A DNA stretch of 64,000 nucleotides, taken from positions 1-64,000 of the forward strand of contig NZ_JAAMPJ010000015.1 of the NCBI RefSeq assembly GCF_011067745.1. The letters are read 5' to 3'. Position numbers and translations under genes: made by a program. The stretch is from Lentzea alba (GTDB taxonomy: Bacteria > Actinomycetota > Actinomycetes > Mycobacteriales > Pseudonocardiaceae). Numbering within the stretch: the first letter of the stretch is position 1; the number at the start of each line of letters is the position of its first letter. The notes under the pieces are model-generated. The model searched no databases. It saw only the letters and a program-made list of their open reading frames with translations, and had not been told where the DNA came from. Below are positions 1 through 64,000 of this stretch, in pieces.

Positions 1-173
1 TGTTCCTCGGCGGGGCAGACCCGTCGGACCCGGTGGTCGACGGCGCGGGACGGCTGCAGGGCCTGCTGGTGGAGTGGTTCACCGCGATTGGGCCGGTGCC
101 GTTCGTCGTCGTGCTGATCCTGCTCACAGCCGGTGGAGTCCTGCTGGTCCGCCGGCGCGCTCGGGCGCGGTGA
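1..173 (+). CDS. C-terminal end of a membrane-anchored protein (partial)
   Basis: Only the last 56 codons are in the window, read in the frame that starts at base 3 and ends with TGA at 171-173. About 30 residues of soluble sequence lead into one strongly hydrophobic stretch (VPFVVVLILLTAGGVLLV) and then a short basic tail (RRRARAR). That is the usual shape of a C-terminal membrane anchor with the tail in the cytoplasm. The family cannot be recognised from this piece. It could be the last helix of a multi-pass protein or the anchor of a surface protein. Confidence 0.6.
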   Translation, partial: FLGGADPSDPVVDGAGRLQGLLVEWFTAIGPVPFVVVLILLTAGGVLLVRRRARAR

Positions 174-869
174 TCAGCCCACGGACGCTCTCCCGGCGCT
201 GCGGAGGTTGCCCAGAATGGAAGCCGTGTCCTATCTGCTGAGTGCGGCCAGCAGCAAGGCTGTGGACGAACCGCGGCGGTCCCTTGCGAACTCCCTACGA
301 TCCACGTGACGTGCCGCCGTCTCGTTTGGTCGGGGCAAAGATTGCTGTGTGCGTGAAGAACAACGCCGTCGATCGTGAGATCTCGTCGAAAGGGCCTCGC
401 AAGATCGCACTGTGCGGATTTCCGGCGGACTGTCGACGGCGGACGCGAACCGGTCGGGCGAGCGTCCGCGCCAAACCACCACGGGGAGATCCGGGTACGG
501 GCCGGAAGGAACGGCGGTCGGTGCCCGGCCGCGCACGGTGAAGGAACGTTGGATGCGCTCACACGCCGTGGCGGGTGAGGAGTGGCGCCTGGACGTGTTG
601 TGGTTGGCCGGTGTGCACAACTTGCTGAGCTGCACGTCGGTGGGCGACTGATAGGACCTGCGGCTGCACAATCCTCGTCGCATCGGGTGCGGAAGCCCGG
701 ATCCTGGTGCCCTCGCTGACCTACCTCTGCACAACGGCGTCCCAGATACCCCTATGCGGGGCCACCGGCGCATGACGGCGACGCTCTCCGTCATCCTCAG
801 GGAAGAGATGCGGTGATGAACCTGACGACTCCCCGATGACGGCATCAGTCCAAAGTCGGCCTGTGCAGA
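174..869. other. about 700 bp without a recognisable gene
   Basis: Open frames exist on both strands, as expected at this GC content. None gives a protein with a recognisable domain, a convincing ribosome binding site or ordinary actinobacterial composition; the translations are rich in Arg, Ser and Pro in the way of antisense shadows. No tRNA or repeat array was seen. It may hold the remains of a decayed gene or an IS flank. Confidence 0.5.
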
Positions 870-1364
870 TCAGCTGTGGCGCCACGGGCGCAGCCGCGGC
901 CACCAACCGGGCACTGCGGCTCGGTAGGTGTCGTACTGGGCACCGAAGTCGCGGCGCAGCACGGGTTCCTCGTGCCAGTGGACCATCGCGGCGAACGCCA
1001 GGCTCACGACTGCGGCGTAGGGCAGCAGTATCCACTGTCCGAACAGGAGTGCCTGTCCGAGGATCAGCGAGAGCACTGCGAGGTACATCGGGTTGCGCAC
1101 GTGTCGGTACAGCCCACCGACCACCAGCCGGTCGGGCGGGGCCACCGGTGCGGGCGTGCCGAAGCCCTCGGTGACGAACCTGGCGAAGGCGGAGATCAGC
1201 ACGGCAAGTGCGATCACCAGCACGACCACGCCGAGAATCCGCAAGGGCAGCCAGAACGGTTGCATCTGCCAGCGGGTGAGCAGCCAGGGGATGAGGCCGG
1301 CAACGCCACCCGGTGCCAGCACGAAGAACGCGGTGGAGCCGAGTGCTGCGTTCCTGGTCTGCAT
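870..1364 (-). CDS. isoprenylcysteine carboxyl methyltransferase-like membrane protein
   Basis: A 164-residue integral membrane protein of the ICMT/phospholipid methyltransferase-like family. Four hydrophobic segments are visible, at about residues 8-28, 38-60, 85-105 and 108-125. Between them lies the diagnostic motif GLYRHVRNPMYLA near residues 85-97, followed by the conserved acidic HWHEEPVL segment and RFGAQYDTYRAAVPGWWP-like C-terminal motif (here DFGAQY). In this family these residues bind S-adenosylmethionine and position the methyl acceptor. The bacterial substrate is unknown. The start is set at the ATG before QTRNAALG because the upstream in-frame residues are Arg/Thr-rich and non-conserved. 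It ends next to an ISL3 remnant. Confidence 0.8.
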   Translation of the reverse strand: MQTRNAALGSTAFFVLAPGGVAGLIPWLLTRWQMQPFWLPLRILGVVVLVIALAVLISAFARFVTEGFGTPAPVAPPDRLVVGGLYRHVRNPMYLAVLSLILGQALLFGQWILLPYAAVVSLAFAAMVHWHEEPVLRRDFGAQYDTYRAAVPGWWPRLRPWRHS

Positions 1365-1429
1365 GGCGCAAAGGCATACCTGCCGAGAACCATAAGCGGT
1401 AGCTCTTGTCCGCGTTCTGGCACGGTTTC

Positions 1430-1984
1430 TCACCCGGATGGACTACCTGGCGACGTGGCCGCGTCGCGACCGGGCAGGACGACGACACGTCGGCCGGTCT
1501 CGGCATCGATGATGATCGTGGCGCAGCGCTGGCGGCGGCGCAGGGCGAAGTCGTCCACGCCGATCACCCGCGGAATCGTCAACCGGGGCAGCGGCAGGCA
1601 CCGCAGACGGCGCACCGCGGTGCTACGGGACACGGGCACAGCGAGCAAGCCGGCCAGGCGTGCCGCCGCCCGACCACATAACTCCCGCGCCACAAGGGAA
1701 ATCTGCCGGACAAGCCGCACCGTGCGGCGCTGATGGCGTTCCAGCAATCCGGGAATCTGTTCCCGGAACGTCTGCCGCGGGCAACCCCGAGCCGGGCAGA
1801 CCAGCCGCCGTACGCGCAGACGGACGACGACCTGGCGGCCATCGACCGGCACGTCCTTCATCGTCCGCCGGTGATACCCGTGCACCTTCGCTGTCGCTGT
1901 GTTGCCGCCCTCCGTCACGTCCTCGACAACCAACGCTGACAGTCCGGAGAACACTGTCCCCACAAGGGAATCGACAGTCATCAC
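1430..1984 (-). pseudogene. ISL3-family transposase, N-terminal fragment
   Basis: The N-terminal third of an ISL3 transposase. It opens with SGLSALVVEDV, continues through a Cys-rich zinc-finger-like part (VCPARGCPRQTF) and reaches the start of the DDE catalytic domain, VIGVDDFALRR, where the first catalytic Asp lies. The similarity ends after VVVLPGRDAAT, and a chance stop follows. The remaining 300 or so residues of the family, including the other two acidic residues, are absent, so it cannot transpose by itself. The element end with its inverted repeat lies just upstream at 2029-2039. Confidence 0.85.
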
Positions 1985-2028
1985 CAGATCATGATCGCGA
2001 ACAGCTACCCGCCGTCACCACCGACTAC

Positions 2029-2039
2029 GAGCCAGAGCC
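2029..2039. repeat. terminal inverted repeat of the ISL3 remnant
   Basis: GAGCCAGAGCC on the plus strand, reading GGCTCTGGCTC inward toward the transposase start. The same 11 bases occur at 61425-61435, just after the C-terminal ISL3 fragment. This is the position expected of a terminal inverted repeat. Confidence 0.6.
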
Positions 2040-2066
2040 GCTCGTTTGACAGACCCTGCACAACGC

Positions 2067-3839
2067 CTACTCGGGTTCGTCTGCTCGATGTTTGTCCTCG
2101 CGGTGGGTGGAGGCGAGCGTTTGCTCGGTGGGCTCGTCCGGCGGAGTGGAGCCTCGGTGCAGGAGGGAGAAGTGCGCCTCGTCGCGCATGCGGTCGACCA
2201 TGTGGGGGTAGTGCAGCTCGAACGCGGGGCGTTCGGACCTGATTTTCGGCAGTTCCTTGAAGTTGTGCCGAGGTGGAGGTGACGTGGTTGCCCATTCCAG
2301 CGAGTTGCCGAAGCCCCAAGGGTCGTCGCCCGATGCCGGGTCGCCGTAGCGGTAACTGCGGAACACGTTGTAGAGGAAGGGAAGCACCGACAGCCCGAGC
2401 ACGAACGAGCTGATCGTGGAGATCATGTTCAGCGTCGTGAATCCGTCGGTGGGCAGGTAGTCGGCGTAGCGGCGGGGCATGCCCTGGTTGCCGAGCCAGT
2501 GCTGGACGAGGAACGTGCCGTGGAAGCCGAGGAACGTGGTCCAGAAGTGCAGCTTGCCCAGGGGTTCGTTGAGCATCCGGCCGGTCATTTTGGGGAACCA
2601 GAAGTAGATGCCGGCGTAGGTGGCGAAGACGATGGTGCCGAACAGCACGTAGTGGAAGTGCGCGACGACGAAGTAGGTGTCGGTGACGTGGAAGTCGATC
2701 GGGGGAGAGGCCAGCAGCACTCCGGTCAGCCCTCCCAGGAGGAAGGTGACGAGGAACCCGATGCTGAACAGCATCGGTGTCTCGAACGTGAGCTGGCCCT
2801 TCCACATGGTGCCGGCCCAGTTGAAGAACTTGATGCCGGTCGGCACGGAGATCAGGAAGGTGGTCAGTGCGAAGAACGGCAGCAGTACCGCACCAGTGGC
2901 GTACATGTGGTGCGCCCACACCACGACCGAGAGCATGGCGATCGCGAACGTGGCGAAGACGAGGCCTTTGTAGCCGAAGAGCGGTTTTCGGCTGAACACC
3001 GGCAGGACCTCGGTGACGATGCCGAAGAACGGCAGGGCGACGATGTAGACCTCGGGATGGCCGAAGAACCAGAACAGGTGCTGCCAGAGGATCACGCCGC
3101 CGTTGGCCGGGTCGAACACGTGCGCACCGAGGTGTCGATCCGCCGCCAGACCTAGCAGAGCTGCGGTGAGGATCGGGAACGCCAGCAGGATCAGCACCGA
3201 GGTGACGAGGATGTTCCAGGTGAAGATCGGCATCCGGAACATCGTCATACCGGGCGCGCGCAGGCAGACCACGGTGGTGATCATGTTGACCGCGCCCAGG
3301 ATCGTGCCCAGACCGGACACCGCCAGCCCCATGATCCACAGGTCCGCGCCGACACCGGGTGAGTGGATCGCGCTCGACAGCGGCGTGTACCCCGTCCAGC
3401 CGAAGTCCGGCGCACCGGCCGGTGTGACGAAGCTGGACAGCACGGTGAGGCCGCCGAACAGGAACAGCCAGTAGGAGAACGCGTTCAACCGCGGAAACGC
3501 GACGTCCGGGGAGCCGATCTGCAACGGCAGGACGTAGTTCGCGAACCCGAACAGGATCGGCGTCGCATACAACAGCAACATGATCGTGCCGTGCATGGTG
3601 AACAGCTGGTTGTACTGCTCGTTCGACAGGAACTGCATCCCTGGCCGGGCCAGCTCGCCACGAATCAGCAGCGCCATCACGCCGCCGATCATGAAGAAGC
3701 TGAACGACGTGACGAGGTACAGGATGCCGATCTGCTTGGGATCGGTGGTCCGGAACAGGCCGAGCAGCACGGCGCCCTTCGGACGCCTGCGGACCGCCCC
3801 GGGATGTACGACAACGGCCGTTGGCTTGACTGCGGTCAT
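2067..3839 (-). CDS. ctaD: cytochrome c oxidase subunit I
   Basis: A 590-residue heme-copper oxidase subunit I of the aa3 type, the catalytic core of the terminal oxidase that reduces O2 to water and pumps protons across the cytoplasmic membrane. All metal ligands are present: FTMHGTIM (low-spin heme His), the GHPEVYI His/Tyr pair, WAHHMY (CuB histidines) and [10 protein letters not shown] (heme His pair). The PTGIKFFNW segment of the K-channel is intact. Twelve hydrophobic segments can be placed. Subunits II and III are not nearby, so this is a stand-alone copy. Actinomycetes usually keep another ctaD elsewhere, so I infer an accessory paralogue. The basic, Pro/Arg-rich C-terminal tail is longer than in many homologues. 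It is divergent from terC, with about 160 bp between them. Confidence 0.97.
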
Positions 3840-3999
3840 GACTGCCTCTCAACAGATCGGCTGTCGCGCGCTTAAGACCCATCCTGGACCCACTGGGGAG
3901 ATTTGCCAAACGCAGCAACGGTGAACCGGAGCGGTTGCGGGTCTCGGCGCGCTGTGGTGGTGTGAGGTAGCAGCGACTTCGCGGAGAGGCGGGCATCGA

Positions 4000-5172
4000 G
4001 TGGATGTACCGCAGATCGTCTGGTGGCTCACGATCGCCGGAATCATGGGCCTGCTGCTGTTCGACTTCATGGTGCACGTGCGCAAAGCCCACGTGCCGAC
4101 TCTGCGTGAGGCGGGGCTGTGGTCGGCGATCTACGTCGGCATCGCGATCGTCTTCGGCCTCGGCGTGCTGGTCGCCGGCGGAACGACGATGGGGGCGGAG
4201 TACTTCGCCGGGTACGTGACGGAGAAGGCGTTGTCCGTCGACAACCTGTTCGTCTTCCTCATCATCATGTCCAGCTTCAAGGTCCCCCGCGCCGACCAGC
4301 AGAAAGTACTGCTGTTCGGGATCGTCTTCTCGCTGATCGCTCGGACCGGGTTCATCATGCTGGGCGCCGCCCTCATCAACCTGTTCGCGTGGGTCTTCTA
4401 CATCTTTGGCGTGATCCTGCTGGTCACGGCGGGCAACCTGCTCAAGCCGTCGGGTGAGGACAGCCACTCGGCCGACAACATCATGATCCGGCTCGCCAGG
4501 AAGCTCTTCCACACCACCGACACCTACGACGGCGACAAGCTGTTCACCGTCGACGATGGCCGGCGAGCCATGACGCCGATGCTCCTGGTCATGGTGGCCA
4601 TCGCGGGTACCGACGTCCTGTTCGCGCTGGATTCCATTCCGGCCATCTTCGGGCTGACGCAGAACGTCTACCTGGTGTTCACCGCCACGGCCTTCTCGCT
4701 GATGGGCCTGCGCCAGCTGTACTTCCTGATCGACGGGCTGCTCAACCGACTCGTCTATCTGGCCTATGGGTTGGCCGTGATCCTGGCGTTCATCGGCGTG
4801 AAGCTCATCCTGCACGCGTTGCACGAGAACAACCTGCCGTTCATCAACAATGGACAACCGGTCGACGTGGTGGAGATCAGCACAGGGCTTTCCCTGAGTG
4901 TGATCATCGGTGTCCTCCTTGTCACCGTCATCGCGTCCATGACCAGCGCTTGGGGCCGGGCGCAGAACGTGATCGCCTCCGCCCGGCGCCACGCGATCGA
5001 GTACGTGGACATCGAAACCGACCCCGCACGAGGCGCGGAGGTCTTCGCCGCGTTGCTCGCCGAAGAGGCGACTCTCAAGCAGCTTCCGGAGAAGTACCGG
5101 GCCAGGATCCGCGAGGAGGAGAAGTTGATGGCCCTGCTCAAACGGGCTCACGACAAACAGGCCCGGACCTAG
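4000..5172 (+). CDS. TerC/Alx-family integral membrane protein
   Basis: A 390-residue protein with eight to nine hydrophobic segments. It carries both family signatures: EKALSVDNLFVF near residue 75 and TDVLFALDSIPAIF near residue 205. The acidic residues in these motifs are thought to handle metal ions; Alx and related proteins act in manganese export, and the link to tellurite is historical. The last 70 residues form a charged, probably helical cytoplasmic tail. Translation starts at GTG, preceded by a purine-rich GCGGAGAGGCGG. The gene is divergent from ctaD, and zwf follows after about 67 bp on the same strand, so the two may be cotranscribed. Its physiological substrate is not shown by the sequence. 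Confidence 0.92.
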   Translation: MDVPQIVWWLTIAGIMGLLLFDFMVHVRKAHVPTLREAGLWSAIYVGIAIVFGLGVLVAGGTTMGAEYFAGYVTEKALSVDNLFVFLIIMSSFKVPRADQQKVLLFGIVFSLIARTGFIMLGAALINLFAWVFYIFGVILLVTAGNLLKPSGEDSHSADNIMIRLARKLFHTTDTYDGDKLFTVDDGRRAMTPMLLVMVAIAGTDVLFALDSIPAIFGLTQNVYLVFTATAFSLMGLRQLYFLIDGLLNRLVYLAYGLAVILAFIGVKLILHALHENNLPFINNGQPVDVVEISTGLSLSVIIGVLLVTVIASMTSAWGRAQNVIASARRHAIEYVDIETDPARGAEVFAALLAEEATLKQLPEKYRARIREEEKLMALLKRAHDKQART

Positions 5173-5239
5173 CTGTTCGAGATCTTCCGCCGGTCGGCGC
5201 CGGTGAGCCGGCGTGCACGCTGGGGATGAGGAGCGGGAC

Positions 5240-6601
5240 ATGACTTCGCTGGTGATCTTCGGTGCGACCGGTGACCTCGCCGGCCGGTACCTGCTGCCCT
5301 CGTTGGCGCGGTTGACGGCAGCACGTTCGTGGCCACCGGCCTTCCGCGTCCGCGGCGTGGGCAGGGAGCCCCTCGACAACGAGCAGTTCCGCAAGCACGC
5401 CGGCGAACGCCTCGACCGGCACGCGGCCGACGTACCGATCGACGCCCGGCACGAGGTGCTCAACCAGATCGACTACGTCGTCGCCGACGTCACAGATCCA
5501 GCCGCGGTCGCGGCATCGATCCGCGATCTACCCACTCCCATCGCGTTCTATCTCGCTCTGCCGCCAAGCCTTTTCGCGACAACCGTCACGGCCCTGGCCC
5601 AGGCTGGAATCCCGCCCAAGAGCCGCATAGTGCTGGAGAAACCATTCGGCAGCAACGAGAACAGTGCGCAAGAGCTCAACCGACTGCTCGCTGAAGTCGC
5701 CACCGAGGACAGCATCTTCCGGGTCGACCACTTCCTCGCCAAGCAGACGGTGCAAAACGTCCTCGGACTCCGCTTCGCCAACCGGATCTTCGAGCCGCTC
5801 TGGAACGCGCAGCACGTCCATTCGGTCGACATCGTCTGGGACGAGCCTCTCACGCTGGAGGGGCGGGCCAGCTACTACGACCGTGCCGGCGCCCTGCGTG
5901 ACATGCTGCAGAACCACCTGCTGCAACTGCTGTGCCTTGTCGCGATGGAACCTCCGCGCACGCTGACCTCGCGAGACCTGCATGACCGCAAGGTGGATGT
6001 CCTTCGTGCGGTTCGTGCTCTCACTCCCGAGGAGGTGAGCCGCCACACCACTCGCGCCCGTTACACCGCCGGCCGCATCGGCGATCGGGTGGTTCCCGAC
6101 TACACCGCTGAGCCTGGGGTCGATCCCACCCGGGAAACCGAAACCTTCGCCGCCATGACCTGCTGGATCGACAACTGGCGCTGGACCGGTGTGCCGTTCA
6201 AACTGCGCTCCGGCAAGGCGCTCGGCGCCCGGCGCAGCCACATCGCCGTCCGCTTCCGCGACGTACCGCACCTGGTCTTCGGGCAGCACGAAGAGCCTGC
6301 ACCCAACGTCCTTCGGTTCATGATCGACCCCGATCGAATCGAGCTGTCGATGAACCTCAACGGCGCCGGCGACCCGTTCGACCTCGAACCGGCCTGCCTC
6401 GACACCGACCTGGCCCCGCAGACCCTTCCGGCCTACAGCCGCCTCCTGCTCGACATCTTGGAGGGAGACGCCACGCTGTCGATCCGTGGCGACGAAGCAG
6501 AGGAGGCGTGGCGGATCATGGACCCTGTGCTCGCCGCGTGGGCTGCCGGAGCTGCACCTTTGCGCGAGTATCCTGCCGGGTCGCTTGCGAACGACTTCTG
6601 A
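5240..6601 (+). CDS. zwf: glucose-6-phosphate dehydrogenase
   Basis: A 453-residue enzyme that oxidises glucose 6-phosphate to 6-phosphogluconolactone and makes NADPH. The Rossmann motif GATGDLAGRYLLPSL is at the N-terminus. EKPFGSN lies near residue 135, the catalytic motif RVDHFLAKQTVQN near 160, and the substrate-binding GVPFKLRSGKAL near 315. The canonical motif has DHYLGKE, and here it is DHFLAKQ, so this is a divergent copy, but the catalytic His and Lys remain. The start at 5240 is preferred over the GTG at 5213 because GATGAGGAGCGGG lies just upstream. With the pyruvate dehydrogenase, aconitase and transaldolase-like genes it suggests an accessory carbon and redox module. Confidence 0.93.
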   Translation: MTSLVIFGATGDLAGRYLLPSLARLTAARSWPPAFRVRGVGREPLDNEQFRKHAGERLDRHAADVPIDARHEVLNQIDYVVADVTDPAAVAASIRDLPTPIAFYLALPPSLFATTVTALAQAGIPPKSRIVLEKPFGSNENSAQELNRLLAEVATEDSIFRVDHFLAKQTVQNVLGLRFANRIFEPLWNAQHVHSVDIVWDEPLTLEGRASYYDRAGALRDMLQNHLLQLLCLVAMEPPRTLTSRDLHDRKVDVLRAVRALTPEEVSRHTTRARYTAGRIGDRVVPDYTAEPGVDPTRETETFAAMTCWIDNWRWTGVPFKLRSGKALGARRSHIAVRFRDVPHLVFGQHEEPAPNVLRFMIDPDRIELSMNLNGAGDPFDLEPACLDTDLAPQTLPAYSRLLLDILEGDATLSIRGDEAEEAWRIMDPVLAAWAAGAAPLREYPAGSLANDF

Positions 6602-6615
6602 GCAGCGTCTGCTCA

Positions 6616-6630
6616 GCGGCTTCGGGCCGC
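6616..6630. terminator. hairpin between convergent zwf and a small membrane gene
   Basis: GCGGC-TTCGG-GCCGC is a perfect 5-bp stem with a stable UUCG-type loop, 15 bases after the zwf stop codon. There is no T-run, as is common in actinomycetes. It could terminate transcription from either side. Confidence 0.45.
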
Positions 6631-6719
6631 AGCGCCTTCTGCGACAACGAAGGGATCGGCGATCGTCACCCGACGAAGCACCGGTCGGCAACGACGGCGC
6701 GTGAGAGCCGGAGTCGCCG

Positions 6720-6995
6720 CTAGCGGTTCCGTGATGCGTCCTTGCTTGGTGCAGGTGAGGTGCAATGCGCGATGATCCCGATGAGGAACATGACAACGCC
6801 GAGGATCCAGTACACCGTGCCCGAGAGCAGTCCGATGAGGAGGAACGCGACGCCCGACGCCATGATCACAGCCAGGTACTTGGCCGGTGAGCCAGGTGTC
6901 AGACTGAGCGCGATGATCCGTTCTGAATGCCATGGATTGCTGTGCTCGAGCGGCGTCCTGCTGTCAGACAACGGCGTGTTCTTGGTGCTGTCCAT
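6720..6995 (-). CDS. small two-helix membrane protein, unknown function
   Basis: A 91-residue protein. The first 35 residues are polar. Two hydrophobic segments follow (about 40-60 and 62-78) with a short turn between them, then a polar tail (PAPSKDASRNR). AAAGGA lies about 15 bases before the ATG. It sits downstream of the DUF3040 gene and the hibernation-factor gene on the same strand and is probably the last gene of that unit. No family was recognised with confidence; short glycine-rich two-helix proteins of this kind are common in actinobacterial stress clusters. Confidence 0.65.
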   Translation of the reverse strand: MDSTKNTPLSDSRTPLEHSNPWHSERIIALSLTPGSPAKYLAVIMASGVAFLLIGLLSGTVYWILGVVMFLIGIIAHCTSPAPSKDASRNR

Positions 6996-7066
6996 TGCAG
7001 TGAGTACGTCCTTTCGATTGTGTGGCATGTTCGGATGACGCGCATGCCCGGGGTTTCCAACGGTCG

Positions 7067-7354
7067 TCAGGTTCGAGTTCGCCAGGTGTGCCAACCGGTG
7101 GCCACGGGGACGGCCGCTGTCAGCAGAGCGCCCAGCACGATCACCAGGACGGATGAGACCTGCACGCCTGCGATGATCAGGGTCAACCCGGCCACGTACA
7201 TGGCGGTCATGACGACGCTCGATTTGATGCTGTGTCGTGTGCCGGCCTCGGCAGTGCCCAGGGCAGCCAGCTTCTGGGCGAGTTCTGGGGATTCGTCGGC
7301 GAGGTGTTGCTCGATCTCGGCGAGTTGCCGTTTTTCGAAGTCTTGTATGGCCAT
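7067..7354 (-). CDS. DUF3040-family membrane protein
   Basis: A 95-residue protein. The N-terminal amphipathic helix DFEKRQLAEIEQHLADESPEL is the DUF3040 signature, and two hydrophobic helices (about 52-70 and 72-90) follow. The start is chosen at the ATG preceded by GAGGAGGGACC. An alternative GTG at 7468 would overlap the stop codon of the upstream gene but would add 38 non-conserved residues. The family's function is unknown. Three members occur in this window, each beside stress-related genes. It lies between the hibernation factor and a small membrane protein. Confidence 0.82.
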   Translation of the reverse strand: MAIQDFEKRQLAEIEQHLADESPELAQKLAALGTAEAGTRHSIKSSVVMTAMYVAGLTLIIAGVQVSSVLVIVLGALLTAAVPVATGWHTWRTRT

Positions 7355-7464
7355 GATCCGGTCCGGTCCCTCCTCGAGGTGTGATAGTTCGTTCCTGGAA
7401 CGGTTGCGACACCGGTGTCCACATGCGACAGCGTCGCGCGTCTTGGTCTCTGACTGCGTGACGG

Positions 7465-8511
7465 TCACTTCCGCAGCAGTGCGGCGGCCATTGTGTCCTT
7501 CGACATGCGTTGCGCGGGGACGGTGAACACCGATCCCGCGTGGTTGAGCACGGCCACCGCGGCGGTGCCGAGCCGCTCGTGCAAAGTTGGCTCGTCGGGC
7601 AGGCGGATGGCCACGGGTTCATCCGGATGCTGTCCCCACCACGTGGACTCGGTGGCCACGATGAGGGTCTGGATGTGACCGTGTTCCGCTGCGGTGACGA
7701 TCTGGGTCGGCTCGTGGAGGGTTCGGCTTGTGCCGCGCAGTGCCTGCACTGCGTCGACCGTGGCGAAGTCGCGTGCTCGCAACTCGGGTTCGACGATCGG
7801 CCAGGTGCGACGGTGCATTGTTTCCGGGCTGATCCGGTCCGCGGTGTCCGTGATCGTGGGCGTCATCAGGCTTGGCCAGGAACTGATCCGGCGGTAGGTC
7901 GCTTGCAGGTGGGGTTCGCCGACTACCACCAGCGGTGCTTTGGTCTGGCCCGCCGCGTCGCGAATGACGGCCTCGATCAACTCGAAGTGTTGGTGGGCAA
8001 GCGGTGTGCGGACGTCGAGAGAGCCGAGTGACGTGAGCTCGTCGAAACCGGAGCGGGTGCCCGCGAACAGGCGGGTCTCGGCCTCTCCCAGTTGGAGCAC
8101 CAGGAACCTGCCACCCGCGTTGAGGGCGGGCAGTAGCGGTGTGAGGGTGAACCTGTCGCCCACGGTCGCCATCTCTGGAAGCGTTGTCGGAACCCAGTAC
8201 GTCCGTGTAGCACCGGAGCTTGCGAACAAGGCGATTCCGTTGGCGGGGCGTTCCCACAACCACATGTCTTCCACGAGGTCCCAGGCCCCGCACATGACGG
8301 CAGCGATGTCGGTAGTGCTCATCCCGTCGGTCCGCAGAACGTGTTCCGCTCGCCGCACGAGGTTCCAGAAACGAACACGGGCCGGAAGCGCTGAATGGCC
8401 GGTACGCCGGGTCGGAAGGAACATCGACACCCGGCGACCGCCGCGATCCGCGGCGAGGCGGGTGAACTCGTCCACGTGCGGCACAGTGCAGCCGGACACA
8501 GCCGTTCGCAC
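7465..8511 (-). CDS. eRF1/pelota-like ribosome hibernation factor (baeRF3/Balon type)
   Basis: A 348-residue protein of the bacterial archaeo-eukaryotic release factor family. The core reads FLVLQLGEAETRLFAG near residues 135-150, with HQHFELIEAVIRDA and PLVVVGEPHLQATYRR further on. The C-terminal third has an eL30/pelota-like fold (IQTLIVATESTWWG near 280, then GTAAVAVLNHAGSVFTVPAQRM). Members such as Balon in Psychrobacter and its mycobacterial homologue bind the ribosomal A site during cold or dormancy and protect idle ribosomes. The GTG start has AGGAGG five bases upstream. A decayed second copy lies at 19229-19758. The role here is inferred from the family and from the Usp, DUF3040 and DksA-like neighbours. 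Confidence 0.8.
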   Translation of the reverse strand: MRTAVSGCTVPHVDEFTRLAADRGGRRVSMFLPTRRTGHSALPARVRFWNLVRRAEHVLRTDGMSTTDIAAVMCGAWDLVEDMWLWERPANGIALFASSGATRTYWVPTTLPEMATVGDRFTLTPLLPALNAGGRFLVLQLGEAETRLFAGTRSGFDELTSLGSLDVRTPLAHQHFELIEAVIRDAAGQTKAPLVVVGEPHLQATYRRISSWPSLMTPTITDTADRISPETMHRRTWPIVEPELRARDFATVDAVQALRGTSRTLHEPTQIVTAAEHGHIQTLIVATESTWWGQHPDEPVAIRLPDEPTLHERLGTAAVAVLNHAGSVFTVPAQRMSKDTMAAALLRK

Positions 8512-9210
8512 ACCAGCCTCCTACGACTCGGGTTCGCTCATCTACCTCCACAGTGCCTGCAAGCGCGGCGGATGGCAGGAGCGTTCGTCGGTTGATTGAG
8601 GCGAGATCAGTTTGCCGACGGTCGGCAAAGTCCGAGCGGCATCGTCCGAGAGCTCGGGCACTCATCCAATGTCGAGCGAGTCTCTCCTGTCAGGTTGCCG
8701 GGCATCGGCAACAGAAACCCTCGGAGTCTTCCAGCGACAACCATGACCGTCCGTCCGGCACTGCGGCACGATCGAGTTAGCCGGTTCGTGCAGGGCGAAC
8801 CGCCGGTGAGGCCGGGCCAGAAGCATCTCTCCCTTGCTTCTGGCCGGGGCTGACCGCCTTCCGCTCGGCGCAGTTCGACGCAGCACTGTCCGGTGCGTGG
8901 GTCCAGCACAGCCTCGACGGTCGATGCCCAGACGAGTTCGGAGGCGCCGATGTGTTCGCCGTGTTCGCGGGCGACCGTGAGCGCGGCATCCTGGGCATCG
9001 CCGGAGCCGACGAGTACCGCGCCACGAGGATCGCATGTCCATGTCGGACGGTTTCTGCACATTGGAACGCGGCGAGCTCGTGGGAGATTCCGGCAGCCTC
9101 CGCCGCCTTGTCGCTGGTGACCGGTCGGCGCGCCGACCAACAAGACCAGTATTTGTTGATGAACTAGCGCCCGTCCTTCCGACGCTTCTCGCACTCACTG
9201 GAGTCAACGC
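8512..9210. other. about 700 bp between divergent genes, no convincing gene
   Basis: This stretch separates the hibernation-factor gene (minus) from the broken ferredoxin reductase gene (plus), so it must hold both promoters. One minus-strand frame around 8850-9060 gives a plausible protein-like stretch (GSGDAQDAALTVAREHGEHI), but it has no recognisable family and no ribosome binding site. It may be a gene remnant. No strong palindrome was found. Confidence 0.45.
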
Positions 9211-10442
9211 ATGAACACTCACGTGATCGTCGGCGCGGGCCTGGCCGGCGCCAAGACCGCAGAGGCACTGCGCACCAAGGGCTTTGCTGGGCGGATCGTG
9301 CTCGTCGGTGACGAGCCGCATCGGCCGTACGAACGTCCGCCGCTGTCCAAGAACGTGCTGATCGGCAAAGCCGCAGCCGACAGTGCCTACATCCACGACG
9401 AAAGCTGGTACACCGCACATGAGGTGGACCTGCGTCTCGGTGTCCCGGTCGCGAGGATTGATCGCGGTGCACATCGGGTCGACCTCGCTGACGGCACGCA
9501 GATCAGCTACGACAAGCTGCTGCTGGCCACCGGCGCCCGGCCCCGCACGCTACGGGTACCCGGTGCGACCGCCGAGGGCGTACATCACCTGCGGCGGATC
9601 GAGGACTCTCAGCGCCTGCGCGAGACGTTCGTGCCCGGATCGCGCCTGGTGGTCGTCGGCGCCGGCTGGATCGGCCTGGAAGCCACCGCGGCAGCGCGGC
9701 AGGCCGGCGTGGAGGTGACCGTGCTCGAATCAGCCGAACTGCCACTGTTGAAGGCGCTGGGCCCCGAGGTGACGCCGGTGTTCGTGGATCTGCATCGCCA
9801 ACACGGAGTGGACCTGCAGTTCGGGGTCTCCGTCCACGAACTCACCGCCGCCGAAGGCAAGGTCACCAGCGTGCGGCTCGTCGACGGCGCGGTCGTCCCG
9901 GCTGACGCCGTGCTTGTTGGTGTCGGTGCCATTCCCAACACCTACCTCGCGGAGAAGAGCGGCCTCGCCGTCGACAACGGGATTCTGGTGGACGCATCGC
10001 CGATCCGGACGTCTTCGCGGCCGGTGACGTCGCGAACGCCTGGCTCCCGACGCTGGGTGACCGGATCAGGGTCGAGCACTGGGCCAACGCGCTCAAGCAG
10101 CCCGCCGTCGCCGCCGCCGGAATGCTGGGTGAGCACGCCGAGTACGACGAGCTGCCCTACTTCTACACCGACCAGTACGACCTGGGCATGGAGCACATCG
10201 GCCACACCTCTGACTACGACTAGGTCGTGTTCCGCGGTGACGTCACCGGCCGGGAGTTCATCGCCTTCTGGCTCAAGGGCGACGTGGTGGTGGCGGACAT
10301 GAACGTGAACGTCTGGGACGTCACCGACGCCGTCAAGGGCTTGATCCGCTCGGCCGCCCAGATCGATCCGGCGCTGTTGACCGACCCCTCTGTGCCGCTG
10401 GAGAGCCTCGTCACGTCACGGGTACAACAGGCAACCTGTTGA
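9211..10442 (+). pseudogene. FAD-dependent ferredoxin/rubredoxin reductase, frameshifted and with an in-frame TAG
   Basis: The first 260 codons encode a good NAD(P)H:ferredoxin reductase-type flavoprotein. They include the FAD motif VIVGAGLAGAKTAEALR, ERPPLSKNVL, ATGARPRTLRVPG and the NAD motif VVVGAGWIGLEATAAARQAG. Near 9991-10013 the reading frame shifts; the family motif DPDVFAAGDVANAWLP continues in the next frame. That frame then meets TAG at 10221-10223, between TSDYD and VVFRGDVTGREFIAFW, where homologues usually have Glu, Gln or Arg. The family C-terminus continues to 10442. Two independent lesions argue for a true pseudogene, though both could be sequencing errors. Such reductases pass electrons from NADH to a ferredoxin for P450s or oxygenases, none of which is nearby. 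Confidence 0.85.
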
Positions 10443-10579
10443 CCGTCGACGAACTCGCGGTCGCCCTGCGGGTGCCGCGAAGCCGCCTGGCCAAGGTGGT
10501 CCAGCGCCCGCAGCGCAACGGCTTCGCGACCACCGTCCGGGGCCGGACGGGAGGCGTGCAGGTCGCCGGATCGATGCGT
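10439..10579 (+). pseudogene. Rrf2/NsrR-type regulator, DNA-binding fragment
   Basis: About 47 codons match the winged-helix part of Rrf2-family repressors: TVDELAVALRVPRSRLAKVV then QRNGFATTVRGRTGGVQVA, which is the recognition helix and wing. The first ~25 residues of the family and the whole cysteine-bearing C-terminal half that would bind an Fe-S cluster are missing. It overlaps the end of the broken reductase. It is a remnant with no likely function. Rrf2/NsrR proteins sense nitric oxide or Fe-S status. Confidence 0.6.
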
Positions 10580-10786
10580 CGTAGGCCGCGCCATTGGGGA
10601 CGCCAGCGAACTGGTGACCATCAAGCCGATGCCCGAAGAACGACCTCAGTGGGCCTCGACGGCCAGTGCATCGCCAGCCACGGCTGTAGATTGGCGATCT
10701 CTTTCGTTCGCACCCGGTATCGGCCGGTGTCGGGGTGCGCCCGAGTAGTGCTTTCGCATCGCACACCACTGCGCAGACACCGTGAC

Positions 10787-12742
10787 CTATACCCCTGCGG
10801 TCGCTTTGACCAGTGGAATCTGTCCGCCGGCGAGCACCATGGCGACCTGTCGAGGGGAGAGGCGGTGGCGGACGAGGAACTGGGCGCCAGTGGTCTCGTT
10901 GTGCACCAGGATTTCGTTGCCTGCCTCGGTTTCCACTCGCAGCTCAGGCAGGAACAGCCGATCTCCGGCACTGACCCGGTCGTAGTCCTGCGGGTCGGTG
11001 AACTCCAGTGCCAGCACACCGAAGTTGGCGAGGTTCTGCCAGTGGATGCGGGCATAGGACTTCGCGATGACCGCGCGCAGGCCGAGGTAGCGAGGTGCGA
11101 TCACGGCGTGCTCGCGGGATGAGCCCTGCCCGTAGTTGGCGCCGCCGACGATGATGTGTTGCCTCGCCTCACGTGCCCGCTCGGCGTAGCGTTCGTCGAT
11201 CTGTGCGAAGGTGAACTCGGCCAGCCTTGCGATGTCGCTGCGGAACGGGAGCACGCGGCTCCCTGCGGGCAGGATCTCGTCGGTGGACACGTTGTCGCCG
11301 ACCTTGATCATCACTGGGGCGTTCAACACGTCGGGCAGGGGATCGAACTCGGGCAGTGCACCGATGCTGGTCGCCTTCACCAGTTCGATCTGCCTCGCGT
11401 CGGCAGGGGAGAGCGGCGGTTCGAACACGGCCTCGGTCACCGTGGACCGGTCGGGCAACGACAGCACCGGGTGGTCGATGCCCAGCAGTTCGGGCAGTGT
11501 CCTCGGGTCGGTGATGGTGCCGGTGAGCGCGGCGGCCGCAGCTGTCTCCGGAGAGCACAGCCACACCGAGTCCTCCTTGGTGCCGGACCGGCCGGGGAAG
11601 TTGCGCGGCACGGTGCGCAGACTGTTGCGGCCGACTGCCGGCGCCTGGCCCATGCCGATGCATCCCATGCAGCCGGTCTGGTGCAGCCGTGCGCCTGCTT
11701 TGATCAGGTCGAGGGTGGCGCCCATGCCGGTGAGATCGGCCAGGATCTGCCGGGAGGTCGGGTTGACGTCCACGGACACCTGGGGATGTGCCTGGCGTCC
11801 GGCCAGAATCGCCGCGACCACCGCGAAATCCCGCAATCCGGGGTTGGCGGAGGAGCCTATGACCACCTGATGGACCTCCTTGCCCGCGACCTCGCGCACC
11901 GGCACGACGTTGCCCGGTGAGCTGGGTGTGACGATCAGCGGCTCCAGGCGTGCGAGGTCGATCTCGTCCTCGACGTCGTAGCCCGCGTCTGGATCGGCGA
12001 GCAGCTCTACGAAGTCGTCGGCTCTTCCTTCGGTGGTGAGGAAGGCCAGCACCTGGTCGTCGGCGGGAAACACGGTCGTGGTGGCGCCGAGTTCCGCGCC
12101 CATGTTCGCGATGACGTGCCTGTCCATCGCCGACAGCGCGGCCAGGCCCGGTCCGTGGTACTCGATGATCCGGCCTCTGCCCCCGCTCACTCCGTGGCGG
12201 CGCAGCATCTCGAGGATGACGTCCTTCGCCGACACCCACGGTGGCAGCGCGCCGGTCAACCGCACGCCCCACACTTCGGGCATCGTCAGGTTCAGCGGTT
12301 GACCGGCCATCGCCATGGCCACCTCCAGGCCACCCACGCCGACCGCGAGCATGCCCAGCGATCCAGCGGCGCAGGTGTGCGAGTCGGAACCGAGCAAGGA
12401 GGCACCCGGTACGCCGAATCGCTGCATGTGCACCGGGTGTGCAACACCGTTGCCCGGCTTGGAGAACCAGACGCCGAAACGGTGGCACGCCGAGCGCAGG
12501 AACAGGTGGTCGGCCATGTTCCGCTCGTCGGTCTGCAGCAGGTTGTGGTCGACGTACTGCACCGAGGTGTGGGTACGGACCCGGTTCAGTCCGAGCGCTT
12601 CGAGTTCGAGCATGACCATGGTCCCAGTGGCGTCCTGGGTCAGCGTCTGGTCGATGCGCAACGCGATCTCCTGGCCCGCTGTCATGGAGCCGCCGACGAG
12701 GTGGGAGCCGATCAGTTTCTGGGTGACGTTGAGTCGGGTCAC
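10787..12742 (-). CDS. aconitate hydratase
   Basis: A 651-residue aconitase/isopropylmalate isomerase-superfamily enzyme that converts citrate to isocitrate through cis-aconitate. The three [4Fe-4S] ligands are visible: one Cys in GSDSHTCAAGS and two in GCMGCIGMG. The swivelling C-terminal domain carries GANYGQGSSREHA. It is shorter than the ~900-residue AcnA type and resembles the short bacterial aconitases. The GTG start overlaps the TGA of the pyruvate dehydrogenase gene (GTGA), so translation was coupled. It is the last gene of a five-gene unit beginning at 16741. Homoaconitase or another related isomerase cannot be excluded. Confidence 0.9.
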   Translation of the reverse strand: MTRLNVTQKLIGSHLVGGSMTAGQEIALRIDQTLTQDATGTMVMLELEALGLNRVRTHTSVQYVDHNLLQTDERNMADHLFLRSACHRFGVWFSKPGNGVAHPVHMQRFGVPGASLLGSDSHTCAAGSLGMLAVGVGGLEVAMAMAGQPLNLTMPEVWGVRLTGALPPWVSAKDVILEMLRRHGVSGGRGRIIEYHGPGLAALSAMDRHVIANMGAELGATTTVFPADDQVLAFLTTEGRADDFVELLADPDAGYDVEDEIDLARLEPLIVTPSSPGNVVPVREVAGKEVHQVVIGSSANPGLRDFAVVAAILAGRQAHPQVSVDVNPTSRQILADLTGMGATLDLIKAGARLHQTGCMGCIGMGQAPAVGRNSLRTVPRNFPGRSGTKEDSVWLCSPETAAAAALTGTITDPRTLPELLGIDHPVLSLPDRSTVTEAVFEPPLSPADARQIELVKATSIGALPEFDPLPDVLNAPVMIKVGDNVSTDEILPAGSRVLPFRSDIARLAEFTFAQIDERYAERAREARQHIIVGGANYGQGSSREHAVIAPRYLGLRAVIAKSYARIHWQNLANFGVLALEFTDPQDYDRVSAGDRLFLPELRVETEAGNEILVHNETTGAQFLVRHRLSPRQVAMVLAGGQIPLVKATAGV

Positions 12743-15345
12743 GGATGCCTCCGTTGATCTCTATCTTGGCTGGCTTTCTGGCCGCGGTAGGCCTGTGCCG
12801 CCTTGCTCAGCACCGAACCGGGCATTTCGCCGGAAGCGACCAGTCGCTCCAGCACCTGGAGCACGATCGACGGAGCGTCGACCCGGAAGTAGCTGCGCAG
12901 GGCACGGCGGGTGTCGGACCGGCCGAACCCGTCGGTGCCGAGTGAGGACCAGTTGCCCCACACGAACGGCGCGATCTGATCGGGCACCGCACGCATCCAG
13001 TCCGACACCGCCACCACTGGCCCGGCCTGCTCCATGAGTTGAGAGGTGACGTGGGGAACGCGCCGAGGCCCCTCTGGGTGCGCGAAGTTCCACTCGTCGA
13101 CCGCGAGGGCTTCACGTCGAAGCTCAGTCCACGACGTCACCGACCACACGTCGGCGCGCACGTCCCAGTCCTCATGCAAGATGCGCTGCGCTTCCAGTGC
13201 CCACTGCACGGCGATCCCCGAGGCGAGGAGCTGCGCACGTGGCTCGTCTCCCTGACCGCCGTCGGCGTAGAGGTACATCCCGGCCAGGATGCCGTCGACG
13301 TCGACGTTGTCGGGCTACGCGGGCTGGACGGTCGGTTCGTTGTAGACGGTGAGGTAGTAGAAGACGTTCGGGTCCTGGCCTTCTCGGACGTCGCCGTACA
13401 TCCGCCGCAGACCGTCCCGCACGATGTGGCCGAGCTCGAACGCGAACGCGGCGTCGTACGTGACACACGCCGGGTTAGTCGACGCGAGCAGCAGCGAGTG
13501 GCCGTCCCCGTGTTGCAGCCCTTCGCCATTGAGTGTCGTCCGGCCCGCCGTGGCGCCGATGAGAAATCCGCGGGCCATCTGGTCCGCAGCGGCCCACAAC
13601 CCGTCTCCGGTGCGCTGGAAGCCGAACATGGAGTAGAAGATGTAGACAGGGATCATGGGTTCGCCGTGGGTGGAGTACGAGGTGCCCGCAGCGGTCCACG
13701 ACGCGACAGAGCCGGCCTCGGTGATGCCCTCGTGCAGGAGGACTCCCTTGGTGTCCTCCTGGTAGCTCAGCATCAGCTCCCGGTCCACCGAGAGGTACTT
13801 CTGCCCGTGGGGCGAGTAGATCTTCTTGGACGGGAACAGCGAGTCCAGTCCGAAGGTGCGGGCCTCGTCGGGGATGATCGGCACGAACCGGTGCCCGATC
13901 TGCTCGTCCTTCATGAGTTCCTTGAGCAGCCGGACGAACGCCATGGTCGTGGCGACCTCGCGCGTGCCCGAGCCACGTTGCGCGATCTCGTACGCCGCGT
14001 CACGGGGGAGGAGTAAGGCTTGGCTGCGTGCCGTGCGGGAAGGCAGGGATCCGCCCAGGGCACGGCGCCGCTCACGCAGGTACTCCAGGTCCTCTGAGTT
14101 CTCCCGTGGCCGGTGGTACGGCGGCAGCGTGTCGTCGAGTTCCGAGTCGGGGATGTCGAGATAGAGCCGGTCGCGGAAACCCTTGAGGTCCTCAAGGGTG
14201 AGCTTCTTCATCTGGTGAGTGGAGTTGCGGCTCTCGAAGTGCGAGCCGAGTGAGTAGCCCTTGAGGGTTTTGGCCAGAATGACGGTCGGCGTGCCGGTGT
14301 GCTCCACCGCGGCGCGGTAAGCGGCGTAGATCTTGCGGTAGTCGTGGCCGCCGCGCTTGAGTCCCCAGATCTGTCCGTCGGACAGGTGGTGGACCATCGC
14401 CAGGGCGCGCGGGTCACGGCCGAAGAAGTGATCGCGGACGAAGCCGCCCGATTCCGCTTTGCAAGTCTGGAAATCGCCGTCCGGAGTGGAGTTCATGAGG
14501 TTCACCAGGACGCCGTCGCCGTCGGCCGCGAGCAGCGGATCCCATTCACGGCCCCAGATCACCTTGATGACGTTCCAGCCGGCGCCGCGGAAGTACGACT
14601 CAAGCTCCTGGATGATCTTTCCATTGCCGCGGACAGGACCGTCGAGGCGCTGCAGGTTGCAGTTGACGACGAAGGTCAGGTTGTCCAGTTCCTCTCTGGC
14701 GGCGACACCGATCGCGCCGAGTGACTCGGGTTCGTCGACCTCGCCGTCGCCCAGGAACGCCCACACTCGCTGGTGGCTCGTGTCCGCGATGCCGCGCGCG
14801 TGCAGGTAGCGGTTGAACCTGGCCTGGTAGATCGCGTTGAGCGGGCCGAGTCCCATCGACACGGTCGGGAACTGCCAGAAGTCCGGCATCAGCCGCGGAT
14901 GCGGGTACGCCGGCAGGCCGCCTCCACGCGAGCGGTGGGAGATCTCCTGGCGGAATCCGTCGAGCTGTTCCGCCCTCAGCCTGCCCTCGAGGAATGCGCG
15001 GGCGTAGACGCCGGGGGAGGCGTGGCCCTGGAAGTAGATCTGGTCGCCGCCGCCGTCAGCGTCAGGGCCGCGGAAGAAGTGGTTGAACCCGACTTCGTAC
15101 AGTGCTGCGGTCGAGGCGTAGGTGGAGATGTGACCGCCGACCTCGATGCCACGCCGCTGCGCGCGGTGTACCAGAATCGCGGCGTTCCAACGGTTGTACG
15201 CCCGGATCCGGCGTTCGATGTGTTCGTCGCCGGGATACGGCGGTTCGGCGTCCAGCGGGATCGTGTTTACGTAGTCGGTGTTGAGCAGGCTCGACACGCC
15301 CATCCTCCACAGTCCGGGCGGCTGGCGCTGACGGATGTCCGTCAT
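12739..15345 (-). pseudogene. aceE: pyruvate dehydrogenase E1 component, interrupted by an in-frame TAG
   Basis: The homodimeric type of pyruvate dehydrogenase E1, which decarboxylates pyruvate on thiamine diphosphate and passes acetyl groups to the E2 lipoyl domain. The ThDP motif [10 protein letters not shown] followed by [11 protein letters not shown] is intact, as are the start [13 protein letters not shown] and the end. A TAG at 13315-13317, in the same frame, separates YNEPTVQPA from PDNVDVDGILAGMYLY; homologues usually have Glu there, one base change away. Without it the protein would have 868 residues, close to family length. As it stands the gene makes a 676-residue protein lacking the C-terminal domain; an internal restart at 13278 would give the last 179. 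It overlaps both neighbours by 4 bases. Confidence 0.88.
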
Positions 15346-15731
15346 GGCCGTTCCCCTCTTTCGGGTCGTGGCACGTTGCCGTGCCGTTCGGCGGTCAGGG
15401 TGCGTGTCACAAAGCGCGCCACCTGCGATGGTGAGGGGCGTACCTCAGCCGTCAAGCGGGCCAGCACTCGCGGTTGCTGGGCGGGGGATGCTGGTTCGGT
15501 GGCCAGCGCCCACCCGCTGTTGCCTGACCAGGTCAGCATCAGATCGCGGTCGGGGAACGCGGGACTGCGAGCGGTCAAGGCGATGTAGCCGGTCGCGGTG
15601 TCGGCGAGTTCGGAGGCGACGCCGTCGGCCGGTTGCCCGACGGCGAGGGCGACCGCTTCGACGTAGCGACGCAGGCTGTGCTCGGCGTACCAGGCGGTGT
15701 GGTCGGCTCGATCGGCTACCCACGTCGTCAT
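15342..15731 (-). CDS. DUF6292-family protein
   Basis: A 129-residue soluble protein typical of Pseudonocardiaceae. The pattern [55 protein letters not shown] is the DUF6292 core. A basic C-terminal extension follows. Its function is unknown. Both ends overlap neighbours in ATGA fashion, with the transaldolase-like gene upstream and aceE downstream, so it is made in step with metabolic enzymes. DUF6292 proteins are otherwise usually found in accessory regions, so this position inside a metabolic operon is unexpected. Confidence 0.8.
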
Positions 15732-16375
15732 GGCGTTCTTCCTCTGCTGTGCAAGGCTTTGCCGAGTTCAAGGTCGAGTTGGTACCAGGCGGTGTTGACC
15801 ACGGCGACGCTGTCGTCTTCGACCTGTTGTGCCTCGTCGTGCTCAGGCAGCACATCGGCGTAGCGAGTCCGCGAGCAGATCTGGGTGGCGTTGACGCTGA
15901 TGCCCTCGGCCAGACAAGCCGTGATCGCGGACAGCCCTGGCCGCGTCGCGGCGATGCCGACCACCAAGTTCGGCCGGTCCACCAGCCACCACAGGGCTTT
16001 CGCCTCGGCGACGATGCGATCGGTGTCGTGGGCGCTGCGCGGGTCCAGGTCGACGCAAATACGACCGTCCACACCGGAGCTTCTCACGTAGACCTCCTGC
16101 AGGACATCGCAAGCCCACCGCGCGTCGTAAGCGATCAACGCGCGAAGAGCCTCGTCCGCGCTGACCTCGCGCAGCGCCAGCTCCTGTATCTGCGGCAGGT
16201 AGACGTCGCTGTCGACGAGGGTCTTGGCGAAGGCTGCCAGGCTGAGTGTCGCGCCCCTCACGTGACGATCCCGGACCAGAGCGGCGAAGCTGCCGTCGGA
16301 CAGTTGCCGTCGGCTGAGGTCGTCCAACCAGTTCGAGGATTCGGTGCGCGCGGGAGTTACGTGCTGGCAGCTCAT
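15728..16375 (-). CDS. transaldolase-like protein lacking catalytic residues
   Basis: A 215-residue protein that aligns with the first 60% of transaldolase (usual length 360-370). It matches over NWLDDLSRRQLSDG, DLDPRSAHDTDRIVAEAKAL, LVDRPN and LAEGISVNATQI. The Schiff-base lysine of the KIPAT motif is replaced (VVGIAAT), the T-x-N-P motif has become GATLSL, and the conserved Glu of the EVDPR segment is Asp. The C-terminal third, with the phosphate-binding residues, is absent. It therefore cannot be an active transaldolase and may be a regulator or a remnant. The frame is clean, the ATG follows AAGGAGGTGTC, and the stop overlaps the next start, which argue for a maintained gene. Confidence 0.78.
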   Translation of the reverse strand: MSCQHVTPARTESSNWLDDLSRRQLSDGSFAALVRDRHVRGATLSLAAFAKTLVDSDVYLPQIQELALREVSADEALRALIAYDARWACDVLQEVYVRSSGVDGRICVDLDPRSAHDTDRIVAEAKALWWLVDRPNLVVGIAATRPGLSAITACLAEGISVNATQICSRTRYADVLPEHDEAQQVEDDSVAVVNTAWYQLDLELGKALHSRGRTP

Positions 16376-16462
16376 GACACCTCCTTGGTGTGTCCACTCC
16401 AGACGAACCCTGGTGCGATCCGTGCCCGGCATCGACGGCGGAGATGCCGGACACGGACGCGG

Positions 16463-16741
16463 TCATGAGCGGCGACGGCCTCGGTCGATGCGGCGGCGCC
16501 GCGCCACCCACGCCCAGCCGGCCACCGCGGCGAACAGCAGCGCGCTGGCCGGCAGCCCTACTGCCAGCATGAACAAGCTCAGAGGAGCGGCCACGGCGAT
16601 CGTGATCGCGTAGACATACCGGCGAAGGTCGCGGACCAGGCGGCGTTCGGCGGCCTCGAGACCATGAGCGACGTTCGGATCCTCGTCCCAGAACTGGCGC
16701 TCGATCTCGTGGAGCGTCTCGCGTTCGCGGTCACTGAGCAC
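16463..16741 (-). CDS. DUF3040-family membrane protein
   Basis: A 92-residue protein. It starts at GTG, six bases after AGGAGG, with the family N-terminus VLSDRERETLHEIERQFWDED, then two hydrophobic helices (about 45-62 and 64-80) and an Arg-rich tail. The start and RBS are nearly the same as in the paralogue at 20736. An 18-bp operator-like sequence shared by both genes lies 38 bases upstream. It is the first gene of the run that continues with the transaldolase-like, DUF6292, aceE and aconitase genes, after an 87-bp gap. Its function is unknown. Confidence 0.82.
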   Translation of the reverse strand: MLSDRERETLHEIERQFWDEDPNVAHGLEAAERRLVRDLRRYVYAITIAVAAPLSLFMLAVGLPASALLFAAVAGWAWVARRRRIDRGRRRS

Positions 16742-16778
16742 GACGCACCTCCTGCGGATCATGGCAGGACCTACCTGA

Positions 16779-16796
16779 GTATCGTATCACGATATA
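16779..16796. promoter_or_regulatory. 18-bp operator, copy 1 (MarR/DUF3040 divergent region)
   Basis: GTATCGTATCACGATATA on the plus strand. Its exact reverse complement, TATATCGTGATACGATAC, is at 20688-20705. It contains the inverted arms TATCG and CGATA around a 5-base centre, a size and form usual for MarR dimers. It lies between the divergent DUF3040 (16741) and marR (16852) starts, so a bound protein could control both. Confidence 0.75.
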
Positions 16797-16851
16797 AACT
16801 CGTTGGCGGGTCGGAGAGCCGAAGGTCGGAAAGACGTGGTGTCATAGGATC

Positions 16852-17277
16852 ATGACGACGGAGGGCGAGCCGCTGACCAAGCGGGACTTCGAGGCGCTGG
16901 CACGGTTCCGCTTCGGCATCCGCAGCTATCTCCGGTTCAGCGAGGAGACCGTGCGCAGCCACGGGCTCACCCCGCAGCAGTACCAGCTGTTGCTGGCGCT
17001 CAAAGGTTTTCCGGAGCGCGACTGGGCCAGCGTGCGCGAGCTCGCGGACCGGCTGCAGCTGCGCCACAACAGCGTCGTCGAACTGATCAACAGAGCCCAG
17101 GGCCAGGGCCTCGTGACACGGGCCGCGCATCCGACCGACGCGCGGGCCGTGCGGGTGCTGCTGACCAAACAAGGCGAGAAGGTTCTCTCGCAGTTGAGCG
17201 CGCTGCACCGTGACGAACTGCAGCGGATGGGATCGGTTCTCATGCCACCCGTGTGGTCCGAGTTTCCGCCCGCGTGA
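16852..17277 (+). CDS. MarR-family transcriptional regulator
   Basis: A 141-residue winged-helix repressor-type protein. The HTH lies around residues 55-80 (ASVRELADRLQLRHNSVVEL), and the wing is TRAAHPTDARAVRVLLT. The flanking helices form the dimer interface. No cysteine pair of the OhrR type is seen, so the ligand is not obvious. It is divergent from the DUF3040/aceE unit, with the 18-bp operator between them. The simplest inference is that it represses itself, that unit and the second operator-bearing unit at 20.7 kb. DUF488 and PucR genes follow on the same strand. Confidence 0.88.
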   Translation: MTTEGEPLTKRDFEALARFRFGIRSYLRFSEETVRSHGLTPQQYQLLLALKGFPERDWASVRELADRLQLRHNSVVELINRAQGQGLVTRAAHPTDARAVRVLLTKQGEKVLSQLSALHRDELQRMGSVLMPPVWSEFPPA

Positions 17278-17314
17278 CAAGTATGGTCGAGTCCGGTACA
17301 GGTCGGAGGTTCCG

Positions 17315-17680
17315 ATGACGCAGCAGACGGTCCACGTCCGCCGGGTGTACGACGAGGCTGACGCCGGCGAGTCCGTTCGGCTGCTGGTGGACCGGGTGTG
17401 GCCTCGCGGCATGCGCAAGGACACCGGCGCCTTCGACGAGTGGGTCAAGGACGTCGCGCCGTCCGCCGAGCTGCGCACCTGGTATGCCCATGAGGTCCGC
17501 AGGTTCGCCGAGTTCCGCCGCCGCTACCGCGCGGAGCTCGACACGCCGGTGGGACGGCGCAACGTGCAGGAGCTGCGAGACCGGTCGGAGGGTCGTCCGC
17601 TGACCCTGCTCACCGCGACCAGGGACGTCGAGCACAGCCACGCCGCAGTCCTCGCCGAGGTGCTCCGGAGGGCTCGATGA
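17315..17680 (+). CDS. DUF488-family protein
   Basis: A 121-residue soluble protein with the DUF488 pattern: VRRVYDEADAG, LLVDRVWPRGMRK, W.KDVAPSAELRTWY, then F..RYRAEL and LTLLTATRDVEHSHA. In other genomes the family sits beside stress and redox genes. Its biochemical role is not established. GGAGGT lies five bases before the ATG. Its stop overlaps the start of the PucR gene (ATGA), so the two are coupled. It follows the MarR gene closely. Confidence 0.85.
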   Translation: MTQQTVHVRRVYDEADAGESVRLLVDRVWPRGMRKDTGAFDEWVKDVAPSAELRTWYAHEVRRFAEFRRRYRAELDTPVGRRNVQELRDRSEGRPLTLLTATRDVEHSHAAVLAEVLRRAR

Positions 17681-18909
17681 CGCCCAAGGCCGGCAGCAGA
17701 CGCCGCAAGGCGGGCCCGAGCGTGAACGAGCCCGGTGAGGCCTGGCTGACCGGCGTCGCCGAGGACGCCAGCGCGGCGGCGGGCGGCGTGCCGGTCGAGC
17801 TGCTGGGTGACTACCTGCCGTTGCTGGCCGACGCCGCCGCGAACGGGCGCAAGCCCCGGCGCTCGGAACTGGAGGCGGTGGAGGCGCTGGGCCGCCGCGC
17901 CGCGGAACTGGGTGTCTCGGCCGGCAGCGCCGTGCAGCTGTACCTGTCGGCGTCCTGGCGGCTGTGGCGGGAGCTTCCTGTGGTGGTCCGTTCCAGCGAC
18001 AGCGAGGTCGTGCGCGCCGCCGCCGAGACCGTGTTGCACGTGGTCGCCGACGCGGTCGCGATCCTGGCCGACGGATACAACTCCGCCCGCCGTCAGATGG
18101 TCAGGCGCGAGGAGACGTTGCGGCGGGAACTGATCGACGACCTGCTGCGCGGTGATTCCGACGTCGGTGGGATCGTGGAGCGTGCCGAGCCGTTCGGCCT
18201 GGACCTCGCGCGGCCGCATCAGGTCGCGCTGGCCGCACCACATCGGCGGCTCCCCGACGTCGACGCGGCGACCAGTTCGCTGGAGCGGATCGTGCTGGAC
18301 CGGCTCGGTGACCGTGATGTCCTCGTCGCGACGAAGGACGGACTGGTGGTCGTTCTCGCGCCAGGCGAGTCCGAATCTCCGGGGCGAACGCGGACGGACC
18401 TCGGCTCGCTGATGCTCGCCGAGCTCGATCGACTGCCGCGCGGCAGGCCGTGGCAGGTGGCGGTCGGCCGAGCCTACCCAGGCTCGTACGGCATCGCCCG
18501 TTCCTACGAGGAGGCGCGCGAGGCGTTGACGATGGCGTCGAGGCTGCACCTGGACACCCCGGTGATCCGGGCCGAGCAACTGCTCGTCTACCGCGTGCTG
18601 GTGCGTGACCAGCCGGCGATCGTCGACTTGGTCAACGCCGTGCTCGGTCCGCTCGAGAAGGCCCGTGGCGGGGCGGAACCGTTGCTGGCCACCCTGGAGA
18701 CCTATTTCGCCACAGGTGACGTGGCCACCGAGACCGCCCGGCAGCTGCACCTGTCTGTGCGCGCGGTCACCTACCGGCTCGGCCGGATCAAAACCCTGAC
18801 CGGCTACGACCCCACCGATCCGGCCCACAGATTCACCCTCCACGCCACCGTGCTGGGAGCGAGACTGCTCGGCTGGCCCAAGAACGAGCCAGCCAACGCC
18901 CACAGCTAA
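17677..18909 (+). CDS. PucR/CdaR-family transcriptional regulator
   Basis: A 410-residue regulator. The N-terminal half is a helical sensor-like part. The middle (about 190-310) is a degenerate GGDEF-like domain. The C-terminus holds the PucR HTH: LLATLETYFATGDVATETAR then LHLSVRAVTYRLGRIKTLTGYD. Members activate purine, sugar-diacid or other catabolic genes, and in actinomycetes several affect stress and secondary metabolism. Its target here is unknown. It is coupled by ATGA to the DUF488 gene and is probably transcribed from the marR promoter. Confidence 0.88.
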   Translation: MTPKAGSRRRKAGPSVNEPGEAWLTGVAEDASAAAGGVPVELLGDYLPLLADAAANGRKPRRSELEAVEALGRRAAELGVSAGSAVQLYLSASWRLWRELPVVVRSSDSEVVRAAAETVLHVVADAVAILADGYNSARRQMVRREETLRRELIDDLLRGDSDVGGIVERAEPFGLDLARPHQVALAAPHRRLPDVDAATSSLERIVLDRLGDRDVLVATKDGLVVVLAPGESESPGRTRTDLGSLMLAELDRLPRGRPWQVAVGRAYPGSYGIARSYEEAREALTMASRLHLDTPVIRAEQLLVYRVLVRDQPAIVDLVNAVLGPLEKARGGAEPLLATLETYFATGDVATETARQLHLSVRAVTYRLGRIKTLTGYDPTDPAHRFTLHATVLGARLLGWPKNEPANAHS

Positions 18910-19228
18910 CTCAGCCTTGCCGCTGGTCCCATGGCGGGAGCAGACCGACAACCACGATCCTGCCCTGAGTTCCGTCGCCACGGCCACGGTCGGCACCGGA
19001 ACCGCATCCGACCGCGCTGTTGCCGGTGCTCGGCAACGACTGTGCGCCCCGCACCTGCGAACTTCAAGCGATCTCGTCGATCTCGGCCACCCATCACGGA
19101 GATGTTGCCGATGACCGGCAAGTTGATCGCGGGCTAGTTGACCGGTCGGAGCCGCTGCCGAACGTCGGCCGCAGAAGACAGAGTTGAAGTCAACCGGCTC
19201 GAACCCCTTGACCACAAAGGAGGTTGAA
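18910..19228. other. about 320 bp without a gene
   Basis: No coding frame with a recognisable product. It separates the PucR gene from the decayed hibernation-factor copy. At its right end AAAGGAGG, six bases before a GTG, looks like a surviving ribosome binding site of that pseudogene. Confidence 0.5.
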
Positions 19229-19758
19229 GTGCGTCCTGCTCACCTTGTCGCGGAACCAGGCTCCTCTCACACAACCAAAAGTCGTCAATCAGGAGCGCAG
19301 GCAACGGTCTTGCGGGGTTCACGAGTCCGGAGCCGACGCTCCGTTCCTGGTCCTCGTGCTGATCGGTGACGAGACGCGGCTTTACCGCGGAACCAGGTTC
19401 CAAGTGGACGAAGTTGCCTCGAAGAGCCTTCTGACTGATTGCGAAACGCTGATGCGCCAACACTTCCATCAGGTCGACGCGGCCGTGCGAGAGGCGGCAG
19501 GCGAGAAGAAGATGCCGCTGGTCGTGCTCGGTGCCCGTCACCTCCAGGACACCTATCGCGATGTGAGCACCTTTCCCGATCTGCTTCTCCCGACCATCAT
19601 CGGAGGCCTGGTGGATCTGGCCCCCGAGGCGATCCATCGGTGTGCGTGGAGCATCGTGGAACCGGAACTGCAGGCGCACGAGTACGCCGCGGCAGACGAA
19701 CACCACGCCCAGCAGGGCACCGGCCGAACAGTGCTATCGCTCAACCCTGGAGACCATC
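19229..19758 (+). pseudogene. decayed second copy of the baeRF hibernation factor
   Basis: An intact-looking RBS (AAAGGAGG) and GTG start a short frame, which shifts. From about 19340 a long stretch matches the middle of the protein at 7465-8511: FLVLVLIGDETRLYRGTRF aligns with FLVLQLGEAETRLFAG, PLVVLGARHLQDTYRD with PLVVVGEPHLQATYRR, and APEAIHRCAWSIVEPELQAHEYA with SPETMHRRTWPIVEPELRARDFA. About 130 N-terminal residues and the C-terminal domain are missing. It shows that this island once had two hibernation-factor genes or that one locus was duplicated. Confidence 0.8.
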
Positions 19759-20256
19759 ATGCACAGTGTGCCGGTCATGGAGACCGCGCCACCGAGTCGG
19801 CTCACCGGCAATCTACCCGCGCTGAAGATCCGGCTGGAGCGAGAACGCGCGTTCCGGCTAGAGCAGCTCGCGGAGCTCGACGGGGCGTCCGGCGCGACCA
19901 CCCAGCCTGGTGACCAAGCGATGCGCCAGGTGGCGGAGCAGGTGGCCGCCGCTGCCACGGTCGCACTCAACGACATCGACATCGCTCTCCTGCGCATCGA
20001 CATCGGCTCCTACGGCCGCTGTCAGACCTGTCATGCGGACATTCCGATCCGTCTGCTGGAGGCGATTCCGCAGCTGCGACTGTGCCTGGCATGTCAGCAC
20101 ACCGACACGAGGAAGGGATCCCGTCATGGTGAACCAGTCAGCCGGCAGCGTCAGCGAGCACCCGCTGTCCGTGCGCAGACTCCTGCGAGGCAACGTGTTC
20201 GGCGCGGAACGTCAACAGCTGGGCGACGTGACCGACATAGCCGTTCGCCTACGTGA
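19759..20256 (+). CDS. TraR/DksA-family zinc-finger protein
   Basis: A 165-residue protein. A coiled-coil-like helical part (ALKIRLERERAFRLEQLAEL and QAMRQVAEQVAAAATVALNDID) is followed by the four-cysteine zinc finger, CQTC then 17 residues then CLAC. DksA-like proteins insert a coiled coil into the RNA polymerase secondary channel and tune transcription, often with ppGpp; the acidic tip residues of true DksA are not clear here. The last ~45 residues are Arg-rich and lie on top of the next gene, so the original stop was probably lost and the natural protein was nearer 120 residues. The next RBS lies within this gene. Confidence 0.82.
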   Translation: MHSVPVMETAPPSRLTGNLPALKIRLERERAFRLEQLAELDGASGATTQPGDQAMRQVAEQVAAAATVALNDIDIALLRIDIGSYGRCQTCHADIPIRLLEAIPQLRLCLACQHTDTRKGSRHGEPVSRQRQRAPAVRAQTPARQRVRRGTSTAGRRDRHSRSPT

Positions 20257-20635
20257 CGGGCAATACCCGCTGGTGATCGGCGCAGAGGCCCTTGTCGGTG
20301 GCAGTGAGGAGTTCCTGCCCAACGCGAGTCTGGCGCGATGGCACTCCGATGGGGTGCAGGTGCTCGACGAACCGGACCGACGTCCCCCTCCAGAACGCGA
20401 CGGCACCGTGCTGATGTGCTCAGAGCTGCTGGGACAGCAGCTGAGCGACCTGCAGCGTGGCCGGCAGGTCCGCGTGTACGACCTCCTGCTGTCTCACTCG
20501 GCCGAGGGATGGGTGCTCTCCAGGGTCGATACCAGAGGCTGGGCCAGTCGCACTTTCGGGAAACGCTTCCTGAGCGATGGCCGCCTTGACTGGAAGATGC
20601 TCCATTCGAGGGAAGGCTACGAGTTGGACCACTGA
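20126..20635 (+). CDS. PRC-barrel-like domain protein (unknown role)
   Basis: A 169-residue soluble protein. It appears to have two repeats of a PRC-barrel-like unit: SVRRLLRGNVFGAERQQLGD with IAVRLRDGQYPLVIGAEALVGG, then LGQQLSDLQRGRQVRVYDLLL with WVLSRVDTRG. Similar regions are found at the N-terminus of actinobacterial MgtE-associated proteins and in stress-island proteins. GAGGAAGGGA stands 8 bases before the ATG. It overlaps the end of the TraR/DksA gene by 131 bases. The assignment rests on the repeat pattern only. Confidence 0.6.
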   Translation: MVNQSAGSVSEHPLSVRRLLRGNVFGAERQQLGDVTDIAVRLRDGQYPLVIGAEALVGGSEEFLPNASLARWHSDGVQVLDEPDRRPPPERDGTVLMCSELLGQQLSDLQRGRQVRVYDLLLSHSAEGWVLSRVDTRGWASRTFGKRFLSDGRLDWKMLHSREGYELDH

Positions 20636-20687
20636 CGAGGCAGACATTCGTTTGCGCAGCACTGTCTCCCTGAGCGCCCGACGCAGA

Positions 20688-20705
20688 TATATCGTGATAC
20701 GATAC
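20688..20705. promoter_or_regulatory. 18-bp operator, copy 2 (ahead of DUF3040-slipin)
   Basis: TATATCGTGATACGATAC, identical on the opposite strand to the sequence at 16779-16796. It ends 30 bases before the GTG of the DUF3040 gene, so it probably overlaps that promoter. The orientation relative to the DUF3040 gene is the same at both loci. Confidence 0.75.
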
Positions 20706-20735
20706 TAGCATCTGCGAGACACCAGGAGGTGTGTC

Positions 20736-20990
20736 GTGCTCAGTGAGTCCGAACGCGAGACGCTGCATGAGATACAACGCAAGCTCTCCGGCGATGATCC
20801 CGACTTCGCACGGTACTTCCACGGCGTCGGCCCGCCCGCGCCCGTCGTGCACCGCCAGTCGGCTCGGGCCAGCTTCGTCGTCGTGACGGAGATGGTCATC
20901 GCGCTGGCGGTCGTTGGTCCCAACATCCTCACGGACACCCAGATCTCCGCTCTCACGGTGCCTCCGGCGCCGCGAAGGAGGACGAAATGA
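20736..20990 (+). CDS. DUF3040-family protein, short form
   Basis: An 84-residue protein starting at GTG behind AGGAGGTGTC. The family helix LSESERETLHEIQRKLSGDD is conserved, but only one hydrophobic segment (about 50-65) remains, so it is shorter than the other two copies in the window. The stop overlaps the slipin start (ATGA), which ties it to a membrane-scaffold protein. The operator at 20688-20705 lies immediately upstream. Its function is unknown. Confidence 0.78.
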   Translation: MLSESERETLHEIQRKLSGDDPDFARYFHGVGPPAPVVHRQSARASFVVVTEMVIALAVVGPNILTDTQISALTVPPAPRRRTK

Positions 20991-21862
20991 ACGTTGTGTA
21001 CGTGCTGCTGCTCACCGCCGCAGGCATTGGCCTGTTCGGGCTGATGTCGAGCGTTCGGGTCATCACCCAGTACGAGCGAGGCGTCCTCTTCCGCTTCGGT
21101 CGCGTCCGCTCGGGGATTCGCGGCCCAGGGCTGGTGTTGCTCATGCCGATCGCCGACCGCCTGCGCAAGGTCAGCATGCAGATCATCACGATGCCGGTCC
21201 CGGCCCAGGACGGCATCACCCGCGACAACGTGACCGTGCGCGTCGACGCCGTGGTCTTCTACAAGGTCTCCGATCCCGTCCGCGCGATCGTGGACGTGGA
21301 GGACTACAACGCCGCAGTCGGCCAGGTCGCACAGACCTCGCTGCGCTCGATCATCGGCAAGAGTGATCTGGACGACCTGTTGTCGAACAGGGAACGGCTG
21401 AACCAGGGCCTGGAACTGATGATCGACAGCCCGGCGCTCGACTGGGGTGTGCACATCGACCGCGTGGAGATCAAGGACGTGGTACTGCCGGAGTCCATGA
21501 AGCGATCGATGTCGCGTCAGGCCGAGGCTGAACGCGAGCGGCGAGCTCGCATCATCACCGCGGACGGTGAATTGCAGGCGTCGACCAAGCTTGCCAGCGC
21601 TGCGGAGACCATGACCGAGCATCCCGCCGCGTTGCAACTGAGGCTGCTGCAGACCGTGGTCGAGGTAGCGGCGGAGAAGAACTCCACGCTCGTGTTGCCG
21701 TTCCCGGTCGAGCTGCTCCGTTTCCTGGAGCGGGCGACACCGCCGGAAGGCCCGCGCACACCTTCGGTGAGCAACGGCCGGACGGGTTCTCGTCCGGCGC
21801 CCGCCCCCGGCATCCTCGACGTCGACCAAGTGGCGCCGGTCGGCGCCCGCGCTTCCTGTTAG
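20987..21862 (+). CDS. slipin / SPFH-domain membrane scaffold protein
   Basis: A 291-residue stomatin-like protein. An N-terminal membrane helix (about 3-22) is followed by the SPFH domain with VRVITQYERGVLFRFGRV, PAQDGITRDNVTVRVDAVVFYK and LRSIIGKSDLDDLLSNRE. The coiled-coil region is Glu/Arg-rich (RQAEAERERRARIITADGE). Proline-rich low-complexity sequence ends the protein. Slipins oligomerise in the inner leaflet and organise membrane domains, often with NfeD proteases, which are not seen here. It is coupled to the DUF3040 gene upstream, and a Usp gene follows after 65 bp. Confidence 0.92.
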   Translation: MNVVYVLLLTAAGIGLFGLMSSVRVITQYERGVLFRFGRVRSGIRGPGLVLLMPIADRLRKVSMQIITMPVPAQDGITRDNVTVRVDAVVFYKVSDPVRAIVDVEDYNAAVGQVAQTSLRSIIGKSDLDDLLSNRERLNQGLELMIDSPALDWGVHIDRVEIKDVVLPESMKRSMSRQAEAERERRARIITADGELQASTKLASAAETMTEHPAALQLRLLQTVVEVAAEKNSTLVLPFPVELLRFLERATPPEGPRTPSVSNGRTGSRPAPAPGILDVDQVAPVGARASC

Positions 21863-21927
21863 CCCCGAGTGTCACCATCCACTTCGGACCGTCGCGAGCC
21901 GGCCACGACCTGGGCCATGGAGGAGTC

Positions 21928-22779
21928 ATGACTGGATTGCCCCGCATCGTGGCCGGCTTCGACGGTTCCCCGGACAGCGCTCTGGCGTTGGAGTGGGCGC
22001 TGGCGGAAGCACACCTGCGAGGTGCAAGGATCGACCTGTGTCACGTCCGCAAGGGGCCTCGAACGGAGGCCGGCGACGACCACGCGGGTGCCAGGGATCT
22101 CGGGGGAGACGTACTTACCCGCGGCCTTGAACACGCCGACCACTGGACACCACCTGTTCCGGTGGCTGCGCGGCTGCTGGCAGGGAACCCGGTGCAGCAG
22201 TTGCTGGCCATCGCCACGGACGCGCTGTTCCTCGTTGTGGGCGCGCGCGGCACCGGTGGGTTTCGCGGGCTGCGGCTGGGGTCGGTCAGCGACCAGGTCG
22301 CGCGACATGCCCGATGTCCAGTCGTTGTTGTTCCCGATCCTGGAGAGCATCGCGACGGTACGCGTGATCGGAAGGTTGTGGTCGGAGTCGACGGCTCCGC
22401 GGGCTCCGATGCGGCTCTTGCCTTCGCGTTCGACGAGGCGGCCCGCCGCCAGGCGGAACTGTGCGCGATCCACGTGTTCGACCCGTCCGCCGTGCAGATC
22501 ATGGCCAACCTTCCACAAGCAGACGTGCGGCGACTCCACCTGGAGGCGTCGAACACACTGAGCAATTTGCTCGCAACCCACACGAGCCAGCATCCATGCG
22601 TACACGCGTGCGCAGAGGTCTTGTCAGGTTCGCCGGCCGCGACACTGACCGCCGCGGCGTCCAACGCCGAATTGCTGGTACTCGGTTCACGAGGGCATGG
22701 CGGCTTCGTCACCCTGGTTCTGGGTTCGACCAGCCACAGCGTTCTGCACCACGCCAGTTGCCCGGTCGTCGTCGTCTGA
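21928..22779 (+). CDS. tandem universal stress protein
   Basis: A 283-residue protein with two Usp domains (about 5-137 and 150-283). Each begins with the nucleotide-binding Asp (VAGFDGSPDSA and VVGVDGSAGSD) and ends with the phosphate loop G-x2-G-x9-G-S (GARGTGGFRGLRLGS and GSRGHGGFVTLVLGS). It is therefore predicted to bind ATP in both halves, like the mycobacterial tandem Usp proteins linked to dormancy. It lies downstream of the slipin gene and probably belongs to the same unit. A second tandem Usp is at 26434. Confidence 0.93.
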   Translation: MTGLPRIVAGFDGSPDSALALEWALAEAHLRGARIDLCHVRKGPRTEAGDDHAGARDLGGDVLTRGLEHADHWTPPVPVAARLLAGNPVQQLLAIATDALFLVVGARGTGGFRGLRLGSVSDQVARHARCPVVVVPDPGEHRDGTRDRKVVVGVDGSAGSDAALAFAFDEAARRQAELCAIHVFDPSAVQIMANLPQADVRRLHLEASNTLSNLLATHTSQHPCVHACAEVLSGSPAATLTAAASNAELLVLGSRGHGGFVTLVLGSTSHSVLHHASCPVVVV

Positions 22780-22938
22780 AAGCAGGGCGGCTGCCACCAG
22801 AGGAGTGGTCTGCGAGGCGGACGTCAGGTGGAGTGGATAGGGACGAGTCGTCAGGTGGATAGTGCCAGGTGGGCAATGACGCTTCACTGAAGCCGTGGAT
22901 CTTGTGCAGGGCAGGAGGGATCGGCGCGCTGGCGTCCG

Positions 22939-23817
22939 TCAGCGTCGTCGGTTTCGTCCAAGGGTCTCGGACGGCGACTCTCCGAACCGCTGGCGGTATG
23001 AGCCCGCGAACCGTCCCAAGTGGACGAATCCCCAGGACACCGCGATATCGGTGACGGTCAAGCCCGGCACTGCGGCCGTGAGTTCCTCGTGCACCCGGCT
23101 CAGCCGTACGTTGCGCAGGTACGTTGTTGGTGAAACCCCGGCATACCGCCGGAACCCGGCCTGCAATGCTCGAACCGAAACTGCGACCGCCGCGGCCAGA
23201 GTGGTGGTCGTCCACGGTTCGCCCGGCCGTTCCTCCAGCATTTCGACTGCTCGGCGCACCGGTCCCGGCGGGATGTGGTGGTGTGTCTCGACTTCCTCGC
23301 GGAAGTCGTGCTGCAGGGTGAGAAGCAGGCCATCGAGCAGGAGTTGCTCCAGTGTGCTCGCCGCGAGGGGATGGCGGCGGAGCAGGCCTGGCCCCTCGAA
23401 CTCGTGCAGGAACGGCGCGAGTATCTCCAGCACACCCCGTTGCGGCGCCGTCACGAACCCGATCCGGTCCACTCGGCGCGCAAGCATGGCTGAGAGCCGT
23501 TGTTCCAATGGCCGCCGCTCCACCATGAGGCAGAGCTGCGCGCAGTCGGTGCTCCAGGTGATCGATGCGGGTTCGCCCGGCAGGTACGGGACCACCTCCC
23601 CGGTTTCGGCGTCCACCGATCTCCGTCCGAATGAGGATCTGGAGTGCCCGGCGACCGGGAGGTCGAAGTGGTAGTCGGCCAGGTCGTTCGTGCGCATGTC
23701 GAGTGTCTGCCCGTACGTGAGGTACGCGGCGGTGATGGCACCCAGCCGCGCTGCGTTCAGCCGCATGTCGAGTGGTGCCTCGGTATCGGCGGGTGTGATC
23801 CGGTGTGGCAGGAACAC
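22939..23817 (-). CDS. AraC-family transcriptional regulator
   Basis: A 292-residue regulator. The N-terminal AraC-binding-like domain (residues 10-170; LDMRLNAARLGAITAAYLTY, YHFDLPVAGHS) is followed by two HTH motifs, TLAAAVAVSVRALQAGFRRY and TVTDIAVSWGFVHLGRFAGSYRQ. Homologues have about 10-15 further residues before FLPHR. Here the GTG start lies exactly at a junction with a truncated mrpE gene on the other strand, so the N-terminus may have been shortened. The ligand and targets are unknown. Members of this subgroup often regulate aromatic or amine catabolism. Confidence 0.85.
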   Translation of the reverse strand: MFLPHRITPADTEAPLDMRLNAARLGAITAAYLTYGQTLDMRTNDLADYHFDLPVAGHSRSSFGRRSVDAETGEVVPYLPGEPASITWSTDCAQLCLMVERRPLEQRLSAMLARRVDRIGFVTAPQRGVLEILAPFLHEFEGPGLLRRHPLAASTLEQLLLDGLLLTLQHDFREEVETHHHIPPGPVRRAVEMLEERPGEPWTTTTLAAAVAVSVRALQAGFRRYAGVSPTTYLRNVRLSRVHEELTAAVPGLTVTDIAVSWGFVHLGRFAGSYRQRFGESPSETLGRNRRR

Positions 23818-23819
23818 AC

Positions 23820-24032
23820 GTCCTCGTCGAGGTGCCGATCCCTCCCAGCGGACCAGCCACCGCGGCGGCCTGGGGCATCAGGGTCGGCTTCGTACCGGAC
23901 ACCGTCGTCGTCGAGATCGACGAGCAAAAGGGTTCGATGCTGCTGCACGTGCTCGACGCGCGCGATCCCGACGCCGTGATCGCCGCGCAGACCGACTCCT
24001 ACGAGCGGCGCCAGCGCCGGGTCTTCCCCTGA
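23820..24032 (+). pseudogene. mrpE: Mrp-type Na+/H+ antiporter subunit E, C-terminal fragment
   Basis: About 70 codons match the end of MrpE/MnhE: VLVEVPIPPSG, GIRVGFVPDTVVVEID, MLLHVLDARDP. Full-length MrpE has about 160-190 residues with membrane helices at the front; these are gone, replaced by the start of the AraC gene on the other strand. Subunits A-D are also absent from this side. Subunits F and G follow directly, so this is the tail of a broken mrp operon. Confidence 0.75.
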
Positions 24033-24038
24033 CCGCCC

Positions 24039-24308
24039 ATGCCCGCCTTCATCATCGTCCCCGCGCTGATCTGGGCCACGCTCCTGCTGGTCGCCGGCGG
24101 CCTGGTGTTGGTCCGCGCCCGCGACGTGTTCCAGCGGATCGTCGCACTGGACCTCCTCGCGGTGATCGTCATCGCGCTGCTGGCCTTGCTGAGCTACGTG
24201 AGGGGACAGCCGTACTGCTTCGACGCCGCGGTGGCGCTCGCCCTGATGTCCTTCGTCGCCACCGTGGCCACGGCCCGGTACCTCGACAAAGGAGGACCGT
24301 TCGGATGA
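24039..24308 (+). CDS. mrpF: Mrp-type Na+/H+ antiporter subunit F
   Basis: An 89-residue protein with three membrane helices, as in MrpF/MnhF. The conserved block is LVRARDVFQRIVALDLLAV, followed by CFDAAVALALMSFVATVATARYL. In intact systems MrpA-G form one complex exchanging Na+ or K+ for protons. Here A-D are missing and E is truncated, so this subunit probably has no complex unless the others lie elsewhere. Its stop overlaps the mrpG start (ATGA). No RBS is evident; it would have depended on coupling to mrpE. Confidence 0.88.
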   Translation: MPAFIIVPALIWATLLLVAGGLVLVRARDVFQRIVALDLLAVIVIALLALLSYVRGQPYCFDAAVALALMSFVATVATARYLDKGGPFG

Positions 24309-24622
24309 TCTCGGTTCTGCTCGACGTGATCGGTGGCGTGCTGCTCCTTCTCGGCCTGGTGCTGCTCACGATCAGCCTCGTCGGCATCTTGCGGCTGCCC
24401 GGCACCTACGGCCAGCTGCACGCCCAGGGACTGGCCACCGGGCCTGGTGTGATCGCGATCCTGGCGTCCTCGATCGCCACCGAGAACGCCGCGACCATCA
24501 CCTTCGCCGTGCTCGCGATCGTGTTCATCGCACTCGCCTCGCCGGTGTCCAGCCACGCGATCGCCAGGGCCGCCCACCGCCGTGGTCGACGGCGAGGCAG
24601 CGAGGGCGAGCCGGGAGATTAG
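24305..24622 (+). CDS. mrpG: Mrp-type Na+/H+ antiporter subunit G
   Basis: A 105-residue protein with three hydrophobic helices and the MrpG signature LVGILRLPGTYGQLHAQGLATGPG. A basic, polar tail follows. It is coupled to mrpF and is the last gene of the remnant operon. It converges on a MarR gene, with the two stop codons overlapping. Its function is doubtful without the large A and D subunits. Confidence 0.88.
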   Translation: MISVLLDVIGGVLLLLGLVLLTISLVGILRLPGTYGQLHAQGLATGPGVIAILASSIATENAATITFAVLAIVFIALASPVSSHAIARAAHRRGRRRGSEGEPGD

Positions 24623-25134
24623 GTGTCGATCCAGTCCGGGCGGGTGGCACCGCCGGGATCGAGGCGCTCGAGGATCTGTTGGTGAGCGGCGTGCATCTGG
24701 TTGAGCTGCACCGGATCGAGCACGTCCACCACCAGTTCGCGCACGAGGGCGACGTGACCGGACGATGCCCGTTCGACCGCGGCCATGCCAGCCGCGGTGA
24801 GCACCGCGCGAGAGGCACGGCCGTCGTCAGGGTCAGGTTCGCGACGGAGGAGACCACCGGCTTCGAGGCGCTTCACCACGTTCGACAGCCGGGACAACGA
24901 GGAACTGGTGAGCTGGGCGAGCTTGCTCATCCGCAGCGCCCGTCCCGGCAGTTCGGACAGCATCGACAGCACGTGGTACTCGAAGAAGTCGAGTCCAGCG
25001 TCGCGTTCGAGCTGCGCGTCGAGGGTCGTGCGCAGCTTGGTGAACACGCGCACCATGTCGAGCCACGCCAGGCGTTGCTCGGCGGTGAGCCAACGGGCAC
25101 CCGCGCCGCGCTCGGCGGCTGAGTCTGTAGTCAC
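24619..25134 (-). CDS. MarR-family transcriptional regulator
   Basis: A 171-residue winged-helix protein. The HTH is ALRMSKLAQLTSSSLSRLSN near residues 65-85, followed by VVKRLEAGGLLRREPDPDDG with the wing and the DDGRAS turn typical of MarR. The dimerisation helices at both ends are long. It is divergent from an NAD(P)-binding oxidoreductase gene. Two inverted repeats in the 75-bp space between them are probably its binding sites, giving autoregulation and control of the oxidoreductase and VOC genes. The inducer is unknown. Confidence 0.92.
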   Translation of the reverse strand: MTTDSAAERGAGARWLTAEQRLAWLDMVRVFTKLRTTLDAQLERDAGLDFFEYHVLSMLSELPGRALRMSKLAQLTSSSLSRLSNVVKRLEAGGLLRREPDPDDGRASRAVLTAAGMAAVERASSGHVALVRELVVDVLDPVQLNQMHAAHQQILERLDPGGATRPDWIDT

Positions 25135-25146
25135 ACCCTTACTTTA

Positions 25147-25160
25147 GTTCAATCTTGAAC
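25147..25160. promoter_or_regulatory. MarR-type operator 1
   Basis: GTTCAATCTTGAAC is a perfect inverted repeat with 6-base arms and a 2-base centre. It begins 13 bases upstream of the marR start, in the divergent promoter region. Confidence 0.7.
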
Positions 25161-25177
25161 AAAATGCGCTATGATTA

Positions 25178-25191
25178 GTTCAAGGTTGAAG
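25178..25191. promoter_or_regulatory. MarR-type operator 2
   Basis: GTTCAAGGTTGAAG has arms TTCAA/TTGAA and is nearly the same as operator 1, centred 31 bases from it (about three helical turns). It ends 18 bases before the ATG of the oxidoreductase gene, close to its RBS. Confidence 0.7.
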
Positions 25192-25209
25192 TTTTGAGAG
25201 GAGATCAGG

Positions 25210-25836
25210 ATGCGAATCGCGATCATCGGTGCGGGCAACGTGGGCGGCGGACTGGCCGCGGCTGCTGCCTCCGTCGGGCACGAGGTCACCGTCGCCGCGG
25301 CCCACGAGGAGAACGCGGTGAAGACGGCCGAGAGCATCGCCGGCGCCAAGGCTGCTTCCACCGCCGCGGCGGCCGCACAGGGCGCCGACGTGGTCGTGCT
25401 GGCCGTTCCGGCCGCTGTCGCCACCGGCGTGCTGGCCAGTCTCGGTGACGTCGACGCCGTCGTGGTGGACGCCACCAACCCGCTCAACGACACCTTCAGC
25501 GACCTGACGACGGACGGCACGAGCCACGCCGAGCAGCTGGCCGCCGCGGCACCTGGGGTAAGGCTCGTGAAGGCGTTCAACACCGTCTTCGCGTCCCGGC
25601 TGGGCAACTCGAGCCAGGACGGTCAGCCGTTGGACGGCTTCTACGCCGGTGACGACGAGACGGCCAAGGCCGTCGTGGCGCGGCTGCTGACCTCGCTGGG
25701 CTTCCGCCCGATCGACGCGGGTGGTCTGCGCATGGCCCGCGCGCTGGAGGAGATGGCGTTCCTGAACATCACCCTCAACGTCCGCAACGGCTGGTCCTGG
25801 CAGAGCGGCTGGAAGCTCGCCGAACCCTCCGCCTGA
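25210..25836 (+). CDS. NADP-binding oxidoreductase (F420/NADP reductase-like fold)
   Basis: A 208-residue Rossmann protein of the NAD(P)/F420-dependent oxidoreductase group. The nucleotide-binding motif IIGAGNVGGGLAAAAASVGH is at the extreme N-terminus, then DVVVLAVPAAV and the conserved DATNPL. KAFNTVFA is typical of F420H2:NADP reductases and of the related putative quinone reductases. It has no membrane segment. It is divergent from a MarR gene with two operators between, which suggests induction by an electrophile or small aromatic. The VOC gene follows after 33 bp. The true electron partner cannot be decided from the sequence. Confidence 0.82.
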   Translation: MRIAIIGAGNVGGGLAAAAASVGHEVTVAAAHEENAVKTAESIAGAKAASTAAAAAQGADVVVLAVPAAVATGVLASLGDVDAVVVDATNPLNDTFSDLTTDGTSHAEQLAAAAPGVRLVKAFNTVFASRLGNSSQDGQPLDGFYAGDDETAKAVVARLLTSLGFRPIDAGGLRMARALEEMAFLNITLNVRNGWSWQSGWKLAEPSA

Positions 25837-25869
25837 CCGATCGCGTCCACGAGAAAGGAACTCCACGCC

Positions 25870-26376
25870 ATGATGGCCCCGGTACGTCTCAACCACGCCG
25901 TGTTGTTCGTCGCCGACCTGGAACGGGCCGAGCAGTTCTACACCGAGGTGTTCGGCATGGAACTCGTCGCTCGTGAGGCCGGGGTCGGCGCCGTGTTCCT
26001 GAGGCTGCCCCGCTCCGGAAACCACCACGACCTCGGACTGTTCGCCAGTGACCAGGCAGCCGGACCTCGTCAGCGCCGTGTGGGCCTCTACCACCTCGCC
26101 TGGCAGGTGGACACCATCGACGAACTCGCCGAGTTCCGCCAGCGGCTGACCGAAGCCGGCGCCCGCACCGGCGAATCCAGTCACGGAGCCACCAAGAGCG
26201 TCTACGGCATGGATCCGGACGGCAACCTGTTCGAGGTCATGTGGATGCTCCCGCAGGCCGAATGGGGCCGCTACGCCAACGCCGGCGTCGTGGAGTTCCT
26301 CGACCTCCCCGCAGAGGTCCTCAGGTGGTCCGGCGTGCGCACCGCGGGCCGCATCGTCCAAGAAACCGGTGTGTGA
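25870..26376 (+). CDS. VOC-family (glyoxalase/dioxygenase-like) protein
   Basis: A 168-residue protein with one vicinal-oxygen-chelate domain. LNHAVLFVADLERAEQFYTEVFG carries the first metal-ligand His; the second half has GLYHLAWQV and the ligand-bearing end MDPDGNLFEVMW. The His/His/Glu triad of metal-binding VOC proteins is thus present. Substrates range from methylglyoxal adducts to catechols and antibiotics. It is probably cotranscribed with the upstream oxidoreductase under the MarR gene, so detoxification of a reactive compound is a reasonable inference. Confidence 0.82.
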   Translation: MMAPVRLNHAVLFVADLERAEQFYTEVFGMELVAREAGVGAVFLRLPRSGNHHDLGLFASDQAAGPRQRRVGLYHLAWQVDTIDELAEFRQRLTEAGARTGESSHGATKSVYGMDPDGNLFEVMWMLPQAEWGRYANAGVVEFLDLPAEVLRWSGVRTAGRIVQETGV

Positions 26377-26433
26377 GCAGTACCCCGAGCCTTGCGCCGC
26401 AGGCGTTTCCCAACGGACACAAAGGAGTGACCG

Positions 26434-27336
26434 ATGACAGACGCAACCGCGAACAAGCCGATCGTCGTAGGAGTGGACGGATCCGCCTCGGCGATCCACG
26501 CGGCACGCTGGGCCGCCGCAGAGGCTGCCCGCCGTGGCACGCAGCTGGTGCTCGTGCACAGCAACCCACCTGTTCCTGTCCACTCGCCACAGGTAGCGGT
26601 GTCGACCGCGGAGTTCGCCGAAGCGGTCCGAGACCAGGGCCGCCACTGGCTGGCCACGGCGAAGGCCTCGGCCGAAGTCGTGGCGCCACAGGTCGAGATC
26701 AGCACCGAACTGGTGACCGGCGGCGCCGCCGAGCAACTCGTTGGACGGTCAGCTTCCGCGCAGCTCGTGGTCCTGGGCTCACGGGGACTGGGCGGATTCA
26801 CCGGACTCCTGGTGGGATCGATCGCGGTAGCGGTCAGCACCCACGCCCTCTGTCCCGTGGTCGTGGTGCGCGAAGCGCAACCCCAAACCGACCGCGCTGA
26901 GAACGCGCCGATCGTGGTCGGCGTCGATGGTTCCGCTGCCAGTGACGCGGCGCTGAAGTTCGCGTTCGAAACCGCCGCACGCCGCGGAGCGCCTGTGCTC
27001 GCCGTGCGAGCCTGGCACGACGCCTTGGTCGACGCGACGCGGCTCACCGTGTTGATCGCGGCGAGCGTCGAGGCGATCGAGGCCGACGAACGACGGTTGC
27101 TGGCCGAGCAGGTGGCTGCCTGCGCTCAGGCCTGTCCCGACGTGCCGGTGCGACGACTGCTCAGCCGCGACGGCCCGGCGCCCGCCCTGATCGGACAGTC
27201 CGCGTCGGCACAGCTGGTGGTGGTCGGTACGCGCGGACGGGGAGGCTTCCGCGGCCTGCTGCTCGGATCGACGAGCCAGTCCCTGATCTACCACGCGGAA
27301 TGCCCCGTCGCCGTCATCCCGCCGGCGCACCAGTGA
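26434..27336 (+). CDS. tandem universal stress protein
   Basis: A 300-residue protein with two Usp domains. It begins VVGVDGSASAIHAARWAAAE and has the loop GSRGLGGFTGLLVGS near residue 115; the second domain starts VVGVDGSAASDAALKFA near 160 and has GTRGRGGFRGLLLGS near 270. Both ATP-binding loops are intact. AAAGGAG precedes the ATG. It resembles the Usp at 21928 but is clearly a separate paralogue. In actinobacteria such proteins accumulate in hypoxia and stationary phase. Confidence 0.93.
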   Translation: MTDATANKPIVVGVDGSASAIHAARWAAAEAARRGTQLVLVHSNPPVPVHSPQVAVSTAEFAEAVRDQGRHWLATAKASAEVVAPQVEISTELVTGGAAEQLVGRSASAQLVVLGSRGLGGFTGLLVGSIAVAVSTHALCPVVVVREAQPQTDRAENAPIVVGVDGSAASDAALKFAFETAARRGAPVLAVRAWHDALVDATRLTVLIAASVEAIEADERRLLAEQVAACAQACPDVPVRRLLSRDGPAPALIGQSASAQLVVVGTRGRGGFRGLLLGSTSQSLIYHAECPVAVIPPAHQ

Positions 27337-27375
27337 CGTCGCAGAACCCCGCGAAACAGGGCAAGGAGGCATGAA

Positions 27376-27750
27376 GTGACGGAGTCGTTCAGCGGTGTTC
27401 ACAACCCGCCGCGGGGCACCTATCGACTGCGACTCACCCCGGACGAGGTCCGCGAACTGGGCAAGTACCTGTCGGTCATCGTGGCCAAGGTGCGAGCGGC
27501 GATGACGGACGATCCCGATGAACCAGATCTTCACTCGATCAAGAAGCTCACGGTAGATCTCGCCGGCGCTCCCACCGCCCCTGGTGCGCAGCTGGTCCTG
27601 CTCGTCAAGCTGTTGCGCCGCACCCTCGGGAACGGTGTTCTCATTGAACTGTCAGGGGTGAGACCGACGATTCTCGCGTCGCTCGTCGCCTTCGGCATTC
27701 CTCGGGACGTGACCGTGATCGACCCGCGGGGCCGCCCGTGGACCAGCTGA
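27376..27750 (+). CDS. conserved-looking small protein, possibly STAS-like
   Basis: A 124-residue soluble protein beginning at GTG behind AAGGAGG. It has a helical first half and an alternating second half (KLTVDLAGAPTAPGAQLVLL, VLIELSGVRPTILASLVAFG) that resembles the beta-alpha repeats of STAS anti-sigma antagonist domains. The conserved DSSG loop is not seen, so the likeness is weak. It follows the Usp gene after 39 bp and may be cotranscribed with it. No firm function can be assigned. Confidence 0.55.
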   Translation: MTESFSGVHNPPRGTYRLRLTPDEVRELGKYLSVIVAKVRAAMTDDPDEPDLHSIKKLTVDLAGAPTAPGAQLVLLVKLLRRTLGNGVLIELSGVRPTILASLVAFGIPRDVTVIDPRGRPWTS

Positions 27751-27778
27751 ACCTGGTGTCAGATCACCACGGCCGCTG

Positions 27779-27990
27779 TTGTCCGGGCCGTTCTTCACCG
27801 ACCTCGCCCGGCGCAACGGCCACCTGCCCAACGTCATCTGGGAGCCGTGGAACGAACCCCTCCAGGTGAGCTGGAACGACGTGATGAAGCCGTACGACCA
27901 GGCCGTGGTCAACGCGATCCGGTCCGTCGACCCGGACAACGGCGTCGTGCTCGGTACACCCACCTGGTCACAGGATGTGGACCGACTGGA
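27779..27990 (+). pseudogene. glycoside hydrolase family 5 fragment
   Basis: About 65 codons match the middle of a GH5 cellulase/mannanase, including the acid/base region NVIWEPWNEPLQVSWND (the WNEP motif) and the following AIRSVDPDNGVVLGTPTWSQ. No signal peptide, N-terminal strands or nucleophile region remain, and the frame degenerates after SQDVD. It cannot encode an active enzyme. Confidence 0.75.
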
Positions 27991-28169
27991 AGCGAGCGAA
28001 CAGCATCTCCTGGACGGCGTGGAAGCTCGACGTCGGAACCGACACCACGAACCTGTTGTCGCGAGGTGCGCCCGTGACAGGCGCAGCACTTCGTGGTGGA
28101 CGCCCGAGTCTTCGAACCGCAAGCTGTTCCTGCACGGCCGGCAGACCGTCTAAGACATCGTGGTAGTTC

Positions 28170-28434
28170 GTTCCTGTCGAACGGTGTTGTCGAGAACTGG
28201 ACCACGCTGATGGGCACCGTGGCGTTCAACCCGCTGAGCGCCCTGATCCACGCGACGATGGCGGAGATCTGCGAGCACGCGGAGCGCCGCGACCTGGTGG
28301 CCAGATGATGGTCGAGCCCCTGACTGTGGCACGTGCCGCGGGCGGGGCACCACAAGACTTCGATGGTGCAGGACCTCGAGGCGGGCAAGCGGCAGGAGAT
28401 CGACCTGATTTCGCGCACGTCAACGGTGTTATAG
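28170..28434 (+). pseudogene. ketopantoate reductase-like (PanE) C-terminal fragment
   Basis: The helical C-terminal domain of PanE/ApbA can be traced in two frames: VVENWTTLMGTVAFNPLSAL and ATMAEICEHAERRDLVARMM in the first, then SMVQDLEAGKRQEIDLI in the second. The frameshift falls near 28350, and the NADPH-binding N-terminal half is missing. It lies between the GH5 fragment and the molybdenum hydroxylase operon. Confidence 0.7.
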
Positions 28435-28525
28435 CTCTCAAACGACTACTGCTGGTCGTACGAACGCCAGTCGTACGGAAGACGCCCGCTTCCCACGTGG
28501 TGCTCGTGTGCCCAAAGTGGACGCC

Positions 28526-29146
28526 ATGCCCACTGATCCTCCCGCAGCGGAATCGTCCGCCCTGTCGCGGCGCACGTTCGTCACGACCACGGTCGCCGTA
28601 GGTGGCGCGGTCGCCGTCGGCGACCTGGTCGCGGCGCCGCTCGCGCTCGGTGCCGCGCCCGCGGCGGCGACCGAAGCGGTCCTCAGCACCCGTGTTTCGC
28701 TCGTCGTCAACGGAAAACAGGTCACCGCGACCGTCGACAACCGGACCTCGTTGCTGGACCTGCTGCGCGAGCACCTCGGGCTCACCGGCTCGAAGAAGGG
28801 GTGCAACGCCGGTGCCTGCGGTGCCTGCACCGTGCTGGTCGACGGACGCCGCGTCAACGGATGCCTGACGCTCGCCGTTCGCCTGGAAGGCGCCAAGGTC
28901 ACCACGATCGAGGGGCTGGAGAACGGAGATCGGCTGCACCCGTTGCAGCAGGCGTTCATCGACCAGGACGCCTTCCAATGCGGCTTCTGCACGCCCGGCC
29001 AGATCATGTCCGGCATCGGCTGCCTCCAGGAAGGGCACACCGGGTCCGCCGATGAGATCCGGGAGTGGATGAGCGGCAACCTGTGCCGTTGCGGCTGTTA
29101 CGTCAAGATCACGCGCGCGGTGGAGCAAGCCGCGCGCTGGAAATGA
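28526..29146 (+). CDS. paoA: molybdenum hydroxylase, [2Fe-2S] subunit (PaoA/YagT type)
   Basis: A 206-residue small subunit of an aldehyde/xanthine-oxidase-type enzyme. A Tat signal (SRRTFVTTT followed by an Ala-rich hydrophobic stretch) shows export of the folded complex. The N-terminal plant-type [2Fe-2S] cluster has GCNAGACGACTVLVDG; the second cluster has QCGFCTPGQ and LCRCGCY. Electrons pass from the molybdenum centre through these clusters to FAD. I chose the ATG at 28526; the GTG at 28508 would add six residues. The gene order small, FAD, Mo subunit, XdhC is the same as in E. coli paoABCD, which detoxifies aromatic aldehydes. Confidence 0.92.
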   Translation: MPTDPPAAESSALSRRTFVTTTVAVGGAVAVGDLVAAPLALGAAPAAATEAVLSTRVSLVVNGKQVTATVDNRTSLLDLLREHLGLTGSKKGCNAGACGACTVLVDGRRVNGCLTLAVRLEGAKVTTIEGLENGDRLHPLQQAFIDQDAFQCGFCTPGQIMSGIGCLQEGHTGSADEIREWMSGNLCRCGCYVKITRAVEQAARWK

Positions 29147-29155
29147 GGTACGGCC

Positions 29156-30136
29156 ATGTACCCGTTCTCCTACACCAAAGTTTCCGACGTGCCTGCGGCT
29201 GTCAAAGCGGGCAGTGACGGCGGACGTTACATCGCGGGCGGGACGACGCTGGTCGACCTGATGCGCGAGACCGTCGAACGTCCCGGCGCGCTGGTCGACA
29301 TCAGCGCGCTGCCACTGCGCGACATCGCGGCCACCAAGGGCGGAGGGCTGCGCATCGGCGCACTGGCGCGGATGGCGGAGGTCGCCGCCCACCCGACGGT
29401 GCGCGCGTTGTACCCGGTGATCTCGCAGGCGCTGGAGCTCAGTGCTTCCCCGCAGTTGCGGAACATGGCCTCCATCGGCGGCAACATCATGCAGCGTCCC
29501 CGGTGCACCTACTTCCGCGACGTGACCGCGGCCTGCAACAGACGCGAGCCCGGCTCCGGCTGCGCGGCTCGTGAGGGCTTCAACCGCACTCACGCCATCC
29601 TGGGCACCTCCGATCATTGCGTGGCAACGCATCCCTCCGACGCGGCGGTGGCGTTCGCCGCGCTGGAAGCGACCGTGCACCTGCTGGGTCCGGGCGGGGA
29701 GCGCACGGTGGGTTTCGCCGACTTCCTGCTGCGGCCCGGCGCCACGCCGCAACGCGAACAGAACCTCCGCCCCGGCGAGCTGATCACCGCGGTGGAGATC
29801 CCGTCCCACCCGCGGCCGTTGCGGTCGGGGTACCTGAAGGTGCGGGACCGGCAGTCCTACGAGTTCGCGCTCATCTCGGCGGCCGTCGCGCTGCACGTGC
29901 GGGGCGGGGTGATCCAGACGGCGAAGGTGGCGGCCGGTGGCGTTGGCACGGTGTCCTGGAAGCTGTCCGCCGTCGAACGGCGACTGATCGGTCAGCGGCC
30001 GTCGGAAGCCTTGTGGACGCAGGCGGCCGAAGTGGCGGCGGAGGGTGCGCAACCCCTGACGCACAACGGTTTCAAGGTCGAGTTGCTCAAGCGCACGGTG
30101 GAACGCCAGCTGCGCGTCGTGGGAGGTACCAGGTGA
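29156..30136 (+). CDS. paoB: molybdenum hydroxylase, FAD subunit (PaoB/YagS type)
   Basis: A 326-residue FAD-binding medium subunit. The FAD-binding motif GGRYIAGGTTLVDLMRE is at residues 22-38, and the second at QLRNMASIGGNIMQR near 102. An inserted cysteine segment (CTYFRDVTAACNRREPGSGC) matches the extra [4Fe-4S] cluster found in PaoB-type subunits, unlike ordinary xanthine dehydrogenases. There is no signal peptide; it would be exported with the Tat-bearing subunit. Its end overlaps the start of the Mo subunit gene (GTGA). Confidence 0.92.
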   Translation: MYPFSYTKVSDVPAAVKAGSDGGRYIAGGTTLVDLMRETVERPGALVDISALPLRDIAATKGGGLRIGALARMAEVAAHPTVRALYPVISQALELSASPQLRNMASIGGNIMQRPRCTYFRDVTAACNRREPGSGCAAREGFNRTHAILGTSDHCVATHPSDAAVAFAALEATVHLLGPGGERTVGFADFLLRPGATPQREQNLRPGELITAVEIPSHPRPLRSGYLKVRDRQSYEFALISAAVALHVRGGVIQTAKVAAGGVGTVSWKLSAVERRLIGQRPSEALWTQAAEVAAEGAQPLTHNGFKVELLKRTVERQLRVVGGTR

Positions 30137-32322
30137 GCCCGCAACCGCAGAAGGCCGTCGGTTCGCCGCTGTCCCGTGTGGAGGGACGGCTCAAGGTCAC
30201 CGGCCGGGCCGACTACGCGGTCGATCACGACATCCCTGGAGCGGTGCACGCCGTCGTGGTCGACAGCAGCATCGCGCTCGGCCGGATCACCGGCATGGAC
30301 ACCAGTGCCGCCGAGTCGTATCCCGGTGTGCTGAAGGTGATCACCCATCTCAACGCGCCGAGGCTGGTGTACCGCGACTACCCCGGGACGAACCCGCGGG
30401 GCCGGAGGCTGAGGGCCTTCCAGGACGACCAGGTCCTGTTCTTCGGTCAGCCGGTGGCCGTCGTCGTGGCCACCACGATCGAGGCCGCCCAGCACGCCGC
30501 CTCGCTGGTCGAGGTCTCCTACGAGTCCCGGCAGTCCACGACCGATCTCACGGGCCGTCCGGGCAACGTGATCGGGAACTACGCGCGGGGTGATGCGGAG
30601 GCGGCGTTCGCGGCCGCGGACGTCCGGCTGGAGAGGCGGTTCGACCTCGCCCGCAACCACCACAACCCGCTGGAGCCGCACGCCACCACGGCCCGCTGGG
30701 ACGGCGAGAAGCTCACGCTGTGGGACAAGACCCAGGGTGTGAACCTGACGCGGAACGAGGTCTGCGCCGTGTTCGACATCCCGCCGGAGAACGTGCGGGT
30801 GATCTCGCCGTTCGTCGGTGGCGGGTTCGGCAGTGGTCTGCGGACCTGGCCGCACGTCATCATCGCCGCACTGGCCGCACGCGAGGTGGGCCTCCCGGTG
30901 AAGCTCGCGCTGAGCCGCAGGCAGATGTACTTCACGGTCGGCCACCGGCCCCGGTACGACTACCGGTTGCGGCTCGGTGCGGACCGCGGCGGCCGGGTCA
31001 CCGCGATGCTGCACGAGCCCTCGTACGAGACCTCGAACCACGAGAGCTTCTGGGAGGCGACGCTGGCGCTCGGGCAGATGCTTTACAACGTGCCCAACGT
31101 CAGCCAGGTGCTGCGCAACGTCCCACTCGACATCAACACTCCACTGTGGATGCGAGGCCCCGGCTACAGCAGTACCGCGTTCTGCATCGAAGTCGCGATG
31201 GACGAGCTCGCGCACGAGCTAGGCGTCGACCCGGTGGAGCTGCGGCTGCGCAACGAACCCACGAGAGACCCGTCTACCGGGCAGGCCTTCTCCACCAGGA
31301 GGCTCACCGAGTGCTTCCGCACTGGCGCCAGGGAGTTCGGCTGGAGCCGGCGCAACCCGAAGCCGCGATCGACCCGTGACGGTGACTGGCTCATCGGCAC
31401 CGGCGTCGCCACCGGCTGCTACGACACGTGGCTCGGCCAGGCTCAGGCCCACGCCCGGCTCGACGCGAACGGCACCGCGGCGGTCCAGTCCGCGACGAGC
31501 GATGCGGGACCGGGCACCTACACGTCGATGACGCAGCTGGCGGCGGACGCACTGGGGCTCGCGGTGCGTGAGGTCGAGTTCCGGCTGGGTGACACGACCA
31601 TGCCCGTGGCGCCGCCGCAGGGCAGCTCGCAGACCATGGCCAGTGTGGGCTCCGCGGTGCAGGACACCTGCGACAAGCTGCGCCAGCAGGCGATCAGGCT
31701 CGCGGTCGGTGACCAGCGCTCGCCGCTGCACGGCGTCAACCCCGACGACGTCGTGGTCATCGGCGGACGGCTGCAGGTGAAGGACAAACCCGCGCGGGGT
31801 GAGACCTACCGGCAGCTCTTCGCCCGCAACAACCTGACCCACCTCGAAGCCAACGGCTCCTACACCCCGCAAGCCGACAGCCCGTACTCGATGTACGGCT
31901 ACAGCGCGGTGTTCGCCGAGGTCGGCGTCGACGCCCGGCTCGGTCTGGTGCGGGTGCGGCGGATCCTCAGCGTCTTCGACGTGGGCCGGGTGATCAGCCC
32001 CAAGCTCGCCGACAGCCAGGCGCTCGGCGGCATGATCGGCGGCATCGGCATGGCCCTGCTGGAGCACACGGTCACCGACCACCGCGACGGCAGGATCGTC
32101 AACGCCAACCTCGCGGACTACCTCGTGCCGGTCAACGCCGACATCCGTGACCTGCGGGCGATCTACCTCGACGGGGACGACCGCCGGGCCGATCCCATCG
32201 GCGTCAAGGGACTCGCCGAGCTCGTCAAGGTCGGTGTCGCGCCGGCCATCGCCAACGCGGTCTTCCACGCCACCGGGCGCCGGGTGCACGAGCTGCCCAT
32301 CACCGCGGAAGCCCTGCTCTGA
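30133..32322 (+). CDS. paoC: molybdenum hydroxylase, Mo-cofactor subunit (PaoC/YagR type)
   Basis: A 729-residue catalytic subunit. It starts at GTG overlapping the previous stop. The opening GSPLSRVEGRLKVTGRADYA is typical of the family. The first Mo-binding block is FVGGGFGSGLRTWPH. MRGPGYSSTAFCIEVAMDEL surrounds the active site, QGSSQTMASVGSAV binds the cofactor, and GVKGLAELVKVGVAPA near the end holds the catalytic Glu that deprotonates the Mo-OH. All key motifs are intact. The likely substrates are aromatic or other aldehydes, but the specificity cannot be read from the sequence. Confidence 0.93.
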   Translation: MSPQPQKAVGSPLSRVEGRLKVTGRADYAVDHDIPGAVHAVVVDSSIALGRITGMDTSAAESYPGVLKVITHLNAPRLVYRDYPGTNPRGRRLRAFQDDQVLFFGQPVAVVVATTIEAAQHAASLVEVSYESRQSTTDLTGRPGNVIGNYARGDAEAAFAAADVRLERRFDLARNHHNPLEPHATTARWDGEKLTLWDKTQGVNLTRNEVCAVFDIPPENVRVISPFVGGGFGSGLRTWPHVIIAALAAREVGLPVKLALSRRQMYFTVGHRPRYDYRLRLGADRGGRVTAMLHEPSYETSNHESFWEATLALGQMLYNVPNVSQVLRNVPLDINTPLWMRGPGYSSTAFCIEVAMDELAHELGVDPVELRLRNEPTRDPSTGQAFSTRRLTECFRTGAREFGWSRRNPKPRSTRDGDWLIGTGVATGCYDTWLGQAQAHARLDANGTAAVQSATSDAGPGTYTSMTQLAADALGLAVREVEFRLGDTTMPVAPPQGSSQTMASVGSAVQDTCDKLRQQAIRLAVGDQRSPLHGVNPDDVVVIGGRLQVKDKPARGETYRQLFARNNLTHLEANGSYTPQADSPYSMYGYSAVFAEVGVDARLGLVRVRRILSVFDVGRVISPKLADSQALGGMIGGIGMALLEHTVTDHRDGRIVNANLADYLVPVNADIRDLRAIYLDGDDRRADPIGVKGLAELVKVGVAPAIANAVFHATGRRVHELPITAEALL

Positions 32323-32375
32323 GACCGGACGGCCGAGTTCGCCCCTCGTGCAGATCCACGGAACCCGGCTGTCCA

Positions 32376-32424
32376 GCCCGCCGCCGCCCGGCCCCACCCG
32401 GAGAACTCCGGAGCGGCGGCGGGC
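32376..32424 (+). promoter_or_regulatory. nested hairpins between paoC and xdhC
   Basis: GCCCGCCGCCGC pairs perfectly with GCGGCGGCGGGC (12 bp). The 25-base loop contains a second perfect hairpin, CCGGAG-AA-CTCCGG. It lies 54 bases after the paoC stop and ends 28 bases before the xdhC start. It could reduce expression of the maturation gene relative to the enzyme or stabilise mRNA. Confidence 0.55.
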
Positions 32425-32452
32425 ACCCCGACTGTCCACAGGAGATTCACCG

Positions 32453-33568
32453 TTGCTGAACATCGCGGACACACTCCACCTCTGGTTCCGCAAGGCCCGC
32501 CCGTTCGCGCTCGCCACCGTCGTCCGGGTCAGCGGCAGCGCACCGCTGCCACCCGGCACCTCGCTGGCGGTCGCCGCCGACGGCGCGGTGGTCGGCAGCA
32601 TCTCCGGCGGCTGCGTGGAAGGTGCTGTCTACGAACTGTGCCAACAGGTTCTGGAGTCGGACGGCCCGCCGGTGCTGACCCGGTTCGGCTACTCCGACGA
32701 CGACGCCTTCGCCGTCGGCCTGACCTGCGGCGGCGAACTCGAAGTCCTCGTGCAGCTCATCGACGCCGGCGACCGGGTCCCTCTCGTGCTCGCACTGGAG
32801 CAGGTGCTGGCCGGACGGCCCGTCGCGGTGACGCAGATCGTGGACGGCCCGCAAAGCCTGATCGGGCGTGTCATGTCCGTGTTCGGAAACGGCAACGCGC
32901 ACTACGGGTCACTGGGCAGTGCGCGGGAGGACCAGGTGGTGGTGAGCCGAGCCGGCGCGTTGCTGCGAGCGGGGCGGACCGCCCGCGTCGAAGTGGGAGG
33001 GGACGATGCCACCTGTCCCGAGCGGCTAACGCTGCTGGTCCACACGCACGCCGCCCCGCCCCGGATGCTGATCTTCGGTGCCGTGGACTTCGCCGCCGCG
33101 CTGAGCCGGGCGGGTTCCTTCCTCGGCTACCACGTCACGGTCGTCGACGCCCGCCCCGTCTTCGCCACCCGCGCCCGGTTCCCGCACGCCGACGAGGTGG
33201 TCGTCGACTGGCCCCACCGCTACCTCGCGACCGCCGACGTCGACGCCAGGACCGCCGTCTGCGTGCTCACGCACGACGCCAAGTTCGACATTCCGCTGTT
33301 GCGCCTGGCCCTCGGTCAACCGGTCGGGTACGTGGGCGCGATGGGCTCCCGGCGCACCCACGACCACCGCCTGGACCTGCTGCGCGAGGCCGGCGTTCCC
33401 GAAGAGCACCTCGCGCGCCTGCGTTCACCGATCGGGCTCGACCTCGGAGCAGGCACCCCGGAACAGACGGCGATCTCGATCGTCGCCGAGATCGTCGCCG
33501 ACGCCAACGAGGGCTCAGGTCTGCGGCTGTCCGAGGTCTCGGGGTCCATCCACCGCCGGGCCGCCTGA
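32453..33568 (+). CDS. XdhC-family molybdenum cofactor maturation protein
   Basis: A 371-residue XdhC/CoxI-type factor. The N-terminal XdhC domain has FALATVVRVSGSAPLPPG and GSISGGCVEGAVYE, with the conserved cysteine. The C-terminal Rossmann domain runs from RMLIFGAVDFAAALSRAGSFLGYHVTV-type sequence (near 205) to GYVGAMGSRRTHDHR and LDLGAGTPEQTAISI. Such proteins sulfurate and insert the Mo cofactor into the large subunit. The usual GxG at the Rossmann start reads FGAVD, slightly altered. The start is TTG, eight bases after AGGAG. The 3' end overlaps the convergent regulator gene by 54 bp. Confidence 0.9.
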   Translation: MLNIADTLHLWFRKARPFALATVVRVSGSAPLPPGTSLAVAADGAVVGSISGGCVEGAVYELCQQVLESDGPPVLTRFGYSDDDAFAVGLTCGGELEVLVQLIDAGDRVPLVLALEQVLAGRPVAVTQIVDGPQSLIGRVMSVFGNGNAHYGSLGSAREDQVVVSRAGALLRAGRTARVEVGGDDATCPERLTLLVHTHAAPPRMLIFGAVDFAAALSRAGSFLGYHVTVVDARPVFATRARFPHADEVVVDWPHRYLATADVDARTAVCVLTHDAKFDIPLLRLALGQPVGYVGAMGSRRTHDHRLDLLREAGVPEEHLARLRSPIGLDLGAGTPEQTAISIVAEIVADANEGSGLRLSEVSGSIHRRAA

Positions 33569-34435
33569 CGGATCACTCCACTCCGCCAGGACCCGCAGGG
33601 CTTTTTCCGACGCCGAGCCCGGCTCGGCGTGATAGGTCTGCAGCCGCTGGTCGGGGTCGTTCGGCAGCATCAGGAGTTCTGTCTTGAGGTCGAACTCCCC
33701 CACCAGGGGGTGCCGCATCCGGAGGGGGCCCGTGTTGCCGCAGCCGACGTCGTGGCGTACCCACAGCTGCCGGAACCGCTCGCTCTTCCGCGACAACTCC
33801 GTCACCAGGCAGGCGAGCCGGGGATCGCCGGGGTAGAGGCCGTGGTGCGTGCGCAGAATCCTGACGGTGTTCTGCTCCCGGCGTTCCAGGTCCACGAAGC
33901 GCTCACGCGTGGTGCTGGAGAAGAACATCAGCAGGGGCCAGTTGCGCTCCTCCGGCGGCAGGTCGCCGAGGTCTCCGAAGATCGTGGCGGCGAGCCGGTT
34001 CCAGCCCAGGATGTCCATGCACCGGCCGGTGACGAAGGCGGGGACGCCGAGTGCGTCGAGCAGGTTCTGGATCTCGGGCCGCAGTTGCTGGGCCGTGGCC
34101 GGGGGAGCCGTCGGACGCTCCGGCTGGGCCAGCCGGAGAAAGTGGGAGCGTTCGTCCTCGGTGAGCTTCAGCGCGCGTGCGACGGAGTCGAGGACCGAGG
34201 TGGACACGCCGTCGCTGTATCCCTGTTCGAGCTGTGCGTAGTAGGCGAACGACACACCTGCCAGCTGGGCCAGCTCCTCACGCCGCAGTCCCGGGACACG
34301 GCGATGCCCGCTCGACTGCAGGCCGACGTCCTCGGGTTTGATGCGGGCCCGGCGTGACCGCAGGAACTCCTTGAGCGCGGTCTGGCGGTCCGGTGTGGAC
34401 GCTTCGTGGTCGCGTAGCGCTGCGTCCGATGACAT
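33515..34435 (-). CDS. XRE-family regulator with MmyB-like ligand domain
   Basis: A 306-residue regulator. The N-terminal HTH is VPGLRREELAQLAGVSFAYY with the following QLEQGYSDGVS. The C-terminal MmyB-like PAS-related domain has ALGVPAFVTGRCMDILGWNRLA and WPLLMFFSSTTRERFVDLE. Crystal structures of relatives show a fatty-acid-like ligand in this domain. The start is set at the ATG behind GGGGAG. It converges on the molybdenum hydroxylase operon, with a 54-bp antisense overlap with xdhC. In many genomes this family sits beside short-chain oxidoreductases. The target here is unknown. Confidence 0.88.
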   Translation of the reverse strand: MSSDAALRDHEASTPDRQTALKEFLRSRRARIKPEDVGLQSSGHRRVPGLRREELAQLAGVSFAYYAQLEQGYSDGVSTSVLDSVARALKLTEDERSHFLRLAQPERPTAPPATAQQLRPEIQNLLDALGVPAFVTGRCMDILGWNRLAATIFGDLGDLPPEERNWPLLMFFSSTTRERFVDLERREQNTVRILRTHHGLYPGDPRLACLVTELSRKSERFRQLWVRHDVGCGNTGPLRMRHPLVGEFDLKTELLMLPNDPDQRLQTYHAEPGSASEKALRVLAEWSDPSGGPAVDGPRDLGQPQT

Positions 34436-34769
34436 CTGCACTCCCCGGTTGGTGGTCGGGCACCTGGAAAACGCGGACGCCGACCCTGACCACCCGGTGA
34501 TCACGCAGGTGAGCCGAGGTCGGCGCAGTGCAGCCTAGAGGTCCGCCCGTGAGTTCGGGGTTGTAGCGCTCCGGCGGCGTCTCGTTTGGGGATCCGCCGA
34601 GCGGCTGGTCTTCGCGCAGGCCCGTCAGGTGAGGGCGGCCGCGTCGACCGCCTCGAAGTGGACCTCGATGGTGGAGACCACAGGTCCCTCCGCATCACCG
34701 AATTGACGGCCGGACGTTGATGGTTCCGTGCCGGTGGGCAGGGCAGGACGCGTGAGCATCCCGCCCGGC
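34436..34769. other. 334 bp with no recognised gene
   Basis: It separates the MmyB-type regulator (start at 34435) from the 3' end of the hydrolase gene (34770), both on the minus strand, so it should hold the regulator's promoter. No domain-bearing frame was found. TCGACCGCCTCGAAGTGGACC near 34650 looks like part of a lost coding sequence but gave no family. Confidence 0.45.
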
Positions 34770-35690
34770 TCACAGGTTCTCGATGAAGTCCAGCAACGCG
34801 GCGTTCACCTCGGCCGGGCACTCCTGCGGCAGCCAGTGCCCGGCTCCGGGAACGTCGACGACCCCGCGGAGGTCCTGGCTGATCCGTTTGATCGCACCGG
34901 GATCGGTGAACTGCCGGACGACGTCGCGTTCACCGCTGAGGAAGAGCGCGGGCGGCGTGATCCGGGCGTTGTGCCAGGGTGCGGTCAGTTCCCAGTTGCG
35001 GTCGATGTTGCGGTACCAGTTCAAGCCACCGCGGAAGCCGGACCGGGTGAACGCCTCGACAGCCACGTCGACGTCCTCGTCGTCCAGCCACGGCGGCAGT
35101 GCCTGAGGCGCGGTGAACTGGTCGAGGAAACCTCCGCCCTCCGGCACACCGGGCGCGATCATGTCGCCGCCGAGCACCTTCCGGAAGGTGGTGCGCACGT
35201 CCGCTTCGAACTCCGCCTCCGCGACTCCCGGATGCTGGAAGTAGATCTGGTAGAAGCCCTCGCCCAGGTGTTCCCGCAGCAGGCTCAGCGGAGGAGCAGG
35301 CGACCTCGGTGCCGGCGGCACGCTGATGCCGGCGACACCGCGCACGAGGTCCGGGCGCAGCAACGCGGTCTGCCACGCGACCACGGCACCCCAGTCGTGC
35401 CCGATCACGACGGCCTGCTTCTCGCCCAGCGCGTCGATCAGCCCCACCACGTCCCCCACGAGGTGCAGAATGCCGTACTGCTCAACACCTTCGGGGCTGT
35501 CGGTGCGCCCGTAGCCGCGCTGGTCGGGAGCGACGACGCGGTAGCCGGCGTCCACGAGCGGCTGGAACTGGTGGCGCCACGAGTGCCACGTCTCCGGCCA
35601 CCCGTGCAGGAGCAGGACGAGCGGGCCTTCGCCCTGTTCGGCGATGTGGACGGACAGTCCGTTGACAGACAACTGCCGGTGTGAGGTCAT
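34770..35690 (-). CDS. alpha/beta hydrolase, epoxide hydrolase type
   Basis: A 306-residue enzyme. HGWPETWHSWRHQ gives the oxyanion HGxP motif, YGRTDSPEGVEQYG follows, and GHDWGAVVAWQ holds the nucleophile Asp of epoxide hydrolases (Ser would mark a lipase). SGERDVVRQ supplies the acid and GAGHWLPQECP the His. The cap region has Tyr residues near FYQIYFQHPG and LNWYRNIDRNW that usually polarise the epoxide oxygen. No signal peptide. Translation is coupled by ATGA to the upstream CrtISO-like gene, so the pair may process one hydrophobic substrate. Haloalkane dehalogenase is a less likely alternative. Confidence 0.88.
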   Translation of the reverse strand: MTSHRQLSVNGLSVHIAEQGEGPLVLLLHGWPETWHSWRHQFQPLVDAGYRVVAPDQRGYGRTDSPEGVEQYGILHLVGDVVGLIDALGEKQAVVIGHDWGAVVAWQTALLRPDLVRGVAGISVPPAPRSPAPPLSLLREHLGEGFYQIYFQHPGVAEAEFEADVRTTFRKVLGGDMIAPGVPEGGGFLDQFTAPQALPPWLDDEDVDVAVEAFTRSGFRGGLNWYRNIDRNWELTAPWHNARITPPALFLSGERDVVRQFTDPGAIKRISQDLRGVVDVPGAGHWLPQECPAEVNAALLDFIENL

Positions 35691-37285
35691 CGGCTGGTCA
35701 CCAGGTCCTCGAAGACGTTGCGCCTGAGCACCGCCGCCGCTGCAGTGGCGCCGCCGACCATGGCACCGCTGACTCCGGCGCACGCGACGTCCTGGCCGCT
35801 GAGGTACAGGCCCGGCACCGGGGTGTGGGCGCTGATCCACTGCTGCCGGAACCGTTCGGGGGTGTGTGCCAGGGACATGAAGTCGCCCGTGGTGCGTCCC
35901 AGGAAGTGGTTGAAGCTCAGCGGAGTGGCGAGTTCGACGTGGTCGATCTTCCAGGCGAGCTGCGGGCAGAGCCGCAGCACCTGGCCGAGCAGCTCCTCGG
36001 TCAGGCGATCCTTGAGCCGGTCGTACTCCTCGCCGCGCCGCATCCATCGGGTCCCGGCGAACGGTTCGAAGAGCGACCAGTTGGTGAGCCCGCAGACGTC
36101 GATCGTGGTGCGGCCGGGGTAGCGCTGTTCCCAGCTCGGGTGCTTCGCGGAGGGGAACGACAGGAAGTACACCGGCATGGGTTCGTTGTGCGGGTCGGCG
36201 TGGTGAGCGGCCACGTGAGCCTTCTGGTCCGCGCCGCCGTGGGCCCAGATGTTCGTCCCGTCGAGGCCGAGGTCCGAAGTGGACTCCTTGATGCCGATGT
36301 TGAGCACGACCCAGCCGAGTGACGGTTCCATCGCGTGGCATCGTTCGGCGAGACCGGTCTCCTGTGTGACCTCGGCCGGCAGCAGCTGGTTGACCGTCGT
36401 GGCGAGACCGGCGTCGCTGATCACCACCGGGGCCGTGAACTGCCGTCCGTCCGTCATCGTCACGCCCTGGGCGGTACCGTCGGCCCCGATGACGATGGAC
36501 GCCACCTCGGCGCCGATGAGCACCGCACCGCCGGACTCCCGGATGACCTCGGCGACAGTTTCCGCGATCCGGCCGGAGCCGCCGACGGGGAAGTTGGCCC
36601 CGTCGAGGTAGTGCCGGACGAGCATGGCGTGCATGCCGAACGACGCCCGCCACGGTTCCAGCGAGTAGTCGCCGAAGTGACCGCAGAGCACCGCGATGAG
36701 TTCCTCGTTCTCGGTCAGCTCGGACAGCACGTCGGTGACGGTGCGATCCGCCCTGGCGAGGAACGGCTCGCACATCTGCTCGTAGGCGGCCTCGGCCATC
36801 GCGGGCGGAAGCGCGCGGTGGGCGAAGAACGTCTTGGCATCCCGTGAGGTCTCGAACACGAGGTCCAGGTAGGCGTCGATGGCCTGGCTCTCCTGCGGGA
36901 AGTACCCCTTCAGGCTCTCGGCGAACTTGGACGCTCCGGCAGGGATCTCGTACGCGCGGTCGCCGACGACGATCCGGTTGTAGATCTCCGGCATCGGCGC
37001 CCACTCGAGCTGTCCGTTCGTGATGTGGTCGAAGATGTGGCGCAGCCTGCTGTCGGACCGGTGGACCTCGCCCATGTAATGCAGGCCGGCGTCCCACTCG
37101 TACCCGGCGCGGCGGAACACCTGGGTGCAGCCGCCTGCCGTGGTGTGCTTTTCGAGCATCAGCACCCGGTGACCGTCGCGGGCGAGGAAGCCCGCGGTGG
37201 TGAGGCCGCCGATCCCCGAACCGATCACGATCGCGTCCCAGGTGTCTCCCACCTGGCTTCGGACGTAGCTCTCTCCTGCGGACAT
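35687..37285 (-). CDS. phytoene desaturase / CrtISO / retinol saturase-family FAD oxidoreductase
   Basis: A 532-residue flavoprotein. The dinucleotide motif VIGSGIGGLTTAGFLARDGH is followed by LEKHTTAGGCTQVFRRAGYEWDAGLHYMG, which is diagnostic for carotenoid isomerases and all-trans-retinol 13,14-reductases rather than classical phytoene desaturases. The C-terminal FAD motif is GLYLSGQDVACAGVSGAMVGG. The ATG at 37285 has GGAGGAG at proper distance; a GTG 15 bases earlier is less likely. No phytoene synthase or other carotenoid gene is nearby, so carotenoid biosynthesis is not supported. It is coupled to the epoxide-hydrolase-like gene downstream. Confidence 0.88.
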   Translation of the reverse strand: MSAGESYVRSQVGDTWDAIVIGSGIGGLTTAGFLARDGHRVLMLEKHTTAGGCTQVFRRAGYEWDAGLHYMGEVHRSDSRLRHIFDHITNGQLEWAPMPEIYNRIVVGDRAYEIPAGASKFAESLKGYFPQESQAIDAYLDLVFETSRDAKTFFAHRALPPAMAEAAYEQMCEPFLARADRTVTDVLSELTENEELIAVLCGHFGDYSLEPWRASFGMHAMLVRHYLDGANFPVGGSGRIAETVAEVIRESGGAVLIGAEVASIVIGADGTAQGVTMTDGRQFTAPVVISDAGLATTVNQLLPAEVTQETGLAERCHAMEPSLGWVVLNIGIKESTSDLGLDGTNIWAHGGADQKAHVAAHHADPHNEPMPVYFLSFPSAKHPSWEQRYPGRTTIDVCGLTNWSLFEPFAGTRWMRRGEEYDRLKDRLTEELLGQVLRLCPQLAWKIDHVELATPLSFNHFLGRTTGDFMSLAHTPERFRQQWISAHTPVPGLYLSGQDVACAGVSGAMVGGATAAAAVLRRNVFEDLVTSR

Positions 37286-37723
37286 CCGGCTCTCCTCCAC
37301 TACCTGACTTCATAAACCTGAATCCAGGCATTGGCAGATCATCCCGGTGAACTGATCCGCGCCTTTCCGATGTGAGCGGTGAAGGCGTCGGCCCGCGCTC
37401 AACGGCCGACGGCTGGTCTCGAACAAATCTGCGAAAGACCTGATTGCGTCGAACGAGCTGTCGAATGACATCGGGGGAGTATCGAATATCCCCGGATTCG
37501 ATGACCGCATGGCAAATTGCCTCAGGCAGTCCGGGGATATGTTGGTTTTCAGCTTGTTGCCCGGTCGCAACCGGTGTATATCTCAAGAGTGCAAAGGCGT
37601 GCGCGAAGATTCTTCGTGCAGTTCTGAAGCATGCGGAGCCTTCCGCCGGGTTCCGGACGGGGAGACCGTTCCATTTGGGCGGTCGTTGATCCACCGCAAC
37701 AATGTCCCGAAAGGAAGGCTCGA
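37286..37723. other. about 440 bp divergent promoter region
   Basis: It separates the divergent CrtISO-like and GH12 genes. The base composition is clearly lower in GC than the surroundings (for example around 37310-37340 and 37480-37570), which fits promoters. No coding frame with a family was found. AAGGAAGG at 37711-37718 is the GH12 ribosome binding site. Confidence 0.55.
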
Positions 37724-38572
37724 ATGCAGCCAACAGGAAAGCCGACTGCCGGCGCTGCGTCCCTGGCACAGGGGAAGTTCGTTCGAAGGGGTTTTGCCCG
37801 CAGGTTCCGTGTCGCTCTCGCCACGGCTGCCCTCGCACTCGCCGGCGTGGCCGTTCACACGGCGCCCGCTCAGGCCGCCAGCACGTGCAACTCGGGCGGG
37901 TCGTACGACATGGGCAAGTACTGGATCACCAACAACCTGTGGGGCGCGGGTTCCGGCTCCGGCTGGCAGTGCATCTGGACCAACTCGCAGTCCGGCAACA
38001 ACATCAGCTGGGGCACGAACTACAGCTGGTCCGGCGCGAGCAACTCGGTCAAGTCCTACGACGCGGCCATTCTCGGGTGGCACTGGGGCTGGCGCCGGTC
38101 CGGCACCGGTCTGCCGGTGCAGCTGTCGGCCAACCGCAGCGTCAACACCGGCTTCAGCTACAACGTGCGGCACAGCGGCGGCGCCATGAACGTCGCCTAC
38201 GACCTGTGGCTGCACCCGATGTCCAACCCCGGCAGCAACAACAACCCGAGCGACGAGGTGATGATCTGGACGTACAAGGCCGGTGGCGCCGGCCCGGCGG
38301 GCACCCTCCAGGCCACCGTCACCGTCGCGGGCACCAACTGGGACCTGTACCGCGGTCGAATCGGCGGCTCGACGGGCTGGAACGTCTACTCGTTCGTGCG
38401 CAAGTCCAACACCAACTCGGCCGCGTTCAACGCGCGCGATTTCCTGAACCACCTCGTCGGGCGCGGCTGGATGAGCAGTTCGAAGTATCTCACCAGCGTG
38501 CAGGCGGGGACGGAGATCTTCACCGGTAGCGGGCAGGTGGACGTCACGAACTTCTACGCCAACGTGGGTTGA
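37724..38572 (+). CDS. secreted glycoside hydrolase family 12 (endoglucanase/xyloglucanase)
   Basis: A 282-residue secreted enzyme. The signal peptide has a long basic n-region (KFVRRGFARRFR), a hydrophobic core (VALATAALALAGVAV) and a cut after PAQA-A near residue 52. The GH12 domain follows: GKYWITNNLWGAGSG, LGWHWGWRR, NVAYDLWLHP, then the nucleophile Glu in DEVMIWTYKAGG and the acid/base Glu in AGTEIFTGSG near the end. Both catalytic glutamates are present. Such enzymes cut beta-1,4-glucan chains in cellulose or xyloglucan. There is no carbohydrate-binding module. A strong hairpin follows the gene. Confidence 0.93.
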   Translation: MQPTGKPTAGAASLAQGKFVRRGFARRFRVALATAALALAGVAVHTAPAQAASTCNSGGSYDMGKYWITNNLWGAGSGSGWQCIWTNSQSGNNISWGTNYSWSGASNSVKSYDAAILGWHWGWRRSGTGLPVQLSANRSVNTGFSYNVRHSGGAMNVAYDLWLHPMSNPGSNNNPSDEVMIWTYKAGGAGPAGTLQATVTVAGTNWDLYRGRIGGSTGWNVYSFVRKSNTNSAAFNARDFLNHLVGRGWMSSSKYLTSVQAGTEIFTGSGQVDVTNFYANVG

Positions 38573-38608
38573 GCACCTGGCGGGATCTCCTGACCAGGCG
38601 AACATGCA

Positions 38609-38650
38609 GATGGGGCTGTTCCCGGAAGAAGTTCCGCAAACGGCCCCATC
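38609..38650 (+). terminator. hairpin after the GH12 gene
   Basis: GATGGGGCTGTT pairs with AACGGCCCCATC across an 18-base loop that itself has short complementary arms (GGAAGAAGTTCC). It lies 37 bases downstream of the stop codon. There is no T-tract. Confidence 0.7.
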
Positions 38651-38736
38651 GTGACGTGCCAGCTCTGATCGTGTGCCGCCTGGAAAGGCATCGCTGCTCT
38701 GAGCGGTGAGGTTCTGTCGGCTGCGAGCATGTCTGG

Positions 38737-39272
38737 GTGATCGGTTCGCTGTTGTACCAGGTGTTGCGCAAGCTGCTGTCTGCTCCGGCGGTGCTGCTTC
38801 GCTGTGAGGCGGCCAAGGACGCGGAGCTTCTTGTTCTGCGGCACGAGAATGTTGTGCTTCGTCGGCAGTTGACCTGGCCGGTTCGTTACGAGCCCGCGGA
38901 CCGGTTTTGGTTCGCCGCCCGCGAACGGTTCGCCGAGTTCACCGCGGCCTGGGGCGGCCGGTATCCGGCGATCGTGCGGTTGTGGGACAACGCCTGGGCG
39001 GAGTTCGTGCCGTTCCTGGCGTTCGATCCGGAGATCCGGCGGGTGATCTGCTCGACCAACGCGATCGAGAGCGTCAACGCCGCATCCGCCGCGCGGTCAA
39101 AGCCCGCGGGCACTTCCCCAACGAGCAAGCAGCGCTCAAATGCGTCTACATGGCCATCATGAGCCTGGACCCGACCGGCACCGGCCGCAAACGCTGGACC
39201 ATGCGGTGGAAACCCGCGCTGAACGCGTTCGAGATCGCCTTCGACGGCCGCCTGGCCGCCGGACGCAAGTAG
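38737..39272 (+). pseudogene. chimeric IS remnant: integrase-type transposase joined to IS256-type transposase
   Basis: The first ~60 codons (LLYQVLRKLLSAPAVLLRCEAAKDAELLVLRHENVVLRRQ-type start and YEPADRFWFAA) match the N-terminus of rve-integrase transposases. At about 38919 the same frame continues into the C-terminal part of an IS256/Mutator transposase: ERFAEFTAAWGGRYPAIVRL, FLAFDPEIRRVICSTNAIES. A frameshift near 39083 moves the rest, RRAVKARGHFPNEQAALKC through LNAFEIAFDGRL, into another frame. Neither parent is complete. The join records one IS inserting into or recombining with another. Confidence 0.8.
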
Positions 39273-39416
39273 TTGTTTCCTTCAACCCGAGTTACACCGC
39301 TCGCGCGTTTGACAGACCCGGCTTGAGCTGCAGCGATGAATTTTCGAGCGGTACAGGATACGGACACTCCGTGATGCGGGGACGACGTAGGGGCCTGACA
39401 GGTCCTGCGTCGCGCG

Positions 39417-40097
39417 TCAGATGCCGAGCATGGTGTTGAGCTCGTCCAGGGACTTCACCGTCACGTAGTCGTAGCCGTGGGTGACGGGGTCGCAGCCGCG
39501 GTCCAGGAGGACGAGGTTGCGGAAGCCCATGTCGTGCATCGGCATCAGGTCGTAGCGGGTGTGCGAGGAGACGTGCACGAAGTCCTCGGGGGACGCGTCG
39601 AGCTGGTCGAGCATGTACTCGAACGCCGCGTACCGGGGCTTGTAGTAGCCGGCCTGCTCCGCGGTGTAGACCGCGTGGAAGTCCGCTCCGAGCCTGGGCA
39701 CGCTCTCCTTGAGGAAGGAGTCGTCGGCGTTGGAGAGGATCACCAACTTGTAGTTCTCACCCATCTTCTTCAGCGGTTCCGGCACGTCGGCGTGCGGGCC
39801 CCAGCTGCGCACGCCGTCGGCGAACCGCATGCCCGCGTCCGGGGCGGCCTTCACGCCCCACTTGCGGCAGACCCCCTCGAAGGCGTCCTGCAGCGTCTGC
39901 TCGTAGGGGTAGTACTTGCCGAGGACCGAGTCGTAGCGGTAGCCGCGGAACTCCTTGACGAACTGGTCCCAGTGCTCGGCCGGGATCTGGTCGCCGACGA
40001 GCTCACGCGTGATGGGGGTCATCGGCCACTCGATCAACGTGCCGTAGCAGTCGAACGAGACGTACTTCGGGCGGAACTGGAACGAGGGAATGGGCAT
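39417..40097 (-). CDS. haloacid dehalogenase-type (type II) hydrolase
   Basis: A 226-residue HAD-superfamily enzyme. Motif I is VSFDCYGTLIEW with the nucleophile Asp near residue 15. Motif II is ILSNADDSF, the Lys of motif III is in YKPRYAAFEYML, and motif IV has DLMPMHDMG. The DCYGTL form and overall length match type II 2-haloacid dehalogenases. Many such proteins are phosphatases or have other substrates, so dehalogenation is not proven. GGGAG precedes the ATG. It is the last gene of the LysR-led operon, after the SolA-like oxidase. Confidence 0.87.
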   Translation of the reverse strand: MPIPSFQFRPKYVSFDCYGTLIEWPMTPITRELVGDQIPAEHWDQFVKEFRGYRYDSVLGKYYPYEQTLQDAFEGVCRKWGVKAAPDAGMRFADGVRSWGPHADVPEPLKKMGENYKLVILSNADDSFLKESVPRLGADFHAVYTAEQAGYYKPRYAAFEYMLDQLDASPEDFVHVSSHTRYDLMPMHDMGFRNLVLLDRGCDPVTHGYDYVTVKSLDELNTMLGI

Positions 40098-40165
40098 GGT
40101 GGAGCTCCCTTTTCAGGCATGGCTGTGACAGAGATGCCGAGGTGAGGTGAGTGATGCCGCCAGGG

Positions 40166-41302
40166 TCAGGCGGCGCCGGTTCCTGCCGGAGCGAGGAAGT
40201 CGACGGGGTGATCGGTGTGGCCGTCGAGCGCCAGGTCGGCGGCGATCTCTCCCATCGCGGGCGAGAGCTTGAAGCCGCTGCCGGAGAATCCGGTCATGAC
40301 GATGATGTCGTCCTCGCCGGGGAGATGGCCGACGAGCGGGTTTCCGGAGTTCGTGTAGCCCTCCATGTAGGCCGACATCCTGATGGGGTCGGGGTTCAGG
40401 TCGGGCATGAGTTCACGGATGAGCTCGTGGAAGGTGCCGAGTTCGTCGGGGCGGACAGTCCGGTCGAGCCGTTCGGGCTCAGGCACCGGTAGGTGGCGTG
40501 CGAAGGAGAGGCCGAGCTTGACGGAGATGCCGTCGGGCGACGGGATCCCGAAGCAGTCGTGGGGTGTGCTGCGCACGAAGGAAGGGGCCCCGCCCGCGAA
40601 CCAGTCGTGGCGGGTGGGCAGGTGCCAGGAGCAGACCACCCGGCGGACGTCGACGGTCCGTGGAAGATCCGGGAGCAGTGTGTTGACCCAGGGGCCCACG
40701 GTCACCACGGCGGCGTCCACGTGGTCCGTTCCGTGGTCGGTGACGATCTGCACGCCGCCGCCCGCCGCGGGGACGACTTCCCGCACCGGGGTGTAGCGGC
40801 GCAGCTGGGCTCCCAGCTGTTCGGCGCGGGTGGCGGCCGCCTGGACCGACGCCTCGGGCCTGATGACGGCTCCCAGCCGGTCGAGTACGGCGGTGTGTCC
40901 GTCCGGGAGAAGGTGCTGCGGGTAGCGACGGGCGAGGGCGTCCCGGTCGAGTACTTCGTGGTCCAGGCCGTGGGCCGCGCTGGTGGAGAGGAGCAGACGC
41001 ATGGCCGGCGAGTCGGCCTCTCCCATCACGAGGCTGCCGCCGTGGCGTCGCAGTGACCGGCCCGTCTCCGCTTCGAGCTGCCCCCACAGCTCGTCCGCGA
41101 GCCGCAGCAGCGGAATGTACCCGGGCTCGCCGAGGTGGGCGGCTCGGAAGATGCGGCTCTCGCCCCCGGCCGCGCCGCGGTCGTGACCCGGCGCGTACCG
41201 GTCGTAGCCGACGACCTCGGCTCCGTGGGCGGCCAGTCGCCACATGGCCTGGCTGCCCATGCTGCCGGCGCCGATCACGGCGACGCGCTTCGGAATGCTC
41301 AT
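40166..41302 (-). CDS. SolA/monomeric sarcosine oxidase-like FAD amine oxidase
   Basis: A 378-residue flavoprotein. The FAD motif VAVIGAGSMGSQAMWRLAAHG opens the protein; GGESRIFRAAH and VVTVGPWVNTLLPDL follow, and the C-terminal FAD contact is MTGFSGSGFKLSPAMGE. Members oxidise N-methyl amino acids or similar amines with O2 to an imine and H2O2. The conserved cysteine that holds FAD covalently (K-x-C-x-Y in sarcosine oxidase and SolA) is absent: the segment reads IRMSAYMEGYTNSG. FAD must be bound otherwise, or the substrate class differs. AAAGGAG precedes the ATG. It sits between the dehydrogenase and the HAD gene. Confidence 0.88.
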   Translation of the reverse strand: MSIPKRVAVIGAGSMGSQAMWRLAAHGAEVVGYDRYAPGHDRGAAGGESRIFRAAHLGEPGYIPLLRLADELWGQLEAETGRSLRRHGGSLVMGEADSPAMRLLLSTSAAHGLDHEVLDRDALARRYPQHLLPDGHTAVLDRLGAVIRPEASVQAAATRAEQLGAQLRRYTPVREVVPAAGGGVQIVTDHGTDHVDAAVVTVGPWVNTLLPDLPRTVDVRRVVCSWHLPTRHDWFAGGAPSFVRSTPHDCFGIPSPDGISVKLGLSFARHLPVPEPERLDRTVRPDELGTFHELIRELMPDLNPDPIRMSAYMEGYTNSGNPLVGHLPGEDDIIVMTGFSGSGFKLSPAMGEIAADLALDGHTDHPVDFLAPAGTGAA

Positions 41303-41368
41303 GAGGTCGCTCCTTTCTTCCGATTCGGTCCCACTGGGACGGTGTTCGCTTCCCGGCCCGAAGATGAC

Positions 41369-42424
41369 TCAGAGATGCTCGATCAGCTCGTCGGTGAACT
41401 CGGCGGTGGTCGCGGTACCGCCCAGGTCACGAGTGCGGACGTCGGTCTTGGCCAGGACCGAGACGATCGCGTCCGTGATGTCCCTGGCCGCGTCGGGATG
41501 GCCGAGGTGGTCGAGCATCATGGCCGCGGACCAGATCGCGCCCAACGGGTTGGCGATGCCCTGGCCCGCGATGTCGGGTGCGGAGCCGTGCACCGGCTCG
41601 AACATCGAGGGGAAGTCCCGCTCGGGGTTGAGGTTGGCCGACGGGGCGATGCCGATGGATCCGGCGACGGCGGCCGCGAGATCGCTGAGGATGTCGCCGA
41701 AGAGGTTGGAGGCGACGACGACGTCGAAGCGTGCTGGTTCGAGGACGAACTTGGCCGCGAGCGCGTCGATGTGCTCCTGGTCCCACTCGACCTGCGGGAA
41801 CGACGCGGACCGCTCGGTGACGAGCTGGTCCCAGAACGGCATGGTGTGCACGATGCCGTTCGACTTGGTAGCGGAGGTCAGGCGTCCGCCGCGCTCGGAG
41901 GCGAGCCGGAAGGCGTAGTCCACCACGCGTGTGACGCCTGCCCGCGTGAACACGGCCTCCTGCACGGCGATCTCGTCCGGGAAGCCGCTGTTGAGCCGGC
42001 CGCCGACCTCGCCGTACTCGCCTTCCACGTTCTCCCGCACGACGACGAAATCGACCTCGTCCGGCCGCGCGCCACGCACCGGACTGTCAATGCCTTCGAA
42101 GACGCGGATGGGCCGGAGGTTGACGTACTGGCGGAAGCCGCGCCGGATCGGGATCAGCAATCCCCACAGCGAGACGTGGTCGGGCACCCCGGGGTATCCC
42201 ACCGCACCCAGCAGGATCGCGTCCTTGTCGCGCAGCTGGTCGAGCCCGTCGGCGGGCATCATGGAGCCCTCCCGCACGTACCGCTCGCACGACCAGTCGT
42301 ACGACGTGTAGGACAGGCTGAAACCGTGGCGGCGACCCAGCACGTCGAGGACCTGCTGTGCCGGGGGCAGTACCTCGGTGCCGATGCCGTCGCCTGGGAT
42401 CAGGGCGATGCGGTGGTTCGTCAT
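41369..42424 (-). CDS. isocitrate/isopropylmalate-type dehydrogenase (tartrate dehydrogenase-like)
   Basis: A 351-residue beta-decarboxylating dehydrogenase. IALIPGDGIGTEVLPPA is the N-terminal motif. The substrate region is PIRRGFRQYVNLRPIRVF, then VRENVEGEY. SNLFGDILSDLAAAVAGSIGIAPSANL includes the metal-binding Asp pair, and EPVHGSAPDIAGQGIANPLG the NAD site. The length and the VRENVEGEYGEVGG motif fit tartrate dehydrogenase/decarboxylase or D-malate dehydrogenase better than LeuB. The start is the ATG before TNHR. It follows the LysR gene by 73 bp and probably leads the catabolic genes. Confidence 0.88.
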   Translation of the reverse strand: MTNHRIALIPGDGIGTEVLPPAQQVLDVLGRRHGFSLSYTSYDWSCERYVREGSMMPADGLDQLRDKDAILLGAVGYPGVPDHVSLWGLLIPIRRGFRQYVNLRPIRVFEGIDSPVRGARPDEVDFVVVRENVEGEYGEVGGRLNSGFPDEIAVQEAVFTRAGVTRVVDYAFRLASERGGRLTSATKSNGIVHTMPFWDQLVTERSASFPQVEWDQEHIDALAAKFVLEPARFDVVVASNLFGDILSDLAAAVAGSIGIAPSANLNPERDFPSMFEPVHGSAPDIAGQGIANPLGAIWSAAMMLDHLGHPDAARDITDAIVSVLAKTDVRTRDLGGTATTAEFTDELIEHL

Positions 42425-42497
42425 GGCGAAGATTGCAGCAAGGCGGTCCGTGAAGCGTCCAAGACGCAAAGCGGATCACCCTTATAACCGGTGCCTA

Positions 42498-43382
42498 TCA
42501 GCGGTCGGGGGCCGCGGTTGCAGCCCTCACAAACGCGGCGGCCGCGGGCGACAGGATGCCGCGGCGGCTGACGAGCGCGATGTCCAAAGTGGCCTCCGGC
42601 TCGATGTCCAGGACGCGCGCGCCCAGTCGCCGGACGACGTCCCGCCACGCATCCGTGACCACCGCGAGCCCGACCCCGGCCAGTACCAGGGGCATGAGCG
42701 ACACGCGGTGCTCGGTCTCGGCGGCGACGGTGAGCTCGATGCCCTGTTCCTGCAGCACGTCGACGTAGGCGCGCATGCCAGTTCCCGACTGCCCGACGAT
42801 CAGCCGCTGTCCCGCGAGTTCCCGGCAGTGCACCGACGTCCGGCCGGCGAACGGGCCATCGGCCGGCACCGCCAGCACAAAACGCTGACGCCCCAACGGA
42901 TGCGAGGCCACCTCCTTGTCGGAGACCGGGCCTGAGGATGCCAAAAGCCCCAGCTCCACAGCACCCGTGCGCACCATGTCGATCACATCACGCGAGGTGA
43001 ACGCGGCCTTGATGACCACGGAGACGCCGGGATACCGGCGGCTGAAGCCACTCACCAAACTCGTCAGCGGCTCCACCGCCTGCGACGGCATCGACGCCAC
43101 ATCCAGGCGCCCCTCACGCAGCTCGTGCACCGCCGCGACACTCGCCCGCGCCGTCTCCAGACTCCGCACGGCCTCCCGGGCAGGCTCGATCAGCGCCCTT
43201 CCGGCTTCCGTCAGCACTGCCCTGCGCCCGATGCGGTGGAACAGCTCGGAGCCGAGATCACGCTCCAGCGCCCGCACAGCCTGCGACAGCGAAGGCTGCG
43301 ACACGTACAGAGCCGAGGACGCTCGGTTGAACCCCCCACGATCAACGATCGCGAGGAAGTACTCCAGCTGCCGAATGTCCAT
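42498..43382 (-). CDS. LysR-family transcriptional regulator
   Basis: A 294-residue LTTR. The HTH is MDIRQLEYFLAIVDRGGFNR with ASSALYVSQPSLSQAVRALE, then LGSELFHRIGRRAVLTEAG. The substrate domain runs to the end and includes LLASSGPVSDKEVASHPLG. LysR proteins usually regulate a divergent gene; here there is none, and the dehydrogenase, oxidase and HAD genes follow on the same strand, so self-operon control is inferred. An A/T-rich stretch at 42480-42490 upstream of the dehydrogenase may be part of its site. The inducer is probably a hydroxy-acid or amine substrate of these enzymes. Confidence 0.9.
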   Translation of the reverse strand: MDIRQLEYFLAIVDRGGFNRASSALYVSQPSLSQAVRALERDLGSELFHRIGRRAVLTEAGRALIEPAREAVRSLETARASVAAVHELREGRLDVASMPSQAVEPLTSLVSGFSRRYPGVSVVIKAAFTSRDVIDMVRTGAVELGLLASSGPVSDKEVASHPLGRQRFVLAVPADGPFAGRTSVHCRELAGQRLIVGQSGTGMRAYVDVLQEQGIELTVAAETEHRVSLMPLVLAGVGLAVVTDAWRDVVRRLGARVLDIEPEATLDIALVSRRGILSPAAAAFVRAATAAPDR

Positions 43383-44019
43383 ACGCCTCACTGCCCTCGA
43401 GAAATCAGCCGACGACTCGATCGGTCCCCACCGCGGTGGCGTGCAGGACCGCCTCGACGAAGTACGGACGCCGATGCATTGGCCCGTAATCGTCACCGAC
43501 GCGGGGACACAGAGCTAACCGAGGCGCTGGACGCGTGTGATGGAGCGGCCGCACAGCCGCTCTGACGTGGATGAACGCGTGGTTGGTCACGGCACCGAGC
43601 CCTGGGCTCATCGTGACGCGCACCGTCGAAACAAGTGCCTATATAGAGCAATTACCCCCGCGGAGACAATTGCTCCCGTGGGGTAATTCCGTGTCCGAGT
43701 CGCACACTGTTCACCCCGTAGCACTCCCTGGCGCTGAGTAGCTCCACCTGGCCTGTTGGACACATCAGGCCCGTCCCGCGGATGGTCACGCGAGACGGGC
43801 CTGGCCTTCGCGCTCATGGGTCGTACCAGCAAGTGCCTCGCAGTGGGACAGAGGACGACCGTCGTTCAGGCGTGTCCCTTCGCAGGAAGACGCGTCCAGG
43901 GCATGTCGGTGAGAGGCGTGCCGACGGGACGGCTGCGGCGGCCTGCGGATAACTTGGCGTGCGGCGGTTTGCGGACGATACGTGAGGCTCCGCCGCCCGT
44001 CATCCCGACAACATGCTGC
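43383..44019. other. 637 bp gene-free region with a large palindrome
   Basis: It lies upstream of the LysR gene and at the 3' end of the HEAT-repeat gene. No recognisable protein is encoded. A long imperfect palindrome occupies 43650-43688, described separately. A perfect hairpin GAGCGGC-CGCACA-GCCGCTC is at 43543-43562. The stretch 43630-43700 is conspicuously A/T-rich. Confidence 0.6.
43650..43688. promoter_or_regulatory. 39-bp imperfect palindrome
   Basis: The outer arms AATTACCCC and GGGGTAATT pair perfectly. The inner arms GGAG and CTCC pair too, around a central CAATTG. It is long for a simple operator and may bind two dimers, or form a cruciform or hairpin. It lies about 270 bases upstream of the LysR start, with no gene between. 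Its function is unknown. Confidence 0.6.
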
Positions 44020-45380
44020 TCAAGCGAGTTGCTGTTCGCGCAACCAGTACGCCGCAGCCTCACGTACCGCGGCGTCCGGGTCGCTCAACGCCTCACGGAC
44101 CAGACCAGCGAGGTGGCGGGAGTCCCGGCCCCAGCACAACAGCGAGAAGATCGCGAGACGGCGAATCGACGCGTCTGGGTCGTACCGCATCGCCCGGCAC
44201 AGCAACGGCAGCACCCGCTGCCCGGCCTGACTGCCGAGCGGGCGCTCGCCGAGCACGCTCACGGCGTGCCGGCGAATGATCATGTGCGGCGAGCTCAGAC
44301 CGTGCAGGGCTGTGTCGACCTCCGCAGCGGTGATGCGGCAGTACCCGCTGCCCGGGGTCAGGCTCTCCGTCAACGCCGGCAGATAGCCGGGCCAGTGCTC
44401 GATGACCCACGCCAAGGGCCGGTAGTCCAGTGGCAGCGTGACGACAGCGTGGTCGCGGAAGGAGGTGTACGGCCCGGCGACCGCGCTGGCCACCGCACCC
44501 TCGGAGAGGCTGTCGGCGCGTGCGAGAACGAGGTCCAGCCGACCGAGGCGAGACAGCGCGATCGCGGCCCAGTGGTCCGCGTCGGCATGGCCCAGCGCGA
44601 GGTACAGCGCGTGGATGACGCTTTCGGTGGGCCTGCCGATGTCCGCGAGGATCTTCGCGGCCTGCCACGCGCCGTCCGCGCTGCCGAGCAGGTCGATCAG
44701 CGCGGGGAACGCCGCCGGCCCGAGATCGCGAAGCGCCTCTTCGGCGTCCTCCGAGTCGACGGGACCCCCGAACGTGCCCAGCAGGTCAACCAGTCGCACG
44801 GCGCGCTCGCCGGGCGGGAGCGCCGCGAGCTCGGCCAGGGCGACCGCCCGCTCGTCCAGCTCTGGAAAGTGGCGGCTCACCTCAGCGGCGGTCAGTACCT
44901 GCTTGATCAGCGACTCGTAGTCGTCGAGATCGATCAGCACCACCACGAAGTCCTTGTCGGTGACGCCGTTCGCACGCAGCGTCTTGCGCGCTCGTCGGCA
45001 GACGCGGACGAGCGTCGCCAGAAACCTCTTGAAGGTCTCGTTCCAGTGGTCGGTCGTGCCGGCGCACGCCTCCGCCGTCAGCGCCCGCTGCCAGTGTTCG
45101 GCGACCTCGGGCGGGAGCCAGTCGTCGGCGTAGTCGTCCCAGTCCGGGGCGTTCCAGCGCACCTCGTCCTGGAGTTCGGCGGGTTTGCGCGCCAACGCCT
45201 CGACGCTGTTGATCCCGAAGACGGGCAGTGCGATCACGCCGTCCTGTTCGCGGTAGATGTGGTCCAGCACGGCCGCGTAAACCGCTCGCCGGTGCGATCG
45301 CGCACCGCCGCCGTGACAGTCCGCACCACGCCGTCGTGGAGGATCCGCTCGAACTCCGCCCAGTCCAGGCCCGCAGCCAT
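44020..45380 (-). pseudogene. HEAT-repeat protein with one frameshift
   Basis: The first ~32 codons (MAAGLDWAEFERILHDGVVR and on) are in one frame; near 45285 the frame shifts, and VYAAVLDHIYREQDGVIALP continues in the next to the end. The N-terminal part resembles DUF4303-type proteins (FKRFLATLVRVCRRARKTLR). The C-terminal 200 residues are helical repeats of HEAT type, for example HMIIRRHAVSVLGERPLG and DPDAAVREAAAYWLREQQ. A single-base loss in GAGCGGTTTACG explains the shift, so sequencing error is possible. The encoded protein would be about 450 residues. HEAT proteins are binding scaffolds; the partner is unknown. Confidence 0.7.
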
Positions 45381-45732
45381 TCCAGCATGCTACCGAGGGG
45401 AATGCGTCCGATGTGGATGATCCCGTCGAGCCAGTGATCCGGGGGCAGGGCATAGCGGTGCGCTATGGAGCCAAGCGACGCGCCTCGTCGCTGATCATCC
45501 TGGGCCCGAGTGAGAAACTCTGGCGGGGGCGATCCAGTTGACCGAGCCCAACGCACTGACCACATTCATGTCCGCTTTTCCTTTGATAACACCGGCCTGG
45601 TGGCGTGTGCGGGTCTACTCTCGCGACCCGAGAGGGCAAGGTTCGTCCTCTGCACCCAGGAGTGCTGCAGTGTCCTGGGCCAACAGCTCGGCCGGGTTGT
45701 TCTGCACAGAGCAGTGGCCGTGGGGGGCGGAC

Positions 45733-46701
45733 GTGAGCGAAAACCCTGAACGCACGCATGGCCGATCGAAGCCGCGCGCCGCGGCGTACTTCTGCTGCGT
45801 CGTCGCCGGTTGCGTGCTGATCCTCGCGGTCGTGGTGGCGTTGGCGATCACGGCCGACCGGCTGGGCGGTGGTGCCCTTTACTTCGTCGGCCTCGTCGCG
45901 GCCCACCTGATCTGCCAGCCGGTCGGCAGGCATGCCGTCGTCAGGTGCTGGGTCGGGTTCAAGCGGAACACCTCGGCAGACGGATGGTCCGCGCTCCGGG
46001 CCGATCCCCGTCGTCCCGTGCTCTACCTGCGCTCGTTCCTGGTCGACGATCTGCTGGCGCGCACCGGTGAGACCGCGATGGACTACTTCCGGACCGAGGA
46101 GGAGCGGCTCGCCCGTGCGTTCGCCCGGATCGGACCACTGGTGGCGATCGGGCGGCCCGGCGAGCCACTTCCACCGGCCGGTGCGTCCCGTGTCTACGTC
46201 GGCGACGACTGGCGGGAGACGGTGCGTGAGCTCCTCGACCGCTCCCAGCTGGTCCTCATCGGTGCGGGACGGGGTGAGGGACTGCGCTGGGAGCTCGACC
46301 AGGTCAGAGCAACCGTCGACCCGCGCCGCGTCGTGGTCCTGCTCCCGTTCGGGAACTGGGAGTACGACAACTTCCGCTCCGACGTGGCCGACCTGTTCCC
46401 GCACCCGCTGCCCGACCTCGCACCCCTGCCCGACGCCGACGACCACACGGTCCGAGCAGCACTGCACTTCCGCGAGGACTGGACCGCGGAACCGGTCCGC
46501 CTCAGCACCGATCGCGCCACTAGCCTCGAGATGGCGCTGCTGCAGCAGCTCGCACCCGTCTTCGCCCACCTGGACGACACCCGTGCACCGACCAGGCTGC
46601 AACGGCAACGCGACCTGAGGTGGCTGGCGCTGAGCTTGGCGGGTCTCGTCCTCCTGCTGTCCGCGGTGTGGGGACTCCTGCGCGTCTTCGTGCTGCGCTG
46701 A
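45733..46701 (+). CDS. membrane protein with cytoplasmic TIR/SLOG-like domain, unknown function
   Basis: A 322-residue protein. Two membrane helices lie near residues 22-42 and 48-65. A large soluble domain follows, with RRPVLYLRSFLVDDLLAR, EEERLARAFARIGPLVAIG, WRETVRELLDRSQLVLIGAG and LRWELDQVRATVDPRRVVVL. A third helix (LALSLAGLVLLLSAVWGLL) ends the protein. The alternating beta-alpha pattern and the surface-exposed conserved acidic residues resemble TIR- or nucleotide-binding folds, but no catalytic signature can be fixed. The GTG start follows a G-rich RBS. Antiviral or signalling roles are speculation. Confidence 0.65.
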   Translation: MSENPERTHGRSKPRAAAYFCCVVAGCVLILAVVVALAITADRLGGGALYFVGLVAAHLICQPVGRHAVVRCWVGFKRNTSADGWSALRADPRRPVLYLRSFLVDDLLARTGETAMDYFRTEEERLARAFARIGPLVAIGRPGEPLPPAGASRVYVGDDWRETVRELLDRSQLVLIGAGRGEGLRWELDQVRATVDPRRVVVLLPFGNWEYDNFRSDVADLFPHPLPDLAPLPDADDHTVRAALHFREDWTAEPVRLSTDRATSLEMALLQQLAPVFAHLDDTRAPTRLQRQRDLRWLALSLAGLVLLLSAVWGLLRVFVLR

Positions 46702-46786
46702 GACCAGGATCAAGACAGTCCCGTCACTTCGGACGAACCTGCTCAGGTTCAGCTGGTTCGCCGACCGCTCGACCGGACCCCACGAC

Positions 46787-47700
46787 GTGGTGGCGTGGAT
46801 GATCCTGTCCGTGTTGGCGGAGTCGGGTAACTGGAGTTCAGACTACTGGAGCGATCTTGGCGTGCTGGAGTTCGTGGAGTTCGTGCTCGATCGGCGTGAG
46901 CGTGCCAGAGCCGTGTGGCGTCGGCGGCGGTTATGGAACATCTCGAGATACTCGAACAGGGCGTTGGCCAACTCGATACGAGTGCGCCATCGTCGGCGGT
47001 CGAGCAACTCCGTTTGCACACGTCCCCAGAACGATTCGATCATGGCATTGTCATAGCGGTCGCCGATCGACCCCATCGACGGCAGGAGCCCGGATTCCTT
47101 GGCACGCTTTGTGAAGCTCCAGGATGTGAACTGCACTCCGTGGTCGGAGTGGATCACTGTGCCGGCGGGGAGTGGGGACCGGTTCGAGATCGCCATGCCG
47201 AGCGCGTTGGTCGCCAGGGCGGCGGTCTGGCCGGAGTCGATCGACCACCCGACGACGCGGCGGGAGTGCACGTCGAGCACGACCGCGCGATACACCTTGC
47301 CCTCGCGGGTCGGGTTTTCGGTGATGTCGGTGACTCACAACGTGTTTGGCGCCGCACGGGCGAAATCGCGGTCGACCAGGTCCACGGCGGTGGGTGTGTC
47401 GTGTTTCGGTCGCGGCCGGCGTCGGTTGGGCAGGCCCTTGATCCCGTTGCGGCGCATGAGAAGTCCGACTGTGTTGTGCCCGACGGTGATCCCGCGTCCG
47501 AGGGTGAGCTCGGCGTGCACCCGAGGGGCGCCGTAGACCTGGAACGACTCGATGTGGATCTCGCGGATCAGGTCGGTGAGCCAGGCCTGGCGGATCGCGC
47601 GCGGTGAGGGAGCCCGGTCTCGCCAGTCGTAGTAGCCGGACTCGGACACCCCGAGGACACGGCAGGCGAGTTGGACTGATCGTCCTTCCGAGGCGATCAC
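46787..47700 (-). pseudogene. IS3-family transposase (orfB), with a nonsense codon and a frameshift
   Basis: The helper domain (VLGVSESGYYDWRDRAPSPR) and the rve integrase core (YRAVVLDVHSRRVVGWSID, HSDHGVQFTS, NAMIESFWGRVQTELLDRR) are recognisable. A TGA at 47335-47337 lies between RAAPNTL and VTDITENPTREGK, where the family has Trp. Near the 3' end one G is missing after HTAL, so the final TPIEHELHELQHAKIAPV is out of frame. orfA is missing. The element is dead unless served in trans. Confidence 0.88.
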
Positions 47701-48020
47701 CGTGACCGCTTCGTACCTTCTTTTGGGGCGCTGTTGACCTGCGGTTCAGGGCATTTGGGCGCAGTCCAGGTCGATCCGAGGACTCCTTCTGTGCGAACTA
47801 TGGCACCGACACCGCGCTGACCTGCGGAAACGAGCCTCTTGCAGGTCGGCGCGGGTCCGTTCAGGTCCATTGAGGACCGTTATGGCATGTTCAACCTGCG
47901 GAGTTGTTCCCAATCTGCTCCCACGCCGTGCTCCCAAGGCTCATCGGCTCTGTCTGTCCGGGGCCGGCCGTGCACGCTCGGCGGCATGAGCGGATGTTCA
48001 GCAGGTGGCTGTCGGCGGAC
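47701..48020. other. 320 bp with no recognised gene
   Basis: It lies between the IS3 remnant and the MerR-VOC gene. A/T-richer stretches near 47780 and 47880 may include the outer end of the IS element. No family-bearing frame was found. Confidence 0.45.
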
Positions 48021-48752
48021 TCATCCCTGGTACAGCCAGATCCAGTTCCCGCTGGGATCCTTGACCGCTGAGCTGCGCGGCATTCCCGTCCGGTCACGTG
48101 GTGCCACGACCTCGATGCCCCCTGCCGCGAGCGCCTGGGAGTGACGGGTGTCCAGGTCGTCGACCAGCAGTCCGAAGGTCGTCGGTCCAGGGCGATCGGT
48201 GTCGGTCCGGTCGTTGATCAAATGAAGCAGGAAGAAGCCGTCCTGGCCGTACTCGCCGAACAGGAACGACGAGTGGTCCTGCTCATCTGAGCGCCGGGTC
48301 ACGTCGTAGCGCAGGTCGAAAGCGGACTGGTAGAAGGCGATCGACGCCGGTGTGTCGTCCACGGCGATCTTGATCTGGACCGGCCGACAGCCGGACAGCG
48401 GAGCGGACATGGAGATCCCTTTCGTCGTAACACGGTCGATGTCGTCGATTCGAGCGCTGATCAGGCTGCGCTGGCGCTCCAGCCGACGCCGGTGGGCGGC
48501 GAGCACGTCACCCGCCTTGCCGTCGTCTGCCAGGATCTGGCGGATCTCCTCGATGGGCAGGTCGATCCACCGCAGTTCGCCGATCAAGCGGGCGAGCCGG
48601 ACCTGGTCACGCCTGTAGCGGCGGTAACCAGACACCGGGTCGACCTCGCTCGGGGTCAGCAGGCCGACGTCGTCGTAGTGCCGTAGGGCATGGATCGACA
48701 GTCCAGTGAGGTGAGCGAACCGCCCGATCGCCACCAGTTCCGAATCAGCCAC
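48021..48752 (-). CDS. MerR-type regulator fused to a VOC domain
   Basis: A 243-residue fusion. Residues 5-75 are a MerR winged helix: VAIGRFAHLTGLSIHALRHY, then LLTPSEVDPVSGYRRYRRDQ. A short coiled coil (RRRLERQRSLISARIDDID) follows. Residues 118-243 are a VOC/glyoxalase-like domain with PVQIKIAVDDTPASIAFYQSAF and the terminal DPSGNWIWLYQ. Both the chelating N-terminal His and the final Glu of metal-binding VOC proteins are replaced, so the VOC part probably binds a ligand as a sensor, like antibiotic-binding domains. The target is not evident, as no gene is divergent within 290 bp. Confidence 0.88.
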   Translation of the reverse strand: MADSELVAIGRFAHLTGLSIHALRHYDDVGLLTPSEVDPVSGYRRYRRDQVRLARLIGELRWIDLPIEEIRQILADDGKAGDVLAAHRRRLERQRSLISARIDDIDRVTTKGISMSAPLSGCRPVQIKIAVDDTPASIAFYQSAFDLRYDVTRRSDEQDHSSFLFGEYGQDGFFLLHLINDRTDTDRPGPTTFGLLVDDLDTRHSQALAAGGIEVVAPRDRTGMPRSSAVKDPSGNWIWLYQG

Positions 48753-49042
48753 CCGTCCACCATGCCGTCTCGGGTAACCCGAGGGTCAAGAGGACATGGA
48801 CACCTCCATGCACTGCTCGATGTTGGTACGGTTGTGCATCGCCAACGCTCGACCGCGGCACGAGCGGACACCGGCCAAGATGCCATCGACCAGCGGAGGG
48901 AGCGCCTCGATGTGACTGGCATCCTCACATCGGCACGTGAGTGCGTTGCGCTCGCTGGGCCAGCGCCTCGCTTCGGCGTGAGCGTGCGTTGGAATGCGGA
49001 TCCAGTGGCTGCGAGGTCCGCGGGCGTTGGACTGGTCGGTGT

Positions 49043-49888
49043 TCAGCGGTTCCTGAGTCGGGTGAGTTCGAGACGTACAGGTGAGGCGTTGTCGTCGAAG
49101 GTTCCGATGATCACCAGGCGATCGCCGGTCAGCTCATAGACACCGTTGAACAACAGGGGTGTGTCTTTGCGGAGCCATTGTTCCCATATCCGCAGCTCTC
49201 GCCGCGTGGGGTCGACCTCGAAATGGTGCTCGATCCATTGGTTGCCGAAGCGGAAGACCGCCAGGTGGGCGCGGTTGTACTCGAAGTACAGGCGCTCGAC
49301 AGGTTGAACGGTGCCGGCCGGCTGGTGGGTCCCGGTACGGACCTGCCAGGCGCCATCCAGCGGCGTGGGCGCACGGTTGTTCTCATTGGCGATCCAGTGT
49401 GTGCCGGCGAACGCGGCGACCAACACCGCCGCCTGGATGATCACCCTCACGATGACCGCACGCTTACTTCGGGTGTCGGTGGAGTGCTGGTCGGTCCAGA
49501 AAACACGCACCAAGTCAGCGCGATGCTGGGCCACCACGGCACCCAGGCACGCGGAGGTGACCGCCGCCATCACGGTACCGCTCGCGTCGACGCCATAGGT
49601 CAGGTCGATCAGCGTGATCGTGGTAAGCAGGCCCAGCCCGCCGCACGCGGCCATCAATGTGGTCTTGCGCCAGCACAGCAGCACGCCGAGGGTGATCTGG
49701 ACCAGTGCAACCAAGGTGCCGAAGATCGGCGAAAAGCCGAAATAATGCCAGGTCAGCCAGAAACCGGAGACATCGCCCAATGGCTTGTCTAATTCGGATG
49801 ACAGAACCGTGAACTGCGCCCCTGTGAGCTTCGCGAACCCATAGACGACCAGCACCAACGCGGCCGCGTATCGACAGAACGCGTACAA
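49043..49888 (-). CDS. DoxX-like membrane protein with a soluble C-terminal domain
   Basis: A 281-residue protein. Four membrane helices occupy residues 1-125, with GFAKLTGAQFTVL and WLTWHYFGFSPIFG typical of DoxX-like proteins. A fifth helix near 145-165 leads to a C-terminal extracellular-looking domain (LDGAWQVRTGTHQ, LYFEYNRAHLAVFRFGNQW, LFNGVYELTGDRLVIIG) with a lipocalin-like beta pattern. The start given is a TTG; the true start is uncertain. DoxX proteins have been linked to redox and oxidative-stress complexes. The fusion is unusual and its role unknown. Confidence 0.75.
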   Translation of the reverse strand: MYAFCRYAAALVLVVYGFAKLTGAQFTVLSSELDKPLGDVSGFWLTWHYFGFSPIFGTLVALVQITLGVLLCWRKTTLMAACGGLGLLTTITLIDLTYGVDASGTVMAAVTSACLGAVVAQHRADLVRVFWTDQHSTDTRSKRAVIVRVIIQAAVLVAAFAGTHWIANENNRAPTPLDGAWQVRTGTHQPAGTVQPVERLYFEYNRAHLAVFRFGNQWIEHHFEVDPTRRELRIWEQWLRKDTPLLFNGVYELTGDRLVIIGTFDDNASPVRLELTRLRNR

Positions 49889-50032
49889 CCCCCACCCCCA
49901 TCACGCCAAACGATAACCGTGATCCCCGGACACCTGACTGAAGTAAGGCAAGGGTGCCTCCAGCCATGCCGTCAGCAGCATCTCACCGCTTGCGGCAAAC
50001 ACACCCAAATCGGCAGAACAGGGCGTGGCGTG

Positions 50033-50893
50033 TCAGGTTGCGGATGCCATGTATGCCGCCAGGACGTAGTTCGGGTGTCGATCAAGGTTCTTGCGGGCTC
50101 GGTCGTAGCGCATGGTCGTGCGCGGGTCGGCATGCCGACCCGCGATCTGCACGTCCCGCAGGTCGACGCCCGCGTCGAGCATCGTGGTCACGAAGGTGTG
50201 GCGCAGCATGTGTGGATGCATCCGCGGCAGCCGTACCACCGATACCTCGGACAGCCTGCGCAGCCGTCGAGTTGCGCAATGCCGGTCCATGCGCGCGCCT
50301 CGCCGGTTGAGCAGGATCGGCCCGTGGTCGCGTTCGGCGACGGCCCGGTCGATCGCCCGCCCGACCGCCGGCGGCAACGGCACGACCTTGCCGCCTTTCC
50401 CGACTACGCGCAGAACCCGGTGCCCATGTTCCTCACCGACATCGCTGATGTCTGCGGCGCAGGCTTCGAACACCCGTAATCCCAGCAGGCCCAGCATCGC
50501 CACCAACGCGAAGTCGAACAGGTTGGCCGATTCCCGCGCGGCGCTCAGCAGCGCCTCGAACTGGAGATGAGAAAGGCCGAGGGTCGGCGATTCGCTGGGC
50601 ACGACCGGGCGCCGCACGTACTCCGCTGGCGAGTGCTCGAGCACGGTGTCGATGACGCAGGTGCGGTAGAAGCCGATGACGACCGACATCCTGCGCGACA
50701 CCGTGGAGGGCTTGAACCGCCGGACTTCCTGCATCCACCGCACGTACAGCTCGATCTGTGCCCGTCCCGCTGCTAGCGGTGCGAGCTCGCGCTCCTGGCA
50801 CCAGGCGAAGAAGATCCGCAGATCTGACTCCGAGTGTGTCCGCGAGATACCGGTGTAGCGGCCAAGGTAAGCCAGTGCCGCCAGTCGTAACAC
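50033..50893 (-). CDS. tyrosine recombinase/integrase, N-terminus altered
   Basis: A 286-residue XerC-like recombinase. The N-terminal SAM-like DNA-binding domain has SDLRIFFAWCQERELAPLA and ELYVRWMQEVRRFKPSTVSR. The catalytic residues are Arg in LGLRVFEACA, Lys in VVGKGGKVVPLP, HMLRHTF, AGRHADPRT and the nucleophile Tyr in MRYDRARKNLD. All are present. The reading frame extends upstream as DTDLSDT into the end of an IS21-type element, so the original start is lost; the GTG at 50893 is the best remaining one and only about 15-20 residues are missing. No attachment site or phage gene was recognised. Confidence 0.88.
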   Translation of the reverse strand: MLRLAALAYLGRYTGISRTHSESDLRIFFAWCQERELAPLAAGRAQIELYVRWMQEVRRFKPSTVSRRMSVVIGFYRTCVIDTVLEHSPAEYVRRPVVPSESPTLGLSHLQFEALLSAARESANLFDFALVAMLGLLGLRVFEACAADISDVGEEHGHRVLRVVGKGGKVVPLPPAVGRAIDRAVAERDHGPILLNRRGARMDRHCATRRLRRLSEVSVVRLPRMHPHMLRHTFVTTMLDAGVDLRDVQIAGRHADPRTTMRYDRARKNLDRHPNYVLAAYMASAT

Positions 50894-50922
50894 CGTGTCG
50901 CTCAGGTCGGTGTCGGCGACGC

Positions 50923-50963
50923 GTGAAAACTGACCCCCTACCGACGGGTGAAAACGGACCCCC
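50923..50963. repeat. paired terminal repeats of an IS21-type element
   Basis: GTGAAAACTGACCCCC at 50923-50938 and GTGAAAACGGACCCCC at 50948-50963 are direct repeats 25 bases apart. Multiple repeats at the tip, with this kind of sequence, are usual for IS21-family ends. They abut the start of the recombinase gene. Confidence 0.75.
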
Positions 50964-50977
50964 GTCGATAGCAGGGA

Positions 50978-51034
50978 GTGCTCAACGTGGAGGACTGGGC
51001 GGAGATCCGCCGACCAGCCAGGCTCGCCGGCATG
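50978..51034 (+). pseudogene. IS21 istA N-terminal fragment
   Basis: A GTG start and about 19 codons (LNVEDWAEIRRPARLAGM) match the first residues of IstA transposases. Similarity then ends; the frame runs on to 51235 without family features. Together with the repeats upstream, this is only the left tip of an IS21-type element. The following sequence to 51240 seems to contain a second gene scrap (LRYSNAVSALRWLIDDLAKE) that I could not assign. Confidence 0.7.
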
Positions 51035-51342
51035 ACGGACACAGACCGACTACAGGGCATGATCGACGAACTCCGGCGTATGCGGGGAGGACTGCGAGCC
51101 CAAGTCGAACCAGAACCCGAGGTACCTGCGGTATTCGAACGCAGTAAGCGCCTTGCGATGGCTCATCGACGACCTGGCCAAAGAAGACCGAACGGCCTGA
51201 TCCCATCCGAGGCGACGCTCTCTCCCACCGCTTAGCGGCATGAGCGGACGGGTTGCCCCTGCGAAACCATTGGTGAACCGACTTGCTCCGCTGATGTACT
51301 GATGTGCCACCGCGAGTGGGCCGCGTGACGGAGGTAGTAGTT

Positions 51343-52098
51343 GTGACGGGTTATGACGCGCTTGCCGAGGTGTACGAGTGGCTCATCTCCGATGCGAAGC
51401 TGGCTCCGGCCGAGTTCGCTGCGTCGTTCGATGACGTCCTCAGTCTCCTGCCGTCGAACGCCTACGTCCTCGATTGTTCGTGCGGAACCGGACAGTTGGC
51501 GGTGGGCCTCGCCGGTCTTGGCATCCAGGTTGTCGCAACTGACGCCAGCGAAGCGATGGTTCGTCGGACTGCGGAGTTGTCAGAGGAGTTCGGGGCATCT
51601 GTTCGGACAGTGCGGGCAGACTGGGAAGAGTTGCCCGACCATTTCGATGACGTCACCTTCGACATGGTGTTCTGCGTTGGCAACTCGCTGCACCATGCCG
51701 TCGGCGCGATAGGCAGGGTTGCTGCTCTGGAGTCGATGTCACGGCTTCTGCGCCGTGGCGGGCGCTTGGTGCTCACCTCCCGCACGTGGGAACTCGTGAG
51801 GGCCAAAGGTTCCCGACTGGACATCAGTGACCGACTCGTCCGCCGGAACGGTCGCGATGCCGTCGTGGTCTACCGCTGGGAGATTGCACCGCGTTGGGAG
51901 GAGGAGCACCACATCGAGATTGCGGTCGCGCAAGTTGATGCGGCTGGGTCGGTTCTTGTCCGCTCGGAACTGCTGTCGTGCTGGCCCTACCGGTACGACG
52001 AACTCGAAGTCGAGTTGCACCGGGTCGGACTTCGGACGGAAATGAGCACGTTCAACCCTGAGGCCGAGAACTACATGGTGGTGGCGAGCAAGGTATAG
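51343..52098 (+). CDS. class I SAM-dependent methyltransferase
   Basis: A 251-residue protein. Motif I is YVLDCSCGTGQLAVGLAGLG, motif II VVATDASEAMV, motif III VRADWEELP, and FDMVFCVGNSLHHAV-type sequence marks motif IV; HHAVGAIGRVAALESMSRLLRRGG precedes the final strands. This resembles glycine/sarcosine-type and other small-molecule N-methyltransferases, but the substrate cannot be fixed. The GTG start has GGAGG about six bases upstream; an earlier GTG at 51304 is less likely. It is flanked by the IS21 scrap and a broken gene. Confidence 0.85.
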   Translation: MTGYDALAEVYEWLISDAKLAPAEFAASFDDVLSLLPSNAYVLDCSCGTGQLAVGLAGLGIQVVATDASEAMVRRTAELSEEFGASVRTVRADWEELPDHFDDVTFDMVFCVGNSLHHAVGAIGRVAALESMSRLLRRGGRLVLTSRTWELVRAKGSRLDISDRLVRRNGRDAVVVYRWEIAPRWEEEHHIEIAVAQVDAAGSVLVRSELLSCWPYRYDELEVELHRVGLRTEMSTFNPEAENYMVVASKV

Positions 52099-52231
52099 AC
52101 AACGGCCTCACGGTCCCTGGCCGGACAGCGCGGTTGCTCGCAGGAGGCTTGCGCTCTCTCATCGGCATGGGCGTGCGTTCTGGGGCTGATCGTGGGCAAA
52201 CGACGCCTGTGCCGAGCGCGGCTGGTGAGGC

Positions 52232-52650
52232 CTATGAGAGGCAGCGCAACCACACCACACGCGGCCCGCCGTTCCCTTCCTCGCCGGGCTCCACATCCAC
52301 GATGCCCAACGCACGCGGGTCTTCGTGGCGGTGTCGGTACCGATGCAAGTGGGCCCATCCGCGCCGTCGTGCCACAGGCCGTCCCGGCCGGCCCACGACG
52401 CGCCGGTGACGATGTAGCCGTCACCGGCGCGGGTGTCGTTGCTGTCGTGCAACGAGATCGCTGTCCCGTGCGCGTTCGGCATCGCCCAGCCCTCGACGAC
52501 ATCGGGAGTCGCCGAGTGCCGCGTGGTGAACTCCCAGGCCCCGAACACGATCGCGACGACAACACCCACTGCCACCGGCGCGACACGTGGCCAGCTGGGC
52601 TTGGCGACCGCTCCGCGGCATGTGCGGATGTTCGTCAACCTGTTGGCCAT
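52232..52650 (-). pseudogene. exported/membrane-anchored small protein, frameshifted
   Basis: A basic N-terminus and one hydrophobic helix (VAPVAVGVVVAIVFGAWEF) precede a soluble part, VEGWAMPNAHGTAISLHDSN, YIVTGASWAGRDGLWHDGAD and PTCIGTDTATKTRV. After this the frame shifts; the continuation ALGIVDVEPGEEGNGG and VVWLRCLS, ending with TAG at 52232-52234, is in the next frame and looks natural. The reconstructed protein would have about 138 residues. The family is not known to me; it is common in appearance for actinobacterial hypothetical proteins. Confidence 0.6.
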
Positions 52651-52807
52651 GATCCTGGCCTTCTACGTGATGCCACCCGATGTCGCATGCAGCTAGGCGG
52701 AGCTGAGCGGGCGCAGGACATGCTTGACGTGCAGCGGTGACTTTCACAGCGGCACGGGTTGATTCCGAGGTTGGTCCTGGCGCCTGCGAGGCGACAGGGG
52801 CATGTCG

Positions 52808-53359
52808 CTACACCGTGAGCACGGCGGCGATCACCGCGCTCACCAGAAGGCTCGTGCCCATGATCGGCGCGGCCAGGCGGCTGCTCGGCGTGGTGGCGAC
52901 ACGCAGGCGGGGAACGACTGCCCCGAGTGCTACCAGCTGAACGACGCCAACGACCGCCACACCGACGTCGCTGAGCAACAGCGCGAGCGGCAGGAAATGC
53001 GCGGCCACGACGATCGCGACCCACCATGCCATCCACCGGGAGGCTCCGCGCCTCGCGAGCACGAGACACCCAACCCCCGCGACGACGACCTCGGCCGCGA
53101 CCAACACGCCGAACCAGGCGTACTTGCCTTCCAATGCGGTCGGGTGGTCCCAGTTCATCGAGGTCAGCACCCCGAAGGCCACGGCGAGCCCGATACCGAG
53201 CGCGGAGCCCGCACCCAGCCAGACTCGCCACCGCCGGGGCGGGTCCTCCTGCGCCCAGCCGAACCACACGAACGACATCAGGCCGAACCACGCCGTCGTG
53301 AAGAACTGATCACGCAGGAACTCGGTCAGCATGAATGCTCTTTCGTGGTAGTTGGCCAT
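52808..53359 (-). CDS. multi-pass membrane protein, unknown function
   Basis: A 183-residue protein with five to six hydrophobic segments (about 18-34, 48-66, 80-98, 105-125, 130-148, 162-182). FFTTAWFGLMSFVWFGWAQE and WDHPTALEGKYAWFG are the most distinctive stretches. An alternative ATG at 53332 (before LTEFLRDQ) is as likely a start. It stands alone, upstream of the PH-like scrap on the other strand. No family is recognised. Confidence 0.65.
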   Translation of the reverse strand: MANYHERAFMLTEFLRDQFFTTAWFGLMSFVWFGWAQEDPPRRWRVWLGAGSALGIGLAVAFGVLTSMNWDHPTALEGKYAWFGVLVAAEVVVAGVGCLVLARRGASRWMAWWVAIVVAAHFLPLALLLSDVGVAVVGVVQLVALGAVVPRLRVATTPSSRLAAPIMGTSLLVSAVIAAVLTV

Positions 53360-53499
53360 TTCCTACCACAGGTGATCTTCAGGCTGACTGTGCCGGTAAG
53401 TGGTCGATGGTCAACGTACGCCGAATGGCGGTGGTGCCGTGCTCCATCGGTGCCGCCAGGTCGTCGGCACGCTCATGCCGTGCCCGGAGGAGGAACCGG

Positions 53500-53838
53500 C
53501 CGAAGGCCCACGGCCTGATCGGAGGGCTGAGCGGCGGTGAGGTCTGCCATGAACTCGGCCAGCCGAGCAACGAGCGGTTCCGGTACTTCTTGGTGACTGA
53601 GGCCGGACGGGTGCTCGTGCGCAACTCGTGGCATGACCGGTTCCTGCCGTGGGACGAGATCAGGGGCGTCGACCGCGAGCAGGGGCGCATCCAGCGCGTG
53701 TCGTTCCTGATGGGCGACGGCAGGGTCGTGTCGTGCGACGCGATGCGTGGGTAGACCTCCCGTGACGAGCCGCACGCGACGGCGCTCGTTCAGGCCGTCA
53801 ACGCTCGCCTTGTGGCGCAGGGACAACAGGCCGGCTAG
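53500..53838 (+). pseudogene. PH-domain-like protein fragment with an in-frame TAG
   Basis: The frame encodes ERFRYFLVTEAGRVLVRNSW, RFLPWDEIRGVDREQGRIQR and VSFLMGDGRVVSCDAMRG, a beta-rich pattern like small bacterial PH domains. TAG at 53752-53754 is followed, in the same frame, by the natural-looking helix DEPHATALVQAVNARLVAQG and a second TAG. The final helix after a beta-barrel is what a PH domain needs, so the first TAG is probably a nonsense mutation. No clear start was found. Confidence 0.5.
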
Positions 53839-53970
53839 TTGCGGGCTTCGACCACAACGGGGGAGCGTTCGACGAGCCCTGCGAGGCCCGCATCGGGATG
53901 GGCAGGGGACAGCCACTCGGACGGTGGCCGTCCCCGAAGACCGTGCGATGCGGGAGATCGCTCTGGGGTT

Positions 53971-55212
53971 TCAGCGGTTCGCGAGCCCGCCGCCAACCGC
54001 TGGCGGGACCCGCTCGAACCGCACTCGGTTCAGCCATCCCGGGAGATCGCTGAGCACGTACAGCTCGCCGTGCACGTCGGTGCCGATCGCGGTCGGCTGG
54101 GTGGGGAAGTTGCCGATCGTGGCGGTGTCGTAGCCGCCCTCGGGCTTGGGACGCACGGCGAACACACGCGTCGAGCAGTAGTCGCTCGCGACGTAGGTCC
54201 CCCATGCCGCCGGGGTCCGGGACCCCCGGTACACCACGCCGCCGGTCACCGAGCAATTGTCGTTCAAGTGGTCGTACTCGAAGACCGGGTCGGTGTACCG
54301 CACGCCCGGCCGGCATTGCTGCGGGTCGAACACCGGGGTGCCTTCCTTGCAGGACCAGCCGAGGTTCGCCCCGCCCTGCCACGGGCGGATGTGGTTGATC
54401 TCCTCCACCAGTCCCTGGCCGACGTCACCGATCCACAACGAGCCGTCGACCTGGTCGACGGAGAACCGCCAAGGGTTGCGCAGCCCGTAGAGCCAGATCT
54501 CGGGCCGCGCGCCCGGCACGCGGACGAACGGATTGCCGCGAGGCACGCAGTAAGGCAGCGCCCCGCACGTGCGGTTGACGTCGATCCGCACGATCTTGCC
54601 GAGCAGGGTGCCGAGGTCCTGACCGGTTTTGAACGGGTCGTTGGCGTGGCCGCCGTCGCCCGTCGACCAGTAGAGGTACCCGTCGCGGCCGAAGGCGACC
54701 TGTCCGCCGTTGTGGTTGCCGTACTCGGCGTGATCCTGGGTGAGCAGCACTTGCAGCCGGTCCGGAGCGCCGAGGGGCACGCGCGCCAGGGTGAGCGCGC
54801 CCGCCGGCAGGCTCGTGTAGGCCACGTAGAGGATCCCGGTCCGCGCGAAGTTCGGCGCGGGCGTGATGCCGAGGAGGCCGCGCTCGTTGTCCGACGTGTC
54901 GATCCGGGCGGTCAGGTCGAGCACTGGCTGGCTCGCCAAGCCGGTGTCGGGGTGGTAGGCGCGGACGGTGCCGTCCTTCTCGGCGATCAGCATCCGTCCG
55001 TCCGGCAGCCCGGTGAGCGCGATCGGACGCCGCAGACCGAACGCGACCCGTTCTGACACCACGGTCAACTCGGTGAGTGGCACCGCGCGAGTGTGGGACG
55101 TGTCGGCCGCGGCGGTGCTGCCAGCCAACAACGAAGGTGACGGGAACGCGGACAGGACGAGAACGAGCAGACCGGCCAGCAGGGCGGCCGGGCGACAACG
55201 CCGTCGCGACAT
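53971..55212 (-). CDS. secreted PQQ-dependent sugar dehydrogenase (soluble glucose dehydrogenase type)
   Basis: A 413-residue secreted beta-propeller. The signal peptide is RRRCRPAALLAGLLVLVLSAF with cleavage near residue 36. The GDH/sorbosone dehydrogenase pattern follows: VAFGLRRPIALTGLPDGRML, ERGLLGITPAPNFA, EYGNHNGGQVAFGRDGYLYW (with the active-site His), TGDGGHANDPF, ARPEIWLYGLRNPWRFSVD and VGQGLVEEINHI. These enzymes oxidise sugars in the periplasm or outside the cell. A CebR-type box lies 37 bases upstream of the start, suggesting induction by cello-oligosaccharides and hence an auxiliary role in cellulose breakdown. Confidence 0.9.
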   Translation of the reverse strand: MSRRRCRPAALLAGLLVLVLSAFPSPSLLAGSTAAADTSHTRAVPLTELTVVSERVAFGLRRPIALTGLPDGRMLIAEKDGTVRAYHPDTGLASQPVLDLTARIDTSDNERGLLGITPAPNFARTGILYVAYTSLPAGALTLARVPLGAPDRLQVLLTQDHAEYGNHNGGQVAFGRDGYLYWSTGDGGHANDPFKTGQDLGTLLGKIVRIDVNRTCGALPYCVPRGNPFVRVPGARPEIWLYGLRNPWRFSVDQVDGSLWIGDVGQGLVEEINHIRPWQGGANLGWSCKEGTPVFDPQQCRPGVRYTDPVFEYDHLNDNCSVTGGVVYRGSRTPAAWGTYVASDYCSTRVFAVRPKPEGGYDTATIGNFPTQPTAIGTDVHGELYVLSDLPGWLNRVRFERVPPAVGGGLANR

Positions 55213-55248
55213 GGTTCGGCTCCTCGAGCAGGGGTGAAAGACACGTTC

Positions 55249-55262
55249 TGGGAGCGCTCCCA
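55249..55262. promoter_or_regulatory. CebR-type operator
   Basis: TGGGAGCGCTCCCA is a perfect 14-bp palindrome, identical to the consensus bound by the LacI-family repressor CebR of Streptomyces, which responds to cellobiose and cellotriose. It lies just ahead of the sugar dehydrogenase gene. No cebR gene is in the window. Confidence 0.85.
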
Positions 55263-55421
55263 ACGTACCCCGACTTCCCAACCGCATCCAGCCGCCGTCC
55301 TGCCTCCTCTGGCCGCAGAAGGAGTACGGGATCGACAGCGCGGCAAGGACACGACCGTGATCCCGGGGCTCACCCGTTGGATCCAGTCGGCTGGGCCGAC
55401 AGCCGGGGGACAACTGGAGGG

Positions 55422-56030
55422 TCAGTGCGGTTGCCGCCGGCCGCACCGGGCGACCAGTCCCCAGAACCGGTGCGGCACCGTGAGCGGTTCCTGCGGGAAC
55501 CGTTGACGAAGCAGGCGCGCGAGGTCGGAGTCGAATGCGGCTACCGCGGCGGCGGGCAGGCTTGCCGCGACCCCCGTTCGAACTGCGCATGCGTCCCCGC
55601 CACTGCTCGTGCGTGAATTCCACCGTGATGCCGAAGGCGAACGTCTCCACGTGGTCGAACCCGCCGTGCCGAGGTCGTGGATCCGTTCCGGGTGGCTGTC
55701 GATGCCCTTGGCCAACGGCCAGCCAGGGTGATGGGCCGGCACCAGTTCCTCGCTGGCCGCGGCGACCGAGCCCGGTGTGGTCACGTAGTCGCGGTAGCAG
55801 ATGGCCAACACGCCGTCCTCCGCCAGCAGCCGACGGGCCTCGGCGGCTGCCCGCGGCCGGTCGAACCAGTGCCAGCACTGCCCGGCGGACACCACGTCCC
55901 AGGCGTGGGCCGGCAGACCGGTGTCCTCGGCCGCGGCGAGCCAGTAGGTCACCGCCGGCCCGGCGCCGGTCTCCTGCTCGCGAGCCCTGCGAGAGCATCT
56001 CCGGTGCGACGTCGACCCCGGTCACTCGCT
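55422..56030 (-). pseudogene. SAM-dependent methyltransferase, truncated and multiply frameshifted
   Basis: Pieces of a type-11-like methyltransferase alternate between two frames. RVTGVDVAPEMLSQGSR begins exactly where the CE1-CBM2 gene ends. It continues as TYWLAAAEDTGLPAHAWDVV and QCWHWFDRPRAAAEARRLL, then FDHVETFAFGITVEFTHEQW in the first frame, then FDSDLARLLRQRFPQEPLTV in the second. The first ~40 residues, with the glycine loop of motif I, are absent. It is a decayed gene cut by the neighbouring esterase locus. Confidence 0.8.
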
Positions 56031-57301
56031 CACGGCGTGGCCGTGCAGGTGGTTCCGTTGAGGCGGAACGACGTGGCCGCGCCCGGGTTGCCGTTGTGGG
56101 TGGCCTGAAGTCCGATTTGGACGGATGACCCGGCCGCGATCCTGGCTGTGTAGTCAACGTTGCGTGCTGTCACCGTGCCGCTGTCCGGCGCGTAGGTCGC
56201 ACCCCACCCGTTGGTGATGCGCTGCCCGCCCGGCAGGGCGAAGTCGAGCGTCCAGCCGTCGATCGCCGTGCTGCCGGTGTTGGCGATGGTGATCTGGGCT
56301 GTGAGGCCGGTGTTCCACGGGTTCACCGCGTAGCCGACGGCGCACGTGGAGCTTCCCGGTGGGGGAGTCGTGGTGGTGGTCGTCGGGGGTTGGCCGGTGT
56401 CCAGCCCGAAGAACTGGATGGCGCGCAACGCCATGCCGCCCGCGGGCAATGAGTGCCCGGTGCCCTGCAACGAGATCGCCTCGACCTTGTCGCTGTACCG
56501 CGTGCGCGTCCAGTTCGCCTGAGGAGAGTCGGTGGAGGTCGGCGTCGTCGGCAGGCCGTGGACGTTGGTCCACTGGTCGATCTCCTCGCCGAAGTTCGGG
56601 TAGCGCAGGATGTCGTCCTGAGTTCCGTGCCAGAGCTGCACGCGCGGCCGTTTGCCGGTGTAGCCGGGGTAGGCGGACCTGGCGATGTCGCCCCACTGCT
56701 GTGGGGTGCGAAGCAGGGTTCCGTTGGCGCACTCGCTGTTCCACTCGGAGCCGTTGGTGGTGGCGAAGCAACCGGCGGGCACCCCGGCGAACGCCGCGCC
56801 CGCGTTGAAGACGTCCGGGTAGTTGGCGAGCATGACGTTGGTCATCATGGCGCCGGACGACGCACCGGTCACGAAAACCCTGCTGGAGTCACCGTTGTGA
56901 CGTTGAAGGACGTAGTTGACCATCGACATGAGCCCGACCGGGTCACTGCCTCCGTCACGGCGCAACGCCTGAGGTGAGGACACGTCGAAGCACTTGCTGT
57001 CCCGCGTGACGGTCGGGTAGATCACCGCGAACCCGTACTGGTCGGCGAGCCGGGCGAACTCGGTGCCGGAGTGGAAGGCCGTACCGCTACCGCCGCAGTA
57101 GTGCACCGCGAGCAGCACGGCGGGTTTCGGCGCCACGCGGTCCGGGACGTAGAGGTGCATGCGCAGGTTGCTGGGATTGGCGCCGAAGCCGGTGACTTCG
57201 GTGAGCGTTGCCGCGGCCGCCGGCGGGACGACGGTCAGCGCGAGTAGGCCGAGGAGCGTGCTCGCGGCTGCGCAGAGTGCCTTGATGCCGGTGCGTTTCA
57301 T
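56030..57301 (-). CDS. secreted CE1/PHB-depolymerase-type esterase with CBM2
   Basis: A 423-residue secreted protein. The signal peptide ends near AAA at residue 31. The esterase domain (32-310) has LAVHYCGGSGTAFHSG (oxyanion), VFVTGASSGAMMTNVMLANYP with the nucleophile Ser in GASSG, LWHGTQDDILRYPNF with the Asp, and GTGHSLPAGG with the His. It resembles feruloyl and acetylxylan esterases of CE1. A Thr/Pro linker (TTTTTTPPPG) leads to a CBM2 module, CAVGYAVNPWNTGLTAQITI and GWTLDFALPGGQRITNGWG. It would remove side groups from xylan at the fibre surface. A LacI-type palindrome lies 50 bases upstream. Confidence 0.92.
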   Translation of the reverse strand: MKRTGIKALCAAASTLLGLLALTVVPPAAAATLTEVTGFGANPSNLRMHLYVPDRVAPKPAVLLAVHYCGGSGTAFHSGTEFARLADQYGFAVIYPTVTRDSKCFDVSSPQALRRDGGSDPVGLMSMVNYVLQRHNGDSSRVFVTGASSGAMMTNVMLANYPDVFNAGAAFAGVPAGCFATTNGSEWNSECANGTLLRTPQQWGDIARSAYPGYTGKRPRVQLWHGTQDDILRYPNFGEEIDQWTNVHGLPTTPTSTDSPQANWTRTRYSDKVEAISLQGTGHSLPAGGMALRAIQFFGLDTGQPPTTTTTTPPPGSSTCAVGYAVNPWNTGLTAQITIANTGSTAIDGWTLDFALPGGQRITNGWGATYAPDSGTVTARNVDYTARIAAGSSVQIGLQATHNGNPGAATSFRLNGTTCTATP

Positions 57302-57350
57302 GACAGGTCGCTTCCTCCTTCGCCGAGGCGGACGCGGCTGAGGTTAGCCA

Positions 57351-57366
57351 TCGAAAACGTTATCGA
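57351..57366. promoter_or_regulatory. LacI-type operator ahead of the CE1-CBM2 gene
   Basis: TCGAAAACGTTATCGA is a 16-base palindrome with one mismatched pair and the central CG typical of LacI-family sites. It starts 50 bases upstream of the ATG. It differs from the CebR box, so another sugar-responsive LacI regulator is implied. Confidence 0.65.
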
Positions 57367-57539
57367 CAACGATCTATATCGCCGGACGGGAGTCGTTGAT
57401 CAGATTGCGGAGGGCCGGCAAATGCGGCGTTGGTGCCAATGGTCGTTCATTGGACGCCTTTGAGTCCTGGTGTGCCGCAGCGGTAGGAGGTAATTCGACT
57501 TTGTTCGACAACGAGAAGAAAAGTGGGTCCTCGAAGTTG

Positions 57540-57935
57540 TCCGGGAGAACGAAGATCAAGATTCTTCGCTCTCGCACCACCGAGGTCCGCGCGGTCCTCG
57601 ACCGTGGGTGAGGCCGGGGCAGTGCGCTGGTGGAACGCCCAACCCGCACCGACGTCGGCAGCATCGGACAGCGCTGAGTCCACTCCAGCTCCACCAGCGA
57701 GCAGGATGCGGACGAGGTTGAGGTAGGCGCCCAACACGTGTCGGAAAGCGGACCGGCGGCGTCGAGCTGCCTCACGCACCTTGAGGTCCGGCAGAAGGAA
57801 ACCGACTACGGCGAAAGCGGCGATCGCGACCGCGGAAGTCATCCACGGCATGCCGGCACCGCCGATGACCAGCGCGAGACCGAGGCAGGACGTGAACGCG
57901 GCACCGGCCAAGCCGCCAAGCGCCTTTGACTCCAG
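57540..57935 (-). pseudogene. TadC/GspF-type pilus assembly protein fragment
   Basis: About 125 residues match the middle of actinobacterial TadC-like inner-membrane proteins: two hydrophobic segments (AFTSCLGLALVIGGAGMPWM, VAIAAFAVVGFLLPDLKVR) followed by RRRRSAFRHVLGAYLNLVRI and GGAGVDSALSDAADVGAGWAF. The front is cut at ~57936 by an IS fragment, and the end degenerates near 57600. No other Tad gene is nearby. Confidence 0.7.
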
Positions 57936-58469
57936 GTGCCGCCTGGGCAGCGACAGTACATTCTCGCCGTCATCCACCACGCCAGCCGGCGTGTATGGAT
58001 AGCCGGCACCACTGCGCACCCCACCCATGCATGGGTCACCCAGGCCATCCGGAACTTGCTCATGGACCTCGAGGACACCAGACACGCTGCGCGGATTAGG
58101 TTTCTCATCCGTGATCGAGACGCCAAATACCCTGCGTTGATCGACGATCTCTTTGGTTCCGCGGGGATTGTGACGGTACTAACCGGTGTCCGGATGCCCC
58201 GCATGAACTCCATCGTCGAACGCTGGGTGAAGACATTTCGCGCCGAACTGCTGGACCGCACTCTGATCTGGAATGAAGCCCACCTACGGCACGCGCTGCG
58301 CGAGTACGAGCGGCACTACAACCAGCACCGCACCCACCGATCCCTCGCCGCCGCAGCGCCCTTGCGAGACCGACCACAACCTCTTGGACCTGGCCAGATC
58401 GAACGCCTCGCGGTACTCCGACGGGACCGTCTCGGCGGAGTCATCCACGAGTATCGGCATGCCGCTTGA
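57936..58469 (+). pseudogene. rve-integrase transposase, C-terminal fragment
   Basis: A 177-residue frame covers the second half of an integrase-type transposase: YILAVIHHASRRVWIAGTTA, HPTHAWVTQAIRNLLMDLED, FLIRDRDAKYPALIDDLF, RMPRMNSIVERWVKTFRAEL and the terminal RRDRLGGVIHEYRHAA. The N-terminal helix-turn-helix and the first catalytic Asp are missing. The family is the same type as the N-terminal fragment at 38737. It joins directly onto the TadC fragment. Confidence 0.8.
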
Positions 58470-58748
58470 CCTGTGCGGACGTAATTTTCGGCACGCACAC
58501 GGTCACCGATCTGGAGCCGCTGCCGTTCGCGCTGGTGTGGCGGAGGGAGACGGAGAGCGAGCCCATCCGGGCCCTGGCCGGGATCATCCGTGACCTGGGT
58601 CCTCTCCCGGCTCTTGATGTCGTCCGTCACCTCGGGTGGGATCTGATGCCAAGCGGGCCGGGTGTTGCCTGGCTGTACGCCAATTCGCGCTGTCCCCGAT
58701 GGGCAGGTGAGTGGCGGCGTCGCAGTCGTAGGAGCCGGCCCGGACAAA
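58470..58748 (+). other. short region with a possible LysR C-terminal scrap
   Basis: In one plus-strand frame, LEPLPFALVWRRETESEPIR with ALAGIIRDLGPL resembles the last helix-strand unit of a LysR effector domain. It is only about 45 residues long and has no start. Nothing else was recognised before the esterase gene. Confidence 0.35.
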
Positions 58749-60239
58749 TTACGAGAGATCGAAGGGGGCGGGAGAGTGGCCTTCCCAGATCTGGCGGGAT
58801 GCCTGTTCGGGGTAGGGCAGGGTCTTGGACTCGGTGTCCAGGACGCGGGTGAGGTGCTCGCCGGGCCGGTGAGCGGACCAGCCCGGGTCGCCGGTGGTGA
58901 CGAAGCGGACCCATGCCTGCTGGAGTTCGCGGGAGAGCGTGACGGCCTCGGGAGTGGGCTCCTCGCCGATGAGCTGGGTGCCGACGGGGCTGTCCAGCGT
59001 GCCGAACGCCAGGGGCATGTCGAGGCTGTGGCAGGCGCCCAGGATGCCGCCGAGGGCCGGGGCAACCCAGCACAGTTCGAACAGGTACGAGGTGCCGCCG
59101 GCTGCGGCGTTCGCCTCGGCCAGCTTCTGTGACGGCATGCGGAAGAGGGCGTCTGAGTACACCGTCTCCACCAGCTCCTCCGGGCCTGCCTGCGGGAACG
59201 CGGCACGGTAGGCCCGCGCGCCGTCCGGCTGCGGGGCGAGCAGTTCCAGGGCTGCGTGGGCGTCCTGCTCGGTGAAGGTGCCGTACCGTCCGCTCATGAC
59301 GCTGAAGTACCGGAATTCGTCCCGGGTGTGGCCGACGAGCAGTTCGGTCCCGCTCGCGCGCGCGCCGGTCAGCGCGGGCCACGGCGTTTCCGGGAGGACC
59401 TCACCGTCGACGACGGGGCACAGCGCGGTGCCGGTCTCCGTGAGGCGTCCCCAGCTCTCCCGGTGCGCGTGGAGGCCGGCGTTGAAGGAGGTGAGCTCGG
59501 CGGCCAGGTGCCAGGGGTCGATGTCGCGCAGGGCCTCGGCGGTGGGGCCCGCCGCGCCGAGCCGGTCCGCGAACGCGGCGGTGACCTGCCGTGCCAGCGC
59601 GGGGGTGCTGTACAGCCCCGGCACCGAATGAGCGATGGCCCGCCGGAACAGGCCGCGCGCGGACTTCATCGTCAGCAGGGCGGCGACCGAGCCCGCCCCG
59701 GCAGACACCCCGCCCACGGTGACCCGGCCGGGGTCGCCTCCGAAGGCGGCGATGTTGCGCTGCACCCACTCCAGCGCCGCGATCTGGTCGAGGAATCCGC
59801 GGTTGGGCGGCACGTCGTCGAGGAATGCGAATCCCTCCGCGCCCACGCGGCAGTTGATGGTCACCACGACCACTCCCGCCTCGGCCAGCGCCGCCGGGTC
59901 GAACATCGGGTCGCTCGACGCCGCCGAGAGGTAGCCGCCCACGGGGATCCACACCAGCACCGGCAGTCCCGCCGCGCCGGGATCCGGAGTGCCGATGTTG
60001 AGCGTCAGCCAGTCGGTGCCCTGCGGGGGCACGGCGATCGGCAGGGACAGCGGCACCACGGGGCCGAACTCGACCGCCTGCCTCGTCCCCTCCCAGCGGT
60101 GCGGCGGCGCGGGCGCGGCGAAGCGGAGCGCTCCGACCGGGGGCTGGGCGTAGGGGATGCCGCGGAACACCGTGTGCCCCTGCCGCCGGCGCCCCTGCAC
60201 CACGCCTTCCGTGGTCCGTACCTCTGGCTGTTCGGACAT
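58749..60239 (-). CDS. type-B carboxylesterase
   Basis: A 496-residue carboxylesterase/lipase of the cholinesterase-like family. TTEGVVQGRRRQGHTVFRGIPYAQPPVGALRF is the classic opening (positions 9-40). NRGFLDQIAALEWVQRNIAAFGGDPGRVT precedes the nucleophile elbow, which here reads GGVSAGAGS instead of the usual GESAGA. GACHSLDMPLAFG near residue 400 supplies the His. The oxyanion region is PVGGYLSA rather than HGGGF. It is cytoplasmic, having no signal. It is divergent from the TetR gene, so it is probably its target. The altered motifs suggest unusual substrates. Confidence 0.9.
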   Translation of the reverse strand: MSEQPEVRTTEGVVQGRRRQGHTVFRGIPYAQPPVGALRFAAPAPPHRWEGTRQAVEFGPVVPLSLPIAVPPQGTDWLTLNIGTPDPGAAGLPVLVWIPVGGYLSAASSDPMFDPAALAEAGVVVVTINCRVGAEGFAFLDDVPPNRGFLDQIAALEWVQRNIAAFGGDPGRVTVGGVSAGAGSVAALLTMKSARGLFRRAIAHSVPGLYSTPALARQVTAAFADRLGAAGPTAEALRDIDPWHLAAELTSFNAGLHAHRESWGRLTETGTALCPVVDGEVLPETPWPALTGARASGTELLVGHTRDEFRYFSVMSGRYGTFTEQDAHAALELLAPQPDGARAYRAAFPQAGPEELVETVYSDALFRMPSQKLAEANAAAGGTSYLFELCWVAPALGGILGACHSLDMPLAFGTLDSPVGTQLIGEEPTPEAVTLSRELQQAWVRFVTTGDPGWSAHRPGEHLTRVLDTESKTLPYPEQASRQIWEGHSPAPFDLS

Positions 60240-60337
60240 GCCGACTCCCTCCCTCGAGCGGACCCCCAGGGTTATGGGTCAGATGTATTATGTCAACCGT
60301 ATTGGAACAGTCTCGGGGTACGAGGGAGGGGCCGGCG

Positions 60338-60937
60338 ATGCCGAAACAGGTGGATCACCGCGGACGCCGCGAAGCGATCGCTCGCGCACTGTGGCGGGTG
60401 GTGGAGCAGCGCGGCGTCACACAGCTGACGATGCGCGTGGTGGCGCAGGAGGCGGGCATGTCACTCGGGCAGCTGCAGCACTACTTCGCCTCCCGGACCG
60501 CCATGCTCTCCTTCGCCATGGACCTCGCGTCCGAGCAGACCTCGATGCGCGTACACCAGGGCCTCGACAAGCTCGGTGACCGCCCGCACCCCCGTGACGT
60601 GCTGCGACTGACACTCGCGGAAATGCTTCCCCTGCATGCCGACGCCCGCGCGACCAGCCGGATGAGCGCCGCCTACGTCCTGGAGGCGCTGCACGACGAG
60701 GCCGTGCACGAGCAGGCGCGCCGCGGCCTCGTCCAAGGGCGGGCCCTCGTCGAGCAGTTGGTCCGCCAGGCGATCGCCGACGGGCACATCGACTCCAGCC
60801 ACGACCCGGCGACCGAGACCAACCTGCTCCTCGCCCTCACCGGCTTCACCTCCCTGATCGAACTCGACGTGATCGAGCCCCAGGACGCGCTCGCCGCGAT
60901 CGACGTGCACCTGGACCGGCTGTTCAGCAGTACGTGA
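60338..60937 (+). CDS. TetR-family transcriptional regulator
   Basis: A 199-residue repressor. The HTH is RREAIARALWRVVEQRGVTQ with LTMRVVAQEAGMSLGQLQHYFASR, the full TetR recognition pattern. The ligand-binding C-terminal part is all-helical, with MLPLHADARATSRMSAAYVLEAL. GAGGGAGGGG precedes the ATG by about 7 bases. It is divergent from the carboxylesterase, with about 98 bp between starts, so it most likely controls that gene and itself. A strong hairpin follows its stop codon. Confidence 0.92.
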   Translation: MPKQVDHRGRREAIARALWRVVEQRGVTQLTMRVVAQEAGMSLGQLQHYFASRTAMLSFAMDLASEQTSMRVHQGLDKLGDRPHPRDVLRLTLAEMLPLHADARATSRMSAAYVLEALHDEAVHEQARRGLVQGRALVEQLVRQAIADGHIDSSHDPATETNLLLALTGFTSLIELDVIEPQDALAAIDVHLDRLFSST

Positions 60938-60938
60938 C

Positions 60939-60960
60939 CTGCCCCCGGACGCGGGGGCAG
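60939..60960 (+). terminator. hairpin after the TetR gene
   Basis: CTGCCCCCG-GACG-CGGGGGCAG is a perfect 9-bp GC stem with a 4-base loop. It starts one base after the TGA of the tetR gene. There is no T-run, as is usual in this type of genome. Confidence 0.75.
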
Positions 60961-61039
60961 ATTGGGACAAGATCCGCTCTAGTCCGGCCGCTCCCCGGCC
61001 TGGTCCACGACGCCGATCGCGACGCGAGTGAAGATCGAC

Positions 61040-61398
61040 CAGGTCGCTCCCCTCTCGATGCGCCATTCCACCGCCTTGTGCTCGCGTCCGTGCTCGCCCA
61101 CTGCCCGGAACTGAACGCGCTCGCCCGCCACGTCCGCTCCTTCGCCGACATGCTCGTCCGGCTCCAGGGTGAACGCCTTCCGCAGTGGATCAACGAGATC
61201 CAGGCCGACGACCTGTCCAGGCTGCACAACTTCGCCGCCAGCCTCCTGCGCGACCTGCCCGCAGTCACTGCAGGACTCACCCTGCCGTGGAACTCAGGCT
61301 CTGTCGAAGGACACGTCAATCGGATCAAGATGCTCAAACGCCAGATGTTCGGCCGCGCCGGATTCCACCTGCTCCGCAAACGAACCCTCCTGGCGTGA
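61040..61398 (+). pseudogene. ISL3-family transposase, C-terminal fragment
   Basis: The last ~110 residues of an ISL3 transposase: LARHVRSFADMLVRLQGERL, FAASLLRDLPAVTAGLTLPW, SGSVEGHVNRIKMLKRQMFG and FHLLRKRTLLA. The Glu in SVEGHVNRIK is the last acidic residue of the DDE triad. The zinc finger and most of the catalytic core are absent. The terminal repeat follows at 61425-61435. With the N-terminal fragment at 1430-1984 (opposite strand) it could derive from one element, although the central part is missing. Confidence 0.85.
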
Positions 61399-61424
61399 CA
61401 ATCCGTTGCCGGACCACAAAACTT

Positions 61425-61435
61425 GAGCCAGAGCC
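61425..61435. repeat. terminal inverted repeat of the ISL3 remnant
   Basis: GAGCCAGAGCC lies 26 bases after the transposase stop and is identical to 2029-2039. It marks the right end of this ISL3 fragment. Confidence 0.65.
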
Positions 61436-61511
61436 ACTTCAGGCAGACAGAATCAGTGTCGCGATCGCCGCGTCGACGGTGTGAGATCCAGGTGCCCGCG
61501 ACACCGCTGAC

Positions 61512-61590
61512 CTTGCGCAGCTGATCAACGAGTACGAACCTCCAGCCGCCTGATGCGCAGGCCAGACACTTGGGCCGTGTTTTGGAGCCC
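61512..61590. repeat. IS end repeat, copy 1 (partner at 62067-62146)
   Basis: This segment and 62067-62146 share TGATCAACGAGTACGAACCT, a related middle and a common GTTTTGG-AGCCCCACAGG-like end (here GGAGCCCC, there GCACCCC). Both encode the last codons of an rve transposase (LINEYEP then two or three residues and a stop) and the outer end of its element. They are imperfect direct repeats about 555 bp apart. Confidence 0.7.
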
Positions 61591-61870
61591 CACAGGCCCG
61601 GCCGAGTGCGCAGCTGCCGCGCCAGGTCGACCAGATCGACGAGGATGCTGGAGTGGTCGGCACCGAATGCCAGAGCACGGTCGGCGACGATCCCTTCGAG
61701 CTCCGTCGCCGCGCGGCTGGGATCTCCGGTGCGCCAGCGCCACCGCGCGATGACTCCCCGCGTCGAAAGGGTGTGCGGATGATCATCGCCAAGCACTCGC
61801 GCCCGATCGTCCAAGACTATCCGCAGTGCGGCGGCCGCTCCGGCCGGATCCCGGCCATTCCCGCGGTTCG
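61568..61870 (-). pseudogene. TPR (NB-ARC-associated type) protein fragment
   Basis: Two kinesin-light-chain-like tetratricopeptide units remain: AAAALRIVLDDRARVLGDDH with PHTLSTRGVIARWRWRTGDP, then SRAATELEGIVADRALAFGA with DHSSILVDLVDLARQLRTRP. Such repeats form the C-terminus of large actinobacterial NB-ARC or SARP-type regulators. Nothing of those domains is left. The fragment is flanked by the two IS end repeats. Confidence 0.7.
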
Positions 61871-61887
61871 TCGGCACTGTTAGGCGA

Positions 61888-62103
61888 GAGCTCACAGGCC
61901 GGCTGCTCATCATCAATGAGCATCACCTGACGTCAGTGCTGAACCGCTACGTGTCCCACTACAACCACCGACGGCCACGCAGAGCGCGGGACCACGCTCC
62001 ACCACGACCCGACTACCCGACCAGAGACCCAACCTGTAGATCCGTACGTCGTCGGCGAGTGCTCGGCGGCTTGATCAACGAGTACGAACCTGTAGCGGCT
62101 TGA
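61888..62103 (+). pseudogene. rve-integrase transposase, C-terminal tail
   Basis: About 70 codons: RELTGRLLIINEHHLTSVLN, RYVSHYNHRRPRRARDHAPP, and after a stretch of lower quality RRRRVLGGLINEYEPVAA before the TGA. This is the usual end of integrase-type transposases, downstream of the catalytic Glu. Everything before is missing, and the element's outer end follows. Confidence 0.75.
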
Positions 62104-62173
62104 TGTGCAGGTCAGGTCTATTGCGCCACGTTTTGGCACCCCACAGGGTGGCGTCGCTAGGATGGAGCCCGCG

Positions 62174-63445
62174 ATGGGGACTGATCACGGTTTCGGCGAC
62201 CTGGTGCCACGCGGCACCGGGCCCAGGGCGACGGTGTACGCGGGAATCCGCGCCGACACCGGGGAGGCCGTCGCGCTCAAGGTGTTCCGCGCGAAGTTGC
62301 CGCGCCGTACCCGCACCGAGGTCGAACGTGAGCTCGCCCGCCTCGCGCCGCTGCGCGCCGGGGCGTCCGTGCTGGTCGTGGACGGGCTGGAAGATCTCGG
62401 CGACCGCACCGCGTTGCGGATGGAGCTGTGCACGCAGTCGCTGACAGATGTGGTGGAGGAGGAAGGCCCACTGCCGATCCCGGACGCGATCGCCCTCGGC
62501 AGGCGGCTCTCCGAGGCGCTCGCGGCGGCGCACGAGGCGGGCATCGTCCACGGTGGCGTCACGCCGGGCAACGTCTTGTACCGGCCGTCGGGTGAGCCCG
62601 TGCTCGCGGACTTCGGCGTCACATTGCGCCTGGCGTTCCCGCACGAGGGTGGCGACGGGATCGACTTCCTCGCACCGGAAACGCTGGAGCGCGGCACCGC
62701 CGACGAACGTTCCGACCTCTATGGCCTGGGTGCCGTGCTGCACCTGGCGTTGTCGGGATTGTCACCGCATCCCGCGCGGCTCGGCGAGCACCCGGACGAC
62801 CGCAAGCTCCGCGTGCTCGGCTCGACCGTGCCCCGGCCTGACCGCCCCGACCTGCCCGACGAACTCGCGGAACTGGTGAGGGCGCTGCTCGCGAAGGATC
62901 CGGCGCTCCGCCCCGGCAGCATGCGCGACGTGGCCACGTGGCTTGGCAGGCTGTCCGCGGCCTCCGCCCCGGCCCCTGTGCCGCCCCGTCCTCCGATGCC
63001 ACAGGGCACCCCCGTGTTCGTCTCCGCGCCGGGCACGACCGGCAGGAAGCATCCCGCGTTGCCGGTGATAGCCGGTGCGGCCGGGTTGCTCCTCGTCGTC
63101 GCGCTGGGGGTGTTCCTGATGCGCAGCGATCCTCCGGTGCGGGGCGGTGCGTCCACCTACGTGCCGACCTCGCCGGCGAAGGCGGTCGTCGTCGCGCTGG
63201 TCGAGCCCGTCGACAACGTCGACCACGTGGACCTGCGGTGGGAGAGCCAGGAACAGCTGGTGTTCGCCGTTGTGGTCGTGGGGGAGGGTGAGCAGCCGAA
63301 GGTGCTGCCCGCCAAGCAGAACCGCTCGCTCAAGGTCGAGGTGGACCCGGCCCGCAGGTACTGCTTCGTCGTGCAGGGCACCGACGGCAACCAAATCTAC
63401 GAGAGCAAGCCGAAGTCGTTGCGCGGCGGGACCTGCAAGCGTTAG
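62174..63445 (+). CDS. serine/threonine protein kinase-like membrane protein, probable pseudokinase
   Basis: A 423-residue protein. The kinase-like domain (about 5-255) has a weak glycine loop (LVPRGTGPRATVYAG), the ATP-anchoring Lys in AVALKVFRAK, and DFG in VLADFGVTLRL. The catalytic loop HRDLKPxN reads HGGVTPGNVLY: the catalytic Asp is Gly. Phosphotransfer is therefore unlikely, though nucleotide binding may persist. The APE-like segment is FLAPETLERG. A membrane helix (LPVIAGAAGLLLVVALGVFLM) precedes a ~90-residue extracellular domain with a fibronectin-like beta pattern. The ATG at 62174 has GGAG six bases upstream; 62162 is the alternative. Confidence 0.85.
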   Translation: MGTDHGFGDLVPRGTGPRATVYAGIRADTGEAVALKVFRAKLPRRTRTEVERELARLAPLRAGASVLVVDGLEDLGDRTALRMELCTQSLTDVVEEEGPLPIPDAIALGRRLSEALAAAHEAGIVHGGVTPGNVLYRPSGEPVLADFGVTLRLAFPHEGGDGIDFLAPETLERGTADERSDLYGLGAVLHLALSGLSPHPARLGEHPDDRKLRVLGSTVPRPDRPDLPDELAELVRALLAKDPALRPGSMRDVATWLGRLSAASAPAPVPPRPPMPQGTPVFVSAPGTTGRKHPALPVIAGAAGLLLVVALGVFLMRSDPPVRGGASTYVPTSPAKAVVVALVEPVDNVDHVDLRWESQEQLVFAVVVVGEGEQPKVLPAKQNRSLKVEVDPARRYCFVVQGTDGNQIYESKPKSLRGGTCKR

Positions 63446-64000
63446 GGCTTCAGCGTCCGCGGATCGATGACGGCCCGCAGCCGCGCGGCGAGACCGCGTG
63501 CGCGCAGCCCACGCCGGACCGCCCGCACGGCGGCCCAGGCGTCGTCGCGAACCTGCGCGCCGGGCGCCGCACCCGACCACATCGCGACGTCCACTGTGGA
63601 CGCCAGCATCCGCATGCCGTTCGCGGCGGCCGGTAGACCCGCCTCAGCCGCGGCCACGGCCATCTCCAACGGAGTCATTCCCACCGTGAGCCGCACTCTG
63701 TGTTCGCGCAACCGATCACGCGCCTCCAGCCACGCGCCGTGCACGGCAGCACTTCCCGGCTTGCGCCGTCGCCGGTGAGCCCTGATCCACTTTGCGGACG
63801 GCACCCCGGCGAGCCAGGCGAGCATGAGCACCGCGACCGAGATCAGCGTGGCGCCGATCGGGAGCGGCCGGTCCTGCCCGCTCTGATCGGTCTGCTGGGA
63901 CGAGCCGGGAGCCACCGGCGGGTTCACCGGAGCGGGAGGCAGCTTGTCTCGCGCGTTCTGCGCGGCGGCGGTCAGGCCGTTGTTCTTGCCCGCACCGCGC
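63442..64000 (-). CDS. TgpA/transglutaminase-like membrane protein, C-terminal part (partial)
   Basis: The frame is open from the window edge, so the start is outside. The visible 185 residues begin in a Lys/Asn/Ala-rich extracellular linker (GKNNGLTAAAQNARDKLPPA). One membrane helix follows (LPIGATLISVAVLMLAWLAGV), then a basic stretch (KWIRAHRRRRKPG) and a helical cytoplasmic tail of DUF4129 type (AVHGAWLEARDRLREHRVRL, GMTPLEMAVAAAEAGLPA). This is the layout after the transglutaminase core of TgpA-like proteins. It converges on the kinase-like gene with a 4-base overlap. Confidence 0.7.
   Translation of the reverse strand, partial: RGAGKNNGLTAAAQNARDKLPPAPVNPPVAPGSSQQTDQSGQDRPLPIGATLISVAVLMLAWLAGVPSAKWIRAHRRRRKPGSAAVHGAWLEARDRLREHRVRLTVGMTPLEMAVAAAEAGLPAAANGMRMLASTVDVAMWSGAAPGAQVRDDAWAAVRAVRRGLRARGLAARLRAVIDPRTLKP

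Follow-up and report, generated by a model that had tools for sequence, protein, structure and literature searches.

The window, by which we mean the whole 64-kb stretch of Lentzea alba DNA under analysis, carries two identical copies of an 18-base palindromic word, each placed ahead of a DUF3040 gene. One copy lies between its DUF3040 gene and a divergent gene for a MarR-family regulator; the other precedes a run of genes for a DUF3040 protein, a slipin, and a universal stress protein (Usp). The features of the locus are as follows.

10787..16375, minus strand: genes for a transaldolase-like protein, DUF6292, pyruvate dehydrogenase E1 (with an in-frame TAG), and aconitase; uncertain, at most indirect members of the regulon
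16415..16460, minus strand: stable hairpin after the DUF3040a stop, from its folding energy; possible terminator or attenuator
16463..16741, minus strand: DUF3040a (Pfam DUF3040; frame scanned as 16463-16762), presumed target of operator A
16779..16796: candidate operator A, in the region from which DUF3040a and marR diverge; palindrome TATCGT-ATC-ACGATA
16852..17277, plus strand: marR, MarR-family regulator of 141 aa (MarR_2, 1.7e-15; fold; co-occurrence), putatively binding the operators
17315..18909, plus strand: DUF488 gene and PucR-type regulator gene, 3' of marR (Pfam); possible co-transcription
20688..20705: candidate operator B, identical palindrome, ahead of DUF3040b-slipin
20736..20990, plus strand: DUF3040b (Pfam DUF3040), presumed target of operator B
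20987..21862, plus strand: slipin (Band_7, Pfam), overlapping DUF3040b by 4 bases
21928..22779, plus strand: Usp (Pfam), after a gap of 65 bases

A sequence-only reading of this DNA had placed the 18-mer, GTATCGTATCACGATATA, at 16779-16796 on the plus strand and an identical, inverted copy at 20688-20705, with a DUF3040 gene downstream of each and a divergent MarR gene at 16852. A position check in the window confirms both copies, and Pfam agrees on the genes (DUF3040 twice, MarR_2 once). The distances to the DUF3040 start codons had been given as 38 and 30 bases; the second is correct (DUF3040b, GTG at 20736), and the first is 37 (DUF3040a, GTG at 16741, minus strand). The palindrome also lies in the promoter region of marR itself, 55 bases before its ATG at 16852. 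The 65-base gap suggests that Usp is probably cotranscribed with slipin. To the left of DUF3040a, and encoded on its strand, lie the transaldolase-like, DUF6292, E1, and aconitase genes. The interval between the operators also holds frames of the baeRF family and of the DksA/TraR zinc-finger type, and one at 20126-20635 with no family assigned.

The 18-mer is a near-palindrome, a feature that we add to the earlier description: the arms TATCGT and ACGATA flank a 3-base spacer (TATCGT-N3-ACGATA). From 79 sites outside Lentzea we derived a 19-bp consensus around the palindrome, TRTATCGTRNYACGATAYA; because the search for these sites used the arms of the window's palindrome, the inner columns are biased to that motif and the outer columns are not. 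No third copy of the 18-mer occurs in the 64-kb window at up to 3 mismatches. A genome-wide search likewise showed that the motif is not scattered: at up to 2 mismatches, the 15-base core TATCGTGATACGATA is present at two places only in the 10.2-Mb genome (34 contigs), where it precedes 2 of the 9 DUF3040 genes.

The product of marR belongs to the MarR family by both domain content and predicted structure. In Pfam it scores 57.3 bits for MarR_2 (cut-off 27) and 26.4 for MarR (cut-off 24.6), and the predicted model has the MarR fold (mean pLDDT 89.4), with MarR, MepR, MexR, SlyA, and HpaR among the structural matches listed. The 50 best Foldseek matches listed share 13-26% identity with the protein and are headed by MftR bound to DNA; by sequence, solved relatives are distant only (best 5.7e-11). 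MarR proteins of the OhrR type sense thiol chemistry through a reactive cysteine. Such sensing is disfavoured here, since each of the 14 aligned orthologues has 0 cysteines. Arginines 20, 24, and 28 of helix 1 are invariant among the orthologues, including four proteobacterial sequences, and we speculate that they bind an anion.

The link between this protein and the palindrome rests in part on their joint distribution. We searched 249 genomes of the family for the MarR protein and for the exact palindrome; 13 encode a close MarR, meaning one with an identity of 66% or higher along almost its full length. The exact palindrome occurs in 12 of these 13 genomes versus 4 of the 236 without a close MarR (Fisher p 2.6e-16), and other ways of counting give 12/14 when a partial match in G157 is included and 12/16 (p 3.4e-14) when all matches at E<=1e-15 are taken, all p-values overstating independence among genomes that are related. 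In the thirteenth genome, G244, marR is preceded by a site with 1 mismatch (L061). A reversed control pattern matches 4/249 family genomes, so the four palindrome genomes without a close MarR (G026, G056, G095, and G107) are near background. The site in G056 precedes a PadR gene, and G026 and G107 each have a Cro/C1-type HTH gene within about 1 kb; similar palindromes may be used by other regulators.

In a wider sample of the class, 5 of 394 genomes have the MarR at E<1e-70, and all five carry an exact site upstream. Seven distant class loci (L183 and L195-L200, of 12 genomes; E about 1e-31 to 1e-40) lack any site at up to 1 mismatch, and two of the seven (L196 and L198) have 2-mismatch sites. 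A strict pattern with 16 of 18 bases specified matches 3/394 class genomes: two encode a close MarR, and in G460 the MarR present is a distant relative.

We then consider loci chosen by the MarR protein itself: the best 79 of 417 relatives from a scan of genome contigs. Exact sites number 53 in these loci, with a further 30 at one mismatch and 29 at two; the corresponding counts for two permuted controls in the same loci are 0/0/2 and 0/0/3. A site lies at most 250 bases upstream of marR in 55/79 loci at up to 1 mismatch and in 64/79 at up to 2. The remaining 15 marR genes have no site at up to 2 mismatches in those 250 bases. They comprise four proteobacterial loci, which have a related palindrome instead, L123, where the sequence begins at the gene, and ten others (L097, L102, L119, L120, L122, L126, L129, L133, L135, and L138).

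The genes next to the sites are few in kind. Pooling the window, seven stretches picked for holding sites, and L064-L138 yields 92 distinct sites at up to 1 mismatch, with L041, L043, L046, and L049 counted once as the same places as L065, L085, L097, and L131. Their neighbors are 54 marR, 35 DUF3040-like, 14 slipin, and 8 Usp genes, together with 3 E1 (at 2 loci) and 2 aconitase genes; genes in relatives come from our own frame scorer, which may miss them or misplace their starts, and all six target families, DUF3040-like included, were defined by BLAST clustering. Pfam confirmed all of the few outside members submitted (3 DUF3040, 2 slipin, 1 E1, and 1 aconitase). At least one of these six families adjoins 72/92 sites; 7 adjoin other genes only, and 13 have no called gene within 400 bases.

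Exact sites, 51 in total, occur in 31 of 33 whole genomes, a biased rate given that the genomes were picked from the 79 loci, mostly for a known exact site. Judged by their coordinates, 43 of these sites belong to the marR loci themselves. Of the remaining eight, G660 accounts for two, close to genes for a ferredoxin and an HTH_20 protein, and G667 for two more, ahead of DUF3040; single sites occur in G658 (with DUF3040 and slipin), G670 (with slipin), and G674 (unrelated), and in G647, where genes for DUF488, Usp, and cytochrome oxidase subunit I are nearby. In G196, marR has no upstream site at up to 2 mismatches, and both exact sites lie on other contigs, one before slipin and one before DUF3040; by their placement these are putative targets in trans.

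More distant relatives carry a variant of the site. Four proteobacterial proteins with 48-50% identity to the window MarR are encoded by genes that all have TATATC-N7-GATATA, with 0-2 mismatches, 26-70 bases before marR; 59 permuted arms gave nothing in the same 110-base stretches. This palindrome has the same outer form and 19-bp length as in actinobacteria and differs in its inner bases, and the proteobacterial proteins differ near residues 70-74 of the putative recognition helix. We suggest that these helix residues change together with the inner operator bases. Neither the window form nor the outer form of the palindrome was found before marR in L133 (Chloroflexota, 65% identity) or L138. 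Among the neighbors of the proteobacterial marR genes are those for nitronate monooxygenase in L139 and for DsrC and globin in L140. Pfam assigned no family to the L042 protein, considered as a truncated globin, or to the L141 protein, considered as NnrS, and both were dropped as evidence.

Within Lentzea, the exact palindrome is present in 3 of 24 genomes, with two copies in each. Two of these genomes (G004 and G021) belong to L. albidocapillata, where marR lies between the two sites, at a spacing of 551 bases in one genome and 607 in the other. One site separates a DUF3040 gene from the divergent marR, and the second leads directly into slipin. The leader after operator B in the window resembles that of L. 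albidocapillata, and in the window DUF3040b lies between leader and slipin.

We interpret the 18-mer as the probable operator of the marR product (16852-17277), an autoregulated repressor that would govern a small local regulon; we give this reading a probability of roughly 0.8. A small regulon with the adjacent MarR as its likely regulator had already been proposed, and the co-occurrence, the position of the sites, and the layout in relatives support it. In mechanistic terms, we infer a dimer, its binding, repression over activation, the extent of the operons, and release by a ligand. A MarR dimer would bind the palindrome at operators A and B. Occupancy of operator A would cover the DUF3040a/marR intergenic region and repress both genes, and occupancy of operator B would repress DUF3040b-slipin and probably Usp. 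A small ligand would release MarR and thereby turn on a local membrane and stress module.

One alternative concerns the sign of this control, namely that MarR binds the site and activates, or that the sign varies with position. The distances from site to gene spread from 11 to over 300 bases, which leaves room for activation, and a scan of 16300-20800 for a sigma-70 consensus promoter found none, so that overlap of operator and promoter is judged from distance. We nevertheless consider activation unlikely: starts lie at most 100 bases from the site for 50/54 marR, 34/35 DUF3040-like, 7/8 Usp, and 8/14 slipin genes. These short distances, together with the usual MarR scheme as given in PMC5487221, in which divergent genes are repressed until a ligand releases the repressor, are the reason for favoring repression.

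A second alternative holds that another regulator of the HTH_20, PadR, or Cro/C1 type binds the palindrome, with MarR a mere neighbor and target. An HTH_20 protein with conserved C-terminal cysteines is encoded near sites in L042/L089, L051, L144, L145, L176, and L092; in L144 and L145 the site lies between the HTH_20 gene and a divergent gene, and three genomes that lack a close MarR have PadR or Cro/C1-type genes near the site. Yet the genome of the window has both sites and no HTH_20 match at E<=1e-15. Of the 16 motif genomes, 9 encode the HTH_20 protein and 12 a close MarR; over the whole family the HTH_20 protein occurs in 51/249 genomes, and it ranks below MarR as the site's regulator by co-occurrence. 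Moreover, in G267 (L145) and G290 (L144) a different locus encodes a close MarR, and an exact site lies upstream of that gene as well. We regard this alternative as quite improbable. Two other candidate regulators were set aside: the window's second MarR (24619-25134) is present in 1/79 loci and PucR in 12/79.

The earlier reading had also raised a recent segmental duplication, in which a DUF3040 promoter segment would have been copied without regulatory meaning. Both copies do precede DUF3040 genes and have ribosome-binding-site and start sequence in common. We looked for such an event and found otherwise: in L. albidocapillata the operator B leader runs straight into slipin without DUF3040, operators A and B each retain their own flank, and in other genera the site precedes other gene families. 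A duplication is thus very improbable.

Chance had been called very unlikely on the strength of the 18-base match, and here the argument, rather than the conclusion, needs amending. On composition alone, a 64-kb stretch is expected to contain 0.86 exact 18-mer pairs of any kind if GC is taken as 70%, and about 0.5 at the measured 67.4% GC (same formula, by hand), so the bare match proves little. An exact 12-base AT-rich palindrome is far rarer, with about 0.04-0.06 expected per 10 Mb at 68-70% GC; this rarity and the comparative evidence together carry the point, and we therefore accept the repeat as real. With the 18-mer in 0/100 shuffles and recurrence in the genus, the family, and the 79 loci, chance has a close to negligible probability, even with some 0.5-0.9 such pairs expected per window.

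The regulon had been proposed to join pyruvate and citrate metabolism to the DUF3040-slipin-Usp unit. The stress side of this proposal is supported; the metabolic side is weaker. No site at up to 1 mismatch precedes aconitase, E1, or transaldolase in the window, the hairpin after DUF3040a is strong (-46.3 kcal/mol for a 90-base stretch, z -3.16; not reported as a T-tailed terminator), and the window's E1 gene has an in-frame TAG at a point through which four relatives with E1 read; for these reasons the link is weak here. A frame change is also seen in the strain's ferredoxin reductase gene. Among relatives, a site lies at most 600 bases upstream of E1 in 2/4 loci, aconitase in 2/8, transaldolase in 0/6, cytochrome oxidase subunit I in 0/10, ferredoxin reductase in 0/13, and PucR in 0/12. 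Operator control of the metabolic genes in this genome is possible.

The arrangement resembles known systems. As described in PMC5487221, HucR shares the winged helix, a palindrome in a promoter region common to a divergent target, and a presumed release by ligand; unlike the HucR targets given there, those here are DUF3040, slipin, and Usp, to which some relatives add E1 and aconitase. A likeness to the urate-responsive MftR and PecS is seen at the level of overall fold: the top Foldseek match is MftR with operator DNA (8ylg_B, TM 0.68 by query), 24% identical to the window MarR, and PecS with DNA is also among the matches listed. MhqR of Staphylococcus aureus, a MarR repressor of quinone detoxification genes, has, according to PMC12893000, a 9-9 bp palindrome that starts with TATC, TATCTCGAA-ATCGAAATA; it has only the outer TATC in common with the window operator and differs in inner bases and spacing.

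In the open-access literature DUF3040 is named in 3 papers, and we found no paper joining MarR, slipin, and universal stress protein; MarR, DsrC, and NnrS; or the MarR family, Pseudonocardia, universal stress protein, and aconitase. For MarR with slipin and for Lentzea with MarR, none of the matches listed is on topic by title. The MarR subfamily and its operator are likely undescribed; the type of regulon is itself well known and fairly ordinary.

A broader reading, which we offer tentatively and consider doubtful as a whole, is that of an old MarR subfamily with its own operator, spanning actinobacteria and proteobacteria, its patchy occurrence within genera suggesting gene transfer. It would switch a respiratory or nitrosative stress module and sense an anionic metabolite through Arg 20, 24, and 28. 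The module in that reading comprises, in actinobacteria, slipin, DUF3040, Usp, a 4Fe-4S ferredoxin, an extra cytochrome oxidase subunit I, and paralogues of aconitase and E1, and, in proteobacteria, the DsrC, globin, and nitronate monooxygenase neighbors.

An orphan MarR group thus gains a testable DNA site and a list of targets in several actinobacterial genera, and the DUF3040 and slipin genes are placed under one likely switch. The operator could be used as a reporter to find the signal.

Two genes of the window appear interrupted in the sequence as read, and further features stand out in the window and in related loci.

7067-8172, minus strand: third DUF3040 gene and adjoining baeRF-family gene
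9211-10442, plus strand: ferredoxin reductase-type gene, split over two frames
12739-15345, minus strand: pyruvate dehydrogenase E1-like gene, in-frame TAG at 13315-13317
16415-16460, minus strand: very stable hairpin directly after the stop codon of the first operator-bearing DUF3040 gene
19224-19913: second baeRF frame

The TAG interrupts an E1-like frame that is open at this point in the 4 relatives compared, and represents either a nonsense mutation or a sequence error. Both parts of the ferredoxin reductase-type gene occupy a single frame in relatives and two in the window. The third DUF3040 gene of the window lacks the operator, and the terminator scan made no T-tailed terminator call at the hairpin.

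In other genomes, the palindrome is also found near other regulators. Loci L042, L051, L144, L145, and L176 each have, near a site, a regulator of the HTH_20 type whose C-terminal cysteines are conserved, accompanied in the last 3 by a 4Fe-4S-type ferredoxin; the Pfam scan covered one example of each protein, the regulator of L051 and the ferredoxin of L044. Where a genome lacks a close MarR, a PadR gene lies downstream of the palindrome (L030) or a Cro/C1-type HTH gene lies near it (L033 and L034), and these palindromes are possibly look-alike operators.

Upstream of marR itself, 10 loci (L069, L078, L079, L080, L081, L086, L094, L106, L114, and L115) carry two overlapping operators, spaced by exactly 15 bases. 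Such pairs look as if they formed a row of three or four half-sites.
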